From Bacteroidales bacterium (GTDB lineage: Bacteria > Bacteroidota > Bacteroidia > Bacteroidales > WCHB1-69): a stretch of 64,000 bases of DNA. Shown here piece after piece: positions 1 to 64,000 of this stretch. The stretch's first letter is position 1. The number at the start of each line of letters is the position of its first letter. The stretch lies in the NCBI GenBank assembly GCA_024400635.1, contig JAKSMI010000001.1, positions 1 through 64,000 of the forward strand, read 5' to 3'. The notes beneath the pieces were generated by a model. The model did not search any database. It was not told the origin of the DNA and worked only from the letters and a program-made list of their open reading frames with translations. A program made the position numbers and the translations under genes.

Positions 1-1
1 T

Positions 2-2578
2 GCAGCGACTCTGTGCTGCATCCTCAATGCACAGAATCCGGCAATCAGTGCTATCTACACCCCTGACCCGGCCCCGTATGTCCACGGAGACAAAGTCTAT
101 ATCTTCGCCGATCACGATGAAGATGACGCAACATATTTCAAGATGAAAGACTGGCTTGTCTTCAGTTCCGAAGATATGGTCAACTGGACTTATCTTGGAG
201 CTCAAGTCAGTACTGAGACCTTTGAATGGGCGGCACAGGGAGACCGTGCCTGGGCTTCTCAAGCAGTAGAGAAGAATGGTAAATGGTATTGGTATCTCTG
301 CTGCAACACCGCTGACGGGAAAGACGCATTGGCCGTTGCCATTGCCGATGATCCCCAGGGGCCTTGGACAGATGCCATCGGAAAACCGCTTGCAACAGGT
401 TTCGGGTTCATTGATCCGACCGTCTTCATAGATGATGACGGGACAGCCTGGCTGTTCTGGGGGAACAAAGGTCTCTGGTATGGAAGGCTCGGAGAGGATA
501 TGGTTTCATTCACCGAAGGTTACAAAGAAGTCCCGGGGTATCACGATCCTGCCTGCTTCGGAGAATTGCAGATGAAGATGAACTGGCAGATTGGGAAGGA
601 CGAAGCTATGACTCAATATGAGGAAGGTCCTTGGGTAACAAAACGCAATGGACTTTACTACATCGTATATCCGGCGGGAGGAGTTCCTGAGTATATGGGA
701 TATTCTACGGCGCCATCCATAAACGGACCGTGGACATTCCGCGGAAGGATTATGGATGAAGCCGAGAACAGTTTCACCATTCACGGAGGCAATATTACCT
801 TCAAAGGTCAGGATTATATGTTCTACCACAACGGAGCCCTTCCTGACGGGGGCGGGTTCCATAGAGCTACCTGTATAGAAGAATTCTCTTTCAATGAGGA
901 CGGAAGCATTCCGTTCATTCCATTTACGAAGGAAGGTGTCAGCCCTGTCGGGACAATCAATCCTTATTGCCGCGTCGAGGCTGAGACTATGAGTTCAAGC
1001 TGGGGTGTCAAACTTGACAGACTTGCCGGCAAAAGACACTATGTTACCTCCGTCCACAATGGAGACTGGATCAAGGTCCGCAATGTGGATTTCGGAGATA
1101 AAAAACCTGTCCAGGCTACAGTCGAGGTCCTCAATTACATCTCAGAAGGCAGAGTTGAGTTCTATGCCGATGAAATGGGTGGAGAACCTATTGCAAGGCT
1201 GAATATCAAGGGAGAGAATGCTGTAATTAACGTTCCTGTCACAAAGAATGTTACAGGAATACACGATGTGTACATTCTGTTCCGTGGCGGAGACAATGAA
1301 CTTTTCAGCCTGGACTGGTGGAAGTTCAACGATAAAGTCAATATGCCTCTGATCCAGACGAAATATACGGCTGACCCGGCTCCTATGGTATATAATGGGA
1401 AAGTATATCTCTACACAACCCACGATGAGGATTTTGGAGACAATTTCGAAATGTATGACTGGCTGCTCTACACATCGGAGGATATGGTCAACTGGACCGA
1501 CTGCGGAAGCGTGGCCTCCACACGTGATTTCGCCTGGAGAAGCCGTGAAAACGGTGCCTGGGCGCTGCAGGTTGTCGAAAGAAACGGTAAATTCTATATG
1601 TACTGTCCTCTACACGGACACGGAATAGGAGTACTGGTCGCAGACAAGCCGGAAGGTCCGTTCAAAGATCCTCTCGGGCACCCGCTGGTTTGGCAACAGG
1701 AGCACTGGGATGACATAGACCCTACAGTATTCATAGACGATGACGGACAAGCCTATATGTATTGGGGCAATCCAAACCTCTATGGGGTAAGGCTCAATGA
1801 AGATATGATTTCCTACAGCGGTGAAATCCTGAAGTTCCCTCATATTGAGGACTATCAGGAAGGTCCGTGGTTCTACAAGCGCAATGGACTTTATTATCTG
1901 GCATTTGCTTCTACCTGCTGTCCGGAAGGGATAGGTTACGCTATGAGCAACTCCCCTCTCGGGCCTTGGGAATACAAGGGACACATAATGGACCACACTC
2001 AGCGCACCAGAGGCAATCATCCCGGAATCATAGACTACAAAGGAAAATCGTACGTGTTCGGACTTAATTATGACATTATGCACCTTGACACATACAAGCA
2101 CCACGAGAGACGTTCCGTATCCGCTGCAGAAATGCATTACAACCAGGATGGAACCATCCAGGAAGTGCCATATTTCTTTGACGCTACCCTTGAGCAGGTT
2201 GGCACATTCAATCCGTTCAGAAAAGTTGAGGCTGAAACTATGGCCTGGGGATACGGGCTTAAGACAGACAAAATTGAAGGCAGAGGGATTGTAGTCACGG
2301 ACATAGATGAAGGCGAATACCTGCAGATAAAAGGAGCCGACCTGAAGAAGGGAGCATCCAAGTTCGCTACCACCGTCAAAGCCCAATCCGACGCCATTAT
2401 TGAGGTACATCTTGATGCAATCGACGGGCCACTTGCCGGAGCACTTACAATCACCCCTACAGACGGTGCGTTCCGCACATTCACCTGTAGTCTCAAGCGG
2501 TCAGCGGGTACCCACGACATTTTCTTCGTCTTCAAGGGCGGGTGCGATTTTGTCTGGGATTTCTGGAAAATGCAATAA
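2..2578 (+). CDS. Tandem GH43 glycoside hydrolase with CBM6-like domains, 5' partial
   Basis: Secreted or surface enzyme predicted to cleave arabinose- or xylose-containing plant polysaccharides. The reading frame is open to the window edge, so the start and most of the signal peptide are missing. Counting from the first visible codon, the order is GH43 module (about 20-320), beta-sandwich module opening VEAETM (about 325-450), second GH43 module (about 455-740) and second VEAETM module (743-858). Each GH43 module carries the expected acidic triad: DPAP Asp at 22 and 458 (general base), DPTVF Asp at 138 and 573 (pKa modulator), EGPW Glu at 208 and 620 (general acid). The two halves are clearly homologous, so the gene arose by internal duplication. 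Substrate cannot be read from sequence. Family assignment is strong; exact EC is not. Confidence 0.9.
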   Translation, partial: AATLCCILNAQNPAISAIYTPDPAPYVHGDKVYIFADHDEDDATYFKMKDWLVFSSEDMVNWTYLGAQVSTETFEWAAQGDRAWASQAVEKNGKWYWYLCCNTADGKDALAVAIADDPQGPWTDAIGKPLATGFGFIDPTVFIDDDGTAWLFWGNKGLWYGRLGEDMVSFTEGYKEVPGYHDPACFGELQMKMNWQIGKDEAMTQYEEGPWVTKRNGLYYIVYPAGGVPEYMGYSTAPSINGPWTFRGRIMDEAENSFTIHGGNITFKGQDYMFYHNGALPDGGGFHRATCIEEFSFNEDGSIPFIPFTKEGVSPVGTINPYCRVEAETMSSSWGVKLDRLAGKRHYVTSVHNGDWIKVRNVDFGDKKPVQATVEVLNYISEGRVEFYADEMGGEPIARLNIKGENAVINVPVTKNVTGIHDVYILFRGGDNELFSLDWWKFNDKVNMPLIQTKYTADPAPMVYNGKVYLYTTHDEDFGDNFEMYDWLLYTSEDMVNWTDCGSVASTRDFAWRSRENGAWALQVVERNGKFYMYCPLHGHGIGVLVADKPEGPFKDPLGHPLVWQQEHWDDIDPTVFIDDDGQAYMYWGNPNLYGVRLNEDMISYSGEILKFPHIEDYQEGPWFYKRNGLYYLAFASTCCPEGIGYAMSNSPLGPWEYKGHIMDHTQRTRGNHPGIIDYKGKSYVFGLNYDIMHLDTYKHHERRSVSAAEMHYNQDGTIQEVPYFFDATLEQVGTFNPFRKVEAETMAWGYGLKTDKIEGRGIVVTDIDEGEYLQIKGADLKKGASKFATTVKAQSDAIIEVHLDAIDGPLAGALTITPTDGAFRTFTCSLKRSAGTHDIFFVFKGGCDFVWDFWKMQ

Positions 2579-2600
2579 CCCCATTATCGCAATGAAATAC

Positions 2601-2634
2601 AAAAAATCGGCACCCGAGAGGATGCCGATTTTTT
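2601..2634. terminator. Bidirectional Rho-independent terminator
   Basis: The stem ATCGGCA/TGCCGAT is flanked by A6 on the left and T6 on the right, so it can serve both the GH43 gene (plus) and infB (minus). It lies exactly between the two convergent stop codons. Confidence 0.85.
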
Positions 2635-2648
2635 ATACAGACGTTCTT

Positions 2649-5360
2649 TTACAGAGTACGTTTGACTTCAATAATCTGGAAGGCTTCGATTACATCGCCT
2701 TCCTTGATATCGTTGTAGTTCTCTATACCGATACCGCATTCCATTCCTGCCGGGACTTCCTTCGCCGCATCCTTTCCCCTCTGGAGAGACGACAGGTTTC
2801 CGGTGTAGATTACAATGCCGTCGCGGATAAGACGAACCTGTGTCTTGTTCGTCATCTTGCCGTCCCTAATTATTGAACCGGCAATAGTACCTACCTTTGA
2901 AATCTTGAAGGTCTGCTTAACCTCCGCCGTAGCGGTAACTTCTTCCTTCTTCTCCGGCTCAAGCATACCCTCAATACCGTCCTTAACCTCATTTATGGCG
3001 TCATAAATGACAGAATAGAGCCTGATTTCAATGCCTTCCTTCTCAGCAGACTTACGGGCCTCGACTGAAGGACGCACCTGGAATCCGATGATAACGGCAT
3101 CAGATGCCTCTGCAAGCAGAATATCGGATTCTGATATAGCACCAACAGCCTTATGGATAACATTGACTTTCACCTCTTCCGTAGAGAGTTTGATCAATGA
3201 ATCGGACAGAGCTTCCACCGAACCGTCCACATCACCCTTTACAATGACATTGAGCTCCTTGAAATTGCCTATCGCAATTCGGCGTCCTATCTCTTCGAGA
3301 GTCATATGCTTCTGGGTCTTTATGCCCTGGATACGAATCAGCTGTTCCCTCTTGTTGGCTATGGATTTGGCCTCCTTCTCATCAAGAAGCACATTGATTT
3401 TTTCACCTGCAGCCGGAGCTCCGTTGAGTCCAAGTACGGACACAGGAGTGGATGGGCCGGCAACCTGGACTTTCTGGCCACGCTCATTGTACATAGCCTT
3501 CACTTTTCCATAGAAGCATCCGCTCAATAGTACATCACCTACGTGAAGCGTACCCTCCTGAACGAGGATAGTTGCGAGATATCCACGGCCTTTGTCGAGA
3601 GAAGACTCTATGACGGCTCCGAGAGCCGGTTTGTCAGGATTTGCCTTCAATTCAAGAATATCAGTTTCAAGAAGTACCTTCTCCAGAAGTTTGTTGACGT
3701 TGAGTCCCTTCTTGGCAGAAATTTCCTGGCACTGGTACTTGCCGCCCCAGTCCTCCACCAGAATATTCATTTCGGACAACTGCCTACGTATTGTGTCAGG
3801 GTTTGCACCTTCTTTATCTATCTTATTGATTGCAAATACCATAGGTACATTCGCAGCTTGAGCGTGGTTGATTGCCTCAACCGTCTGCGGCATCACGGCA
3901 TCGTCTGCTGCGACAATAATGATTGCAAGGTCCGTGAGTTGTGCTCCACGCGCACGCATAGCCGTAAATGCTTCGTGACCCGGAGTATCCAGGAATGTAA
4001 TCTGACGGCCGTCCTCCATAGTAACGCTGTAGGCACCGATATGCTGCGTTATCCCTCCTGCCTCTCCTGCAATGACATTCGATTTGCGGATGTAGTCGAG
4101 AAGTGAAGTCTTACCGTGATCTACGTGTCCCATAACCGTAATGATAGGAGGGCGAGGCACAAGGTCCTCTGGCTTGTCAACCTGCTCGGCGCTGCTGATT
4201 TCCTCAGAAATCTCTGCGGTTACAAACTCAACTTTATACCCGAACTCCTCTGCCACAAGCACCAGGGTCTCAGCATCAAGTCTCTGGTTTATTGACACCA
4301 TCAGACCAAGACTCATACAAGCCCCGATAACCTTGTTGACAGGAGTGTTGTTCATAAGCGTAGCAAGGTCATTGACGGTAACGAATTCCGTAACCTTCAA
4401 TATACTCTTCTCCATAGCTTCCGCTTCCATTTCCTCCATAGCCTTCTGAGCCACAGCCTCTCTCTTTTCCTTACGGTATTTGGCACCGAAATTACTCTTC
4501 TTGGCATCATTCATTCTGGCATAAGTTTCCTTGACCTGCTTCTGAATCTGCTTCTGAATTTCTTCCTGCTCCGCTTCGGTCATTTCCGGCTTGAAGCGTT
4601 CGTTTCTGTCGCGCTTGCGGCCCTTTCCCTGCTGTCCGGCAGCTTTTTGTCCCGGCTTCTGGTTCTTTCTCGGATTGTTGTCCGCCTCAACCTTGCCGAC
4701 ATCGACCTTCTGCATACCTTTGGCTATTCTCTCACGTTTTTTATTCTGAGCAGGTTTTTTCTCAAACTGAGACATATCTATCTTGCCCAAAACCTTGAGA
4801 CCTGTATTGTCTACCTGCGGGGTTGGTTCAGGCTTGGATGACGGCTCGGCCTCACGGATTTCCACCGGTTCAGGTTCCGGTTCAACTTTCTGTTCAATGA
4901 CAGGCGTTTCCTCAACCTCAGGTTCAGGTTGAGAATCAGGCACAATCTCAGGAGTCTGGGCTGGCTGAGGTTCAGGTTCAGGCTCAGACTCAGAAACCGG
5001 CTCAGGAGCTGGTTCCGGAATTGGAGCCGGCTCCTCAACAGGTGCCGGTTTAGGGTCCTTGTTAAAGATGGTGCTCTTTATCACCGTTTCTTGTACAGGC
5101 TCCTCTTCCTCCTCTTCTTCAGGTTGTTTTTTGCTGGATTTCTCGAGTATCTCCGTCAATTTAATGTCAACCTTTTCGGAAGCCTCCTTCATTGCAAGGT
5201 CCTTTCCGAACTGCTTTGCTATTGCCGGCAAATATTCGTCAGAAACCTTTGCATTCGGGTCTTCTTCTATGTCAGCGCCCTGCTTCTTCAGAAAACCGAC
5301 AAGGTCCTGAAGACCGATATTGTACTGTCTGATTAGTTTATTGATTCGTATTTCTGCCAT
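2649..5360 (-). CDS. infB: Translation initiation factor IF-2
   Basis: GTPase that places initiator tRNA on the 30S subunit and promotes 50S joining. The 903-residue protein starts with an IF2_N module ([16 protein letters not shown]). A long Glu/Pro-rich linker with EPEPEP-type repeats follows (about 85-185), then a basic helical stretch, the G domain with G1 GHVDHGKT at about 410-417, DTPGH and NKID motifs, and domains II-IV to the C-terminus. Length is usual for Bacteroidota IF-2. Third gene of rimP-nusA-infB, 20 nt after nusA; a G-rich stretch precedes ATG. The repetitive linker makes long shadow frames on the other strand that are not genes. Confidence 0.98.
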
Positions 5361-5380
5361 TATTCAACCCCCTTTTTTAA

Positions 5381-6649
5381 TTAGTCTTCAAATTCGGCTC
5401 TAAGGATGCCAAATATTTCATCTACCGTTTCATCTTCGAGGTCCGCCCTCTTGGCGATATCCTCAGGTGCGAGGGCAAGTACGCTCTTCGCAGTATCACA
5501 ACCGATAGCCTCCAGACGATCGATAATCCACTGATCGATTTCATTGGAGAATTCACTCAACAATACATCCTCTTCCTCGCCTTCAACTCCGTCCTTCGGC
5601 AGTTCCCTCCAGACTTCGATTTCTCTATCCACAAGCATACCGGCAAGCTGAATGTTGCAGCCTCCGCGGCCGATACCTTTCTTGACTTCCTCCGGCTGCA
5701 TAAACACCTTGACCTTATCGGATGGATTCTCACCGAGGTCTATGGATGATACACGGGCAGGATTCAAAGCTCTCTGGATAAGAAGTGAAGGATTGCTGGT
5801 CCACTGAAGAACGTCAATATTCTCATTCCTCAATTCGCGTACGATTCCGAGAATACGTCCACCCTTGACACCGATGCAGGCTCCGATAGGATCGATTCTC
5901 TCGTCATAGGATTCCACAGCTACTTTTGCCCTCTCACCAGGAACTCGTACAACTTTCTTGATTGTGATGAGTCCATCGATAATCTCAGGTACTTCCTGCT
6001 CGAAGAGTCTTTCGAGGAATTCTGGTGAGGTACGGGAAAGAACTATGTATGGAGTAGTATTGTTCTTCATCTCCACGCTCTTGATAATAGCGCGGACGGT
6101 GTCGTTCTTTTTGAAATGTTCACCAGGAATCTGCTCGCTCTTGGGAATATGAAGTTCATTTCCGTCCTCATCAAGAATAAGCACTTCCTTGGACCAGGTC
6201 TGGTAAATTTCTCCGGTGAATATTTCACCTACCTTCTCAGAATATTTCTTGAAGACGTTAGCCTTCTCAATATCCATAATACGGCCTTGAAGGTTCTGGC
6301 GAATGTTAAGTATGCCACGGCGGCCGAATGATGCCAGAGGAACTTTCTTCGTATAAGTATCACCTATCTCGTAGTCGTCATCGCCGGACTCAGCGGCAAC
6401 CTCTGCCGGAGTCATCTGGGATGCAGGATCTTCCACGGTCTCGACTATGTCGAAATTCTGATAAATCTCGCAAGTTCCCTTGTCAACATTCACGATTACG
6501 TCAAAATTGTCCGATGACCCGTAGGTTTTCGCAATCTGAGTAAGGAAAACATCCTTGAGCACACCCATCATCACCGGCCTGTCGATGTTCTTTTCCTCCT
6601 TAAAATCCTTGAAGGCATCAATCAGGGTAATTACTTGTTCTTTTTCCAT
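5381..6649 (-). CDS. nusA: Transcription termination/antitermination factor NusA
   Basis: RNA polymerase-binding factor that modulates pausing, termination and antitermination. The 422-residue protein has an N-terminal polymerase-binding domain, an S1 domain (around residues 130-200, with FTGEIYQTW), two KH domains (around 230-370, with GACIGVKGGR and GRGGCNIQLA) and a short acidic C-terminal helical segment with a helix-hairpin-helix-like pattern. Length fits the Bacteroidota form. It sits between rimP (15 nt upstream) and infB in the standard order, and is probably co-transcribed from the promoter at 6993-7023. Confidence 0.97.
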   Translation of the reverse strand: MEKEQVITLIDAFKDFKEEKNIDRPVMMGVLKDVFLTQIAKTYGSSDNFDVIVNVDKGTCEIYQNFDIVETVEDPASQMTPAEVAAESGDDDYEIGDTYTKKVPLASFGRRGILNIRQNLQGRIMDIEKANVFKKYSEKVGEIFTGEIYQTWSKEVLILDEDGNELHIPKSEQIPGEHFKKNDTVRAIIKSVEMKNNTTPYIVLSRTSPEFLERLFEQEVPEIIDGLITIKKVVRVPGERAKVAVESYDERIDPIGACIGVKGGRILGIVRELRNENIDVLQWTSNPSLLIQRALNPARVSSIDLGENPSDKVKVFMQPEEVKKGIGRGGCNIQLAGMLVDREIEVWRELPKDGVEGEEEDVLLSEFSNEIDQWIIDRLEAIGCDTAKSVLALAPEDIAKRADLEDETVDEIFGILRAEFED

Positions 6650-6664
6650 TTTATGTTTTTGTAT

Positions 6665-6928
6665 TTATTGTTTCAACATTTCGTCCGCCTCAGCCGCATC
6701 TATTCCGCGGGAGCTTATGGTCAGGGAATAATCCTCGATATTCCGGTCAAATGCTGCCAGAACGGCTCTATGAATATATTCGCAATCCTCTAGAGATACA
6801 TCCTCCCCTTCTTTATCAATTGTGACCTCGAAAACATTGTCATCATCGTCGAAAGAGACTTCAACTATCTCACACCCACGTTCCGATGAAGCAAGGTCAA
6901 TCACTTTCTGAAACTCATTCCTGTCCAT
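6665..6928 (-). CDS. rimP: RimP-like ribosome maturation factor, N-terminal domain only
   Basis: RimP assists 30S assembly. This 87-residue product matches the N-terminal alpha/beta domain (GCEIVEVSF, then VSLEDCEYIHRAV and DYSLTISSRGI) and holds the normal rimP position in front of nusA. It stops just after the segment equivalent to the family's S-x-G-[IL] turn and lacks the C-terminal SH3-like domain; family members are normally about 150 residues. There is no room for the missing part, since nusA starts 15 nt later. I chose the internal ATG at 6928 because residues upstream of it do not look conserved; an in-frame start at 6967 would add 13 residues. Assignment rests on the domain plus synteny. 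Confidence 0.75.
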   Translation of the reverse strand: MDRNEFQKVIDLASSERGCEIVEVSFDDDDNVFEVTIDKEGEDVSLEDCEYIHRAVLAAFDRNIEDYSLTISSRGIDAAEADEMLKQ

Positions 6929-6992
6929 AATAAGTTGGCTTTTAACATTAAAAAAGATAGGAACCATTCGGCCCCTATCTCGCTCACAAGTG

Positions 6993-7023
6993 CAAAAGTA
7001 GGAATTATTTGTTACATTTGCAA
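6993..7023 (-). promoter_or_regulatory. Bacteroidota-type promoter for rimP-nusA-infB
   Basis: Read on the minus strand: TTG, a 20-nt spacer, then TACTTTTG, matching the TTTG-N19-21-TAnnTTTG consensus of the primary sigma factor in this phylum. It lies about 65 nt upstream of the chosen rimP start. Confidence 0.7.
7013..7020 (+). promoter_or_regulatory. -7 box for lpxD
   Basis: TACATTTG matches TAnnTTTG and lies 24 nt before the lpxD start. It overlaps the divergent rimP promoter. No clear -33 element is seen. Confidence 0.5.
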
Positions 7024-7044
7024 CCGAATTGAAAAAAAGAGATT

Positions 7045-8034
7045 ATGAAGTACACAGCCGGACAATTGGCAGAAATTCTGCACGGAACAGTTGATGGGGA
7101 CAGCAGCACCGTTGTTAATTCATTCGCCAAGATTGAGCACGGGAAATCAGGGCAACTGTGTTTCTATGCCAATCCTAAGTATGAAGAATATGTTTACAGC
7201 AGCAAAGCCTCCGTTCTTCTGGTAAACAAGGACTTCGAGCCGAAGAAACCGGTTACGCCAACAATGATAAGGGTCGAGGATGCCTATACCGCTGTTGCGG
7301 AATTGCTGAAGTATGTTTCAGAGCAGCGCCGTAAATACCGTCGTCACAGAGGATGTTTCAGCAGCGTTGCACTGAGCGCGAAATTAGGGAAGAAAGTGTC
7401 CATAGGCAACTGCACTCACATCGGAGCCAAATGCCATATCGGCGGATATACCCAGATAGGCGATAACGTATCCATCGGAAAAGGCTCCGTAATCGGCCAT
7501 CATTGTATAATCTATCCGGGGGTCTGCATATATCCGGGGTCGGTTATCGGAGACAATGTCATCCTTCATTCAAACGTTGTTATCGGCAGTGACGGATTCG
7601 GGAATGCTCCACAGCCTGACGGCACCTGGAAGAAAATCGAACATCTCGGCAATGTAATCATAGGCAATAATGTTGAAATAGGAGCCGGGACCACTGTTGA
7701 CAAAGCAGAAATGGAATCCACCATCATCGGAAACGGAGTGAAAATCGATAACCTGTGCCAGATAGCACACAACGTGGAAATCGGAGACAATACCGTTATG
7801 GCAGCACAATGTGGCATAGCCGGATCGGCAAAGATCGGGAAGAACTGTGTCCTTGCCGGGCAGGTCGGGGTTGTCGGCCATATCACAGTAGCTGACAATA
7901 CAACAGTAGGAGCTCAGGCCGGAGTGACCAAGAGCATTCTCAAGCCGGGGCAGATAGTTATGGGCAGTCCTGCTTTCGACATCAACCAATACAAACGCAG
8001 TTACGTGAAGTTCCGGCAGTCCGGCAAGGAATAG
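7045..8034 (+). CDS. lpxD: UDP-3-O-acylglucosamine N-acyltransferase
   Basis: Third step of lipid A synthesis: transfers a 3-hydroxyacyl chain from ACP to the 2-amino group of UDP-3-O-acyl-glucosamine in the cytoplasm. The 329-residue protein has the LpxD N-terminal uridine-binding domain (residues 1-100), followed by a left-handed beta helix of hexapeptide repeats (about 105-290; many [IV]G-x4 units). The catalytic His is expected in the QIAHNVEIG segment, and a C-terminal helix closes the protein. First gene of lpxD-lpxC-lpxA-wbqC, all on one strand with short gaps. Confidence 0.97.
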
Positions 8035-8037
8035 ACT

Positions 8038-8068
8038 TTTGATAATTAAGGAATTATTCCTACCTTTG
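8038..8068 (+). promoter_or_regulatory. Internal promoter for lpxC, nearly leaderless
   Basis: TTTG (8038-8041), 19-nt spacer, TACCTTTG (8061-8068): a full match to the Bacteroidota consensus, starting just after the lpxD stop. The lpxC ATG at 8078 is only 10 nt beyond the -7 box, so the transcript would have almost no leader. Confidence 0.7.
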
Positions 8069-8077
8069 AAGGATATT

Positions 8078-8983
8078 ATGAACCAGAGAACTTTAAAAAA
8101 TAGTTATTCCTTCGAAGGGAAGGGTCTTCACACCGGGAAATACTCCCGTATGACGATTTGTCCGGCAGCAGAGGATACAGGAATACGTTTTATTCGCACG
8201 GATATCTCCGACGATGCCTTCATTGATGCTCTGGCCACCAACGTTTCCAACACGGCACGAAGCACGACCATTTCGCAGAACGGTATTTCAGTCGTTACCA
8301 TCGAGCATATTATGTCAGCCCTCACCGGGCTTGGTGTCGATAACGCCATAATAAAAATAGATAACGAAGAAGTACCTATACTGGATGGCAGCGCATCATA
8401 TTACATTAAGGCTATTTGCGCCGATGGACTTGTCGAACAGAACTCCGAAAGAAAATATCTTGAAATCAAAGAGTTCCGGGAAATCATAAACGAAAAATCC
8501 GGCTCATACATACGAATTTTTCCTGCCGATCGCTTTTCCATTGACCTGACACTTGATTTCGAATCCAAAGTGCTTGGCATACAGAAAGTCCACTGGGATG
8601 AGGATACAGACTATGCAGCAGAGATAGGAATATGCCGCACATTCGTCTTCTTCCACGAAATAGAGTTCCTGGCAAGTCAAGGTCTTGTAAAGGGAGGAGA
8701 CGTTGACAACGCCATAGTGATTGTGGAACATCCTGTTTCCGACGAACAGTTGGAAAACATCTGTAGGATTTTCAATAAAGACAAAGTGGCAATCACGGAC
8801 GAAGGCTATCTCAACAATCTGGAGCTTCATTTCTCCGACGAATGCGGAAGGCATAAACTTTTGGATATGCTCGGGGACTTGAGACTGGCCGGAGGATTCC
8901 CGAAAGTCCGCATAGAAGCCTTTAAAAGCGGGCATACAATCAACACGAATGCTGCAAAAGCAATATTTGAATCGAAAAAATAA
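8078..8983 (+). CDS. lpxC: UDP-3-O-acyl-GlcNAc deacetylase, not fused to FabZ
   Basis: Zinc-dependent deacetylase, committed step of lipid A synthesis. The 301-residue product shows GKGLHTG, the TIEHIMSALTGLGVDNA block with its zinc-ligand His, PILDGSA, CRTFVF and the C-terminal HKLLDMLGDLRLAG block with further zinc/catalytic residues. In most Bacteroidota this enzyme is fused to the dehydratase FabZ (about 460 residues); here it ends right after the LpxC domain and lpxA follows 5 nt later, so FabZ must be encoded elsewhere. I set the start at 8078 because a start at 8039 would lie inside the promoter. Confidence 0.96.
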   Translation: MNQRTLKNSYSFEGKGLHTGKYSRMTICPAAEDTGIRFIRTDISDDAFIDALATNVSNTARSTTISQNGISVVTIEHIMSALTGLGVDNAIIKIDNEEVPILDGSASYYIKAICADGLVEQNSERKYLEIKEFREIINEKSGSYIRIFPADRFSIDLTLDFESKVLGIQKVHWDEDTDYAAEIGICRTFVFFHEIEFLASQGLVKGGDVDNAIVIVEHPVSDEQLENICRIFNKDKVAITDEGYLNNLELHFSDECGRHKLLDMLGDLRLAGGFPKVRIEAFKSGHTINTNAAKAIFESKK

Positions 8984-8988
8984 AATAT

Positions 8989-9801
8989 ATGGCAAACATA
9001 CATCCAACAGCGATAGTACACCCCGGGGCTAAACTCGGAGAAAATGTTGAGGTGGGTCCTCACGCCTTCATTGATGACAATGTAGTTATCGGTGACAACA
9101 GCAAAATTCATCCGAATGCCGTCATCTACTCATATGTGAAGATTGGAAACGACTGTGAAGTCTTTCCGGGAGCAGTCGTAGGCGCAGTGCCTCAGGATCT
9201 GAAATTCGACGGAGAAATAACATATGTTGAAATTGGCGACCGTGTAACAATACGTGAATGTGCCACCATCAACAGAGGTACGAAGGCAAGCGGAAAATGC
9301 GTTACAAAGATTGGCAATGACACTCTGATAATGTCATATGTACACGTCGCTCACGACTGTACAGTAGGTAACCATTGCATTCTTGTCAGCTATGTCGGAA
9401 TCGCCGGAGAAACAGACGTGGAAGACTGGGCCATCATTGGCGGAGGCACAAAAGTACACCAGTTCTCTCACATCGGTACGCACGCTATGGTGGGAGGTGG
9501 TTGCAAAGTCAACAAGGACATCCCTCCTTATTCCCTCTGCGGGCGTGATCCTATATGCTATGCAGGTGTGAATATCGTAGGACTTCGCCGTCGTGGCTTT
9601 GATTCCGACATCATACGTAACATCCGTGACATCTACGACACCATATACTTCCAGGGCAACAACATTACAGACGGTTGTACCAAGGTTGAAGCCGGATTCC
9701 CTCCTTCAGCAGAGAAGGATGCCATCCTCACCTTCATAAAGAATTCAAAGAGAGGCATTGTCAGGGCAAGTGAACTTAATGACAAAGGACCTATAGACTA
9801 G
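8989..9801 (+). CDS. lpxA: Acyl-ACP--UDP-GlcNAc O-acyltransferase
   Basis: First step of lipid A synthesis, adding a 3-hydroxyacyl chain to UDP-GlcNAc. The 270-residue protein is a left-handed beta helix from the first residues (IHPTAIVHPGAKLG), with the family blocks GAVPQDLKF, YVHVAHDCTVGNHCI (containing the catalytic His), the GVGIAG-like loop and a C-terminal alpha-helical domain (from about 190, GLRRRGFD). Length is standard. It is 5 nt from lpxC, and its TAG stop overlaps the GTG start of the next gene. Confidence 0.97.
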   Translation: MANIHPTAIVHPGAKLGENVEVGPHAFIDDNVVIGDNSKIHPNAVIYSYVKIGNDCEVFPGAVVGAVPQDLKFDGEITYVEIGDRVTIRECATINRGTKASGKCVTKIGNDTLIMSYVHVAHDCTVGNHCILVSYVGIAGETDVEDWAIIGGGTKVHQFSHIGTHAMVGGGCKVNKDIPPYSLCGRDPICYAGVNIVGLRRRGFDSDIIRNIRDIYDTIYFQGNNITDGCTKVEAGFPPSAEKDAILTFIKNSKRGIVRASELNDKGPID

Positions 9802-10415
9802 TGCTTCTCCTCAATACAGCATATCTTCCACCTATCGAATACTTCGCACTGATTGCGAAGTATTCTGATTTTTGTCTGGAAGCCTGCGAGAACTATCAGA
9901 AGCAGTCCTACCGTAATCGCTGCTACTTTTTCGGTTCAGGTGGAAAAGAGATGCTGCAGATACCTGTAATTCACGAAAACGGGACCTTCAGGCATCCGAT
10001 TACTGATATCAGAATAGATTACAGCACCCCGTGGGTGATAAGGACGCAGCGGGCCCTGGACTCAGCATACAAGTCTGCCGCATATTTTGACTACTACCGC
10101 GACGGGATGTTCTCCCTGCTTGAATCCGGAGAAGACCGTCTGTGGGCATTTAACCTGAAATTGACGCAATATTGTCTGGAGAGACTGGGACTCGATGCCG
10201 CCATCCATTTTTCCGATGATTTCGCAGATGTTCCTTCCGAAGACGATTTCAGGGAAAGAATACATCCCAAAAAGGCAAGTACAAGCGGGTTGGAATTGGG
10301 AAAGCCGTATTTCCAGGTATTTTCCCAAAAACACGGCTTCATCCCGAATCTATCTGTAATTGACCTCCTTTTCAACGAAGGTCCGTCCGCAAGAGACTAT
10401 CTGTTATCCCTTTAG
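9801..10415 (+). CDS. WbqC-like family protein
   Basis: WbqC-like proteins occur in Bacteroidota and in O-antigen loci; their biochemical role is not settled. The 204-residue product has the family opening (LNTAYLPPIEYFALI) and the conserved R-N-R-C-Y and lysine/glycine-containing region before the I-P-V strand. It starts with GTG overlapping the lpxA stop by 1 nt, so it is translationally coupled to lipid A synthesis, which suggests an envelope role. Its stop overlaps by 3 nt the stop of the convergent gene. Confidence 0.8.
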   Translation: MLLLNTAYLPPIEYFALIAKYSDFCLEACENYQKQSYRNRCYFFGSGGKEMLQIPVIHENGTFRHPITDIRIDYSTPWVIRTQRALDSAYKSAAYFDYYRDGMFSLLESGEDRLWAFNLKLTQYCLERLGLDAAIHFSDDFADVPSEDDFRERIHPKKASTSGLELGKPYFQVFSQKHGFIPNLSVIDLLFNEGPSARDYLLSL

Positions 10416-11980
10416 AACCGCCAGCCGAAACTGAGCATAAAGTCAAGAAGACTGCGGCTTGCTACTACGCTGGCTGAAGGATACAGCGAACCATTGTCCG
10501 TCTCTATGTAATCTGCATAAGGTGAATACTGGATATCCTCGAATCGTGTCCACTTGGTTGCAAAGTCAACATAGAAAGAACCAGGGCTGGAATATCCCAA
10601 ACCTGCAGAAAAGGCCATCACACCGCTCTTCTGATTATATCCGGCACGAATGGAGAAATCCGACAACGGTTTCACTTCAGCACCCACACGGAACTCATTC
10701 ACGGCTCCGCACATTTTCCTAATATCATCGTTGGTATACTGGAAACTGCTTTCGCTTATAGACGAGCGGCTGCTTCTGAATCTGGTGGAACCGTAGTCTG
10801 TTCTCTCCCAATCCACACTTATCAAGGCAAAGTTCCCAATCGTATAGGCGATACCAAGGTTGTAGAAGAAAGGAGTCCTGATAAAATAGCTGTATTCAGC
10901 CTTAGGCGAAGAATCCGAAGCATTATATGCTGACTCATTATAGTATGATGCACCGTCAAGACACCAGGTTTCACGGATATTATACAGTGTAGGGGTCTGG
11001 ATGGCACCTCCTATCCTGAGCCCGGAGACAGGTCTGTAGATAAAACCGAACTTTCCATAAACTCCCGTAAGGCTTGCGTTGTATGTATAGCTATAATTGC
11101 CTTTTATAAGGGTTGTGTGGAAATCATCGCTGTTCAGAGCGTCTTCCTGAAGATAATCAACGGAGCTGTAGTTAATCACAGGCATACCGAGATTGGCTCC
11201 CAAATACAATTCATCGGAAATGTTGAAACCGAGATTGAAAAGGAGGTCCCTCTTGCTGCCAATCTCCTGTTCCTTGAATGCCTGTCTCAAATCTCCGCCA
11301 AGCTCGACATAATATGAATCACTGGCATAAGCATTTTCTGTGGATCCTATATAATAATTATAGATATCATCAATACAGCCTATCAGATTTGACCTGTAAG
11401 CCAGAATCGAACCCCAGGACGGAGCGTGGGAAGAAGATTCATAGTATGTGTCAAAATTGCTGAGGGTCTCAGTCGGATAACCTTCTGATGTCGCTGTCCC
11501 CGCCATAGCGGCCATAAATGACGTATGACCATTGATGCCATAGGCGTCCACATTATTGAGGAAATTGTTGTTGACATTTGAAATGAAGCCGAAAGTTACA
11601 CTCTTAAGTCCTCTTGATACCCCAAGGTCAACCTTGTATGTGATACCGACATTAGGAACCATAAAACCGGCTTTGGATGCAGAATTTGAATTATTCAACT
11701 GTCCTCCACGAACCGGGTAATAATCGGCGATTCCCAAAGAAAAACTGAGGTTTGGAGTAATCGAGAACTGGGAATAATTGGCAACCGCTGAACCGGCAGG
11801 GTTGATTTCCACAGTACCGATATCCCCGCCCAGAGCAGTCACGGCATTACCGAGGGCAACAGTCCTCGCAGTACCATAATAATTGTTCTGGGTATAGCGG
11901 ACTGCCTCATCTACAGTCTGCGCGCTCAATGCCACTGCCACCACCGATGACAGGAGCAAAATCGAAATTATTCTTTTCAT
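10412..11980 (-). CDS. FadL/OmpP1-like outer membrane protein
   Basis: Predicted outer membrane beta barrel of the OmpP1/FadL/TodX class, which moves hydrophobic compounds across the outer membrane. The 522-residue precursor has a signal peptide ending ALSAQ (about residue 20) and the N-terminal ARTVALGNAVTALGGD block. The typical EINPAGSA motif follows, then alternating aromatic beta strands to a terminal Phe (FGWRF), the usual barrel end. It follows the 12005-13270 lipoprotein gene by 24 nt and is likely co-transcribed with it. Substrate is unknown. Confidence 0.85.
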   Translation of the reverse strand: MKRIISILLLSSVVAVALSAQTVDEAVRYTQNNYYGTARTVALGNAVTALGGDIGTVEINPAGSAVANYSQFSITPNLSFSLGIADYYPVRGGQLNNSNSASKAGFMVPNVGITYKVDLGVSRGLKSVTFGFISNVNNNFLNNVDAYGINGHTSFMAAMAGTATSEGYPTETLSNFDTYYESSSHAPSWGSILAYRSNLIGCIDDIYNYYIGSTENAYASDSYYVELGGDLRQAFKEQEIGSKRDLLFNLGFNISDELYLGANLGMPVINYSSVDYLQEDALNSDDFHTTLIKGNYSYTYNASLTGVYGKFGFIYRPVSGLRIGGAIQTPTLYNIRETWCLDGASYYNESAYNASDSSPKAEYSYFIRTPFFYNLGIAYTIGNFALISVDWERTDYGSTRFRSSRSSISESSFQYTNDDIRKMCGAVNEFRVGAEVKPLSDFSIRAGYNQKSGVMAFSAGLGYSSPGSFYVDFATKWTRFEDIQYSPYADYIETDNGSLYPSASVVASRSLLDFMLSFGWRF

Positions 11981-12004
11981 AGTGCTTTCAAATTAATAGG
12001 ACCG

Positions 12005-13270
12005 CTAACGGGCTGAACGACTTATTCCACCACCACCTGATGGGGCTCTTCCACCGCCTCCGCCTGAGAATGAAGGTGAGGCACTGCGTGCGCCGCCGCC
12101 AAATGATCCGGAACTGCTAGGAGCAGAACGGGACATTGAAGATGATGAGTTGCTCGGGAAACTGCTGCGTGAAGGAGTATTGCCTGAGCGTACACCATTG
12201 GATGAATTGATTGTTGTCCTGCCCACGCCGGACCCCGACATAGTACGGGAAACGGACTGACCTTCACTCGGTCTTGCAGTAGCCACAGGACGGGACACTG
12301 ATGATGAAGAAACAGAGCGGGAAACTACCGGTCTGTTGCTTGTTGACAGACTTGAAGAAGCTGAAGATGTCGGTCTTGCAGCTGACTGAGCACTGGAAGA
12401 AGTACTATTGATGGTCGTTCTATCCACCGCACGTGCTGAAGAACTGATGCCACCGGAATTTCCACGTGGTGCAGCATCGATGCTTCCTGATGAAAGACCA
12501 TTTATAGAACGTTCCGAAACAAGCCTCGGCTGTGAATTGCCTGCAGATGTCCCTCTGACAAGTCTTGTAGGAGCTGCAGAAGACACTCCTGAGAGTTCTC
12601 GCCCGACAGGGGCTGCAATTCTGTTGGTTGATGTGCCCAAGCCTCCACCGGCACTGCCTCCGGCCCTGAATCCAGGACGCTCCTGAGATCTGAAATTAGG
12701 CCTTTCGGACGGTGAGCGCCAAGCTCTTGGAGTAGGGTCGACATATATAGGCCCCCAGCCCGGGCCGATAGGTCCAGGTCCCCAAGGGCCCCAACCCGGA
12801 CCCCAAGGACGGTATCCAGGTCCCCACCAAGGATCCCAGTAGCCCCAACCCGGGCCCCACCAAGGGTCAAACCAGGTCCAGCTGCGCCAATACCAGTAGT
12901 CGTATGCCCAAGGGTATCTCCAAGCCCACGGTCTAGTCCAGCAATATGCGGCGAGTGCACCCGTGTATACCCAGCTGTAGAGAGGGTCGAATGTAAACAC
13001 GATATTGCTGTTGAATTGAGAAGGCTCCTGTACAATCAATGTATCAAGCTTCGGAGAGGATTTGAATATGGAAGAAGACTTCGTCCTTTCTGCAAGAGCG
13101 GAAACTTCTTTTGAAGTCTCGATCTGAATCTCCTTGAATTTTGCTGCAGGATTATAGTAGATTCCATCGTCATACCTCTGATTTGAGGCTGACTGAGAAA
13201 TAGTAGCAACTGATGCACAAGAAGACAGCATCAGAAGCGCTGAGGCAAGCAAAGCAATGTGCATTTTCAT
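12005..13270 (-). CDS. Lipoprotein with WGPG-rich and Ser/Arg-rich low-complexity regions
   Basis: Not a family I can name. The 421-residue precursor has a lipoprotein signal (lipobox LSSC, Cys18) and a short globular region to about 100 with a Tyr/Trp-rich end. Residues about 110-170 are dominated by Trp, Gly and Pro with repeated WGPG/WDPWWGPG units. The remaining 250 residues are rich in Ser, Arg, Gly and Thr (SRSVSSSSVSR-like stretches) and end in a Gly-rich tail. It is probably envelope-anchored and largely disordered. It precedes the FadL-like gene in the same direction. Long frames on other strands here are shadows of the repeat composition. Confidence 0.75.
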   Translation of the reverse strand: MKMHIALLASALLMLSSCASVATISQSASNQRYDDGIYYNPAAKFKEIQIETSKEVSALAERTKSSSIFKSSPKLDTLIVQEPSQFNSNIVFTFDPLYSWVYTGALAAYCWTRPWAWRYPWAYDYWYWRSWTWFDPWWGPGWGYWDPWWGPGYRPWGPGWGPWGPGPIGPGWGPIYVDPTPRAWRSPSERPNFRSQERPGFRAGGSAGGGLGTSTNRIAAPVGRELSGVSSAAPTRLVRGTSAGNSQPRLVSERSINGLSSGSIDAAPRGNSGGISSSARAVDRTTINSTSSSAQSAARPTSSASSSLSTSNRPVVSRSVSSSSVSRPVATARPSEGQSVSRTMSGSGVGRTTINSSNGVRSGNTPSRSSFPSNSSSSMSRSAPSSSGSFGGGARSASPSFSGGGGGRAPSGGGGISRSAR

Positions 13271-13272
13271 AA

Positions 13273-13302
13273 TTGAATCTCCTATAAAAATTTATATATT
13301 TG
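13273..13302 (+). promoter_or_regulatory. Promoter for proS operon
   Basis: TTG (13273-13275), 19-nt spacer, TATATTTG (13295-13302); proS begins 44 nt downstream. The -33 element overlaps the region just upstream of the divergent lipoprotein gene. Confidence 0.65.
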
Positions 13303-13346
13303 TGCAATTTTAGCAATTAATATCGATATAACAAAAAGAATACCAT

Positions 13347-14825
13347 ATGGCAAAGGAAGTTACTTCAAGGGCAGAAAATTACTCTCAATGGTATAATGAC
13401 CTGGCACTCAAGGCAGACCTTGCAGAGCAATCGGCAGTAAGAGGATGTATGGTCATCAAACCTTACGGATATGCAATTTGGGAAAAAATGCAGTCTATAC
13501 TCGACGGAATGTTCAAACAGACCGGAGTCCAGAACGCATATTTCCCTCTTTTTATTCCAAAATCCTTCTTCAGCCGCGAAGCTGAACACGTTGCCGGATT
13601 CGCTAAGGAATGTGCAGTTGTTACTCACCATCGTCTTATGAATGACCCTGACGGGAAAGGTGTCATTGTGGACCCTGAAGCAAAATTGGAAGAAGAATTG
13701 ATTGTACGTCCGACTTCCGAGACTATCATATGGAGCACTTATAAAAACTGGATTACATCCTGGAGGGACCTTCCGATACTTTGCAACCAGTGGTGCAATG
13801 TCGTAAGATGGGAAATGCGCACAAGGCTTTTCCTTAGAACGGCGGAATTCCTCTGGCAGGAAGGACACACTGCCCACGCAACAGCGGAAGAAGCAGAGGC
13901 AAAGGCTAATGAGATGGTGCAGGTATATGCAAAATTCGCACGTGAAGTTATGGCTTTGCCTGTCATTGTAGGCCACAAGAGTCCTAATGAAAGGTTTGCC
14001 GGAGCCCTTGACACTTTGACCATTGAGGCGATGATGCAGGACGGAAAAGCTCTGCAGGCAGGAACATCCCATTTTCTCGGCCAGAACTTCGCCAAATCAT
14101 TTGATGTACAGTACACCAACAAGGAAGGAAAGCAGGAATATGTTTGGGCGACATCCTGGGGCGTAAGTACACGGCTTATGGGAGCGCTCATTATGGCCCA
14201 CGGAGATGATAACGGGCTTGTACTTCCTCCTGCCCTCGCCCCTATCCAGGTGGTTATGGTGCCGATTTTCAAAACAGAAGAAGAACATCAGGCTATTCTG
14301 GACAAGATGTATGCAGTCAAGAAACAGCTGGAGGCTTTGGGCCACAGCGTGAAGGTGGATGACCGCGACACCCTGCGCCCTGGATTCAAATTTGCGGAAT
14401 GGGAACTGAAAGGAGTGCCTGTGAGACTTGCAATGGGCCCGAGAGATTTGGAGAACGGCACAGTTGAAGTAGCCAGAAGAGATAACCTCACAAAAGAAAC
14501 CGTTTCCGTCGACGGACTTGACCAGCACATCCACAAACTTCTCAGCGACATACAGAAAGGCATATATGACAAGGCCTTTGCCTATAGGGAGCAGAATGTA
14601 GAGAAATGTGACGATTGGGAAGAATTCAAAGCCAAGATTCAGACCGGAAAATTCCTGCTGTGCCACTGGGACGGAACAGTTGAGACCGAACAGAAAATCA
14701 AGGACGAAACAAAGGCCACAATACGCTGCATCCCTATTGACAGCTTTGTCTGCCAGGAGGAGGGCAAGGATATCTATTCCGGAAAGCCATCCAAGCAAAG
14801 AGTCATTTTCGCAATTTCATACTAG
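13347..14825 (+). CDS. proS: Prolyl-tRNA synthetase, archaeal/eukaryal-type
   Basis: Charges tRNA-Pro with proline in the cytoplasm. The 492-residue class II synthetase shows [10 protein letters not shown] (proline/ATP site), the motif 2 region [18 protein letters not shown] with [11 protein letters not shown], and motif 3 region [14 protein letters not shown]. An anticodon-binding domain and the extra C-terminal domain of the short type follow. It lacks the large editing insertion of the standard bacterial enzyme, as is usual in Bacteroidota. The DUF3078 gene begins 9 nt after its stop. Confidence 0.97.
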
Positions 14826-14834
14826 TCGGATAAT

Positions 14835-15845
14835 ATGAGAAAGAAACTGTTTTTCCTTGCCATTTGCCTGCAAATGGTCGGGGTTGTGGGTTATTCCCAG
14901 GAAAACGATGTACAGAAAGCTGTCGCAGACGCGGCCAATGCACTTTCAAACGCGCCCGAAATTGCAGAAAAGGTCAATTATTGGACGACTTCCTCAATAT
15001 TTGATGTCGGTCTTTCCAGCACTATGCTTCAGAATTGGGCGGCAGGTGGATATAACACTATCGCGATAAATGCAGGCATAGATGCCAATGCAAACTATAA
15101 AAAGGAGTTGATGACCTGGGGCAACAGGTTGCAGCTTATGTACGCATTCTATGTGTCCGGAGATAAACCGGGTGTGATACAAAAGACCAACGACCTTATC
15201 AAACTGGAAAGTGCGTGGGGCTACAGGACGTCTGAAACATCCAAATGGAACTACTCCGCATCCCTTAACTTCCGTTCACAATTCACAGACAGTTACAAGT
15301 TCGGGAATCCTCTCGTTGATGAGCCGTACGGGCCGAATGACTATGCCAAGACACTGCAGTCAGGCTTTATGTCTCCTGCCTACACAAATATCGCTCTTGG
15401 TATGACCTGGACTCCATCTGCGTGGTTCTCCGCCAATTTTGCCCCATTGACCGGAGGCTTCACCATTTGCGACATTCCTATTCTGAGAAAGACCTATGGT
15501 ATGAAGCCGATAGAAGGTACTGAAGAATACAGGTCCTCCCTCTTCCAGTTCGGTGCTCAGGTAACAGCGAACGTAAAGTTGAATATCAACGAAGTTTTCA
15601 AGTTTGAAACGCAACTTGTTCTCTTTTCAGACTATCTCAACAAGCCTCAGAACATAAGGGTCAACTGGGACAACAAGATTTCCTGGCAGCTCAACAAGCT
15701 CTTCAAGATCAGCTTTGATACCTGGCTCATTTACGACCCTATCGTAATGATCCCGGACGAAATCCATCCTGAAGGCATACAGAGGATTCAGATGAAGGAA
15801 TACCTGTCATTCAATCTCACATATACATTTGCGCCTAAGAAATAA
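14835..15845 (+). CDS. DUF3078 outer membrane-type protein
   Basis: Bacteroidota-specific family of unknown function. The 336-residue precursor has a signal peptide (MRKKLFFLAICLQMVGVVGY, cut near SQEN) and the family block YWTTSSIFDVGLSSTMLQNW followed by AAGGYNTIAINAG. Repeated aromatic strands such as YRTSETSKWNYSASLNFRSQ and a C-terminal LSFNLTYTFAPKK suggest a beta barrel. Sandwiched between proS and tilS, it overlaps the tilS start by 1 nt (TAATG), so the three form one operon. Confidence 0.82.
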   Translation: MRKKLFFLAICLQMVGVVGYSQENDVQKAVADAANALSNAPEIAEKVNYWTTSSIFDVGLSSTMLQNWAAGGYNTIAINAGIDANANYKKELMTWGNRLQLMYAFYVSGDKPGVIQKTNDLIKLESAWGYRTSETSKWNYSASLNFRSQFTDSYKFGNPLVDEPYGPNDYAKTLQSGFMSPAYTNIALGMTWTPSAWFSANFAPLTGGFTICDIPILRKTYGMKPIEGTEEYRSSLFQFGAQVTANVKLNINEVFKFETQLVLFSDYLNKPQNIRVNWDNKISWQLNKLFKISFDTWLIYDPIVMIPDEIHPEGIQRIQMKEYLSFNLTYTFAPKK

Positions 15846-16732
15846 TGAGACGCATCCTCCTTGCAGTAAGTGGAGGCATCGACTCAATGTATCTTGCCTC
15901 CAGAGCTTCCGAGCTTATGCCGGACGCTGTATTTGCCATTGCCCATTGCAATTTCAAGCTCAGGGGCAAAGAAAGTGATGGGGACGAAGAATTTGTCCGG
16001 GAATGGGCAAACAGGCACGGAATGGCATTCTATTGCAGGACCTTTGACACAGAAGCATATTCTGAGAAAAATGGTATAAGCATTGAAATGGCGGCACGGG
16101 AACTGCGTTATGCCTGGTTCAAAGAGTTGATGGAGGCCGAAGGATTTGATGCTACAGCCGTTGCTCACAATGCCAATGACAATGCGGAGACAATGATTTT
16201 GAATCTCCTGCGCGGTACGGGAGGAAGAGGTCTGAGAGGAATGTCAGGGCGAGACAGGATACTCCGTCCTATGCTGGATATAGAGAGAAAGGAAATAAGG
16301 GACTGGATGGTAGCGAACGATATCTCCTGGAGAGAGGACAGGACCAATTCGGAGAACGTCTATAAGCGGAATAAAATACGCAATGAAGTATTTCCCCTGT
16401 TCGGGCAGATTAATCCCTCATTTATCCGCACCCTGCAGAGAGATATGAAGCATATAGCCCAGGAAAATGACATTGCGGAAGATTATTTCAGGGAGGCCCT
16501 TCCCAAAATCATCATTGATGGAAACAGCATAAACATCAAGGCTCTGATGGAACTTTCACATTGGGAATATGTACTATGGAGATGGTCCGAGCCATACAAC
16601 CTCAGCGATGAGACATTCAATAAACTCGTAGAACTTCTCAAATCCACGAGGACTATCAGCGGCAAATCGTTCGAATCCCCTACCAATCTGCTGACTATAC
16701 ATAAAAAAATTCTGTCCGCATTGCCCCGATAA
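15845..16732 (+). CDS. tilS: tRNA(Ile)-lysidine synthase, short form
   Basis: Modifies the wobble C34 of tRNA-Ile(CAU) to lysidine so it reads AUA. The 295-residue protein has the PP-loop SGGIDS at residues 9-14, the HCNFKLRGKESDGDE block and AHNANDNAETMILNLLRGTG. Conserved LRPML and WREDRTNSENVYKRNKIRNEVFP follow. It ends soon after the substrate-recognition region and lacks the C-terminal TilS domain found in longer homologues (about 430 residues); short forms exist in other bacteria, so it may be functional. The sppA terminator lies across its stop region. Confidence 0.92.
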   Translation: MRRILLAVSGGIDSMYLASRASELMPDAVFAIAHCNFKLRGKESDGDEEFVREWANRHGMAFYCRTFDTEAYSEKNGISIEMAARELRYAWFKELMEAEGFDATAVAHNANDNAETMILNLLRGTGGRGLRGMSGRDRILRPMLDIERKEIRDWMVANDISWREDRTNSENVYKRNKIRNEVFPLFGQINPSFIRTLQRDMKHIAQENDIAEDYFREALPKIIIDGNSINIKALMELSHWEYVLWRWSEPYNLSDETFNKLVELLKSTRTISGKSFESPTNLLTIHKKILSALPR

Positions 16733-16755
16733 TATCAAGGCCACACGGACAGAAT
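16702..16755 (-). terminator. sppA terminator
   Basis: Perfect 10-bp inverted repeat ATTCTGTCCG (16709-16718) and CGGACAGAAT (16746-16755) around a 27-nt partly paired loop. On the minus strand it is followed at once by T7. It begins 20 nt after the sppA stop and overlaps the last codons of the convergent tilS. Confidence 0.8.
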
Positions 16756-16774
16756 ATGCTGATCAAGGAATCCC

Positions 16775-18565
16775 CTACCGCATAACAATTTCAAAAGGCA
16801 TACGTGCAAACATATAGTCGTGTGTCTCAGAAACCTGCTCGCTCCATTTCAGGAAAGCATTTCCGAATGACTCGAAGGCTGTCCCGCTCAAAGCATTTGA
16901 CTTTGCCTGGGAATCTTTGTTAAGCAATGACATAATTTGTTCGGCTGCTGTCTGCGGCTTAGGGTAGCCGACAAGCTTCCAGGCCCTGAGGTCAGGATCG
17001 CCATCATTCACCAATGCGGCAGCATAATGAAGCGCATCCTCAAGAGTACCTATCTCATCAACCAGACCGATTCCGATTGCATCAGAGCCAGCCCAAACTC
17101 TTCCCTGTGCTATTGAGTCGACGAATTCCGTTTCCAGTCCTCTTCCCTCTGCGACATAGTTGACGAATGTTGTATAAACATCCTCAACAGAAGCCTGCAT
17201 TGCAGCCTTCTCGATTTCATCAAGAGGGCGTAAAACAGACAGCATATCTCCGTGCTTGTTGGAGTTTACAGTCGTAACATTTACGTGAGCTATGTCCTTG
17301 AGAGTTCCGCTGAAGTCAGGAATCATACTGAAAACGCCTATTGAGCCCGTCAAAGTAGTCTTATCCGCATAAATCTTGTCGCAGCTGTTGGATATCCAAT
17401 AGCCACCCGATGCGGCATAATCGCCATAAGATGCCACCACTGGCTTTTCCTTCTTCAGAAGTTCAATCTGCTCCTTAATCTGTTCAGATGCCATAACGCT
17501 TCCTCCCGGAGAATTGACCCTGAATACAACAGCCTTGATTGTGGAATCCGCACGGACCTTCTCAATCTGGGATGCAAAATACCCACCTGCAACTTCTTCT
17601 TTACCGTTTCCGTCCACTATCTCACCATCCGCATATATGATGGCAATTTTCTGCTTCAACTTTGATTGTTCCTTCTTGGCAGAGACATAATCTGTGAAAG
17701 GAATGAACTTGATGTCATCAAATTTTTCTACGACAGCAAGGTCAGCAAGCTTCTGCTTTCTCTCGTCGGAAGAAAGAATCTCATCAACAAGCCCGGCCTC
17801 CAGAAAATCCTCCGGAAATATCAGTTCAATATTATCGATTATCTCATTGAGTCTTTCAACTGAAATACCGCGGCTTTCTGCTATTTCCGTTGCATAAGCA
17901 TTCCATATTGAATTGATCATAACCTGATTCTGTTCAAGGTTCTCAGGACTGGCTGAATTCCTGATGAACATTTCTCCGGCTGATTTATACTTGCCGTGAC
18001 GGATGAGCTGTACATTGACTCCAAGTTTGTCAAGAAGATCCTTGACGAAAATCAGCTGGCTGGATACACCCGTCAGCATATAGGTTGCACCGTGATATGG
18101 AGTCAAATAAATCTTGTCGGAAACAGATGCCAGATAATAAGAGGCAGTAGTTGGTGAATCCATTATGGAGATGATTGCCTTTCCGCTTTTACGGAAATTG
18201 GCAAGAGCAGCCCTTAATTCCTCCATTTCTGCCATACCTATCGACGCATTCTGTGACCGGAAATACAAATACTGTACAGAAGGGTCCTCAGCAGCCGAAT
18301 TCAAAGCCTGAACGGCATCAAGGAGTCCAATTACCGTACGTTTTTCGCCCTGAATTGACGAGAAAATATCACTTTCCTTGCTCTGCTCAGCTATAGTAAG
18401 CTTTGACAGATCCAGATAAAGCACGCCCGACTTTGGCAGTACAGGTTGTGAAGAGCCTGCCGCAGCAATGGAGCCTATCATTCCTATGCTGATGAGGAAA
18501 ATGATGATGTTGAAAATAAAAATTCCGCAGATGACTGCGAGAGTCCATTTTACAAAATTCTTCAT
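16775..18565 (-). CDS. sppA: Signal peptide peptidase SppA, 67K type
   Basis: Membrane-anchored serine protease with a Ser/Lys dyad that degrades released signal peptides. The 596-residue protein has one N-terminal membrane helix (about 8-32) and two tandem S49 domains. The first contains TASYYLASVSDKIYLTP, carrying the general-base Lys; the second has VFRVNSPGGSVMASEQ, carrying the nucleophilic Ser, followed by YGDYAASGGYWISNS. Length is standard. Monocistronic between a divergent hisS and a convergent tilS. Confidence 0.96.
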   Translation of the reverse strand: MKNFVKWTLAVICGIFIFNIIIFLISIGMIGSIAAAGSSQPVLPKSGVLYLDLSKLTIAEQSKESDIFSSIQGEKRTVIGLLDAVQALNSAAEDPSVQYLYFRSQNASIGMAEMEELRAALANFRKSGKAIISIMDSPTTASYYLASVSDKIYLTPYHGATYMLTGVSSQLIFVKDLLDKLGVNVQLIRHGKYKSAGEMFIRNSASPENLEQNQVMINSIWNAYATEIAESRGISVERLNEIIDNIELIFPEDFLEAGLVDEILSSDERKQKLADLAVVEKFDDIKFIPFTDYVSAKKEQSKLKQKIAIIYADGEIVDGNGKEEVAGGYFASQIEKVRADSTIKAVVFRVNSPGGSVMASEQIKEQIELLKKEKPVVASYGDYAASGGYWISNSCDKIYADKTTLTGSIGVFSMIPDFSGTLKDIAHVNVTTVNSNKHGDMLSVLRPLDEIEKAAMQASVEDVYTTFVNYVAEGRGLETEFVDSIAQGRVWAGSDAIGIGLVDEIGTLEDALHYAAALVNDGDPDLRAWKLVGYPKPQTAAEQIMSLLNKDSQAKSNALSGTAFESFGNAFLKWSEQVSETHDYMFARMPFEIVMR

Positions 18566-18602
18566 ATCTTTTACGTTATCTGTTTACACTTGATGTGAAG
18601 GA

Positions 18603-18610
18603 CAAATATA
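18603..18610 (-). promoter_or_regulatory. -7 box for sppA
   Basis: On the minus strand TATATTTG fits TAnnTTTG, 37 nt before the sppA ATG. No convincing -33 element. Confidence 0.45.
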
Positions 18611-18621
18611 CTAAAATTTGC

Positions 18622-18629
18622 TACCTTTG
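18622..18629 (+). promoter_or_regulatory. -7 box for hisS
   Basis: TACCTTTG fits the consensus. It decides the hisS start: a start at 18618 would lie upstream of this box, so the ATG at 18648 (or 18642) is preferred. Confidence 0.55.
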
Positions 18630-18647
18630 TACATTAAATTAATGTCT

Positions 18648-20021
18648 ATGGCACAAAAACCTTCCATTCCAAAGGGGACAAGAGATTTCGGCCAGCAGGA
18701 AATGGCTGAGAGAAATTATATATTCGACACCATACGTTCAGTATTCAGGACCTTCGGCTACTCGCAGATCGAAACTCCCGCGATGGAGAACCTCTCCACC
18801 CTGCTCGGCAAATATGGAGATGAAGGAGACAAACTCCTGTTCAGAATACTTAATTCCGGAGATGCATTTGCAGAAGCTGATTTTTCAAGGCCTCTCGCGT
18901 CCCAGGTATGTGAAAAGGGTTTGAGATATGACCTCACGGTTCCGTTTGCAAGATTTGTCGTACAGCACCAGAACGATATTTCTTTCCCTTTCAAGAGATT
19001 CCAGATTCAGCCGGTATGGAGAGCTGACAGACCCCAGAAAGGACGTTATCGCGAGTTCTATCAGTGCGATGCCGATGTCATAGGATCAAAGTCCCAGATT
19101 AATGAATTGGAGCTCGTCCAAATCGTGGACAAGGTGTTCGGATTGCTCGGGGTAAATGTGCTGATCAAGATCAATAACCGCAAGGTCCTTACCGGATTCG
19201 CTGAAATCTGCGGTTTCCCGGATAAGGTGATCGATATTACAGTCGCTATCGACAAACTGGATAAGATCGGTCTTGAAGCCGTGGAAGCAGAAATGGAGCA
19301 GAAAGGATTGACGAAGGAAGCCATAGAGGTCATAGAATCAATTCTGAAACTCTCCGGAGACACATCGGAGAAAATAGCTTCGATGAGAGATTTGATGAAC
19401 GGAGGCTCTGCCTCAGGAATCGTATCCGAAACCGGTTTGAAAGGTCTCGACGAACTTGAAGAGCTATTCGGATTCATAGAGGCTGCAGGAGTAAAAAATC
19501 CTGTAGAAATTGACTTGTCCCTCGCAAGAGGATTGAACTATTATACGGGTGCAATCTTCGAAGTTAAAGCACTTGATTTTGAAATAGGAAGCATCTGCGG
19601 AGGCGGAAGGTATGATAATCTGACAGGCATTTTCGGTCTGCCGGATATGTCCGGAGTCGGCATAAGCTTCGGAGCTGACAGAATATATGACGTTTTGAAA
19701 GGATTGGATAAATTCCCTGACGGGCTGAAATCATCCACAAAGATTCTCTTCGCCAATATGGGTACGGAGGAAATAGAATACCTGCTCCCTGTCGCATCAG
19801 CACTTCGCAATGAGGGCGTATCCGTGGAAATTTACCCGGACAACACCAAGTTGAAGAAGCAGTTCGATTATGCCGACAGAAAGAACATTCCTTTCCTCAG
19901 TATAACAGGAGGGGACGAGATTGCTGCAGGCACAGTGCAAATCAAGAATCTGGCGACAGGCGACCAGCAGACATTCCCTAAGGGCGATATCGAAGGCATT
20001 ATTTCCTTCATTTCAAGATAA
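18648..20021 (+). CDS. hisS: Histidyl-tRNA synthetase
   Basis: Charges tRNA-His. Class II synthetase of 457 residues from the chosen start ([14 protein letters not shown], the common Bacteroidota N-terminus). Motif 2 lies around [20 protein letters not shown], the histidine motif is [14 protein letters not shown], motif 3 is [13 protein letters not shown], and a C-terminal anticodon-binding domain completes it. Its stop is followed directly by the tRNA promoter. Arginine codons here are mostly AGA/AGG (about 15 of 21 by hand count), unlike genes after 20.2 kb. Confidence 0.97.
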
Positions 20022-20053
20022 TTTGGCATTTTGCATAATTCTGCCTATCTTTG
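20022..20053 (+). promoter_or_regulatory. Promoter of the initiator tRNA
   Basis: TTTG (20022-20025), 20-nt spacer, TATCTTTG (20046-20053): exact fit to the Bacteroidota consensus, starting right after the hisS stop and ending 11 nt before the tRNA. Confidence 0.75.
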
Positions 20054-20064
20054 TAGTCCAACAT

Positions 20065-20137
<73 letters not shown>

Positions 20138-20140
20138 CTC

Positions 20141-20187
20141 AAAATTCCCGAATCTATTGCCAGCAAAGGATTTCGGGAATTTTTTTA
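20141..20187 (+). terminator. Terminator of the tRNA gene
   Basis: AAATTCCCGAA pairs with TTCGGGAATTT and is followed by a T-run. It starts 4 nt after the tRNA and its T-run reaches the stop of the convergent gene at 20185. Confidence 0.85.
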
Positions 20188-21756
20188 TTGTAAACGCATA
20201 TTAATAGGTGCAAGTTGTATTTGCAAAATTTCCACTCTCACTCGCACTTTTCGAGAAAGCATCGCTCCCTTGGAATAAACAGCATCGTCTTGCTCCCCAT
20301 ACAAGACTTGACTTCCGTATGGTATTGTCTTTATTATCAATTGTTTATTATTTATAAAAGGTAAAAACATCCCTTGCTTATATTTTTTTAGCAAATTGAC
20401 AAAACTCTGGTTTCGGCGCTTTGACAAATGAAAATTATACTCGTTACTGTGCAACACGCTCGCATAGCCTTCTATTTTTACAACAAGAGATTTATTGTCT
20501 GCTAATTGTTCTTCAATAAAAGCCAACGTGTTATTTAATTCCATTTCATAAAACGCCAGACTGTCATCAAAAAAATGGAGCATCCATTCATAATCTTTGG
20601 AAGTCGCATTCTTATCCAAATAAACACTTTTTTGCAAAGCATACTGCTTCAACAACTGCAAGCAATCAAATTCCGTCGTATCAGAAAGCGTTTTCGGATT
20701 AGGTTCGTCATTATCGAAATATAAATTGGCTGAACAGAACCTTCTTGTTGTATCTTTTTGATTAACAATAAATAAAGTATCATTTTCTATCTTATTCCAA
20801 TGAAAGATATCATTACAACAAGTATCTTCGAGATGATTTTCATCCAAAGGACGATTGGAAGAAAAATAACCACTTTTACCATCCGCATTCAGCGAGAAAT
20901 AAAAATCATTATCCACTGAATTGATAGGCACACCAAGGTTGACAGGAAGTGTCCAACTGCACAATCCGCCTTCACTGCGGAAAATGTCGTAACCACCCAC
21001 ACCAGGCCATTCATCAGAGCTAAAATACAGAACTTTAGCGTTTGCATCATAAAATGGCGTAACCTCATTACCTGCCGTATTGATGCCACTTCCCGCATTA
21101 ATGGGTTCTCCAAACTCACCATCTCCAAGCACTGAAAACCAGATGTCCATATCGCCCATTCCTTGCGGTCGATTCGACACGAAATACAACACTTCCGAGT
21201 TTCCCATCTCTGCCAAGAACGGCTGGGTTGAAGTAAAATCATTGCCGTTGATGTGGTTTCCCAAAATCGTAGCCTTAGTCCATTTCCCATTCCGACAAGA
21301 AGTCTCATACAAATCACACAACAACTCTTCGTCTACGGTCCGCAGGCAACGCGAAAAAATCAGATGATCTCTTTTTTTATTAAAGGTAAAATTAGGATGA
21401 TAATAATTACTTTTATTGATAACATTTTTTAATGCGACAATCTCAGTATAAGCATCATTCTTCAAAAGCGACTGGTAAATTTTAGCCGTCCACTGGGTAT
21501 CGAAAAAAGACTCATTGTCATCATCAACTTCGGATTTCATCGAAGAGAAAAAGAACAAGGAATCATCCAACAACAAGGGATTATATTCCGAAAATGGCGA
21601 ATTGACAGATTCCGGCAAAGGCTCAACGACAAAATCCAAAGTATCATGTAACAACTTATTTGCAATCTGTTTTCGCTCGGTTTCGGACCAATGCTGCTGT
21701 GCCGTCACAAGAAACGGAAAAATCAACAAAAAAAGTACAAAAAAAGTCCTTTTCAT
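20185..21756 (-). CDS. PD40 beta-propeller / OmpA-like protein (T9SS-associated, PorE-like)
   Basis: Predicted exported periplasmic or outer membrane protein. The 523-residue precursor has a signal peptide ending VTAQ (about residue 19). A WD40-like PD40 propeller follows (about 60-320; SNRPQGMGDMDIW, FSSDEWPGVGGYDIFRSE, YFSSNRP repeats), then an OmpA-like peptidoglycan-binding domain (about 410-515; IEGYAS...YNFHLSKRRNQS). Such proteins in this phylum are often paired with PorP/SprF proteins in type IX secretion and gliding systems, and here the gene follows a PorP domain by only 2 nt. No lipobox is seen, unlike PorE itself, so I call it PorE-like only. Confidence 0.75.
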   Translation of the reverse strand: MKRTFFVLFLLIFPFLVTAQQHWSETERKQIANKLLHDTLDFVVEPLPESVNSPFSEYNPLLLDDSLFFFSSMKSEVDDDNESFFDTQWTAKIYQSLLKNDAYTEIVALKNVINKSNYYHPNFTFNKKRDHLIFSRCLRTVDEELLCDLYETSCRNGKWTKATILGNHINGNDFTSTQPFLAEMGNSEVLYFVSNRPQGMGDMDIWFSVLGDGEFGEPINAGSGINTAGNEVTPFYDANAKVLYFSSDEWPGVGGYDIFRSEGGLCSWTLPVNLGVPINSVDNDFYFSLNADGKSGYFSSNRPLDENHLEDTCCNDIFHWNKIENDTLFIVNQKDTTRRFCSANLYFDNDEPNPKTLSDTTEFDCLQLLKQYALQKSVYLDKNATSKDYEWMLHFFDDSLAFYEMELNNTLAFIEEQLADNKSLVVKIEGYASVLHSNEYNFHLSKRRNQSFVNLLKKYKQGMFLPFINNKQLIIKTIPYGSQVLYGEQDDAVYSKGAMLSRKVRVRVEILQIQLAPINMRLQ

Positions 21757-21758
21757 AG

Positions 21759-24035
21759 TTACATTATATCATAAGGACAAGGTTCTTTGCCCATTTTTGT
21801 AATTTTCTTTCGTTTAAAAGTATAATTCAGAGAAAATTCCAAACCACCACGGCCTTTATTACCTTTCATCAATGTTGAAACCGTCACATCATAACTCACA
21901 CCAAGTCTCAGATTCTGCCAATCGAAGAAAAAATCCACGATAACCGCGTCATTCCATCGATAAAAGACGCCGCCGCCGAGGGAAAAAAGTGTGGTGTAGC
22001 TGTTTTTCATCTGGAAATATTCAACATTCGCACCGAAAACGACTTCGTAAAACTGCTTTTGAAATTCGGCATAAACAGCGGGTTGCAGTGCTAAATCAGA
22101 CACCAGTCGAAAAGACGAATTAAAATGGGCAGCAATGTTAATCGGCAAGCGTGTATCCACATCGCCGAACGACTGTTTGGGCTGTGTCAAATGCTTTGCA
22201 CTGACGCCCAAGAGATAACGGTCGGTTTTGTTGGGCGAGAAACTCCAGAGCAGGCCCGCCCCGCAATCAAAAAAAAACACCTTATCTCGACCAAAACTCT
22301 CACTGATGGGATTGTCGGCATCGAAAATCTGATGGTAAAACTGTTCATCGAAAGTCATCTGGGCATAATCGATGCTTCGCTGCATAAAACCCGCATAAAC
22401 GCCCACACCGATTTTATGGCGGCCACGACGTCCCAACGCATTGAGGTAAGATAATGTGATGATGGGATGCACACTATTGTAATGCGAATCGCCTGTATAA
22501 TCACAATTTACCAATACGCCAACACTTAATTGTCTTCGATACTGTTGGTTTCGCACAATTGGCGCATCGGCATAAAAGGTAAAATGCACGTATGGTTTGG
22601 TTAAGGAGAGCCACTGCGTTTTCTGATTGGCACCAACACGAAAAAGTCCGTCGTAACAACCCGCTTGCGCGGGATTCACCTCAACGGGAGCTTGGTAAAA
22701 CTGGGAATAGTGCACATCCTGCGCAAAGCAAAAGCTAAAACAAAATAGCGAAATGACCAGCAGAATAATATATTTGTACTTGTCCTTCCAGCAACTTTTC
22801 AGATAGCGTCGAAGCTCGCTTTCGCGAGCGTTACTGCCTGGTTCGTAAAACTTCTTTCCACTGATGGCGGTAGGCAGAAATTCCTGTTCTGCGAAATTAT
22901 GTTCATAATCATGGGCATATTTGTAACCTTCATGATAGCCGAGTTCCTTCATCAGCTGCGTTGGCGCATTGCGTAAGTGAAGTGGAACAGGCAGGTCACC
23001 AGTCTTTTTCACCCAACCAATAGCTTCATCTATAGCCATATATGCCGCATTGCTCTTCGGCGAGCTGGCAAGATAAATGGCAGTCTGGGACAAGACTATG
23101 CGTGCTTCTGGCATGCCAATATGATGCACTGCCTGAAAGCAATTGTTGGCCAGCAAAAGTGCATTGGGGTTAGCGCAACCGATATCTTCCGCGGCAAGGA
23201 TAATCATACGTCTGGCGATAAACAAGGGGTCTTCTCCAGCGACAAGCATACGCGCCATCCAGTAGACCGCCGCATTGGGATCGCTGCCGCGCAACGACTT
23301 GATGAAAGCAGAAATGATATCGTAATGCTGTTCGCCTTTCTTGTCATAAATCGCCAGGTTTTTCTGAATAATTTTGCCAACCAACTCGTTAGTGATGACC
23401 ATTTCGCCATTTTCCGGAGCAGTAGCCATCGCCACCAATTCAATGGCATTAATCAACTTGCGAGCGTCACCACCAGAAATACGCATCAGGGCTTCCTGTT
23501 CTTGGAAAACGACTTTGCATTGCAGCTTCTCCTGCAAATATTTTTGCGCTGACGCTATAATTTGTTCCAAATGCCTTCGTTCCAGAGGTTTAAGAGTATA
23601 AACCTGACAGCGAGAAAGCAAAGGCGAAATAACCTCGAAAGAAGGATTTTCAGTGGTGGCACCTATCAAAGTAACGATGCCGCGTTCCACTGCTCCCAGA
23701 AGCGAATCTTGCTGAGATTTACTGAAACGATGTATTTCATCAATGAAAAGGATGGATTTTCCATCTGACTTTTCCGCCTTGTCCAAAATTTCACGGATAT
23801 CTTTCACACCGGAGCTAATGGCACTAAGCATATAGAAATCAGCACCTGTCACTTCAGCAACAAGGAGGGCGAGTGTCGTTTTGCCCACACCTGGCGGTCC
23901 CCACAGAATCATCGAATAGATTTTGTCACTTTCAATGGCCTGGCGAAGCACGCCACCCTCCCCCATCAGGTGCTCTTGACCGATGTACTGATCCAGGGTT
24001 TTGGGTCGCAATATCTCTGCAAGCGGTTGATTCAT
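21759..24035 (-). CDS. In-frame fusion: RarA AAA+ ATPase + PorP/SprF outer membrane protein
   Basis: One 758-codon frame encodes two unrelated proteins. Residues 1 to about 421 are a complete RarA/MgsA replication-associated recombination ATPase (GPPGVGKT 46-53, FIDEIHRFSKSQQD, GATTENPSFEV, and the Bacteroidota-type end RRYLKSCWKDKYKY). Without any stop, residues about 418-438 read as a signal peptide (KYKYIILLVISLFCFSFCFA then Q), followed by a PorP/SprF barrel (DVHYSQFYQAPVEVNPAQAG to the end, about 320 residues). No ATG lies at the join, so separate translation would need a non-ATG start. It may be a real stop-codon loss or a sequencing error. Neighbours are a PorV-like gene 2 nt upstream and a PorE-like gene 2 nt downstream. 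Confidence 0.85.
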   Translation of the reverse strand: MNQPLAEILRPKTLDQYIGQEHLMGEGGVLRQAIESDKIYSMILWGPPGVGKTTLALLVAEVTGADFYMLSAISSGVKDIREILDKAEKSDGKSILFIDEIHRFSKSQQDSLLGAVERGIVTLIGATTENPSFEVISPLLSRCQVYTLKPLERRHLEQIIASAQKYLQEKLQCKVVFQEQEALMRISGGDARKLINAIELVAMATAPENGEMVITNELVGKIIQKNLAIYDKKGEQHYDIISAFIKSLRGSDPNAAVYWMARMLVAGEDPLFIARRMIILAAEDIGCANPNALLLANNCFQAVHHIGMPEARIVLSQTAIYLASSPKSNAAYMAIDEAIGWVKKTGDLPVPLHLRNAPTQLMKELGYHEGYKYAHDYEHNFAEQEFLPTAISGKKFYEPGSNARESELRRYLKSCWKDKYKYIILLVISLFCFSFCFAQDVHYSQFYQAPVEVNPAQAGCYDGLFRVGANQKTQWLSLTKPYVHFTFYADAPIVRNQQYRRQLSVGVLVNCDYTGDSHYNSVHPIITLSYLNALGRRGRHKIGVGVYAGFMQRSIDYAQMTFDEQFYHQIFDADNPISESFGRDKVFFFDCGAGLLWSFSPNKTDRYLLGVSAKHLTQPKQSFGDVDTRLPINIAAHFNSSFRLVSDLALQPAVYAEFQKQFYEVVFGANVEYFQMKNSYTTLFSLGGGVFYRWNDAVIVDFFFDWQNLRLGVSYDVTVSTLMKGNKGRGGLEFSLNYTFKRKKITKMGKEPCPYDIM

Positions 24036-24037
24036 AT

Positions 24038-25165
24038 CTATTTATCTATTGCTGGAGTAAGCAAGGTTTCCGTTTTCTTTTTCTTCAGATTTTTAAAAGA
24101 ATCTATACCTATTCGCAATGAAAAAATGTGCGAGTAAAGTGCAATGGACACATCTCCGACATCAGTAAATGCATAATCTATCGCAACAATATCTTTAATG
24201 TTAATACCGATGCCCAGATTTATTTGGCAAGTCACCTTCTTTTTATTGTCGAATTCCGTTTCCTGCTGGAAGTTGCCGATGCCCGCACGTATAGCCACGA
24301 TTTTCTTGTAGGCAAATTCCATTCCGAAATGAGGATTAAAGGTAAAAACATTGGTACTCAAAATATCATCACGTCTTCCATCAAAGGTAAAATCAGCATT
24401 CAAAGCAAAAGTAGCGTTAAATCCTTTGCCGAAATCCACGTATTTAGCGCCTCCTATAAGAAGTTGAGGAACAGTGACTTCAAGCGAATTTTCAGGAATT
24501 TCGTTACCCGTCTGCTCAAAGACCTCCTTAATGCGGTCGCTAAGGGTATAAGACCAAGCATTGAAGGTACCAGTGGCATCTTGGAGATGCACACCGACCT
24601 GCCAACCCTTGCGGTTGAACTGCACTCCCAAGTCGAGGCCAAAGCCCCAGGCACCGCAGAAATCACCGATACGACGACGGATAATCTTGGCATTGCCACC
24701 TACCGACAAACCTTTCACTTTATTGAAATTATAAGCATAACTCAGCAGAAACGCATTATCGGCAGAAGAAAAGTAAGAAATCTTATCATAATCTATATTT
24801 CCTTCATTATCAATAAGTTCTGTCGTATTCATAATATTATCCACTCCAAAGCGGATATAGGAAAAAGCGATAGTGTGGTTAGAATCAACTTTGTAAGCAG
24901 CGGCCGCATAATCGTATTTAGAGATACCGGCAAAATATTCGGCGTGCATTGCAGCGATTTGCAGTTTCTGGTTCATGCGGCCCAACCCAGCCGGGTTCCA
25001 ATAAGCAGCGGTCACATCATCGCTAATGGCTGTCATTGAGTTGGACATGGACAAACCTCGAGCACCGACACCCAGTGATAGAAACGCATTACTATACTTG
25101 GCGATCTGTGCGTGCAGTTCCACCAACGACAATATCAGCAATAGTAATACGACGAAACGTTTCAT
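24038..25165 (-). CDS. PorV/PorQ-family outer membrane protein
   Basis: Predicted beta barrel of the PorV/PorQ group, some members of which act in type IX secretion (substrate shuttling or surface attachment). From the chosen ATG (25165) the 375-residue precursor has a signal peptide (MKRFVVLLLLILSLVELHAQ). The family opening KYSNAFLSLGVGARGLSMSN and AYWNPAGLGRM come next, with many amphipathic strands through to SHIFSLRIGIDSF. The upstream in-frame start at 25219 would put 18 extra residues before the signal peptide and would lie upstream of the -7 box, so it is unlikely. First gene of the three-gene unit with the RarA-PorP fusion and the PorE-like gene. Confidence 0.8.
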   Translation of the reverse strand: MKRFVVLLLLILSLVELHAQIAKYSNAFLSLGVGARGLSMSNSMTAISDDVTAAYWNPAGLGRMNQKLQIAAMHAEYFAGISKYDYAAAAYKVDSNHTIAFSYIRFGVDNIMNTTELIDNEGNIDYDKISYFSSADNAFLLSYAYNFNKVKGLSVGGNAKIIRRRIGDFCGAWGFGLDLGVQFNRKGWQVGVHLQDATGTFNAWSYTLSDRIKEVFEQTGNEIPENSLEVTVPQLLIGGAKYVDFGKGFNATFALNADFTFDGRRDDILSTNVFTFNPHFGMEFAYKKIVAIRAGIGNFQQETEFDNKKKVTCQINLGIGINIKDIVAIDYAFTDVGDVSIALYSHIFSLRIGIDSFKNLKKKKTETLLTPAIDK

Positions 25166-25183
25166 GAGAAAATTTTTCGTTTG

Positions 25184-25191
25184 CAAATGTA
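25184..25191 (-). promoter_or_regulatory. -7 box of the PorV-RarA/PorP-PorE unit
   Basis: TACATTTG on the minus strand, 18 nt before the ATG at 25165. No clear -33 motif. Confidence 0.45.
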
Positions 25192-25236
25192 CAAAATATT
25201 GTTGAATTGATAATTCCATACTTATGACATTATAGA

Positions 25237-25291
25237 TTTTATCGAAAACCGGAACAGATTATTTTCCCATTGCGCGGCATTCGTCAACGAT
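25237..25291. repeat. 55-bp direct repeat, copy A
   Basis: Starts TTTTATCGAAAACCGGAAC and matches copy B (25604-25658) at 50 of 55 positions by eye. On the minus strand both copies read as a short C-terminal coding tail (I-V-[DE]-E-x-R-A-M-x-K-stop), suggesting a duplicated gene end. Confidence 0.8.
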
Positions 25292-25292
25292 T

Positions 25293-25475
25293 TCAAAAAA
25301 ATACTTTTATTTCACTCTCCTTCAAAACAAATTTTACAGTTTCCCAATCAAAATGGAGTTTTCCACTTGCAGACAGGTAGAGTAACTCTTTCAAACTTTC
25401 TATTGAAACAGCATAATCACCTTGGTAATAAAGAATCCCTTCTGCAAATTTTTCAATACGCTTATCTTCTGACAA
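25293..25475 (-). CDS. Hypothetical 60-residue frame between repeat copies
   Basis: Open frame from a TTG start (SEDKRIEKFAEGILYYQG...). Composition is protein-like (balanced Lys/Glu, hydrophobic periodicity), but there is no ATG and an in-frame stop lies shortly upstream. It sits among gene remnants, so it may be a fragment. No family recognised. Confidence 0.25.
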   Translation of the reverse strand: MSEDKRIEKFAEGILYYQGDYAVSIESLKELLYLSASGKLHFDWETVKFVLKESEIKVFF

Positions 25476-25603
25476 TCCATATCAGAGCGCAAATATCAAG
25501 CAAATAGCGTCCCATTTACCACTCCAAATTAAAAAATTCCGAAAAACAAAGACACACGTTTAAAAAAGCAGAGCCGCAGCAGGCACGCCGCGTCTCTACA
25601 ATG

Positions 25604-25658
25604 TTTTATCGAAAACCGGAACGGATTATTTTTCCATTGCGCGATATTCTTCAACGAT
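25604..25658. repeat. 55-bp direct repeat, copy B
   Basis: Second copy, 367 bp from copy A; five mismatches. It directly follows (minus strand) the [FeFe]-hydrogenase fragment. Just outside it (about 25570-25600) lies GC-rich sequence resembling dispersed intergenic elements, not clearly a known repeat. Confidence 0.8.
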
Positions 25659-25905
25659 ACCGCCCGCGATACAGCACCATGATCTCAATGACGTGGAACT
25701 GGCACTTACCAGCCTTGATGTCCTCCAACAGCTTGCGGGCGTTGTGCAAACCGTGGGCGATACCGATGTTGAGTTTCAAGCCGTCAACGTCGATGGTAGC
25801 GCTACGCACACCTTCCAAACCACGGAGTTCCTCGAAGTCGATCTTCGGGAGAGGGAAATTTTCGCATTGGGGAATGCCTTGTGATGGCGCTCTGGCGCAC
25901 GCCAT
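25653..25905 (-). pseudogene. [FeFe]-hydrogenase C-terminal fragment
   Basis: The minus strand encodes KIDFEELRGLEGVRSATIDV followed by a GLKLNIGIAHGLHNARKLL segment and FHVIEIM. This matches the region of iron-only hydrogenase large subunits just before the final cluster-binding motif (A-C-P-G-G-C). After EIM the frame is lost: a shifted frame shows CCIAGGI in place of the cysteine motif. The N-terminal 80% of the gene is absent and the fragment abuts the end of the FISUMP gene. A remnant, not a working hydrogenase. Confidence 0.7.
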
Positions 25906-25908
25906 CCT

Positions 25909-26358
25909 TTAATCTTGGACGAGGCGCACGGATCAACCGATGCAACGGTTGCTGCCGTACACGCTCAACTCGCTCGAAGTGAAGTACAGGCACCACGCGT
26001 ACTCGGAGTCGTTGGGCGTGGACGACCAATAGCTACCGCCGGCACCCACGCTGCTCACCTCACCATTGCAATAGCGGTTGCCCGCAGCGGGCAGGGTGAT
26101 GGACTGACCGTTCGGCCCCGTCACCTTGTAACCGCTGCCCGTCCACTGCCATGTGCATGCGTCTTTCAGTTCTTCCAACTATTCCTTGGTAGGGAGTTTG
26201 CTTCCAAAAGAACGGACGGCTGCATCATAATCATAAAATCCGCTTTCATTCTTGTCTTTCCATTTCGTTCCGCTGGGAAGCCCCAAATCTACATATTCTT
26301 GTGCCTTGATTTGCAGTGCGAAAAGGCACAAAACGCTTAATAGGAGAATCTTTTTCAT
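25909..26358 (-). pseudogene. FISUMP-domain secreted protein with two internal stop codons
   Basis: A 150-codon reading frame with signal peptide (MKKILLLSVLCLFALQIKA, then Q) and one complete FISUMP domain (Fibrobacter succinogenes major paralogous domain; YVDLGLPSGTKWKDKN, LPTKE, GSYWSSTPNDSEYAW, SVRLVQD end). Codon 60 is TAG (26179-26181) where the family has Gln in LPTKEQLEELKD, and codon 142 is TGA (25933-25935) just before SVRLVQD. Everything else is well preserved, so the lesions look recent or the gene is read through. It begins 25 nt after the radical SAM gene on the same strand and may have been the last gene of that operon. Confidence 0.75.
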
Positions 26359-26382
26359 TGTGTTCGTTTTTTGATGGTCAAT

Positions 26383-27480
26383 TCACATTAGGTTCTTTTC
26401 TTTCATTCTTCGCTCAATGTGGGCGAAGATTTGTTTGTATGCAGGGCATAAGAGGGTCTTTCTTTTGAAATCGCCATTGCGGAGGTAGCTGTCGTGGAGG
26501 CATCCTCCGTGACAGATGTTGTACCATTTGCAGTCAGAACATCCAACGGCGGCAAGATGCTCTGTTCGTTTGTATATTTCACTTTGCTTGACACGTGGCA
26601 GTATCTCCATAAGTGTTTCATGATGTAAGTTGCCGTATGCGTATTGTCTCAAGCCATCATTGCAGAAACGGCCACAAGGCATCACATCGCCAGTGGGTGC
26701 TATAGCCAAGAAATTGTCCTGACAATTGCGACTGAACATACATCCCGTCGTGCGACCTGTGGCAATGTTGCTGGCAATTTCTACGAAATTAGACTCTGTT
26801 ATCCTGCCTTCGTGATCATCAAACCACAGGTCAAAAAGTTCAACACACATCTGGGCATACTCTTGCGCAGTGATACCATATTCGTTACAATTTTGTTCTG
26901 CCTCACCGGAGATAAAAAGAGGGTTGAACTTGAAATTCAACGATTGCTCTTTCATAAACTGGTACAACTCTGGAATATGTCCGATGTGTTTGCGGCTACC
27001 CACTACAATGCAGCCAGGGTTCATTCCTCGTTGGCGACATAAGGCGAATTTCTCCATAATAATGTCAAATGTTGGCTGCCCTTTGGCACCCACTCTTTGT
27101 TTGTCGTGGATTTCCTTTATGCCATCCAACGAAAACCCCAGCCTGATTTTGTATTGAATGAGTATATCCAAATATTCTGCGTCTATCAGTGACAGATTCG
27201 TTTGCATTGATTGACGAATATCGAACCCCGTCAATTCTTGTTCGATAAAAGCAAATATTGTACGGTAATTATCCTTGCCCCATAACAAAGGTTCACCGCC
27301 ATGCCAAATAATAGCAAGTTTACTACGGTGTGTGGTTGCCAGCATCTCTTTTATTTGCAGTATAACACGTTTGGCAAACCCAATGTCAAACATATCAGTA
27401 TTTGCCTTTGTGTCATTGCTCAAATAACAGTATTTGCAGCGGAAGTTACAGGCATAGGTTGGTTTGAGAATGATAGTCAT
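26383..27480 (-). CDS. Radical SAM/SPASM peptide maturase
   Basis: Iron-sulfur enzyme predicted to modify a ribosomally made peptide. The 365-residue protein has the radical SAM motif CNFRCKYC (Cys11, 15, 18), the GGEPLLW motif, a core barrel to about 220, and a C-terminal SPASM region. That region has a regular series of cysteines (CMFSRNC, PCGRFC, CSDCKWYNICHGGC, CPAYK) able to bind two auxiliary 4Fe-4S clusters. It resembles anaerobic sulfatase-maturase-like and RiPP-maturing enzymes, but there is no sulfatase nearby. It begins 6 nt after a 64-residue Tyr-x-Asp peptide gene, strong evidence that the peptide is its substrate. The exact chemistry cannot be read; aromatic-ring crosslinking is one possibility. 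Confidence 0.88.
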   Translation of the reverse strand: MTIILKPTYACNFRCKYCYLSNDTKANTDMFDIGFAKRVILQIKEMLATTHRSKLAIIWHGGEPLLWGKDNYRTIFAFIEQELTGFDIRQSMQTNLSLIDAEYLDILIQYKIRLGFSLDGIKEIHDKQRVGAKGQPTFDIIMEKFALCRQRGMNPGCIVVGSRKHIGHIPELYQFMKEQSLNFKFNPLFISGEAEQNCNEYGITAQEYAQMCVELFDLWFDDHEGRITESNFVEIASNIATGRTTGCMFSRNCQDNFLAIAPTGDVMPCGRFCNDGLRQYAYGNLHHETLMEILPRVKQSEIYKRTEHLAAVGCSDCKWYNICHGGCLHDSYLRNGDFKRKTLLCPAYKQIFAHIERRMKEKNLM

Positions 27481-27486
27481 TGAAAT

Positions 27487-27681
27487 TTAGTTGGGTTCCT
27501 CGCTATTCGTGTCATAATAATCACCGTATGGTTCATCAATATAATCAGCGTATGAATCTCCGTGAACATCGTAAGAGTTAAACGAATAAGTAGGATTTTT
27601 TTTAATACTGATTCTATCTAAAATTACTTTCTGAGAGAAAAAGAGGTTACTGGCTTCTCCTATGATTATTTTATTCATCAT
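27487..27681 (-). CDS. Putative RiPP precursor 1, four Y-x-D repeats
   Basis: 64-residue peptide immediately upstream of the radical SAM gene (6-nt gap). The N-terminal part resembles a leader (MMNKIIIGEASNLFFSQKVI, then LDR). The C-terminal third is almost only Tyr, Asp, Gly, Ser and acidic residues, with four Tyr-x-Asp triplets: Y44-A-D46, Y47-I-D49, Y52-G-D54 and Y55-Y-D57. It ends in EEPN. The S-Q-K-V-I-L segment (16-21) matches A-Q-E-V-I-L in precursor 2. No known precursor family recognised. Function as substrate is inferred from position, size and repeats. Confidence 0.72.
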   Translation of the reverse strand: MMNKIIIGEASNLFFSQKVILDRISIKKNPTYSFNSYDVHGDSYADYIDEPYGDYYDTNSEEPN

Positions 27682-27699
27682 ACATTATTTGTTTTTCAT

Positions 27700-28212
27700 T
27701 TATGCTTCAAGTTTTGGATTAAAAGTATTCTTTTCAAGGTCATATCCCTTTATCCACCATGGTCCAGATGTCTTCTTTGTCCCATACCGATTCTCAAAAA
27801 CGATATTTAGTTCAATTTTTACAACTTTCTCTTTTTTTAGTTTAATCACAGATAGTCTTTCGAATGGCAAAACAATAGCATTGGTTTCTGTAGTATTGGC
27901 TTTTACAATAGGTAATCTTTTTTCTTCGCGATATACAATATTATTGTCCCCGTCCAGCAATTCGGCAAAGCATGTCACATTGTATGCAGCAAATATCTGA
28001 GAGTCATTGACAATGTGAATATTTCGTTTCATCATTTGCCGTTTTAGTTTTTTCCCATTAATATTCGTAATGGAGTCATCAACCATATTTTGATTATAAC
28101 AGGCAAGTTTGATTTCAGGCTCAAACTTTTCAGCTGGAATAACCCAAACAACAAAGGATGCGATAGCACCTATTATGATTGATGTTGCTATTGATATGAT
28201 TATTGTACTCAT
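27700..28212 (-). CDS. Membrane-anchored protein of the RiPP locus
   Basis: 170 residues with a single N-terminal membrane helix (about 5-25, rich in Ile/Val/Ala) and a predicted outward-facing mixed alpha/beta domain that includes NVTCFAELLDGDNNIVY and VVKIELNIVFENRYGTKK. No protease, transporter or known family motif is visible. It lies between the two precursor-like genes, 12 nt after precursor 2 and 18 nt before precursor 1, so it is part of the same transcript. It may be a partner, immunity or processing protein, but that is a guess from context. Confidence 0.65.
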   Translation of the reverse strand: MSTIIISIATSIIIGAIASFVVWVIPAEKFEPEIKLACYNQNMVDDSITNINGKKLKRQMMKRNIHIVNDSQIFAAYNVTCFAELLDGDNNIVYREEKRLPIVKANTTETNAIVLPFERLSVIKLKKEKVVKIELNIVFENRYGTKKTSGPWWIKGYDLEKNTFNPKLEA

Positions 28213-28224
28213 ATTAACAATCTA

Positions 28225-28362
28225 TTAATTCCAATCTCCACTTGAATCGCCATATCCACCATCATCAGAATAGTCTGAATAATCTTCGAAAGCATTTTCT
28301 ATTTCTACTTTATCGTCCATATTTTTCAGAATAACTTCTTGCGCATATGTTATTGCATCCAT
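28225..28362 (-). CDS. Putative RiPP precursor 2, three Y-x-D repeats
   Basis: A 45-residue gene found by reading the gap between larger genes. Leader-like start MDAITYAQEVILKNMDDKVE, then a Tyr/Asp/Gly/Ser-rich tail with Y28-S-D30, Y31-S-D33 and Y37-G-D39, ending G-D-W-N. The A-Q-E-V-I-L motif (7-12) matches S-Q-K-V-I-L in precursor 1, and both tails share Tyr-x-Asp spacing and G-D-S. A later ATG (residue 15) would drop this motif, so the first ATG is preferred. The next gene starts 12 nt downstream. The resemblance to precursor 1 is the main evidence that this short frame is real. Confidence 0.72.
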   Translation of the reverse strand: MDAITYAQEVILKNMDDKVEIENAFEDYSDYSDDGGYGDSSGDWN

Positions 28363-28383
28363 CGCTAATTCAAACTTGATTAG

Positions 28384-28417
28384 AAAGAGGATTTGCCTAT
28401 ACCGACAAATCCTCTTT
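28384..28417 (-). terminator. Strong hairpin, terminator or attenuator before precursor 2
   Basis: Perfect 12-bp stem AAAGAGGATTTG / CAAATCCTCTTT with a 10-nt loop, 23 nt after the stop of the 123-residue gene and 22 nt before precursor 2. The T-run on the minus strand is short (TTT), so it may only partly terminate, or may stabilise mRNA ends. Confidence 0.65.
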
Positions 28418-28439
28418 AAATTTGTGTTATTTTATGTTA

Positions 28440-28811
28440 TTAGTTCATGTTAAAGTAATAATAGCTTCCTTTATATGACACATAATACTGATAATGATTA
28501 TTGCTTGTCCAAGGTGCAGACCGGTTATAATTCGAATTTTCTCTGACAACACATTCAGTTTGGTTTTCATCATCTACAACAGCATAATAAGAGTTACACA
28601 TCCCTGCGGATTGATATACTTTAATTGATATAGACTTTACAGCTTTGCCTCCCAAGCCGCACGCGGCATTACCTTGCCAGTAAATTGGTGTATGGCTGTT
28701 AATTTCATTACATAAAATACTTTTTTCTTTCACAATAGTGAATGAGCTGAATACCATTGCGCTAGTCATTATCGCAATAATCACTGCGATTGTCATAAAT
28801 GTTTTTTTCAT
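28440..28811 (-). CDS. Small secreted Cys-containing protein
   Basis: 123-residue precursor with a hydrophobic signal segment (about 5-25) and a mature part holding four cysteines (C34, C51, C72, C87) and a Tyr/Asn-rich end (NNHYQYYVSYKGSYYYFNMN). No family recognised. It lies upstream of the RiPP genes on the same strand, separated from precursor 2 by a hairpin. It may be an independent exported protein or part of the locus. Confidence 0.6.
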   Translation of the reverse strand: MKKTFMTIAVIIAIMTSAMVFSSFTIVKEKSILCNEINSHTPIYWQGNAACGLGGKAVKSISIKVYQSAGMCNSYYAVVDDENQTECVVRENSNYNRSAPWTSNNHYQYYVSYKGSYYYFNMN

Positions 28812-28874
28812 AATAAAATTGTGGCATTTTTTATCCTGTAGCCTGCAGTTTTAAATTTAAATGTTTTTCGACCG

Positions 28875-28882
28875 CAAAAATA
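28875..28882 (-). promoter_or_regulatory. -7 box upstream of the secreted protein/RiPP unit
   Basis: TATTTTTG on the minus strand, 63 nt before the 28811 ATG. No clear -33 element. No other TAnnTTTG box was seen between this gene and precursor 2. Confidence 0.4.
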
Positions 28883-29003
28883 CGTCATTCAGGCTTTGTC
28901 TCTCCTGTACATTCCGTGACTATTTATCACGTTTTCATTGAATTGTAATCACGGTTAGGATGTGAAATTTGCGGCAACTGCCGAGGAAATCACGGTGGTT
29001 CGT

Positions 29004-29312
29004 TCAGTCGCTTAACAATTCTTTCAGCCTCTCCATTTTCTCCGCAGAAAAATCTTCCAAAGAGAGGCTGAAATTCACTTGTGTGTGTGAGTAGGGGAGC
29101 CCGTACAGTTGCATCGCATCTGCCAGAAAGTTGTGCTTCAGTATTTTGGAAAGACGAGATAGCAGTTCCACATCAACGCTGCTGCGGCGGAAGATGGTAT
29201 AGACATTGGTGCGTTCGCAGTGTAGCCGCCGAGCCAGCTCCGCCACACTCATACCGCTTTCATCGAACACCGATTTCACCAATTTGCCGATATGTACTTC
29301 CCTTTCCTGCAT
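29004..29312 (-). CDS. XRE-like helix-turn-helix regulator
   Basis: DNA-binding protein of 102 residues from the chosen ATG (MQEREVHIGKLVKSVFDESG). The helix-turn-helix is in MSVAELARRLHCERTNVYTI, followed by the Bacteroidota-typical DVELLSRLSKILKHNF and a short C-terminal helix. An in-frame start at 29396 would run into the structured leader and is less likely. Target genes are unknown; a palindrome at its own promoter suggests autoregulation. Confidence 0.75.
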   Translation of the reverse strand: MQEREVHIGKLVKSVFDESGMSVAELARRLHCERTNVYTIFRRSSVDVELLSRLSKILKHNFLADAMQLYGLPYSHTQVNFSLSLEDFSAEKMERLKELLSD

Positions 29313-29361
29313 TACCAATTTGTCATAAACCATAAAAAAAGCGTGGAATCTTTTCCTTGCC

Positions 29362-29486
29362 TGACTCTCGGGTTTCCACGCCCACCAATCTAACAAGTTG
29401 TTCCACGCCGTAGCAATTACGGCATCTGGTAACTTTCCTTGATTGGTTTGTCCTCGTAAAGAGGACGTTGTGGAAATTGAGAGTCA
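29362..29486 (-). ncRNA. Highly structured leader or small RNA candidate
   Basis: Nested perfect stems in a 125-nt segment: TGACTCTC/GAGAGTCA (29362-29369 with 29479-29486), TTTCCAC/GTGGAAA (29373-29379 with 29470-29476), CCAATC/GATTGG (29385-29390 with 29441-29446), AAGTT/AACTT (29395-29399 with 29431-29435), GCCGTA/TACGGC hairpin (29407-29423) and GTCCTC/GAGGAC hairpin (29450-29466). Together they form a closed three-way architecture. On the minus strand it is the leader of the HTH gene. Strand is inferred from the upstream -7 box. No known RNA family recognised. Confidence 0.55.
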
Positions 29487-29582
29487 AGGATAGCCACAAA
29501 CGCTATCTATTAATATATTTTGTAATTTATTTCTATCTCTCTATCTACTAAATCTTTTGGTTTCTAATTCAATATTATTCGT

Positions 29583-29595
29583 GTCAATTTTTGAC
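29583..29595. promoter_or_regulatory. Palindrome at the HTH promoter, candidate operator
   Basis: GTCAA-TTT-TTGAC, a perfect 5-bp palindrome at the expected start of transcription of the HTH gene leader, a good place for autorepression. Binding is inferred. Confidence 0.4.
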
Positions 29596-29598
29596 TTG

Positions 29599-29606
29599 CA
29601 AAAATA
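29599..29606 (-). promoter_or_regulatory. -7 box for the HTH gene and its leader
   Basis: TATTTTTG on the minus strand. Transcription from here would cross the structured segment before reaching the HTH start at 29312. The interval 29487-29580 holds nothing else that I recognise. Confidence 0.45.
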
Positions 29607-29719
29607 CGCTTATTTTGGGAATTGGCGAATAGTGTGGGTTAAATTCTTTCGGTCACAGATTTTTTCCAAAAATCCATTATGTTCCTAATTTTTGTTGAAC
29701 GCGATAAAATTGTAATGCT

Positions 29720-30748
29720 TTAGAGTTTCCCCATATTCCGCACCCTCATTTGCAATTCCTCCATCCTCAGCATCAGTGCATCGAAATCCAACGACTGCCC
29801 GTAAATGAAATATCGCCGCATATCGGCATAGTCGGTTTGCCAAGAAATCCTATGCTTTCTTGGAATTATAAAATTGATGGTATCGGGCTGTAGCAGGGCA
29901 TAATCGACATACTTCAGTGCATAGTAGGTGCTGCGGTGTTCCACTACGGCATCGTATAAGGTTCTACTGGATAAGGCTTTAAGCCCATACGGAGTATCCA
30001 TCAACTTCTCCAAATCATACAAATGACGAGACATTCGTACACTTCGCGGCGTCTCCTTTTGGAACTCCTCCGCCAACAAGAAAAATTTTTCCAAGAAAGT
30101 GCGAGTGGGTGACACCGTTTGTATTCTACTAATAGAATCAGTATCCTCTTCCGTGAATGTTTCACCAATCAGTGAATGTATCTCCCGTTCCTCCGTGGGC
30201 TCATCCATTGACAAGCAACTCACCTCAATCTTTACTCTCGGCGGAATATAACTTATAGCATCCTCCAAAACTGAAGGATAGTGCAGAATAATCACCGTGG
30301 GATCTTTGTCTGAATCAATGGGATTCCATTCGCCTTGATTATCCTGTCATTTAGTGACATTTTCTATCCTGTACCCCGACACTCCCATATTCCTTAAACT
30401 CATATCCAGTTGTTTAGACAGCATTTCGTGGATGTATTTCCGGGCTGTTTTACGCAATTTGTCACGCTGGCTCTTACTGGCATTCTCTATGCCAAAGAAA
30501 GAATGGCTGATAGACAAGTCTATGTCTTCTGAAAAACGCTCAATGATGTTAAAACCTTTGTAAAGCGATGTACCTCCCTTGAACAGCAGCGATTCCCGAC
30601 ATTCTGTCTGAAATAATGCCTTCAGCACAATAGTCACCCACCAATCCTTTTCAACGGCAACTTGATTGACTTCTGGGTGTTCCAACTCTGTCTGTTGTAA
30701 CATTGCAAGGCGGTCAACAGAACTATTGTTTATCCATATCTTTCCCAT
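29720..30748 (-). pseudogene. AbiEii-type nucleotidyltransferase toxin, interrupted by TGA
   Basis: Toxin half of an AbiE (type IV) toxin-antitoxin pair; such toxins are nucleotidyltransferases. The frame from ATG 30748 contains EKDWWVTIVLKALF, LFKGGTSLYKGFNIIERFSE and DIDLS (nucleotide-binding GG[TS] and acidic motif). It stops at TGA (30347-30349) and continues in the same frame as QDNQGEWNPIDSDKDPTVII, IPPRVKIEVSCLSMDEPTEE and FLEKFFLLAEEF to 29720. Rejoined it gives a normal-length protein of about 342 residues. A single nonsense change in otherwise intact sequence. The N-terminal nucleotidyltransferase part would still be made, truncated. Confidence 0.82.
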
Positions 30749-30750
30749 AA

Positions 30751-31362
30751 TCACTGCTTTATCATAGGCTTTACAATCCGTTTCATCCATGCGGGCATAT
30801 TATCCACATCTTTTAACAAAGCCTCTTTATCAGATTCTTTAGAGAGGAGTTCCCTGATTATCTGCAATTCATTTTCTCCCACATTCTCTTGTTTTAAAGT
30901 TTTCAATGCCTGTGTCAGCAGGCCGATGAGTTTTGTCTGGAAACAGAAGTTTTTAGGCACACCGCGTTTCAGTTTAATCTGACAATTTGCAAGTTGGATA
31001 GTGCGCTCGCTGCCTGTGGTGAGATAGGTGTAGTTCATAGGCACTTGTGTGGACAGTCCCAGCGCATTCAACGCTGTCATACCTGATGGCAATACCTCTG
31101 CATGGTCTCGTATCGCAATGGCTTGCACGATTTTATCCACCGAGGGTATCACAGTTCCAAACCGGCTCCTTCGAGGCTTCGCATAGATACCTTGCGCCAC
31201 TTTCACCAACACCCCCTCACGAGTCAGCTCCGCCAAAGTTTCCCCTACAAATTCGGAATGAAATTCTGGGAAATCGGAGCGAAACAGCACAGTATCGTCA
31301 GGCAATACCTCAATACGTTGTTGAAGTGTAACACCATTATTCACAGTATCTTCTCCTTTCAT
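30751..31362 (-). CDS. AbiEi-type antitoxin (DUF6088)
   Basis: Antitoxin and likely transcriptional autorepressor of the AbiE pair. The 203-residue protein has an N-terminal winged-helix region (ETLAELTREGVLVKVAQGIY then AKPR) and the conserved middle block SGMTALNALGLSTQVPMNYT. A C-terminal helical domain follows. Its TGA stop lies 2 nt before the toxin ATG (TGATTATG), as expected for coupled genes, and shows that TGA is used as a genuine stop in this genome. Confidence 0.85.
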   Translation of the reverse strand: MKGEDTVNNGVTLQQRIEVLPDDTVLFRSDFPEFHSEFVGETLAELTREGVLVKVAQGIYAKPRRSRFGTVIPSVDKIVQAIAIRDHAEVLPSGMTALNALGLSTQVPMNYTYLTTGSERTIQLANCQIKLKRGVPKNFCFQTKLIGLLTQALKTLKQENVGENELQIIRELLSKESDKEALLKDVDNMPAWMKRIVKPMIKQ

Positions 31363-31394
31363 ACACCTTTGAAATTTTGATAATTTTTCAAGTG

Positions 31395-31402
31395 CAAAAA
31401 TA
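31395..31402 (-). promoter_or_regulatory. -7 box for the AbiE pair
   Basis: TATTTTTG on the minus strand, 32 nt before the antitoxin ATG. No -33 motif seen. Confidence 0.4.
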
Positions 31403-31454
31403 CAAATAATTTGAAAAAGAGAAATGAAAACGGAAAATTATATAGATTTTTTTG

Positions 31455-31462
31455 TATCTTTG
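31455..31462 (+). promoter_or_regulatory. -7 box for the RsbW-like gene
   Basis: TATCTTTG, 25 nt before the ATG at 31488. It makes the in-frame start at 31452 untenable, since that codon lies upstream of the box. Confidence 0.5.
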
Positions 31463-31487
31463 CCAGCGTTCTAACAAGCAAGATTTA

Positions 31488-31883
31488 ATGAAAAAACGTT
31501 TCGAACCAATATTTGACAAGTGCGGTGAAATCGTCGAATTTTTAATGACATCTCCTGATATTCCCAACGACGAAAGTCTTCAATTCAAAATCAGATTGAG
31601 TGTCGAAGAAACTGTGGAAAATGTAGTCTGCTACGCTTACAACAATGGTTTGGGATACATCGAAGTGGAAACTTCACTCGAAAACGGTGTGTTGTCCATC
31701 ATGTTGAAAGACAGCGGAAAACCGTTCAACCCGTTGAATGCACCCGACCCCAACGTCTCACTCGCCCTTGAAGACCGCCCCATCGGCGGACTCGGCATAT
31801 TCTTGTGCAAACAGATGATGGATGAAGTCAACTACGAATACGTTGACAACTGCAACATTCTGACTATGAAAATCAACATTTAG
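31488..31883 (+). CDS. RsbW-like anti-sigma factor / serine kinase ATPase domain
   Basis: 131-residue GHKL (HATPase_c_2) protein. N box region RLSVEETVENVVCYAYNN, G1 box VLSIMLKDSGKPFNP and G2 region RPIGGLGIFLCKQMMDEVNY. Such proteins bind a sigma factor or antagonist and phosphorylate the antagonist. Start chosen at MKKRFEPIF. It is followed 6 nt later by a RelA/SpoT-domain gene, suggesting a stress-signalling pair. No STAS antagonist or PP2C phosphatase is seen next to it. Confidence 0.82.
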   Translation: MKKRFEPIFDKCGEIVEFLMTSPDIPNDESLQFKIRLSVEETVENVVCYAYNNGLGYIEVETSLENGVLSIMLKDSGKPFNPLNAPDPNVSLALEDRPIGGLGIFLCKQMMDEVNYEYVDNCNILTMKINI

Positions 31884-31889
31884 CATTCT

Positions 31890-33005
31890 ATGAATAACGA
31901 AGACAAAACACTGCTAAGCTTGGATCTTCACTGCCAGATGATTGTGGAAGAATACCGTGAGAATCTGCCCATTTATAAAAAAATGCAGACCATCGTTATG
32001 GAACGCCTCCATAAAGCATTGGAAGAAGCCAACATCATTGTCAATGGTTTGGAAAGCCGCATCAAAGCTGAAAAAAGTTTGATAGGAAAATTGCATCTCA
32101 AAGGTTCCAAATACAATTTTCTGTCTGACCTCACCGACATATTAGGGGCACGTGTCATCACATATTACACCGACGAAGTTGATAAAATCGCAGCAATAGC
32201 AGAAAACATCTTCGACATCGACTGGCAAAACTCCGTTGACAAACGAAAAAAGCATGAATTGAACAGTTTCGGATATATGTCATTGCACTACATTTGTCGT
32301 ATTCCGAAATCCATATACGAGGACCCCGAACATCCGGAAATCAATGAATTGCGTTTCGAACTGCAGATGCGCACGGCACTGCAACACGTGTGGGCCAACA
32401 TTGACCACGATATCGGATACAAAACCGGTGTTGAAATCCCGCCGGCACATTTGAGAAATCTCAACCGTTTGGCCGGTATGCTGGAACTTGCCGATGAACA
32501 ATTCAGCCGCATCCGCCGCGAAATCAACGATTACCGCCGTCAAGTGCAAAACCTTGTTGACAGCGGCAATTTCAACGAGATTGTCCTAAACGGCGACACC
32601 TTCCGCAGCTATCTCACCCTTAATCCATTCCGACCTTTGGCCGAACGCATCGCCGCCGTCAATCAGGCTGAAATTTTCTACGACAATATCTCCAATTATT
32701 TCCAATTGTTTCAGGTTTTCAATTTCAAAACCATCGGCGATATCGAACACTTCAAGAACGATTATGCTGACGCCGCATTCCAATTTGCCGTCAACCAAAT
32801 TGCCGGAACCGACCTTGACATCATCGCGGCATCCGTGGCATTGCAAGATTTATTCATTGTTTACATTTTGAAAAACGGCTTTGGCATCAAGGGTTTGGAA
32901 ACTCTTTACAACACTTTGGGCGGCAACGAACAGGCCAACAAAGAGCGTGCTCAACAGACTTTCGAACGAGCCAAGAAAATCAATATTGTGAGCAGCGAAT
33001 CATAG
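31890..33005 (+). CDS. RelA/SpoT-domain (p)ppGpp synthetase-like protein
   Basis: 371 residues with a stand-alone synthetase domain: FLSDLTDILGARVITYYTDE, NSFGYMSLHYICRIP and FELQMRTALQHVWANIDHDI. The conserved Arg/Lys, the Tyr of GY-S-LHY and E-Q-R motif residues needed for ATP/GDP binding appear present. No hydrolase (HD), TGS or ACT domain, so it is a small alarmone synthetase-type protein with an uncharacterised C-terminal helical region (about 230-371). Likely makes (p)ppGpp under stress. Co-transcribed with the RsbW-like gene. Confidence 0.82.
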   Translation: MNNEDKTLLSLDLHCQMIVEEYRENLPIYKKMQTIVMERLHKALEEANIIVNGLESRIKAEKSLIGKLHLKGSKYNFLSDLTDILGARVITYYTDEVDKIAAIAENIFDIDWQNSVDKRKKHELNSFGYMSLHYICRIPKSIYEDPEHPEINELRFELQMRTALQHVWANIDHDIGYKTGVEIPPAHLRNLNRLAGMLELADEQFSRIRREINDYRRQVQNLVDSGNFNEIVLNGDTFRSYLTLNPFRPLAERIAAVNQAEIFYDNISNYFQLFQVFNFKTIGDIEHFKNDYADAAFQFAVNQIAGTDLDIIAASVALQDLFIVYILKNGFGIKGLETLYNTLGGNEQANKERAQQTFERAKKINIVSSES

Positions 33006-33070
33006 ATTCCCTCAAAGTCGGATTAGATTTATCCAATACGATTTTTCCTATTTCCATTCAAAAAAAATCG

Positions 33071-33078
33071 TAATTTTG
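33071..33078 (+). promoter_or_regulatory. -7 box for rsfS
   Basis: TAATTTTG, 32 nt before the rsfS ATG. No clear -33 element. Confidence 0.4.
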
Positions 33079-33110
33079 CAACGTATATTTATCATAGCAT
33101 CATATTTATT

Positions 33111-33491
33111 ATGGCAAAAAAAATTAAAGTAAAAGCTGAAGTAAAAGAATTTGACGGAAAGATTGAAGAACTTATCCTTCAGGCACTTATAGAAAAAAAA
33201 GGGGTAAACATCATCAGTATTGACCTCAAAAAAATCAATCACGTTTTTTTCGATTATTTCATCGTGTGCACAGGTAGTTCCAAACCCCATGTTGAGACAC
33301 TGTGCGATTTTGTCCAGGAAACCACCAAACGCTACGCCAACACCATGCCCAAACATGTGGAGGGAACTTCCAACGGCGAATGGATTCTCTTGGATTATTT
33401 CAATGTCGTGGTACACATTTTCCAACCCGAAGCTCGGGAATATTATAAACTTGACCAATTATACAACGACGCTGAAATCACCAGATTCTAA
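33111..33491 (+). CDS. rsfS: Ribosomal silencing factor RsfS (Iojap)
   Basis: Binds L14 on the 50S subunit and blocks subunit joining in stationary phase. 126 residues with the family blocks DYFIVCTGSSKPHVETLCDF, EGTSNGEWILLDYFNVVVHI and FQPEAREYYKLDQLY. An N-terminal Lys/Glu-rich extension (1-25) is unremarkable. ftsH follows 35 nt later, the usual Bacteroidota order. Confidence 0.93.
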   Translation: MAKKIKVKAEVKEFDGKIEELILQALIEKKGVNIISIDLKKINHVFFDYFIVCTGSSKPHVETLCDFVQETTKRYANTMPKHVEGTSNGEWILLDYFNVVVHIFQPEAREYYKLDQLYNDAEITRF

Positions 33492-33526
33492 GGTTCTTCA
33501 TCATTAACAATTTCTAAATTCCAATA

Positions 33527-35623
33527 ATGCCTCAAAAAAACAATCATACTGGCAACAAAAAATCTCCTTTGAGGAATATTCCTCAAAGTGATTCCAATCG
33601 TAAACCCAAATTCACACTGTCATATATCTACCTGCTGGTTGCACTGGCACTCATCGTCTATTGGATGTTTTCTTCGCCCTCCGGTGCCATGGAAATTGAC
33701 AATAGCCGTTTCAACCAAATGGTGTCGGATCAGGATATTGAAAAGTTGGAATACATCAAGAAAGATGACCATGTCAACATCTATTTGAAAGAAGACGCCA
33801 TCAAGGCGAAAAGTGATTATGAAAATTTCAGAAAGGAGAACCAATTCAAAGGTCCACACTACTTTATTGTTGTCACTGATTACAAAGTGTTTAATGACAA
33901 TTTAAAAACCTTACAAGAACGCGCCATCAACAAGGCTTTAGCTGCTGACAGTACGCTTACCCGCACTGATATCGAACAGAATTACGACATTCCCACAACC
34001 GAAGACAACAGCAAAAGTTGGGGTTGGGAATTCCTGTTTTTTGGTCTTCCCATGCTATTGCTTATATTCTTCTTCGTCTATTCCGCACGTTCGATGCGAG
34101 GCGGTGGCGGTCCTGGCGGCGGCGGTTTGTTCAGCATTGGCAAATCCAGAGCCCAATTGTTTGACGAGAAATCACAAATCGGCGTTTCCTTCAAAGACGT
34201 AGCAGGTTTGGAAGGAGCAAAATACGAGATTGAAGAGATTGTGGATTTCTTGAAAAATCCAGAAAAATATACGGTTTTAGGTGGAAAGATTCCCAAAGGC
34301 GCCTTATTGGTAGGACCTCCGGGAACGGGCAAGACCTTACTGGCTAAAGCCGTTGCCGGTGAAGCGAAAGTGCCATTTTTCTCATTGTCGGGTTCCGACT
34401 TCGTCGAAATGTTCGTAGGTGTTGGCGCTTCACGCGTCCGCGACTTGTTCAAGACCGCCAAAGAGAAGGCACCTTGCATCATCTTCATCGATGAAATTGA
34501 TGCCATTGGTCGTGCCCGTGGAAAAAATGTCATGAACGGTGCCAATGATGAACGCGAAAGCACATTGAACCAGCTGCTTACCGAAATGGATGGATTCTCA
34601 AGCAATACTGGCGTTATCATCCTGGCAGCCACCAACCGCGCTGATGTCCTTGACCGGGCTTTGCTCCGAGCCGGCCGTTTCGACCGCCAAATCCATATCG
34701 AATTGCCGAATCTGAATGAGAGAAAAGGCATTTTTCAAGTTCACGTCCGCAAGCTAAAACTCGGTGACGATGTCGATCTCGACTTCTTCGCCAAACAAAC
34801 ACCAGGATTCTCTGGCGCCGATATCGCCAACGTCTGCAACGAAGCCGCACTCATTGCCGCACGCAATAGCAAAAAGAGCGTCGGCAAGGAAGAATTTCTG
34901 GCTGCCGTTGACCGAATCATTGGCGGATTGGAGAAACGCGGCAGCATCATCTCACCGCAGGAAAAGAAAATCATCGCTTATCATGAAGCCGGCCATGCCA
35001 CTGTCAGCTGGCTATTGGAACACGCTTCTCCATTAGTAAAAGTAACCATCGTTCCCCGCGGAAAATCTTTGGGTGCCGCCTGGTACCTGCCCGAAGAACG
35101 TCAGATTACCACTTTCAACCAGATGTTTGACGAAATGACCGCCACCCTCGGTGGTCGTGCGGCAGAAGAAGTGACTTTCGGAGAAGTCTCCACTGGCGCC
35201 CTTAACGATCTTGAACGTGTTTCAAAACAAGCTTACGCCATGGTCGTTTATTATGGCTTAAACAAAAAAATCGGCAATATCAGCTACTATGATTCCTCTG
35301 GTCAAAGCGACTATACCTTCACAAAACCTTACAGCGAAAAAACAGCCCAGGAAATCGATGAAGAAGTTCACGAACTGATTGAAAAATCATATAAGAAAGC
35401 CAAAGAGATTTTGGAAGAAAACAAAGAGAAATTATCCCGTTTGGCAGAACAACTATTAGACAAGGAAGTGATTTTCGCCGAAGATCTGGAAAACATTTTC
35501 GGGAAACGCCCCTTCGACACTCCTGAAACAACGGCACCAAGTGATTTGCCCAACAATTCGGAATCAACAAAAAATCAGGAAATCAATCCCATTCCTGAAA
35601 TAAAAACAGAAAGCGAAGAATAG
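33527..35623 (+). CDS. ftsH: ATP-dependent zinc metalloprotease FtsH
   Basis: Inner membrane AAA+ protease that degrades misfolded and regulatory membrane proteins. 698 residues: membrane helix near 28-45, periplasmic domain, second helix near 168-187. A Gly-rich linker precedes the AAA domain with GPPGTGKT at 263-270, IIFIDEIDAIGR and the second region of homology (ATNRADVLDRALLRAGRFDRQ). The zinc protease motif HEAGH is at 486-490. The C-terminal tail is Thr/Ser/Pro/Glu-rich. Complete and standard in length. Confidence 0.98.
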   Translation: MPQKNNHTGNKKSPLRNIPQSDSNRKPKFTLSYIYLLVALALIVYWMFSSPSGAMEIDNSRFNQMVSDQDIEKLEYIKKDDHVNIYLKEDAIKAKSDYENFRKENQFKGPHYFIVVTDYKVFNDNLKTLQERAINKALAADSTLTRTDIEQNYDIPTTEDNSKSWGWEFLFFGLPMLLLIFFFVYSARSMRGGGGPGGGGLFSIGKSRAQLFDEKSQIGVSFKDVAGLEGAKYEIEEIVDFLKNPEKYTVLGGKIPKGALLVGPPGTGKTLLAKAVAGEAKVPFFSLSGSDFVEMFVGVGASRVRDLFKTAKEKAPCIIFIDEIDAIGRARGKNVMNGANDERESTLNQLLTEMDGFSSNTGVIILAATNRADVLDRALLRAGRFDRQIHIELPNLNERKGIFQVHVRKLKLGDDVDLDFFAKQTPGFSGADIANVCNEAALIAARNSKKSVGKEEFLAAVDRIIGGLEKRGSIISPQEKKIIAYHEAGHATVSWLLEHASPLVKVTIVPRGKSLGAAWYLPEERQITTFNQMFDEMTATLGGRAAEEVTFGEVSTGALNDLERVSKQAYAMVVYYGLNKKIGNISYYDSSGQSDYTFTKPYSEKTAQEIDEEVHELIEKSYKKAKEILEENKEKLSRLAEQLLDKEVIFAEDLENIFGKRPFDTPETTAPSDLPNNSESTKNQEINPIPEIKTESEE

Positions 35624-35647
35624 TAACTCTTAGTTATATTTTTTATT

Positions 35648-36295
35648 ATGGATGACAATACTTTGAGTACGGAAAATAATCTCACGACAAAAGAAGCGAT
35701 ACGCAAGGACATACGCAATGCCTTGATAAACAAGGGCGTTAACCGCTTCCCGAATTTGGATTTAGCCGAAGAAATCTTTGCTCCCAGCGACAATTTGGCC
35801 TACGATTTCGTCACCAGTTTTCGCGCAGCGGGTGGCAAGTTTGTACCCTGCCTAAAGGATCAATTTGCAGAGTACCTGGTTAAACTTCTCAGATCTCGTA
35901 ACTACACGCAAGTTCTAAATACCAAACCTCAATTTTCTTCGCTGCTTAAAGCAAATTCCATTCCTGCAATTGAAGCTTTGGAAAACTCTAAGCCTGCCGA
36001 CGCTGCTATCGTCTTCAGCGATAATCTTGTTTTAAATCCTTGCGGCATTGTTTTTGCCCAACGCAATTCATTGTATCCATCCGTACTCGGACTCGCCTCT
36101 GAAATCATCATTGTGGCCCAAGCTGACAATATCGTTCCCGATTTAAAATCCGTTTTCAAACATCAAATGTCTCATAACAAAGGTGAATTATACGACATTT
36201 CTGAAATCATCTCCCCTACTCCGCCAACTATCCGCGATGGACACATCAATCCGACACCAAGTAATCCCCTTTTCATCTTAATGCTGGTTAAATAA
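35648..36295 (+). CDS. LUD-domain (LutC/YkgG-like) protein
   Basis: 215-residue member of the LUD family, which includes LutC of the lactate-oxidising LutABC complex. The conserved C-terminal part is present: PADAAIVFSDNLVLNPCGIV, VLGLASEIIIVAQADNIVPDL and SPTPPTIRDGHINPTPSNPL. In this phylum a lone LUD gene is commonly found between ftsH and cdsA without lutA or lutB, as here, so a role in lactate use is not supported by context. Confidence 0.82.
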   Translation: MDDNTLSTENNLTTKEAIRKDIRNALINKGVNRFPNLDLAEEIFAPSDNLAYDFVTSFRAAGGKFVPCLKDQFAEYLVKLLRSRNYTQVLNTKPQFSSLLKANSIPAIEALENSKPADAAIVFSDNLVLNPCGIVFAQRNSLYPSVLGLASEIIIVAQADNIVPDLKSVFKHQMSHNKGELYDISEIISPTPPTIRDGHINPTPSNPLFILMLVK

Positions 36296-36313
36296 TTGAT
36301 TTTTTATTCTGAT

Positions 36314-37153
36314 ATGAATTCAAAATTAAAAAACATGATCGTCAGGAGTGCTTCTGGAGCTGTTTTTGTAGCTTTAGTTGTTTCCTCATTTTTCCTGCCT
36401 GTCATCTTTCAATATGTCCTATTCCTCTTCTTTACTTTGGTTGGCACTTGGGAATATTTATCTATCGTTGAAAAAGGCGGCAACCGACCACAAAAATGCT
36501 TATCAATGACCGCTGCGGCGTTGATTATATCGATCGGTTATCTTGAACACCTTTATGGTATTATCAACATTTCATGGATTATATTCGTCGTCACATTCGT
36601 TTTACTAGTTTTCATTTTAGTACTTATCCCTATTTTTGAATTATTCAGAAAACACGAAAGTCCATTTACAAATATCGCCCATAGTTACATGCCATTAGTA
36701 TGGGTAGCATTCCCTTTCTTTTTAGCGGGAATACTATATGTCGAAAAAACTAATGTATTGGCATTGCTAATATTGATTTGGGCTTCAGACACCTTCGCTT
36801 ATTGTGGAGGATCTTTGTTGGGCAAGCACAAGCTTTTCGAACGTATTTCACCGAAAAAGACCTGGGAAGGCTCGATTATTGGAGCTGTTTTAACCATCTC
36901 CCTCGCTGTGGTATTCGCCTATATTCCATATTTTAATAATCCGAATATACCATTTTGGATTGGATTGGCCATCATTGCCATCGTCTTCGGAACTTTGGGA
37001 GACTTGATAGAATCCATGTTCAAGCGCTCGTACCAAGTTAAGGATTCTGGCAAAATCATGCCCGGACACGGTGGCATCCTCGACCGATTCGACTCTTTTA
37101 TCTTCGCCATGCCCATCGCAATTTTGTATTTTTTCTTTTCTAATCTACAATAA
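36314..37153 (+). CDS. cdsA: Phosphatidate cytidylyltransferase
   Basis: Makes CDP-diacylglycerol from phosphatidate and CTP in the inner membrane, the branch point of phospholipid synthesis. 279 residues from the chosen ATG (MNSKLKNMIVRSASGAVFVA), with about eight membrane helices. It has the CTP-transferase signature near the C-terminus (SDTFAYCGGSLLGKH, SPKKTWEGSIIG, GTLGDLIESMFKR, KIMPGHGGILDRFDS). The upstream in-frame start at 36296 is not ATG and is rejected. Confidence 0.96.
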   Translation: MNSKLKNMIVRSASGAVFVALVVSSFFLPVIFQYVLFLFFTLVGTWEYLSIVEKGGNRPQKCLSMTAAALIISIGYLEHLYGIINISWIIFVVTFVLLVFILVLIPIFELFRKHESPFTNIAHSYMPLVWVAFPFFLAGILYVEKTNVLALLILIWASDTFAYCGGSLLGKHKLFERISPKKTWEGSIIGAVLTISLAVVFAYIPYFNNPNIPFWIGLAIIAIVFGTLGDLIESMFKRSYQVKDSGKIMPGHGGILDRFDSFIFAMPIAILYFFFSNLQ

Positions 37154-37189
37154 TAATTCATTCAAGATAATAATTTAAAAACAACAATT

Positions 37190-37597
37190 ATGAATATTAC
37201 ACACATCGAACACATCGGTATCGCCGTTAAGAATCTCGAAGAAGCCATTCCTTATTACGAAAAAGTTTTAGGACTGAAATGCTACAACATCGAAGAAGTC
37301 GCAGATCAGAAAGTCAAAACCGCTTTTTTCAAAGTTGGACAGACCAAGATTGAATTGTTGGAACCAACTTCAGAAGACAGCACCATTGCTAAATTCATTG
37401 CCAACAAGGGCGAAGGTATGCACCATATCGCTTTCAACGTTGACAATGTGACCGAAGCCTTGACCGATGCTGAAGCCAACGGCGTTCGCCTGATTGACAA
37501 AGAACCTCGCAAAGGTGCTGAGAACCTGCAGATAGGCTTCCTTCACCCGAAGTCTACTTGCAGCGTGCTAACCGAGCTTTGCCAACAACCTGAATAG
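37190..37597 (+). CDS. mce: Methylmalonyl-CoA epimerase
   Basis: Interconverts (R)- and (S)-methylmalonyl-CoA, part of the propionate/succinate route common in Bacteroidales. 135 residues of the vicinal-oxygen-chelate fold with the metal-ligand blocks IEHIGIAVKNL, KIELLEPTSEDS and GMHHIAFNVDNV, and the C-terminal NLQIGFLHPKSTCSVLTELC. Its TAG stop overlaps the GTG start of the next gene. No methylmalonyl-CoA mutase gene lies in the window. Confidence 0.95.
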   Translation: MNITHIEHIGIAVKNLEEAIPYYEKVLGLKCYNIEEVADQKVKTAFFKVGQTKIELLEPTSEDSTIAKFIANKGEGMHHIAFNVDNVTEALTDAEANGVRLIDKEPRKGAENLQIGFLHPKSTCSVLTELCQQPE

Positions 37598-38505
37598 TGC
37601 CCCAAAAAAACATTCCACGGTGGGCTGGGCATTGCGCGGCATTGCTGGTTTATATCATCTTCGGAATAAACCCCAATTGCTCCAAAGCTGTTGTTCCGCA
37701 ATACATTTCACCCGAGGTATTCACCATAGTTAGAATGCTTTTCGGGACTATCGTATTTTGGATATTGTCCGTTTTTTCACATTCAGAAAAAGTTGAAAGA
37801 AAAGATTTTCGCATCCTCTTCATCGGAGCAGCTGTACTTGTAGGAACGTTACTGGCTTTTGGGCAAGCATTTAGCTATACATCTCCGAGTTACGTATCCC
37901 TCGTTTCGGCAACAAGCCCTTTGTTTGCCCTTATTATGTCTGCCATTTTTCTCAAGGAAAGCATCTCTTGGCAAAAAGGCTTGGGCGTTTTGGTCGGTAT
38001 TAGCGGTGCAATGATGATTATATTATTTTCTTGGAAAATCGATGCCAATGCTACACCTCTTGGCATATTCCTTTGTTTTCTCAATATTCTTTTTTACACA
38101 ACCTACCTTCTCGTCACACGAAAAATTTCCAAGAAATACAGTCCCATCACTTTGATGAAATGGATGTTTCTGATGGGGACGGTTATGTGCATCCCCATTG
38201 CTCTACCCACACTTTCCCCGGAAACATGTCCGATGCTATACAGTGCTGTACCAATTTCCACATATCTCAATCTATCCGCAGTTCTAATATTCGCCACCAT
38301 CATATCCTATTTTCTGCTCCCCTTGTCACTGCAAGTATTGTCACCGACGACAGTCAGCATGTACAGCAATTTGCAGCCCATTGTCACCATTTGTGTTGCC
38401 ATTGCCTTCGGTCAGGACATCTACACTTGGAACAAGCCAGTCGCACTTGTTCTCATTTTAATCGGTGTATATTTGGTATCCTCTCAGAAAGCTGGCAGAC
38501 AATAA
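37597..38505 (+). CDS. EamA/DMT-family transporter
   Basis: 302-residue inner membrane protein with about ten helices in two EamA halves. The first half opens WAGHCAALLVYIIFGINPNC and contains SPSYVSLVSATSPLFALIMS; the second contains ILFYTTYLLVTRKISKKYSP and LQPIVTICVAIAFGQ. Drug/metabolite exporters of this kind have varied substrates, so none is assigned. GTG start, 1-nt overlap with mce. Confidence 0.85.
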   Translation: MPQKNIPRWAGHCAALLVYIIFGINPNCSKAVVPQYISPEVFTIVRMLFGTIVFWILSVFSHSEKVERKDFRILFIGAAVLVGTLLAFGQAFSYTSPSYVSLVSATSPLFALIMSAIFLKESISWQKGLGVLVGISGAMMIILFSWKIDANATPLGIFLCFLNILFYTTYLLVTRKISKKYSPITLMKWMFLMGTVMCIPIALPTLSPETCPMLYSAVPISTYLNLSAVLIFATIISYFLLPLSLQVLSPTTVSMYSNLQPIVTICVAIAFGQDIYTWNKPVALVLILIGVYLVSSQKAGRQ

Positions 38506-38514
38506 ATCCTCACC

Positions 38515-38531
38515 ACTGACAAAATGTCAGT
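38515..38531. promoter_or_regulatory. Palindrome upstream of groESL
   Basis: ACTGACA-AAA-TGTCAGT, a perfect 7-bp inverted repeat with 3-nt spacer, ending 10 nt before the sigma-54-type promoter. Candidate activator or repressor site. Confidence 0.6.
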
Positions 38532-38541
38532 CGGCTAAGTT

Positions 38542-38557
38542 TGGCACAGAATTTGCA
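38542..38557 (+). promoter_or_regulatory. Sigma-54-type promoter of groESL
   Basis: TGGCAC-AGAAT-TTGCA: GG (38543-38544) and GC (38555-38556) are spaced as in the -24/-12 consensus TGGCAC-N5-TTGC[AT]. The leader to groES would be about 100 nt. No TAnnTTTG box is evident in the rest of the interval. Confidence 0.7.
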
Positions 38558-38669
38558 TAAATTCCATCCGTGTGTAAACTTTCAAACGACAACAACAAAT
38601 TAAAAACATCTGTCCGAAAGACAGTACGATAAAAATAACAACAAATATAAACCAATAAAATTTATCACA

Positions 38670-38945
38670 ATGAAAATGAACATTAAACCATTGGCAGACA
38701 GAGTTTTAGTAAAGCCTGCTGAAGCTGAAATGAAAACCGCTGGCGGTATCATTATCCCCGATACGGCAAAAGAAAAGCCACAAAAAGGAACAGTCATCGC
38801 AGTTGGCCCTGGAAAAAAAGATGAACCTATGACTTTGAAGGTTAAAGACACCGTGCTTTATGGCAAATATTCTGGCACTGAAATCCAATATGAAGGTGAG
38901 ACATACCTTATCATGAAGGAAAGCGACATTTACGCAACTCTTTAA
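38670..38945 (+). CDS. groES: Co-chaperonin GroES
   Basis: 91-residue lid of the GroEL chamber. Shows [17 protein letters not shown], the mobile-loop segment [15 protein letters not shown], and [14 protein letters not shown] with the terminal [13 protein letters not shown]. groEL follows after 42 nt. Expression probably depends on the sigma-54-type promoter and palindrome upstream. Confidence 0.98.
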
Positions 38946-38966
38946 TTCATTTATAATAAAGATTAA

Positions 38967-40625
<1,659 letters not shown>

Positions 40626-40646
40626 TAGATGTAAGTTTCCATAATC

Positions 40647-40676
40647 AAAAAAGGCGGCTTTTCAAGCCGCCTTTTT
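40647..40676 (+). terminator. groESL terminator (bidirectional)
   Basis: AAGGCGGCTT / AAGCCGCCTT with a 3-nt loop, flanked by A-run and T-run, 22 nt after the groEL stop. It can also serve nadB on the other strand. Confidence 0.9.
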
Positions 40677-40728
40677 CGTATTTAAAATATTTCCGCTTTA
40701 TAATTCACATAACACAATCAGTCCGTAT

Positions 40729-42303
40729 TTATTTATTATCATTTCTACCAGGATAATCAATCGAATAATGGAGTCCACGACTTTCGTGACGATCCATGGC
40801 GTGCTTGATAATAAGATAACCTATGTTGATCATGTTTCGTAATTCACAAATTTCCGGAATCAAAACAGAGCGCTTGTACAATTCCTCCGTTTCTCGATAA
40901 AGAATCTCAAGACGATCAAAGGCTCTCTGCAGACGCACATTCGAACGGACAATCCCAACGTAATTGCACATAATCGTCTGCAATTCCTTACGCGACTGCG
41001 TAATAAGTACCATTTCTTCATTCAGGACCGTTCCTTCCGTATCCCATTCTGGAATATTGTCACAAAACTCAATGGATTGAAGGCGTTCGACCGCTTTTAG
41101 GCAAGCTCTATGCGAGAAGACCAGCGCTTCAAGTAACGAGTTGGATGCCAATCTGTTAGCGCCATGTAAACCCGTTGACGCACATTCACCTGAACTAAAC
41201 AGGTTGGTAATTGAACTTTCTCCCCATTCATCCACCTTGATACCACCGCATGAATAGTGTGCCGCTGGAACGACAGGTATCCAATCCTTGGTTATATCAA
41301 CACCTATACTAAGACATTTTGCATAAATATTGGGGAAATGGTTGAAAATTTCCGTTTTAGCAATCTTAGTTGCATCAAGGAAAACATGATCACAACCTTT
41401 TCGTTTCATTTCATTGTCAATGGCACGTGCAACGATGTCGCGCGGTGCCAATGAACCCCGCTGATCGTATTTTCTCATAAATTCCACGCCATTTTCATCT
41501 TTTAGAATGGCACCGGCACCTCGCAAAGCTTCAGTAATCAGAAACGATGGAGATTCTTTGGGATTATAAAGTGATGTCGGATGAAATTGGACAAATTCCA
41601 TACCGTTGACAGCACCTTTGGCTCGGTAAACCATAGCGACCCCATCACCAGTGGCAATGGTTGGATTGGTTGTATTTCCATAAACCGTACCAATACCCCC
41701 TGTACACATCATCGTGATACGTGACAAAATCGTCTGTACTTTATTGGTATTAGGATTATAGACATAAGCACCATAGCAAGTGATATCAGGCGTGCGTCGG
41801 CTCACTTCGATACCAAGATGGTGCTGCGTAATGATTTCAATAGCCAGATGATTCTCAAGGATTTCGATATTGGGGTGACTTTTGGCAGCCTTCACCAACT
41901 TCTCTTCAATTTCAAGTCCTGTCACATCTTTATGGTGAAGGATTCTGAATTCAGAGTGCCCGCCTTCCTTGGCCAAAGCAAACTTGCCATTCGAGGTCTT
42001 ATCAAAATCCACACCCCACTCCACCAGTTCCATCACGCGCTCGGTAGACTCACGAATTGTCAATTCCACAATATGGCGGTCTGACAATTCATCACCAGCA
42101 ATCATCGTATCTTCAATGTGCTTTTCATAAGAGTCCGGCTGATAAACAACCGCAGCAATACCACCTTGAGCATAACGTGTAGACGTATCATCAACATTGG
42201 CTTTGGTCACGATACAAACCTTACCATAATTGGCTGCTTTCAAAGCGAAGCAAAGACCTGCAACGCCAGAGCCAATCACCAAAAAATCAACTTTTTTTCT
42301 CAT
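40729..42303 (-). CDS. nadB: L-aspartate oxidase
   Basis: FAD enzyme oxidising L-aspartate to iminoaspartate, first step of de novo NAD synthesis. 524 residues from the ATG at 42303 (the in-frame start at 42309 is TTG). FAD-binding FLVIGSGVAGLCFALKAA, DTSTRYAQGGIAAV, the active-site region FVQFHPTSLY, and GECASTGLHGANRLASNSLL with a helical C-terminus. nadA and nadC are not in the window. Confidence 0.96.
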   Translation of the reverse strand: MRKKVDFLVIGSGVAGLCFALKAANYGKVCIVTKANVDDTSTRYAQGGIAAVVYQPDSYEKHIEDTMIAGDELSDRHIVELTIRESTERVMELVEWGVDFDKTSNGKFALAKEGGHSEFRILHHKDVTGLEIEEKLVKAAKSHPNIEILENHLAIEIITQHHLGIEVSRRTPDITCYGAYVYNPNTNKVQTILSRITMMCTGGIGTVYGNTTNPTIATGDGVAMVYRAKGAVNGMEFVQFHPTSLYNPKESPSFLITEALRGAGAILKDENGVEFMRKYDQRGSLAPRDIVARAIDNEMKRKGCDHVFLDATKIAKTEIFNHFPNIYAKCLSIGVDITKDWIPVVPAAHYSCGGIKVDEWGESSITNLFSSGECASTGLHGANRLASNSLLEALVFSHRACLKAVERLQSIEFCDNIPEWDTEGTVLNEEMVLITQSRKELQTIMCNYVGIVRSNVRLQRAFDRLEILYRETEELYKRSVLIPEICELRNMINIGYLIIKHAMDRHESRGLHYSIDYPGRNDNK

Positions 42304-42329
42304 TGACAATTGCTTTTATAAACAAGGTG

Positions 42330-42337
42330 CAAAAGTA
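42330..42337 (-). promoter_or_regulatory. -7 box for nadB
   Basis: TACTTTTG on the minus strand, 26 nt before the nadB ATG. No properly spaced -33 motif. Confidence 0.45.
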
Positions 42338-42449
42338 CACAAAAAACAATTAATCTTGACATAAAAAAGGAAAAGAACAGTCTTAAATAGATTCTTCATT
42401 TCCGATGGAAATAATATTGGTTTGGCTTTAATGCTATCTTATTTTTCCT

Positions 42450-42457
42450 TATTTTTG
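42450..42457 (+). promoter_or_regulatory. -7 box for the two-component operon
   Basis: TATTTTTG, 15 nt before the ATG at 42473; it rules out the in-frame start at 42422. Confidence 0.45.
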
Positions 42458-42472
42458 CGTTTGCAATTATCA

Positions 42473-44026
42473 ATGGTCAATAAAGAAGCTCGCGAAATGA
42501 GAAAACGTCTGCTCATACCTTTGTCAATTCTTTTGGGATTTGTAGCCATCATGCTGCTTTTTTCCATTTTCCAGCTTTATAAAGAAGCTGAAAAAGTTCA
42601 ACGGAATATCTTTGTCAATGAAGTTCTCATTGCCGGAGAAGGTGTCATAGACAAAATTGATGCCACTCTCAAGAACGATACCATTGCCCTTTCCGCCATC
42701 CACCAAATAAATCCAGACTCAATCCCCAACTCTACCGTATATAAAAAATTCACCAACCATTTCTTTCTTGATTCCACTGGACAACGTCCCATTGGCATTA
42801 TCAACACAACCTTCGATTTCAACCAGGACAATACCATTTATGCCATCGTCGACACCTTTTATTTCGACACCAACGATCTCAACTCTATTCGGCAATTTGA
42901 CGAACTTTGGGCCAGTGGGGTAAATGGACAAAACAACAAGAGTTCCAATGCAATGAAAACTCAACTGATGGAAATGGACAGCAGCACCATCCAATTGCTA
43001 AATTCCGACTTTCTGCACCGCATCATCAAGGAGGCACTTGCTGAGGAAAACATCACCAGCAGCTTCGATTTTGCACTATACAATGCCTATACTTCAAATT
43101 TCGTTATCAATCCCACCTTTGTCCCTAATGATATCATTCTTAAAAGCGAATATCTCTTCAAACTGAAATCCAACGACAAGTTCATCACACCACATTATCT
43201 CATCCTGTATTTTCCTTCTGAAAGACGAATTTTCTTCAAACAGATGAGCACCATCGTCATTTTGATTATCTGTTTGATTGTAATCATTGTATCAATGTGT
43301 GCCTTAACATTGACCGCACTCTACCGACAAAAAAAGGCCGCAGACGTCAAAAACGACTTCATTAACAATATGACCCACGAGTTCAAGACGCCGATATCTA
43401 CCATCTCATTAGCGTGCGAAGCCATTAGTGACGGAAGCATCACCTATGCTGAAGCGAAAGAACTATTCATTCCCACCATCCGCGACGAAAACAATCGTCT
43501 GCAAAAAATGGTGGAAAACATTCTACTCACCGCCCGGCTAAACAAAGGACAGCTGCGCATGAATGTCGAAATAGTTGACATTCATCAACTTATAAATAAA
43601 ATCATCCACAGTATATCCCTCCAAATATATGCAAGCAAAGGCAAAATCACTCAACAACTGAATGCAATCAACTACCGTATCTTTGCTGATCCAATTCACA
43701 TTGAAAATATCATCATCAATTTGACAGAAAACGCCATCAAATACTCGGGTAATGCTCCTACAATTGAAATCAGAACGCATAACGAAGGAAAAAACATCGT
43801 CATCGAAGTTGAAGATCACGGCATCGGAATCGCAAAAAAAGAACAAAAACATATTTTCCAGGAATTTTATCGTGTATCTCAAGGAAATCGTCACGATACA
43901 AAAGGTTTTGGTTTAGGTTTGGGATATGTCAAAAAAATAGTATCTTTGCATCATGGAAATATTAGTGTCAAAAGTGAATTAAACGAAGGCAGTACCTTCA
44001 TCATTAGCTTGCCAACAAAATTATAA
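42473..44026 (+). CDS. Sensor histidine kinase (RprX-like)
   Basis: Membrane sensor of a two-component system. 517 residues: membrane helix near 12-32, a periplasmic domain of about 220 residues with no recognised fold, second helix near 258-282. The dimerisation/phosphoacceptor motif NNMTHEFKTPIST has His302, and the ATPase domain has N box NLTENAIKYS, G1 VEVEDHGIGI, F box and G2 GFGLGLGYVKKIV. No HAMP domain is obvious between helix 2 and the kinase core. It pairs with the regulator 4 nt downstream. The closest known match in mind is Bacteroides RprX. Confidence 0.88.
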   Translation: MVNKEAREMRKRLLIPLSILLGFVAIMLLFSIFQLYKEAEKVQRNIFVNEVLIAGEGVIDKIDATLKNDTIALSAIHQINPDSIPNSTVYKKFTNHFFLDSTGQRPIGIINTTFDFNQDNTIYAIVDTFYFDTNDLNSIRQFDELWASGVNGQNNKSSNAMKTQLMEMDSSTIQLLNSDFLHRIIKEALAEENITSSFDFALYNAYTSNFVINPTFVPNDIILKSEYLFKLKSNDKFITPHYLILYFPSERRIFFKQMSTIVILIICLIVIIVSMCALTLTALYRQKKAADVKNDFINNMTHEFKTPISTISLACEAISDGSITYAEAKELFIPTIRDENNRLQKMVENILLTARLNKGQLRMNVEIVDIHQLINKIIHSISLQIYASKGKITQQLNAINYRIFADPIHIENIIINLTENAIKYSGNAPTIEIRTHNEGKNIVIEVEDHGIGIAKKEQKHIFQEFYRVSQGNRHDTKGFGLGLGYVKKIVSLHHGNISVKSELNEGSTFIISLPTKL

Positions 44027-44030
44027 CATT

Positions 44031-44714
44031 ATGGATAACATCAGACTATTATTAGCAGAAGACGACGTTAATCTTGGGAAAATACTCAGCTCATACCTCA
44101 ACGCCAAAGGGTTCATAGTCGGTCACGCAGACAATGGAGAAATGGCATTCGACATGTTCTGCTCTGAAAACTACAACATCTGCGTCATTGACGTAATGAT
44201 GCCTCTGAAAGACGGTTTCACACTGGCAAAGGAAATACGCAAACTGGATTCTAAAATCCCGATTATCTTTCTAACTGCAAAGAACCAACAGGAAGATATT
44301 ATTGAAGGTTTGTCCATTGGCGACGACTACGTCACCAAGCCCTTCACAATGGATGTTTTGCTGGCACGTATTCAGGCACTGCTGCGCCGTTCATCAATTG
44401 CCGATGCCGAAAACGAAGTTACCACCTTCAATCTCGGCAATATCGTTTTCGATAAAATGCGACAAACACTTACCATTCATGGAGAAGAAAAGAAACTCAC
44501 AACCCGTGAAACCGAATTACTGCTGATGCTCATCAGCAAGAAAAACGAGGTGCTGGAACGCGGCTTCGCTCTCAAAAAGATTTGGGGTGACGACAGCTAC
44601 TACAATGCCCGTAGTATGGACGTTTACATTACAAAACTTCGCAAATACTTCGTTTCCGAACCATCTGTCCAAATCATCAACGTCCACGGCGTAGGGTTCA
44701 AACTGGTGATGTAA
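44031..44714 (+). CDS. OmpR-family response regulator (RprY-like)
   Basis: 227-residue regulator. Receiver domain with acidic pocket LLLAEDDVNLG, phosphoacceptor Asp54 in CVIDVMMPLKDGFTLA, and conserved Thr/Lys (FLTAKNQ, VTKPF). A winged-helix DNA-binding domain follows (about 130-227; LTTRETELLLMLISKKNEVL, YYNARSMDVYITKLRKYF). It strongly recalls Bacteroides RprY, but target genes cannot be read here. Confidence 0.92.
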   Translation: MDNIRLLLAEDDVNLGKILSSYLNAKGFIVGHADNGEMAFDMFCSENYNICVIDVMMPLKDGFTLAKEIRKLDSKIPIIFLTAKNQQEDIIEGLSIGDDYVTKPFTMDVLLARIQALLRRSSIADAENEVTTFNLGNIVFDKMRQTLTIHGEEKKLTTRETELLLMLISKKNEVLERGFALKKIWGDDSYYNARSMDVYITKLRKYFVSEPSVQIINVHGVGFKLVM

Positions 44715-44740
44715 AACTGAAAACAACGTTAATCTTCCTA

Positions 44741-46546
44741 TCACTGCTCGCCAGTTATCATCATTTCACATTTAGCACAATCAAAACTTAGCCTAAAACT
44801 AAGATTTCCGGTCTGTATGGTCAGCGGTTCTTTCAAAGTCACCGTCCTACCAGATTTTTTACATGCTCCCATCTGAAAGCGTATGCAGTGTTTGCACGTC
44901 ATCAGAAATTCATCTTCTTTGGGTTCTTTTTCATAAGCATCCTTGATGTTTTCTATGCCATTATTCCTATAAAAATCAAATGCTTTTTGATTATAAACAT
45001 TATCAGCTTCGATAGGATTTGTATTCTGCAAATTTGGCAAAGTCACCTTTTTATGCAATTTATGGTTTATTTTTTTACTCAACAATAGTTCTATGATTTG
45101 TCTTCTGCTTTCTGTCAACACAGAATTAGGAATAAAATAAATCTCTTTAGTTAGAATATTGATGTTTCGAGCCTTATAACAGGTATTACCTAATTTTGAC
45201 AATTGATTTTTGACATTTTCAATGGCTTTTTCAGGTTTTGCCGCCATCATTTTCTCTTGCGAGAACGACAATTCCACTTCCGTCCCAGATTCATCACAAC
45301 AACGTATAATAAAACCATCCTCATTTTCAGCCAATTCAAAATCCACAGCTACATATCTTTCTGCACTTTTGCCTTCCAATTCTTTTTCGAATTGAATATC
45401 ATAGTTTCGAAACAAGCGATCTCCAACCTTTACATTCGGCATTTCGTTGGGGAAAACACGATTTCCTTCCACTTTATTAACGCGAAAGCCATCAAAATTC
45501 CCAATCTTATCAAAGAAACACAATCCATCGCCATTATGCAAAGGCTTATCCTGCGAATAGACAAACGAATTTGCAGAAACTGAAAGAACACTTCCAACAA
45601 AACTTCCCGTAGATTTTGGAGTGTCAATCTGGGCTACAATATCTCTTTTGCCATCAATAAAATAGCTTGTTTTTCCACGATGGAAAGTCCTTTCAGGATC
45701 TGGTTGAAAAAAGAATGTCGTTTTCCCTAAGGAAGCGGCCTTGAAATCATCTTTTCCCTCAAGGATATTATCAAATTTTTGTCGGTAAAAAGCGGTCACA
45801 TTCTTCACATAATCAACATCTTTCAAACGGCCCTCTATCTTAAAGGATGAAATTCCCGCATCCATCATGTCTTCAATATAATCTGAACGGTCCAAATCCT
45901 TAAGCGAAAGCAAATGCTTATTTTCCATGATAATCTTCCCGTCGCCATCTTGCAAAGAATATGGAAGACGGCAATACTGTGCGCATTCACCTCGATTGGC
46001 GCTACGGCCACAAGCCGCCTGACTCATATAGCATCGGCCGCTATAACTCACGCATAAAGCCCCATGAACGAATGCTTCCAGCTCAATGTCACACGAGCCA
46101 TGGATGGTTTTCATCTGCGACAATGAAAGTTCCCTCGCCAACACGACGCGTTGAAAACCAGAATTTTGCAAAAAACGGACCTTATCTATTGTTCGATTAT
46201 CACATTGCGTACTTGCGTGCAAAGCAATAGGGGGCAAATTCAATTTCAACAGGCCCATATCCTGCACAATGAGAGCATCAATCCCCAAGTTGTAATATTG
46301 ACATATTTGTCGTTCAGCTTCTTCTAATTCCCTATCCGTCAATATTGTATTTAAAGTAACAAATACCTTGGCATGATATGGGTGAGCATAACGAACCAAT
46401 TTTTCCAAATCCTCGAAGGAATTGCCCGCCGCCACCCGCGCTCCAAAACTTGGACCGCCAATATATACCGCATCCGCTCCATGGTTGATGGCAGCGATGC
46501 CACACTCCAAATTTTTTGCCGGTGACAACAATTCTACTTCTCGCAT
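44741..46546 (-). CDS. Peptidase U32-family protein
   Basis: 601 residues from ATG 46546, which has a good GGAGGTGAG ribosome site. It has the U32 core (ELLSPAKNLECGIAAINHGA, DAVYIGGPSFGAR, QDMGLLKLNLPPIALHASTQ), the Cys-rich signature CVSYSGRCYMSQAACGRSAN and CAQYCR, FKIEGRLK and a C-terminal domain with a further Cys cluster. Relatives include RNA-modification proteins (RlhA/TrhP) and collagenase-like proteins, so an RNA-modifying role is possible. It overlaps the end of birA by 13 nt. Confidence 0.85.
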   Translation of the reverse strand: MREVELLSPAKNLECGIAAINHGADAVYIGGPSFGARVAAGNSFEDLEKLVRYAHPYHAKVFVTLNTILTDRELEEAERQICQYYNLGIDALIVQDMGLLKLNLPPIALHASTQCDNRTIDKVRFLQNSGFQRVVLARELSLSQMKTIHGSCDIELEAFVHGALCVSYSGRCYMSQAACGRSANRGECAQYCRLPYSLQDGDGKIIMENKHLLSLKDLDRSDYIEDMMDAGISSFKIEGRLKDVDYVKNVTAFYRQKFDNILEGKDDFKAASLGKTTFFFQPDPERTFHRGKTSYFIDGKRDIVAQIDTPKSTGSFVGSVLSVSANSFVYSQDKPLHNGDGLCFFDKIGNFDGFRVNKVEGNRVFPNEMPNVKVGDRLFRNYDIQFEKELEGKSAERYVAVDFELAENEDGFIIRCCDESGTEVELSFSQEKMMAAKPEKAIENVKNQLSKLGNTCYKARNINILTKEIYFIPNSVLTESRRQIIELLLSKKINHKLHKKVTLPNLQNTNPIEADNVYNQKAFDFYRNNGIENIKDAYEKEPKEDEFLMTCKHCIRFQMGACKKSGRTVTLKEPLTIQTGNLSFRLSFDCAKCEMMITGEQ

Positions 46547-47265
46547 AATCTCACCTCCTTCATTCCACAACAACGCTGATTCCCATTTTGCTCTTCCAAT
46601 AGCAATCTTCCGTAACTATCTATTCCATAAATTCTTGCACGTCTTTTCCCATCAAGAAATTCATATTCTGCATATTCTTGGTACAAGTATAGATATTTGT
46701 AATATTCATTTTTTATAAATGAATAATCTATAGAAGAAGAACATTGACCTTCTCTGCATATTGCGATTAATTCCTCGGTCAGCATTTTTATATCAAAAGT
46801 TTGATTATTAATAAGATAAAGAGATGTCGGATAAGGTATCCATGCTGGGAATTCTTTTTGATTTACATTGACACCGACACCTGCAATCGAATAATTAATC
46901 TTATCATTGATAATGCTATGTTCAATTAAAATGCCTGCAATTTTCTTCCCGTTGACATAAATATCGTTGGGCCATTTGATTTTCACATCGGGGACGTATT
47001 GTGCTACGAATCTCCTCACAGCCAATGCAAAACATTGATTGAAAACAAATTGATTTACGGCCTGACATTGTGGTCTAAAAAAGAAAGAAAGAAGAATATT
47101 GGTATTGTAGTCGCTAAACCAGGAATTTCCCACCTGCCCCCTACCCGCAGCTTGATGCGCGGCGGCCACAGCAAAGCCATCAGGCAAATCACTACCCTCC
47201 TCCACCATTTTCCGTATTAGCAGATTGGTTGAATCAGTAGTATCAACGAAATGCGTCGAATCCAT
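46534..47265 (-). CDS. birA: Biotin--[acetyl-CoA-carboxylase] ligase
   Basis: Attaches biotin to carboxyl carrier proteins. 243 residues without the N-terminal DNA-binding domain of the E. coli type. Catalytic blocks are STNLLIRKM, AAAHQAAGRGQVGNSWFSD, the ligase lysine region VKIKWPNDIYVNGKKIAGIL and GVGVNVNQKEFP. Starts directly after the murG stop and overlaps the U32 gene. Confidence 0.94.
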   Translation of the reverse strand: MDSTHFVDTTDSTNLLIRKMVEEGSDLPDGFAVAAAHQAAGRGQVGNSWFSDYNTNILLSFFFRPQCQAVNQFVFNQCFALAVRRFVAQYVPDVKIKWPNDIYVNGKKIAGILIEHSIINDKINYSIAGVGVNVNQKEFPAWIPYPTSLYLINNQTFDIKMLTEELIAICREGQCSSSIDYSFIKNEYYKYLYLYQEYAEYEFLDGKRRARIYGIDSYGRLLLEEQNGNQRCCGMKEVRLCEK

Positions 47266-48369
47266 CTATTCTGCAAGTATCTCTTTGATAATCAAATCAA
47301 TTGCATTAGGTCGAGCCAGTTTTTTCAAATTCTCTCCCATATTTTGGCAAAGTAGTTCATCGTCGATCAAATTCAACAATTGAGGCATCAACTGTGCTCC
47401 CGCATTAGCATCTGAAATCATCAGCGCCGCATTCTTATCGACCAATGCTTGCGCATTTTTAGTCTGATGATCTTCTGCGGCAAATGGGAAAGGCACCAGA
47501 ATAGTAGGAACACCAACGATACAAAGTTCTGCGATAGCCAAAGCACCGGCACGCGAAACAATGACATCCGCAATGCTATAGGCATCACTCATATTCTTAA
47601 TGAACGGCATAATCTTAATGCGCTCATTCTGGCGTGCAAGCAATTCTGGTGAGATGGTTTTATAATAGGATTCTCCCGTCTGCCAAATCAACTGGACATT
47701 CATTTTTTCGAGTTCATCAAGTCCTTTTTCCATACATTGGTTGATAGTTTTAGCACCAAGGCTTCCCCCCACCACCAAAATAGTCTTTTTTTCTTTTGAA
47801 AAACCGAAAAAACTATACGCTTTGTCGTTTTTGCGTTCTATATTAACAATTTCAGCACGGACAGGATTACCTGTCATCACAATCTTTTCTGCAGGGAAAT
47901 ATTTTTCGAGACCATCGTATGCAACGCAGATTTTTTTAGCATTAGGGGCTAAAATCTTATTGGTCACACCTGGATAGGAATTCTGTTCCTGCAAAAGGGT
48001 TGGAATCCCTAAGCTATTAGCTGCTTTCAAGGCGGGCCCACTTGCAAAACCACCAACACCGATAGCCATATCCGGATTAAAATTACTGATAATCTGTTTA
48101 GCCCTGCGCATGGTTCTCATTAGGATAAAAGGCAGTTTAAGATTACTTACGATGGCGCGGGGAGAAATGCTGCGGTTTATACCGTACACATCAAGGCCCT
48201 CAATGCGATAGCCTGCCTCTGGAACGCGTTTCATCTCCATTTTACCATTGGCACCTATGAATAGAATTTCCGCGTCTGGAACAGCCTTTTTGATACCGTT
48301 GGCGATAGCAAGGGCCGGAAAGATATGTCCGCCTGTCCCACCACCACTGATGATAAATCTTTTTTTCAT
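47266..48369 (-). CDS. murG: UDP-GlcNAc transferase MurG
   Basis: Makes lipid II by adding GlcNAc to lipid I on the inner membrane face. 367 residues of the GT-B fold: GGGTGGHIFPALAIA at the N-terminus, GVGGFASGPALKAANSLGIP, QEQNSYPGVTNK, and the donor-site VSRAGALAIAELCIVGVPTI and PFPFAAEDHQTKNAQAL. It lies outside the usual division/cell-wall cluster, next to birA. Confidence 0.97.
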   Translation of the reverse strand: MKKRFIISGGGTGGHIFPALAIANGIKKAVPDAEILFIGANGKMEMKRVPEAGYRIEGLDVYGINRSISPRAIVSNLKLPFILMRTMRRAKQIISNFNPDMAIGVGGFASGPALKAANSLGIPTLLQEQNSYPGVTNKILAPNAKKICVAYDGLEKYFPAEKIVMTGNPVRAEIVNIERKNDKAYSFFGFSKEKKTILVVGGSLGAKTINQCMEKGLDELEKMNVQLIWQTGESYYKTISPELLARQNERIKIMPFIKNMSDAYSIADVIVSRAGALAIAELCIVGVPTILVPFPFAAEDHQTKNAQALVDKNAALMISDANAGAQLMPQLLNLIDDELLCQNMGENLKKLARPNAIDLIIKEILAE

Positions 48370-48436
48370 GATATAAATGATTTATATATTCTGGTAATGT
48401 GATTTTTAATGTTGCAAAGATATTGATTTTTTCAAT

Positions 48437-48471
48437 AAAAAAGGGAAGACTATCATCTCCCCCTTATTTTT
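48437..48471 (-). terminator. Terminator of the porPKLMN operon
   Basis: On the minus strand AAGGGGGAGA and TCTTCCCTT form a stem with one bulge around TGATAG, followed by T6. It lies 29 nt after the porN stop. Confidence 0.7.
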
Positions 48472-48499
48472 GTTTATGAAAAAGTTCGTTTGTTTGTTT

Positions 48500-49450
48500 T
48501 TAGAATTCCCAAAGGTCGCTTTCGTAAGTACGCAATTTTTCGGTAATTCTCATTGATTCAATCATCTGGTCACGGGCATTAGCAATGTAATCAGCAATTT
48601 CGCGATCATAAACATTGTCTTCTGCATAAATGTAACCATTGAAATCTCTTTTGAATGTCAATACATCATCGAAAGAAATACGTTGAGCATTGTTTTTCAC
48701 ATTGAAGATTTCCTGTTTTACCAGGAATGGTCTCAATTCGTTGTAATAGATATGCCCAATACGTCTTCTGGCTTTCATTGCACGAACATCATCGTCGCCA
48801 TTTTCTTCATCATAACTGCTATTGTTATTGCTCTGACGTTCATATTCGAGGATAGGTTCGATTTTGAGAATGCGGACATAGTATTTAGAAGTCTGTTTGT
48901 CAAAGAACCAAACTTCCTTTACATTGTAGGCCATAATGTCTTTGGCAGCGAACTGCTCATAAATCTCATTATAGTCAATGATGTCTCCAGTTTCAAGGTC
49001 AGCAATCGGCACCTGAATAACTTGTGTCAATGCATCTTTCAGTTCATCACGAGTGTAAGGCAAAGTGCAGAACTCATCGCTATAAACTTGTAATGCGTTT
49101 TCGTTTTCAGGATTTTCGAAGTCGATGGCATCGAAAATGGTCTGTGCCAAACTTCTCCATGTACCCTTTGTTTCGGCTGGGAAATAAAGAGGATGATTTT
49201 TCTTGTCACGCAAGTCGATACGACGCCAAATAGTGTGGTAATACATCACATCTGCTTGACGTTGATAAGCGTATGGGACAGGTTCTGCCCATTCGCCCGT
49301 GGTGACTTGTTCCCAAGGTGTTTCAACAGGTTTACGGACTGGCTGCGCCATAGTGCTACCATCCATTTCACCTTCCTGCTCCTCATCCACTTGTGCGAAA
49401 GCAAAAGAGCATGCGAGCAATGCCATGAATAATAAACCAAACTTTTTCAT
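48500..49450 (-). CDS. porN: Type IX secretion component PorN/GldN
   Basis: Periplasmic partner of the PorK ring at the outer membrane. 316 residues with a signal peptide (MKKFGLLFMALLACSFAFAQ), an acidic linker, then the family region VMYYHTIWRRIDLRDKKNHP, VWFFDKQTSKYYVRILKIEP and YIYAEDNVYDREIADY. Last gene of porPKLMN, 17 nt after porM. Confidence 0.95.
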   Translation of the reverse strand: MKKFGLLFMALLACSFAFAQVDEEQEGEMDGSTMAQPVRKPVETPWEQVTTGEWAEPVPYAYQRQADVMYYHTIWRRIDLRDKKNHPLYFPAETKGTWRSLAQTIFDAIDFENPENENALQVYSDEFCTLPYTRDELKDALTQVIQVPIADLETGDIIDYNEIYEQFAAKDIMAYNVKEVWFFDKQTSKYYVRILKIEPILEYERQSNNNSSYDEENGDDDVRAMKARRRIGHIYYNELRPFLVKQEIFNVKNNAQRISFDDVLTFKRDFNGYIYAEDNVYDREIADYIANARDQMIESMRITEKLRTYESDLWEF

Positions 49451-49467
49451 AATATTTGTTTTTTCAA

Positions 49468-51084
49468 TTATTTGATACGAACAACAATCTCATCAAGTGT
49501 TCTTTGACCAGCTTCACAAGAAGCTTTGATATTGGTAAAGATGATGGTTGTACCTGATGTTGATTTTTGAATTTTAGATTTCACAGCTTCACTGAATTGA
49601 GCACCAGTACAAGTCAAAGGACTATCTTCATAACCTTTAGAGTTGAAGATTACCTGATATGAATTGATGGTCCATTTTAAGTCGTAGGCAAAATCATCGC
49701 CCATAGCCGCACGGATGAATGGGTTAGCGGTCAATTCAGTTTTTGATCTCTTACCACCCTTAATGTTGGCACCAATGGTGGAACGTGGGTCAGGAACACG
49801 TTTTACACGGAATTTGGTTGTACCCATAGCTTGAGTTTTACCACCCATATTTGCGCTAACGGTAGCATCAACTGTTTTACCAATCAAGGAAGTAGGAACA
49901 GAAACGTTGAATTTGCCAGCTTCAGCACGAGTAGCATTACAACCGGGGAAACTAACTGACAACTGATCTGGAGCCACTGGGGCAGAGACTGAGATTGGGT
50001 TTGCAATACCTGCGTACAAAACATTCATCTTGTCGGCAGAAATTGTAGCGGAAGGTTTAACAACCATGTAACGGTCGCTGAATGAATAATACTGGTCGCT
50101 TCCATCAGGAGCTTTGATTTTAATCAAACCAGCATATCTTTGTTCACCCAAGCCACCTGCACCGATTTCCAACTGAACCAAACCGTTTTCGCCATCCAAT
50201 CTGGTAGCGCTACCTAATTGATCAACGGTCAAAGTATCAACACCCATTTTGTAATAAACTTCAGGGGTTGATTTGGTATCGTATGCAGCCACGATGATGT
50301 CAGCAGTATATTTGTCACCAGCAAACACCATGCGTGAATTAGGAATAGCCTTACCTGATACATTATCAAACTTAAAGTCGTTAGCACTGATAGATGCCTT
50401 GATGTATTCCAGCATTTTAGATTCGGCATTACGAATTTCACCTTCGGTATTGTTAATCAAGGTAACGGTAGCAGCCATGATAACGTCATCGAACATGTGT
50501 TCTTCCCAAGTCAGTGTTTTCTCACCTTCTTTACCTTTGAAAGTCTTTTCAACGTCTAGGCCGATAGCATTGCTCATGGCTTCACGAGCTGATGCGTCAT
50601 CAACCAATGCCAAGATGTCGCTCTTATATTTAAGAATGGCATCTTTCATCTTTTTGGCATTACCCTGACCCAAAAGGAACTGGGTCGGTTTGCTTCTATC
50701 ATCCTTAGATTCGATGGTTTCAACCGTCTTAGGTTTACCTTCTTTGTCTTCATACTGACCATCAACGTAGATAATCAACTCTTTCTTCATAGCTTCGATT
50801 TCGTCAATCAAAGCATCCGTTTTCTGCTTAAGAGTATTGGCTTTAGTTTCAGCGTCCTTAACTTTTTCAGGGCCTTGGATAGCTTTCTGTGCCTGCAGCC
50901 AAGCGTAGTCACTTTCATTCATTGCAATTGTATTCGTCATTGACGAAGTCATTGTATCGTCAACCAACGAAAAGGCCTCGATGATATCCTTTGACACATT
51001 CAATGCCAACATAGCGGTCAGCACCAAATACATCATACCAATCATCTTTTGTCTCGGGGTCTCCGGACAATTCGTTGCACCCAT
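49468..51084 (-). CDS. porM: Type IX secretion motor component PorM/GldM
   Basis: Inner-membrane-anchored protein that, with PorL, forms the proton-driven rotary motor of type IX secretion and spans the periplasm. 538 residues: cytoplasmic start MGATNCPETPRQKMIGMMYL leading into a single membrane helix (about 15-35). A helical domain and several beta domains follow, with a conserved core (NPFIRAAMGDDFAYDLKWTI) near the C-terminus. Standard length and order. Confidence 0.96.
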   Translation of the reverse strand: MGATNCPETPRQKMIGMMYLVLTAMLALNVSKDIIEAFSLVDDTMTSSMTNTIAMNESDYAWLQAQKAIQGPEKVKDAETKANTLKQKTDALIDEIEAMKKELIIYVDGQYEDKEGKPKTVETIESKDDRSKPTQFLLGQGNAKKMKDAILKYKSDILALVDDASAREAMSNAIGLDVEKTFKGKEGEKTLTWEEHMFDDVIMAATVTLINNTEGEIRNAESKMLEYIKASISANDFKFDNVSGKAIPNSRMVFAGDKYTADIIVAAYDTKSTPEVYYKMGVDTLTVDQLGSATRLDGENGLVQLEIGAGGLGEQRYAGLIKIKAPDGSDQYYSFSDRYMVVKPSATISADKMNVLYAGIANPISVSAPVAPDQLSVSFPGCNATRAEAGKFNVSVPTSLIGKTVDATVSANMGGKTQAMGTTKFRVKRVPDPRSTIGANIKGGKRSKTELTANPFIRAAMGDDFAYDLKWTINSYQVIFNSKGYEDSPLTCTGAQFSEAVKSKIQKSTSGTTIIFTNIKASCEAGQRTLDEIVVRIK

Positions 51085-51121
51085 ATTACTTCTTTTTTTT
51101 AGATAATTAATTCAGTTATAA

Positions 51122-52012
51122 TTAGTTGGCAACATTCATTGCAGCAACCATCTTACCATAAACGTTACTCAACTTAGCTACGTTTTTAGTCAATTGGTCA
51201 ACTTCTTTCTTGCACATTTCAGTATTAGAAGCGAAAGAGCTGAGGCTTTCTTCAATCTGCTTGCTGGCCTGCTGCATAGCTTGAGTGTTTTTCACTTGCA
51301 TTTCGTACATAGTGTTGATAGAACTCAAGTTCTGGTTCAGCTTATTCAACTGTTCATTATAAGAACCTGTATCTGATTGAAGAGCTTTTGTTGTATCTTC
51401 ATAAATTTTAGCGAGGTTGCCAACTGCACTTGCTGCTTTCTGAACGTTTTCAAGATATGCAGCGGAAGTGTTGGAATCGGTATCCAACGCTTTAGAAGTC
51501 TTATCATATTGAAGAGTAAGATTTCTGACAGATTCTGAAGCTTTCTTTAAGTTGTTTACATAGCCATCGGTTGCGGCAGTTGCGTCAGCTGCGCCAGCCA
51601 ATTTGTGAGCATTATCACTCAAGTTGCGCATACCATCAGCCAAACTTTCGATAAGTTCTGGTCCAATCTTAGCTTCTGTCAGCATTTGGTCAAGTTGTTG
51701 AGTAACCGTTCCTGTAAGAGGTTTCTTCTTATCAGCTTTCTTGCTTGATTTTTCTTCTTCCTCTTCTTCATTACCCAATGCCAATTCGGGATAAACCAAT
51801 GCCCAGTTGTACTCAACGTGAAGTGGTTCGAATGCCGAGAAGAAGAAAATAATAGCTTCGGTACCCATACCTAACATCAGCATTAAACCGGCACCGGGAT
51901 AGTGTTGAATTTTGAACAATGCACCTAAAATAACGACTGAAGCACCCCAGCCATACAATTTGGTCATAAAGTTTTTGTAACCTTTACTTCTAACGAATTT
52001 GTAAAGTCCCAT
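51122..52012 (-). CDS. porL: Type IX secretion motor component PorL/GldL
   Basis: Inner membrane stator of the PorLM motor. 296 residues: two membrane helices (about 15-35 and 40-60; GWGASVVILGALFKIQHYPG, GLMLMLGMGTEAIIFFFSAF) including the conserved Glu in the second helix thought to carry protons. A cytoplasmic acidic/Lys-rich linker and long coiled-coil tail follow. porM begins 37 nt downstream. Confidence 0.96.
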   Translation of the reverse strand: MGLYKFVRSKGYKNFMTKLYGWGASVVILGALFKIQHYPGAGLMLMLGMGTEAIIFFFSAFEPLHVEYNWALVYPELALGNEEEEEEKSSKKADKKKPLTGTVTQQLDQMLTEAKIGPELIESLADGMRNLSDNAHKLAGAADATAATDGYVNNLKKASESVRNLTLQYDKTSKALDTDSNTSAAYLENVQKAASAVGNLAKIYEDTTKALQSDTGSYNEQLNKLNQNLSSINTMYEMQVKNTQAMQQASKQIEESLSSFASNTEMCKKEVDQLTKNVAKLSNVYGKMVAAMNVAN

Positions 52013-52071
52013 AATTGATTTTTTTTTGAATTAAATGTTTAAGTTAACTATTTATTTTGTATTAAATTCTA

Positions 52072-53499
52072 CTAGTAAATATGCGAAGCGCTATTGCTGT
52101 CACCTCTTTGACGTCCCATGTAGCTTTGAACACAACGGAAACCAACGTAGCACTTGCAAGTATCTTGATATTCATAGGTTTTAGCATACACGCGGGTGTA
52201 GTAGCTAACATCTTTCCAAGAACCACCACGAATGACTTTTCTTTTCTTTTCAGGAGTATCATTCTTCTTAGCATAGTAAGTATACTGAGGGTTCAAGTCA
52301 TGGGTAAAGTTGATGGCTGATTCATCGTATGCGTCTTCGCACCATTCAGCGACATTACCTGCCATATCAAACAAACCAAAATCATTGGGATGATAGTGTG
52401 CGACGATGCTTGGATAAGGATTACCATCGGCGATATAGTTACCGCGCTGTGGTTTGAAGTTGCTGAGGAAACAACCGTTAGCATTCTGGGTTGAAGGTCC
52501 GCCCCAAGGATAGGAAGTCATATTGTGAAGTCCACGAGCGGCATATTCCCATTCACTTTCATTGGGGAGGCGGAATTCCTGTTCATTTTCATAAGATTTT
52601 GATCCCAACCATGACAAACGCAACATTGTTCTCCAATGAACAAAAGCCTTAGCCTGTACCCAGCTAACACCCACCACTGGATAGTCGTCATAACGAGTGT
52701 TGGAGAAATAGTTCAACAACATAGGATCATTGAATGAATAAGTGAAATCGTGTGCCCACGCCAATGTGTCAGGATAAATGTTCACCACATTGTGACGGAT
52801 GAAACGTTTCCAGCCACCATTCAAATGGGAAGGACGGTTGGCATACATACCACCATATTCATAATCATTATCCGCACCGAACTCTTTCGTTGATGCCCCG
52901 AAATTTTCAGGATCTTTCGGATCACGATAATTTCTGAAATCATATTCCCAATACTCATAATTATACATTTCCGTATTAGTAGTATTGGGACGATAGTGAT
53001 AAAAACGTGTATTAACCTTGTTGAACAATGGACTTAAAGCCGACTGAACTTCTTCATTATCAGAATCCCATGGAATTTCTTCTTTCCAGTTGATCAACTT
53101 AGGTTCAATAACTTCGCCTTCGTTTTCGCCCTTAGTGTATTTTTTATAGTGACCATATTTTTCGAAATCAGTCAATTCGGCCTCGCCCAGCAATACGTGA
53201 GCGATAGAGTCGCGTACCCAATAAACAAATTGGCGATACTCATTATTCGTGATTTCAGTTTCGTCCATCCAAAAAGCAGTGATGGTCACGTTCTTAGACT
53301 GATGGGTCAATGCGAAAGGAACATCCTCATCGCCAGCGCCCATCATGTAATGGCCTGCGGGGACGTAAACCATACCAAAGGGTTCAACATCCATAAAATC
53401 CGGGCGTTCTTTCACGCCAACCAGCTGTCCGTCGCCGTTGTTTTTGCATGACAGGAATATCACACAAACGACTAATAGTAATGCTGCTAATTTTTTCAT
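52072..53499 (-). CDS. porK: Type IX secretion lipoprotein PorK/GldK
   Basis: Outer membrane lipoprotein that forms the periplasmic ring with PorN. 475 residues; lipobox FLSC with Cys18. The FGE-sulfatase (SUMF1-like) fold covers most of the protein (VPAGHYMMGAGDEDVPFALT, ITAFWMDETEITNNEYRQFV, RLPNESEWEYAARGL, GNVAEWCEDAYD, VIRGGSWKD). This fold is structural here; no formylglycine activity is implied. Between porP and porL. Confidence 0.96.
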   Translation of the reverse strand: MKKLAALLLVVCVIFLSCKNNGDGQLVGVKERPDFMDVEPFGMVYVPAGHYMMGAGDEDVPFALTHQSKNVTITAFWMDETEITNNEYRQFVYWVRDSIAHVLLGEAELTDFEKYGHYKKYTKGENEGEVIEPKLINWKEEIPWDSDNEEVQSALSPLFNKVNTRFYHYRPNTTNTEMYNYEYWEYDFRNYRDPKDPENFGASTKEFGADNDYEYGGMYANRPSHLNGGWKRFIRHNVVNIYPDTLAWAHDFTYSFNDPMLLNYFSNTRYDDYPVVGVSWVQAKAFVHWRTMLRLSWLGSKSYENEQEFRLPNESEWEYAARGLHNMTSYPWGGPSTQNANGCFLSNFKPQRGNYIADGNPYPSIVAHYHPNDFGLFDMAGNVAEWCEDAYDESAINFTHDLNPQYTYYAKKNDTPEKKRKVIRGGSWKDVSYYTRVYAKTYEYQDTCKCYVGFRCVQSYMGRQRGDSNSASHIY

Positions 53500-53551
53500 T
53501 TTTTTATTCTTTATGTTTGAAAAAAACGATTATTTCGATGATTTATTGTTT

Positions 53552-54577
53552 TTAATATTGATTTTTATAGATATTTCTTGTTGATCCATAGCCAGAAAAG
53601 ACTTCTTCTTTATAAATATCGAAGCAATAACGAATCATGATTTCGATATCGCCATAGCCACGATCTTTCTTATACCCCATCTTGCTAGTGGTGATGCCGT
53701 AAGCCAAACCAAGATCAATACCTTTCAGATAATTATTTGAATGATTATAGAAAGGCCGTGCCCCGAAAAGAAGTGAAACGGCGTCATCGATACGGTAGGA
53801 CAAGCCTCCCCAGAACACACCGTTGTAACGGGTCAGCAACATCAAATCAAACTGTACCGACTTCAAATCTGTCTTTATCAATGCTGAAGGTTCCAAAGTC
53901 CAACTCGGATTCCATGGAAGAATCCAAATGTATCCTCCATGCAAGTACAACTGACGAGAACGGTTGATAACACTGGCATCACCCGACAAACGGGCTTTGG
54001 TTATCAATTGAGTACCCGACAAGCCGACATTCCAACGGTCAGCCTTGTAAAATAAGCCAAAGTTGATATCAAAATCCATTACGGACTCTTCACCCTGAAG
54101 TTTAGTTAACACAGCGTCATTTTCCTGCAGTGCATGTAACTTACTTCCATCAATAGCCTGATTAAAGAAACTGACCTGCAAACCGATACCCAAGTGTCCC
54201 GTAGGTATTTTCAATTTATACGCGTAGCCAAAACGAATACCTACATTATTATAAAAGCCAACTCTATCACTAAGGATAGAAAGACCAAAACTACCTTTAC
54301 ATTTGCGCAAATAAGATTCAATGTTGAACATGAATTCACGTGGAGCCGTTTTCTCTTTGGTCACCTGACCATTCTCATCGGTATAAACATCCTGCCATCC
54401 CACATAGGCCTGTCTATAGAAGCCGGTAAAGCACAAAGTATTGCTTTGTTCACCCATTGCGCCAGGGTTATAATACATCGTAGCCCACGGAAATAGCGTA
54501 AATTGGGCGTCATCTTGTGCAAAAGCACTCGATACGAATAGCATCAGAAGTAGTAGAAAAGCACCGATTTTTTTCAT
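53552..54577 (-). CDS. porP: Type IX secretion outer membrane protein PorP/SprF
   Basis: 341-residue precursor: signal peptide (MKKIGAFLLLLMLFVSSAFA then Q), the family opening DDAQFTLFPWATMYYNPGAM, IGLQVSFFNQAIDGSKLHAL and repeated barrel strands. A C-terminal extension follows GYGDIEIMIRYCFDIYKEEV. First gene of porPKLMN. A second PorP-type domain occurs in the RarA fusion at 21759-24035. Confidence 0.93.
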   Translation of the reverse strand: MKKIGAFLLLLMLFVSSAFAQDDAQFTLFPWATMYYNPGAMGEQSNTLCFTGFYRQAYVGWQDVYTDENGQVTKEKTAPREFMFNIESYLRKCKGSFGLSILSDRVGFYNNVGIRFGYAYKLKIPTGHLGIGLQVSFFNQAIDGSKLHALQENDAVLTKLQGEESVMDFDINFGLFYKADRWNVGLSGTQLITKARLSGDASVINRSRQLYLHGGYIWILPWNPSWTLEPSALIKTDLKSVQFDLMLLTRYNGVFWGGLSYRIDDAVSLLFGARPFYNHSNNYLKGIDLGLAYGITTSKMGYKKDRGYGDIEIMIRYCFDIYKEEVFSGYGSTRNIYKNQY

Positions 54578-54659
54578 TCGTACTCGCTTTATATTATTTT
54601 TTTCTTTCTTTTACAACTATTTATCCATCAACACATTACAACATTATTTAACAACAACA

Positions 54660-54704
54660 AACTTGCGGAAAATGGTATTTTTTCGCAAGTTACCCACCAT
54701 TTTC
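54660..54704 (-). promoter_or_regulatory. Interleaved inverted repeats in the porP leader
   Basis: AACTTGCG (54660-54667) pairs with CGCAAGTT (54684-54691); GAAAATGGT (54668-54676) pairs with ACCATTTTC (54696-54704). The two perfect stems interleave, so the RNA can form one or the other, about 85-125 nt upstream of porP. Possible switch. Confidence 0.5.
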
Positions 54705-54739
54705 AAGCGGCACAATATCCGCTTTTAATTTTCAAACTC

Positions 54740-54747
54740 CAAAAATA
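54740..54747 (-). promoter_or_regulatory. -7 box upstream of porPKLMN
   Basis: TATTTTTG on the minus strand, 162 nt before porP; transcription from here would include the interleaved repeats. No clear -33 element. Confidence 0.35.
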
Positions 54748-54811
54748 CAAAAAAAAATGTACGATAATAAAAAATCTTAATTTTTTTTCCATTTTTATAA
54801 TTTTCTCGATT

Positions 54812-57800
54812 TTAGAAGCTTGCTCGCAACTCCAGGCTCCCCGTATGAATCACTTTATTGCCCTGAGTAAATCGTCCCTGATACATTAAATTCAAACGCA
54901 AGAAGTCGGCAATACTTGCTTCGTATTTTGCCGTCCAAGTCATATTGTTGCCGACACTCAATCCTTCCAACATTTCGTATGCCAAACTGCTATTGGTTTC
55001 CACATCACTCTTCATTAATATATATGAAACCTCACCCGTCAAATTCCCTTTCTTCAACATTTTATACTTGACTTCAAGATTGACTTTATGCTGAATTGCC
55101 CTCTGTCCCCCGCTTCTATTCCATTTGGTGAAAAAATCATAACCCAAAATCACAAAGAGTTTGTTTTTGTAATGAAAATCAATCTCATTAAGCGTTTGAT
55201 GTGCTTCAATTCGATAGCTCCTCGATAGCATGAATTGTGAATCGTTGTCCTTCATCGAATGGCGATAATCGGTTTTCAAAGTCAGCATTGAGCATGGATT
55301 ACCTCTCAGCACCACTTGCTGCAAATCGAATGAACCCAAATCGGAACCGTAGTAAAGCAAACTTTTATTTCGATTGACTTGCACGATGAAATCCACACTA
55401 AATAAAGATTTATGATTATAAGACAAAGTATTAATGAACGACATATTGCTTGACACGACATTGGTATCATTCATTTTCAGATAAAAAGGATTAAAGGCAT
55501 TCCCATTGCCGAAGGTGTTTTTCTGCACCGTTTTGAAAGTGGCTGTGTTGCTAAAGCGAGCCAACACCCGACGGAAATCTTTCTTTCCTGACCAGACATT
55601 GGCTGGTCGCAACTGAACAGTCTGCAAAAATTGATTGTTGAATGTGTTGATGTAATCGTTACCTGTCTGCCATACCTTTATATAATTAGCCTGATCCTGA
55701 AACGCCGCCACTTCGAACTCATCGAGTTCTTCAATGCCATTACCATTATAGTCGTTCCAAACATAAACGCCTTGGCCATCTGCAACTTTCAAAAACGAAT
55801 ACACCATTTTCTGTTCCAAACCGCTACCAGCTTCATAATATGTATTCAACACCAAGGCATTACGCCAAAAGCGACCCGTATATTCCAAACCTGCCAAGAA
55901 GTAATTCTCGCCGTCGAAACCGCCCTCAAGCTTTTTCTGCTGTCGATTCCGATATGTGGCATTTACACTCAAACGGTTGTGCTTAAATTTTGTCAACGCC
56001 AAAGACATCTTTGCCTCATTGCTAACGACACCCATACTTAAAACATTGTCTGCTAGTTGACTTTCAAGTCTATTCAAATAAGATATTTGATATTGTACGG
56101 CCGTTGAATCATTATTTTTCAAAAACAACTGTGCTTGATTCTTTATTTTACTTCCTGACCGCAGCAATCTCGTTTCATTCTCTTTAAATATATTGTATTC
56201 AAAATCCTCTTTGACACCAATCTCGACTTTTTTTAAAGTCTTCGACAAAGTATTATCAGATATAATATAATTAGTATTCTGAATACTATCGTTAGAAAAA
56301 AGATAAGATGTATTGGTCATGAACAACCAACCATTCTTCCTTGTGTTAATATTCAATTCATTTTTCAAGGCGTTCATATTGTTGAAACGAGCGAACCAAT
56401 TCAAATGATAATTAATCTCGCCAATCCGAATGTTCGAAAAACCCAAACCAAGCTGCAGCATATGCTCATGAAATTCATTGCTATAATCCTCCTTCAGATT
56501 GTAATTTCTTTCAAATTCAACTTCACGAGTGCTTTCCAAGACTCTGAAATCCCTATGCAAGAATTCATAATGGACTTGCGTATTAAAAAACCAAGGAATG
56601 CTATCAGCCAATTTTCTCTTCATTTCTTTAAAATGATGAAAATCAAGATTATAAGCGAAACCAACTTTATTTTTATAGTCTTTAGAAAAATTATTGCCAT
56701 CATAGTTTGACAATGCCAATTCGGTTGAAAGACCTGTATTTTTCGAAAAATCGTAAGCAGCTGCAATCGTCACCATATCCATTGTTTTCGGTGTATAGAG
56801 TTGTTGCACTGGTTCATAATTACCTTGCGGAACACCATCCACGGGAGCAACCCAGCGGAAAACGCGTCCATTAGCCGTACTATTTTCCAAAATATAATTT
56901 CCCAAATTATTTCCCACCAAAGTAAAGCCCAGACGAAAAAGTTGCATCTGATAATTGTTGGAGTGAACATAGCATGTATAAGAAATGCCATCTACAGAAG
57001 TATCCCTGCGTTCGTACAAGACTTCGTTATTATTGTACAGGGTAGTATCAATATTGGGATACCAAGCCTGACTTGCGTCATCGGAAAGACTTGCCAGGAA
57101 TGCCTTTCTCGCATTATCCAACTCGGGTTGAATCGAATGGTTTTTCAAATCCTGTTCATGGAAAAAGTTCACTCTCAATTTCAACTTTCCGATTTTTTCA
57201 TGACTAAATTCATTGAAAGTAAACAAATTATAACGAGAATAATGTTTATCGGAATATTCATATTCCACAATGATTCGTTTATCGGATGTAATCAAATGCT
57301 TGACCGTAAAAGTTATTTCTCCTGTATTATAATCGATGGTATAGTCGTTATCCTGGCCTCTAACAAGCAGTTGCCCATTGATATAGACTCGCTCGCTTCC
57401 GGCAAGAATGACGATATTACTTTCATTTTGGTCACCCGTCAGTCGGTAAGGACCTTGAACACCATTCATTGCCGTAATGGATTTCTTGACAAATTTTCCT
57501 TTGCTCAGACCACCACCTACTGTATTCTTTAGATTATAATTATCCTTGAATGAATTATTCGCATTAAAAACCATCCCCATAAACTTACGGGTAAAGCGCA
57601 TAAAATTGTCATATTGCTGCGTAACTTCAATATCACCGGCGTCAACCATAAAACGATTGTCGTAATTAAGTCGGATATACACTTGGTCAAAATCCTGAAT
57701 GGATTGTGTATTACCTTCAGGTTGTATGGGAACATTCTTATCGGTGATATTCGCCATGATTTCCCACTTTTCCGACAATTTTCCAGATAGTTGCAAGTTA

Positions 57801-58282
57801 AGTGATGAGTTTAGGACGAAATCTTGATTGGTACCGATGTTCATTCCTCGTGAAATGGAGCCTGTGCCGATAATTGAGGAATTATCATTAGCAAAAACAT
57901 CTTCTGTTTTAGGTACGATAGGTGTCAATTGGTGGTACATACTGCCACGTTGCCGCACATTGAGAGACGACGGACGATGTTGCACATGTTTGGCCGGATT
58001 GAAACTAAAGCATTGATACTTATATGATATATTACGATCCAGCACTGAAGTATCCAAAATATGAATGGTTGCATTGAGAAAATCAAGTTCATAATCATCT
58101 GATTCTATTCCATTAATAGACAAAGTATTAGGAATGATTGGCAAGGTGTCAAGATGAATGAATACGGAATTGATATGAAGTGAACCGGAACGATAAAGTT
58201 GTGGAGATTGAGCCCATGCCGACAAAGCGAACCCCAAACAACAGCAAAAAAGGAAAATTCGTATCGGGAGGGACCTGTTCAC
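54812..58282 (-). CDS. Large outer membrane beta-barrel protein of unknown function
   Basis: 1156-residue precursor starting with GTG, with signal peptide (NRSLPIRIFLFCCCLGFALS then AWAQ). A conserved N-terminal region includes GTGSISRGMNIGTNQDFVLN, then SSLNLQLSGKLSEKWEIMAN followed by ITDKNVPIQPEGNTQ; similar wording occurs in Bacteroidota cell-surface proteins related to the SprA translocon, but this protein is half the size of SprA. The rest is a long series of amphipathic aromatic strands ending in LELRASF, as in a barrel. It lies directly upstream of porPKLMN on the same strand, so a role in type IX secretion is possible but unproven. Confidence 0.7.
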   Translation of the reverse strand: MNRSLPIRIFLFCCCLGFALSAWAQSPQLYRSGSLHINSVFIHLDTLPIIPNTLSINGIESDDYELDFLNATIHILDTSVLDRNISYKYQCFSFNPAKHVQHRPSSLNVRQRGSMYHQLTPIVPKTEDVFANDNSSIIGTGSISRGMNIGTNQDFVLNSSLNLQLSGKLSEKWEIMANITDKNVPIQPEGNTQSIQDFDQVYIRLNYDNRFMVDAGDIEVTQQYDNFMRFTRKFMGMVFNANNSFKDNYNLKNTVGGGLSKGKFVKKSITAMNGVQGPYRLTGDQNESNIVILAGSERVYINGQLLVRGQDNDYTIDYNTGEITFTVKHLITSDKRIIVEYEYSDKHYSRYNLFTFNEFSHEKIGKLKLRVNFFHEQDLKNHSIQPELDNARKAFLASLSDDASQAWYPNIDTTLYNNNEVLYERRDTSVDGISYTCYVHSNNYQMQLFRLGFTLVGNNLGNYILENSTANGRVFRWVAPVDGVPQGNYEPVQQLYTPKTMDMVTIAAAYDFSKNTGLSTELALSNYDGNNFSKDYKNKVGFAYNLDFHHFKEMKRKLADSIPWFFNTQVHYEFLHRDFRVLESTREVEFERNYNLKEDYSNEFHEHMLQLGLGFSNIRIGEINYHLNWFARFNNMNALKNELNINTRKNGWLFMTNTSYLFSNDSIQNTNYIISDNTLSKTLKKVEIGVKEDFEYNIFKENETRLLRSGSKIKNQAQLFLKNNDSTAVQYQISYLNRLESQLADNVLSMGVVSNEAKMSLALTKFKHNRLSVNATYRNRQQKKLEGGFDGENYFLAGLEYTGRFWRNALVLNTYYEAGSGLEQKMVYSFLKVADGQGVYVWNDYNGNGIEELDEFEVAAFQDQANYIKVWQTGNDYINTFNNQFLQTVQLRPANVWSGKKDFRRVLARFSNTATFKTVQKNTFGNGNAFNPFYLKMNDTNVVSSNMSFINTLSYNHKSLFSVDFIVQVNRNKSLLYYGSDLGSFDLQQVVLRGNPCSMLTLKTDYRHSMKDNDSQFMLSRSYRIEAHQTLNEIDFHYKNKLFVILGYDFFTKWNRSGGQRAIQHKVNLEVKYKMLKKGNLTGEVSYILMKSDVETNSSLAYEMLEGLSVGNNMTWTAKYEASIADFLRLNLMYQGRFTQGNKVIHTGSLELRASF

Positions 58283-58417
58283 GTTATTAGTTGATAATTA
58301 TAGGTTTATATCAAATTAAAACAAAAAAATAGCATAAATATTGTATTCGAAAACACAGATTTGAACACAAGATGCAAAAATATCACAAAAGTTTGAGAAA
58401 ACACCAGATTGAGGCAT

Positions 58418-58456
58418 AAAAAAAGCTCCTTGTTTTAAGGCAAGGAGCTTTTTTTA
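58418..58456 (-). terminator. Terminator of the ribosomal/alpha operon
   Basis: AAAGCTCCTTG / CAAGGAGCTTT with an 8-nt loop, A7 and T7 flanks, 20 nt after the rplQ stop on the minus strand. Confidence 0.9.
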
Positions 58457-58476
58457 TGATTGGGTAAGTGTAAGTC

Positions 58477-58974
58477 TTACTCAGCGGCTGGTGTTTCAGC
58501 TTCAGGAGCGGCAGTTTCTTCAGCAACTGGAGCTTCAACTTCAGCTTTAGGAGCAGTTTTCTTGCTGCTACGTCTTGTTTTGGTAGTTTTCTTCTTTTCT
58601 TCAACGGTGTAAGTTTCGTTGAAGTCCACCAATTCGATCATACACATTTCAGCGTTATCACCTTTACGGAAACCAGTTTTCAGAATGCGGGTATAGCCAC
58701 CAGGACGGTCAGCAACTTTCTGAGAAACTTCTCTAAAAAGTTCAGTAACGGCGAATTTGTTGTGCAGATATGCGAAAACGATACGACGAGAATGAGTGGT
58801 GTCGTTTTTGCTGCGCGTAATCAAAGGTTCAACGAATTTCTTTAATTCTTTTGCCTTTGCCAAAGTGGTGTTGATGCGTTTATGCATAATCAACGAAGCA
58901 GCCATATTTGACAACATAGCTTCTCTGTGCGCGCTTGTTCTTCCTAAATGATTGATTCTTTTAGCGTGTCTCAT
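58477..58974 (-). CDS. rplQ: 50S ribosomal protein L17
   Basis: 165 residues: canonical L17 ([27 protein letters not shown]-like [30 protein letters not shown]) followed by an Ala/Glu/Lys-rich tail (about 125-165), a Bacteroidota trait. Last gene of the operon. Confidence 0.97.
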
Positions 58975-58978
58975 ATTA

Positions 58979-59974
58979 TTATTCCTTATCTAATTTATAC
59001 TTTTGAACATTCATTCCAAATTCAAGACCTTTGGATTTAACCAAGTCTTCCAATTCTGCCAATGATTTCTTGCCGAAGTTTCTGAATTTCAGCAAGTCGC
59101 TCTTGTGAATAGCAACCAAGTCTCCCAAAGTCTCGAGTTCAGCAGATTTCAAGCAATTCAAAGCACGAACCGAGAGGTCCATATCAATGAGTTTAGATTT
59201 AAGGATTTGGCGAGTGAGCTTAGAAGCCTCGTCAAATTCCTCGTTAGAAACATTGACTTCTGGAGAATCGAAAGCTATTTTATCATCAGAGAAGAGAACG
59301 AAGTGCTGAATAAGAATCTTAGCGGCTTCTTTCAGAGCATCCTTTGGGTGGATTGAACCATCGGTGTCGATTTCAAGGACGAGCTTTTCGAAGTCGGTAC
59401 GTTGTTCTACGCGGTAATCTTCGATTGTATACTTCACATTTTTGATAGGAGTATGGATAGAATCGATAGTTATCACGTCAACACCTTCGTGCAGTGACTT
59501 ATTTTCTTCTGCGGGAACATAACCGCGGCCTTTATCAATGGTGATTACCATAGAGAGGACGACGTCAGGTTCCATACGGCAGATGAGCTGATCGGGATTA
59601 AGAACTTGGAAGAAGTTCAAGAAGCGGTTCATATCGCCAGCGGTGAACTTGTCCTGACCGGAGATGACGATTTTAGCCGTTTCCGAATTATTATTTTCGA
59701 TTTTGTTTTTGAATCGAATTTGTTTAAGGTTAAGGATGATGTCGGTAACATCTTCCATCACGCCCTGAATGGATGAGAATTCTTGCAGAACGCCTTCAAT
59801 TTTGATGGAGGTGATTGCAAAACCCTCAAGAGAAGAAATCAGCACGCGACGCAAAGCATTTCCGATGGTATTGCCGTAACCTGGCTGGAGGGGACGGAAC
59901 TCGAATTTACCGTGGAAATCATCTGCTTCAAGCATGATGACCTTGTCGGGTCTTTGAAACGTTAAAATTGCCAT
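58979..59974 (-). CDS. rpoA: RNA polymerase alpha subunit
   Basis: 331 residues. N-terminal assembly domain ([40 protein letters not shown]) and C-terminal domain (about 255-331; [40 protein letters not shown]) that contacts upstream DNA and regulators. Normal order, 4 nt before rplQ. Confidence 0.98.
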
Positions 59975-60052
59975 TTGTATTTGATTTTATGGTTATTAAT
60001 TGTTGACAGTAAGCAGCGTGGGAAGCTGTCTACCATCTCCATTCAAGGTTTA

Positions 60053-60658
60053 CTATTTAGAATACAATTCAACGATAGCCTGTTCGTTGATAGTTTCAGG
60101 AATTTCCTCTCTTTCAGGATAATTCATGAATTTACCGCTCATCAGATTAGCATCCCATTCCAACCATGAATAGGTATTGTTTCTACCTGCCAATGAATTA
60201 GTAACTATTTCCAAAGATTTTGAGCGTTCGCGAACGGCAACGATGTCGCCAGGAACGAGCAATGCGGAAGGGATGTTGCAAATCTGACCATTCACAAGGA
60301 TATGACGGTGATTAACGAGCTGGCGTGCTGCAGCGCGACTTGGGGCGATACCCAAACGGTAAACAACGTTATCCAATCTTGATTCGATGAGTTTCATCAA
60401 ATTCTGACCAGTGATACCTTTTCTGCGAGCAGCAGCGTGGAACAATTTTCTAAACTGACGTTCAAGAATGCCGTAGGTATATTTAGCTTTCTGTTTTTCC
60501 TGAAGCTGCATACCATATTCAGACAATTTAGAACGTTTTCTAGCCTGACCATGTTGTCCTGGAGGATAGTTTTTGTGTTCAAAATATTTATCGGCACCGT
60601 AAATGGGCTCGTGGAACTTTCTTGCAATCTTGGTTTTAGGTCCAGTATATCTTGCCAT
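60053..60658 (-). CDS. rpsD: 30S ribosomal protein S4
   Basis: 201 residues with [40 protein letters not shown] and the S4 RNA-binding domain ([40 protein letters not shown]). Primary 16S rRNA binder. The 78-nt gap to rpoA is longer than the other gaps in this operon. Confidence 0.98.
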
Positions 60659-60697
60659 TTTTCTACTATTTTAAGGTTATTTTACTGATTGATAGGA

Positions 60698-61087
60698 TTA
60701 TACACGTCTGCGTTTTGGAGGACGGCAACCATTGTGTGGAAGTGGAGTAACATCGGTAATTTCTTCCACCATAATGCCTGCAGCGTGAATAGTTCTGATA
60801 GCGGATTCACGACCACCACCAGGTCCTTTAACGAAAACCTTAACTTTTCTTAAGCCAAGATCGTAAGCCACCTTTGCACAATCCTGTGCTGCCATCTGAG
60901 CGGCATAAGGGGTGTTCTTCTTTGAACCTCTGAATCCCATTTTACCTGCTGAAGACCAAGAAATAACTTGACCATCATTATTGGTAAGGGATACAATGAC
61001 ATTATTGAATGATGCATAGACAAAAGCCTTGCCTTGTGCGTCGATTCTAACAACTTTTTTCTTGGTTGATTTTGTATTCTTTGCCAT
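60698..61087 (-). CDS. rpsK: 30S ribosomal protein S11
   Basis: 129 residues with [40 protein letters not shown] and the terminal [18 protein letters not shown]. Platform protein of the small subunit. Confidence 0.98.
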
Positions 61088-61120
61088 AATACTTTTATTT
61101 CTCTACGCTGATGATTAATA

Positions 61121-61495
61121 CTACTTGGTTGCTTTCTTCTTGTTAGCAACTGTTTTCTTACGCCCTTTACGGGTACGTGCGTTGTTCTTCGTGCTCTGTC
61201 CACGTAACGGTAAACCGATACGATGACGAATGCCTCTGTAGCATCCAATGTCCATCAAACGCTTGATGTTCATTTGAACTTCCGAACGCAATGCACCTTC
61301 AACCTTCATCTCATTGATCAATCCACGCAGTGCTGCCAACTCATCATCGTTCCATTCATTTACCTTTTTGTCCTGGCTGATACCGGCCTTTTCCAAAATA
61401 GCAGCTGCAGTGCTTCTGCCAATGCCATAAATGTAAGTCAAACCGATGACGCCTCTTTTGTTTTTCGGTAAATCAATACCTGCAATTCTTGCCAT
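61121..61495 (-). CDS. rpsM: 30S ribosomal protein S13
   Basis: 124 residues with [39 protein letters not shown] and [20 protein letters not shown]. Contacts the P-site tRNA and the B1 bridges. Confidence 0.98.
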
Positions 61496-61528
61496 AGCTT
61501 AAATTCTATTTATTGTTATTAATAATTA

Positions 61529-61645
61529 TTATCCTTGACGTTGTTTTTCTTTCGGATTCTTTTTGTTGATTACATAGACCACACCGTGACGTTTCACGAC
61601 TTTGCAGTCCTCGGATCTCTTTTTAACTGATGCTCTTACTTTCAT
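61529..61645 (-). CDS. rpmJ: 50S ribosomal protein L36
   Basis: 38 residues, read directly from the gap between infA and rps[21 protein letters not shown] followed by [18 protein letters not shown]. It has one Cys of the zinc-binding set (C14) and His20; other zinc ligands are replaced (zinc-free type, as far as visible). Confidence 0.95.
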
Positions 61646-61668
61646 CTCTTTTTCCTTTAATATTATTT

Positions 61669-61890
61669 TTATGATTTATGTCTGAATGTGATTCGTCCTT
61701 TGGTCAAGTCATAAGGGGACATTTCTACTTGTACCTTATCTCCCGGAAGGATCTTGATATAATGGAGACGCATCTTGCCGGAAATATGTGCCGTTATGAC
61801 ATGCCCGTTCTCGAGCTGTACACGGAACATCGCATTTCCAAGCGATTCAATAACGACTCCGTCCAATTCTATTGATGACTGTTTTGCCAT
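61669..61890 (-). CDS. infA: Translation initiation factor IF-1
   Basis: 73-residue OB-fold protein ([54 protein letters not shown]) that occupies the A site during initiation. Standard position between map and rpmJ. Confidence 0.97.
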
Positions 61891-61906
61891 ATATCTTGAT
61901 TCTTTA

Positions 61907-62707
61907 TTAAACTTTCTCTTCCGTTCCTAAAACTTCACCGATAAACTTATAGGTTGACAAAACTTTGGTACCATTTTTAGTAAGTGCAATCTGGTGTTCA
62001 TAGTGCGCGGCAGGTTTGTGATCTAATGTTCTTATGGTCCACTCATCACGTTCACAGTAAATCTTTCTGGAACCAAGAGTAATCATAGGTTCAATACAGA
62101 TCACCATACCTTCGCGAAGTAAGTCGCCTTTCCCTGGTTTGCCATAATTGCAAACATCAGGTTTTTCGTGCATATTGCGTCCTATACCATGCCCGCACAA
62201 CTCACGAACGACACCGTATCCAAAAGACTCGCAATAAGTTTGAACAGCGTGTCCGATATCACCAGTGGTATTTCCAGCTACGGCAGCGGCAATTCCGCGA
62301 TAAAGAGATTCTTTTGTTCTCTCCATCAGGAGTTTGTTCTCTTCTGAGACTTCTCCCACTGCGAAAGTGTAGGCATAATCCCCATGATAGCCATTAAGGT
62401 AAGCGCCGCAGTCTACCGAAAGGATATCGCCGTCACGAAGTATGCTATTATTGGGAATACCATGTACTACCACGTCGTTGACTGACAGACAGAGAGAGGC
62501 GGGGTAACCATTGTAACCTTTGAAAGAAGGCACGCCCCCATTGTCCCGAATATAAGTTTCAGCCAGCTGATCCAGATAATTCAATGGAACTCCAGGTTTC
62601 ACATACTTTGCCACTTCGGCCAAAGTTTTTCCAACAAGCAAAGAACTTTTTTGTATTATTTCAATTTCCTCTTCGCTTTTCAAGCGAATCTTGTTAAACA
62701 TATTCAT
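61907..62707 (-). CDS. map: Methionine aminopeptidase, type I
   Basis: Removes the initiator Met. 266 residues with [20 protein letters not shown], the metal ligands in [39 protein letters not shown] and [15 protein letters not shown]. Its ATG overlaps the secY stop by 1 nt (TAATG); the ATG two codons on is an alternative start. Confidence 0.97.
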
Positions 62708-64000
62708 TAGTAAGCACCGCCGCTATAGCGACCTTTGATTCTTCCTGACTGAGTCAAGCCGTCATAATGTCTCATCAGCAAATGACTTTCGATTTGCTGA
62801 AGTGTATCCAATACAACACCTACCATAATCAACAAGGAAGTACCGCCGAAGAATTGTGCAAACTGTTGGTTAACGCCAAACAATCTAACGATAGCGGGCA
62901 GAATAGCAACGATAGCCAAGAAGATTGAACCAGGAAGAGTGATTCTTGACATAATGTTATCAATCAATTGGGCCGTCTGCTTTCCAGGTTTAGTGCCAGG
63001 AATGAAGCCACCGTTTTTCTTCAGGTCTTCAGCAATCTGCTGAGGATTGATAGTGATAGCGGTATAGAAATAGGTGAATAAAATAATCATGATGAAGAAT
63101 ACGATATTGTATCCCCAGCCATTATAATCGATGAAGCTATGCCAGAAACCACCCGTTGACTTTTCTGTGACAGAAACGAAAGTCAAAGGCAGGAACATGA
63201 TAGCCTGTGCGAAAATGATAGGCATAACGCCAGCGGCATTAACCTTCAAAGGCAGGAAGTTACGAACACCACCGTATTGTTTGTTACCAACAATTCTCTT
63301 AGCATACTGAACAGGAACACGACGTGTACCTTGAACGAGCATGATACAGAAAGCGATGATAAGCATCATGATGACCAATTCGAGGATGAAGATGATGGGG
63401 CCGCCGTTCATTTCGCCGATACGAGCCACGAATTCTGCCTTCAAAGCATAAGGCAGACGGGCAATAATACCAATCATGATAATCATAGATATACCATTCC
63501 CTATACCATTGTCGGTAATTCTCTCACCCAACCACATGATGAACAAGGTACCAGCAATCAAAAGTATAAACGATGTTACGGCGAATGCTGAGAAACCAAG
63601 AATGTGGGTATTCAGCATCGAAGGAGAAACCGCACCGCCGAATTGACCTTGGATGTTAGCGATATAGGCGGGACCTTGAATAGCCACAACGAGGATGGTA
63701 AGGTAACGCGTAATCTGATTGAGTTTTTTTCTTCCGCTTTCTCCTTCCTTCTGAAGTCTCTGGAAATAAGGAACTGCCAAAGTCATCAGCTGGATAACGA
63801 TGGAGGCCGAGATGTAGGGCATGATACCCAAAGCGAAGATTGAAGCGTTAGAGAAAGCACCACCTGAGAACAGGTCGAGCATTCCCAACAGACCTTCCTG
63901 TGCCGACTTGGTAAAAGCAGCGAGGCCGCCAGGGTTAATACCTGGAAGCACAACATGAGCACCCAAGCGGTAGATTAGAATGATGAAAAGCGTGTAGAGA
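62707..64000 (-). CDS. secY: Protein translocase subunit SecY, 5' partial
   Basis: Channel subunit of the Sec translocon. The frame is open to the window edge: upstream of VVLPGINPGGLAAFTK it reads LYTLFIILIYRLGAH, so the first helix is cut and the true start lies outside. The visible part has about nine helices and the GLLGMLDLFSGGAFSNASIF, IQLMTLAVPYFQRLQKEGE and PGKQTAQLIDNIMSRITLPG blocks, ending RIKGRYSGGAY. Confidence 0.97.
   Translation of the reverse strand, partial: LYTLFIILIYRLGAHVVLPGINPGGLAAFTKSAQEGLLGMLDLFSGGAFSNASIFALGIMPYISASIVIQLMTLAVPYFQRLQKEGESGRKKLNQITRYLTILVVAIQGPAYIANIQGQFGGAVSPSMLNTHILGFSAFAVTSFILLIAGTLFIMWLGERITDNGIGNGISMIIMIGIIARLPYALKAEFVARIGEMNGGPIIFILELVIMMLIIAFCIMLVQGTRRVPVQYAKRIVGNKQYGGVRNFLPLKVNAAGVMPIIFAQAIMFLPLTFVSVTEKSTGGFWHSFIDYNGWGYNIVFFIMIILFTYFYTAITINPQQIAEDLKKNGGFIPGTKPGKQTAQLIDNIMSRITLPGSIFLAIVAILPAIVRLFGVNQQFAQFFGGTSLLIMVGVVLDTLQQIESHLLMRHYDGLTQSGRIKGRYSGGAY

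Follow-up and report, generated by a model that had tools for sequence, protein, structure and literature searches.

A candidate RiPP cassette in Bacteroidales that pairs a SPASM radical SAM enzyme with peptides tiled by aromatic-x-acidic triplets

PqqE makes a Glu-Tyr C-C bond in which an acidic side chain is joined to the Tyr ring. An enzyme for Tyr-x-Asp substrates has been described as well: YxdB (WP_226048651.1), as summarised in PMC11002830 (citing Sugiyama et al. 2022), is a Tyr-x-Asp maturase that forms C3(Tyr)-Cbeta(Asp) cyclophanes. ChlB (PDB 9gm3, 9gmc) is termed a radical SAM multiple cyclophane synthase (Ruel et al. 2025, as cited in PMC12636437). In a preliminary description of one Bacteroidales locus, a SPASM radical SAM enzyme was paired in the manner of a RiPP system with two precursor peptides, and no described family was known to have their exact Tyr-x-Asp repeat. 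This novelty claim fails for the chemistry, because triceptide chemistry is known and Tyr-x-Asp is, according to PMC11002830, a described substrate motif. We propose, as the likely reading, that the locus is a RiPP-type cassette in which the enzyme, B, installs three-residue cyclophanes on the two peptides, A1 and A2, by linking an aromatic ring to the Cbeta at i+2.

Layout of the cassette and its enzyme

The cassette lies in the window, by which we mean the 64,000-nucleotide stretch of DNA that was analysed. Its genes are all on the minus strand and are transcribed in the order A1 (28225-28362, 45 aa), M (27700-28212, 170 aa), A2 (27487-27681, 64 aa) and B (26383-27480, 365 aa), with 6 nt between the end of the A2 stop codon and the start of B. 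A1 combines the leader TYAQEVILKNM with a core holding FED and the Tyr-x-Asp triplets YSD28, YSD31 and YGD37; A2 combines the leader FFSQKVILDRI with HGD and the triplets YAD44, YID47, YGD52 and YYD55. The coordinates and residue numbers of the preliminary description were confirmed, as were its 6-nt gap, its radical SAM motif in B (Cys11-x3-Cys15-x2-Cys18) and its count of four Tyr-x-Asp triplets in A2 and three in A1; absent from it were M, between A1 and A2, and the FED and HGD triplets. Beyond M, two more genes belong to the cassette in the window and in L040, which comes from another family: a Cro/CI-like HTH gene (29004-29333, minus strand) and a gene for a small secreted protein, S (28440-28811, minus strand). 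Both loci have the same six genes in the order HTH, S, A1, M, A2, B. No transporter, exporter or protease genes were found within the conserved cassette.

B is a putative SPASM radical SAM peptide maturase, with Pfam matches to Radical_SAM (9e-17) and SPASM (1.7e-5). Its set of SPASM cysteines is complete (C247, C253, C269, C273, C314, C317, C323, C327 and C345) and is conserved in relatives. There is no N-terminal RRE domain, and CxxxCxxC already starts at residue 11. The search against family models, suggested earlier as a check, thus placed B in these two broad families, but B missed every curated NCBIfam cutoff and neither A1 nor A2 matched anything in Pfam or NCBIfam above cutoff. The best NCBIfam score of B was for DynA (NF041298; 281 bits, cutoff 450), followed by the sulfatase maturase model TIGR03942 (215 bits, cutoff 349). 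Scores for GrrM/OscB (118.7 bits, cutoff 310), XyeB (108.3, cutoff 450), FxsB (92.6, cutoff 370), YhhB (143.5, cutoff 445) and AmcB (126.9, cutoff 425) were lower still, and the cutoffs of these five define single families inside the triceptide class, not the class itself; PapB gave 128.7 bits (cutoff 340). The same NCBIfam families matched all 18 aligned B proteins. An AF2 model of B (pLDDT 89) had anSMEcpe (TM 0.82-0.85) and ChlB (TM 0.83-0.86) as its nearest solved structures, and the match to PqqE was weaker (TM 0.58). At position 270 of B, which aligns to Asp277 of anSMEcpe, the catalytic Asp that comes after the SPASM PC motif, all 18 aligned B proteins have Gly.

M has a single N-terminal transmembrane helix followed by a beta-sandwich (Ig-like) domain. 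Relatives were found in 14 of 18 loci, being missing from L030, L035, L039 and L044, and in L005, L007, L036 and L037 the M gene runs 1-4 nt into the start of B. Because most members carry basic residues after the helix, the positive-inside rule places the beta-sandwich domain probably on the cytoplasmic side. M had no match above cutoff in Pfam or NCBIfam, and its fold model (pLDDT 74) returned generic beta-sandwich matches only, none below E 0.008, so we assign it no function; we infer that it is a candidate membrane-tethered partner of the cassette.

The remaining genes are more loosely attached. S (123 aa, signal-type N terminus) had no match above cutoff in Pfam or NCBIfam and has homologues at the same place in L040 and L006, and we treat it as an accessory of weak association. 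The HTH gene, with a weak HTH_26 match and homologues 5' of the precursor at L030, L040, L043 and L044, is a possible regulator of the cassette. Flanking secreted proteins also recur, weakly CsgG/FlgO-like in one locus group and fibronectin/Lcl_C-like in another; since they track subclades, they were left out of the system. Secreted proteins weakly like CsgG/FlgO/LpoB stand 5' of the precursor in L007, L033, L034 and L037 and downstream in L036.

Two other features of the window are recorded here. Immediately 3' of B, a gene for a secreted protein (25933-26358, minus strand), with EYVDLGLPSGTKW near its start, is interrupted by a single in-frame TAG at 26179-26181. Farther away, a single 758-aa frame (21759-24035, minus strand) joins an AAA ATPase, presumably RarA-like (first ~420 residues), to a secreted or outer-membrane protein that is presumably PorP/SprF-like. 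A signal-type segment lies mid-frame, and both names were assigned by reading the sequence. A fusion of a cytoplasmic ATPase to a secreted protein is unusual. The frame is intact and free of stops across the genus: eight of nine genomes have it at full length (the seven others 80-82% identical to the window copy), and in the ninth (G006) it is split between contigs.

Conservation of the precursors in other Bacteroidales

We found 18 further B loci, all in Bacteroidales, at 40-70% identity, and several of these came from ruminant gut metagenomes. Together with the window this gives 19 loci, two of them (L004 and L006) from the same genome; L008 starts inside B, leaving 18 with readable upstream DNA. 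In all 18, window included, B is adjoined by at least one small precursor gene with a common leader and an acidic, aromatic core that varies, as expected of a RiPP. The precursors are ~45-64 aa long and lie just 5' of B or M-B; L040 and the window carry two each. Their leader consensus is TxAQxxILKRI, also written [T][FY]AQxxIxxRI. The pairing of a SPASM enzyme with precursor peptides is therefore supported, and the co-occurrence in other genomes that had been suggested as a check is present; B homologues lacking such peptides, which would have spoken against it, were not found among the 18 readable loci.

To recognise A1 and A2 independently of the window, we built a leave-window-out profile from 17 precursors of other loci and used it to scan the window's full set of 1,133 stop-to-stop frames. 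A1 (E 7e-10) and A2 (E 4e-9) were matched and no other frame was, and the best E value reached with this profile by decoys (1,000 A1/A2 shuffles plus shuffled frames) was 0.25. With a profile of the leader only, A1 was still matched (E 0.001) and A2 gave just E 2.3, so A2 is recognised by leader and core jointly. Run on the whole of the window's own genome, the precursor profile returned A1 and A2 and no further precursors. In informative precursor pairs dN was below dS, or dS was saturated, with a near-identical pair as the sole exception. Given the profile matches and dN < dS, the A1 and A2 frames are real genes under protein-level selection, the conservation that the preliminary description had asked for.

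In a tree, the B proteins form one clade separate from the outgroups (moderate support, 81/94). The window B groups with genomes of another family, whereas a B of the same genus as the window (L030, 52% identity) is placed elsewhere, beside L044, and B occurs in about 1-4% of the genomes searched; this placement and sparse occurrence suggest, from sequence data, that the cassette has spread horizontally. A plasmid search for B gave only matches of 24-26% identity, the annotated ones being sulfatase maturase or DarE. Decay or assembly errors may account for the frameshift in the B gene of L006, the broken B of L043 and the short M of L033.

The precursor profile gave no match at 12 other, mostly SPASM radical SAM loci (L011-L015, L048, L057-L062). 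The distant matches within the phylum, L057-L062, were rejected, as they belong to other families; one of them, L058 (another Bacteroidota family), has a large radical SAM gene of the SPASM type and, just 5' of it, a 105-aa frame with repeated His-x-Asp triplets (HTD, HGD). At L011/L045 (G002, of the window's genus), a different SPASM radical SAM enzyme, 25% identical to B, stands next to two adjacent peptides. These carry SRRDALKRM at the N terminus, and their Tyr-x-Asn/Asp triplets number 12 and 15. No NCBIfam peptide or maturase family was reached above cutoff by these peptides or their enzyme, and they are possibly a second repeat-tiled precursor system.

The triplet unit and the proposed reaction

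In the A1 and A2 cores, Asp follows Tyr at +2 seven times against 2.0 expected, a count reached by 0 of 5,000 composition-preserving shuffles, and the same shuffles put +1, +3 and +4 at or under expectation. The pattern extends beyond Tyr and Asp. Across 16 non-redundant cores, whose starts were placed at the F-x-D/F junction where one exists and otherwise by hand, an aromatic residue (F/W/Y/H) is followed by D/E at +2 in 90 cases against 38.7 expected (z 11.6, which overstates the evidence because the core sequences are related), and +1, +3 and +4 are rarer than expected. Tyr-x-Asp accounts for 47 of these (18.3 expected), and F/W/H followed by D/E at +2, without Tyr, is found 31 times against 13.5 expected. 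The core of L007 is an example, tiled as [FID]n[WSE][YNE]s[YDD][YND]c[HGD][YYD]ae. The conserved unit is aromatic (F/W/Y/H)-x-acidic (D/E), with its two residues at the fixed i, i+2 spacing of triceptides. The earlier proposal that each Tyr-x-Asp is a modification unit, giving up to seven, thus stands for the i to i+2 spacing, the likely unit, and has to be widened in composition, so that the window holds up to 9 units (4 in A1, 5 in A2).

By analogy with the known reaction of enzymes that form three-residue cyclophanes, the bond type and the following steps are proposed. A1 and A2 would serve as precursors with a common N-terminal recognition segment and an acidic C-terminal core of aromatic-x-Asp/Glu triplets, and B would bind the leader without an RRE domain. 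A 5'-deoxyadenosyl radical in B would abstract H from Cbeta of the acidic residue, and this carbon would then bond to the ring of the aromatic residue two positions before it, with a loss of 2 H per triplet. Repeated along the core, in what we infer to be a processive manner, this would yield three-residue cyclophanes strung into a rigid polyanionic chain.

The structural likeness to ChlB, the Gly in place of Asp277, the +2 rule and the bond published for YxdB together support the ring-to-Cbeta bond. Three observations count against it. B scores best for DynA, which makes products other than plain three-residue cyclophanes. Triplet tiling is visible in most subclades and is weakest in L030, L035 and L044, which have few triplets. 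Seven precursors, none from the window (L006, L007, L033, L034, L036, L037 and L043), carry in their C-terminal part an invariant DCHGDYYD that contains their only core Cys, and pure cyclophane formation gives no account of this element. The A1 and A2 cores have no Cys, which excludes for the window peptides the thioether that core Cys residues form in sactipeptides and ranthipeptides (PapB, SCIFF); some relatives hold one Cys.

B might instead mature A1 and A2 without an aryl-to-Cbeta C-C bond, for instance by forming a Tyr-O ether or a bond between Glu/Asp and Tyr with the geometry seen in PqqE, by epimerisation, or by oxidising Tyr or Asp. SPASM radical SAM enzymes carry out reactions of all these kinds. 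The variable triplets and DCHGDYYD leave room for more than one of them, the top score of B is for DynA, and DarE forms an ether link, as reported in PMC9055067. We nevertheless regard this alternative as unlikely: the spacing is fixed at +2, with +1, +3 and +4 depleted, as an i to i+2 ring-to-Cbeta bond requires, and the ether in particular is disfavoured because the triplets extend to F and W, which are incapable of a phenol ether. It is very improbable that B is an enzyme like the anaerobic sulfatase maturases, with the peptides as bystanders or regulators. TIGR03942 is its second-best family and anSMEcpe its best solved structure, yet the score lies under the cutoff, the position of Asp277 is Gly in 18 of 18 proteins, no sulfatase was recognised in our reading of the genes listed around the loci, and peptides adjoin B in every assessable locus.

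A further alternative bears on novelty and is compatible with the mechanism, namely that the locus is a plain member of the described Yxd triceptide family, of which YxdB is the maturase, and that only the host is new. The Tyr-x-Asp motif, of which A1 and A2 together hold seven, and the enzyme class are in common. No YxdB model stood among the 25 best NCBIfam matches listed for B, however, and triplets in the cores here also start with F, W or H and finish with D or E, so we consider plain membership possible though doubtful. Returning to three-residue cyclophane formation, we tentatively suggest a stronger form of it, in which a B of relaxed choice (Phe/Trp/Tyr/His; Asp/Glu), sequence-distinct from the YxdB family, might zip up nearly all of the core, leaving a ladder of cyclophanes that follow one another directly and number at most ~8-9 per peptide. 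The rod-like polyanionic product, with phenol and carboxylate side by side as a possible metal-binding surface, would be handled at the inner membrane by M.

Comparison with described systems

Three things appear to be new: the clade of enzymes with their leaders, the tiling of cores by mixed aromatic-x-acidic triplets, and M, which has no counterpart among the families searched here (Pfam, NCBIfam, structures). The clade of B itself may already be known by way of YxdB, with which it was compared by description. It adds a group of putative maturases, hosted by ruminant and gut Bacteroidales, that none of the libraries searched (Pfam, NCBIfam and solved structures) covers. As the predicted natural substrates vary the aromatic residue and the acid under one spacing rule, they would provide a ready series for studying substrate tolerance and processivity in cyclophane-forming radical SAM enzymes, and the cassette would be a source of highly constrained peptides.

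Like the enzyme of the Yxd triceptides, B is a SPASM radical SAM protein with a Tyr-x-Asp unit and an i to i+2 relation, as judged from the description of YxdB and not from its sequence; unlike Yxd as described, the cores here carry many tandem triplets of F/W/Y/H with D/E, some loci have two precursors, and M is membrane-anchored. The triceptide maturases OscB/GrrM, XyeB, FxsB, YhhB and AmcB share with B the fold, the SPASM domain and aromatic-x-residue triplets in the core, but B reaches only 90-145 bits against cutoffs of 310-450 bits, their motifs are WxN, FxN, HxR and so on, and their leaders differ. ChlB, solved with its leader peptide bound and credited with several cyclophanes per substrate in the account of PMC12636437, resembles the B model closely in structure at ~21% identity, and partners an alpha-ketoglutarate hydroxylase domain that is absent here. 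Of the DynA (dynobactin) and DarE (darobactin) maturases, DynA gives the top NCBIfam score of B, although it stays below 450 bits; the precursors from which the fused bicyclic antibiotics are made are unlike those here, and the conserved cassette is without transporter genes. With anSME, B shares the fold and the SPASM cluster layout, whereas it differs in its Gly for Asp277 and in the lack of a recognised sulfatase among neighbour genes. As in PqqE, the bond proposed for B would connect the Tyr ring with the side chain of an acidic residue, but in PqqE the acidic residue comes before Tyr, the spacing is larger and a single bond is made.
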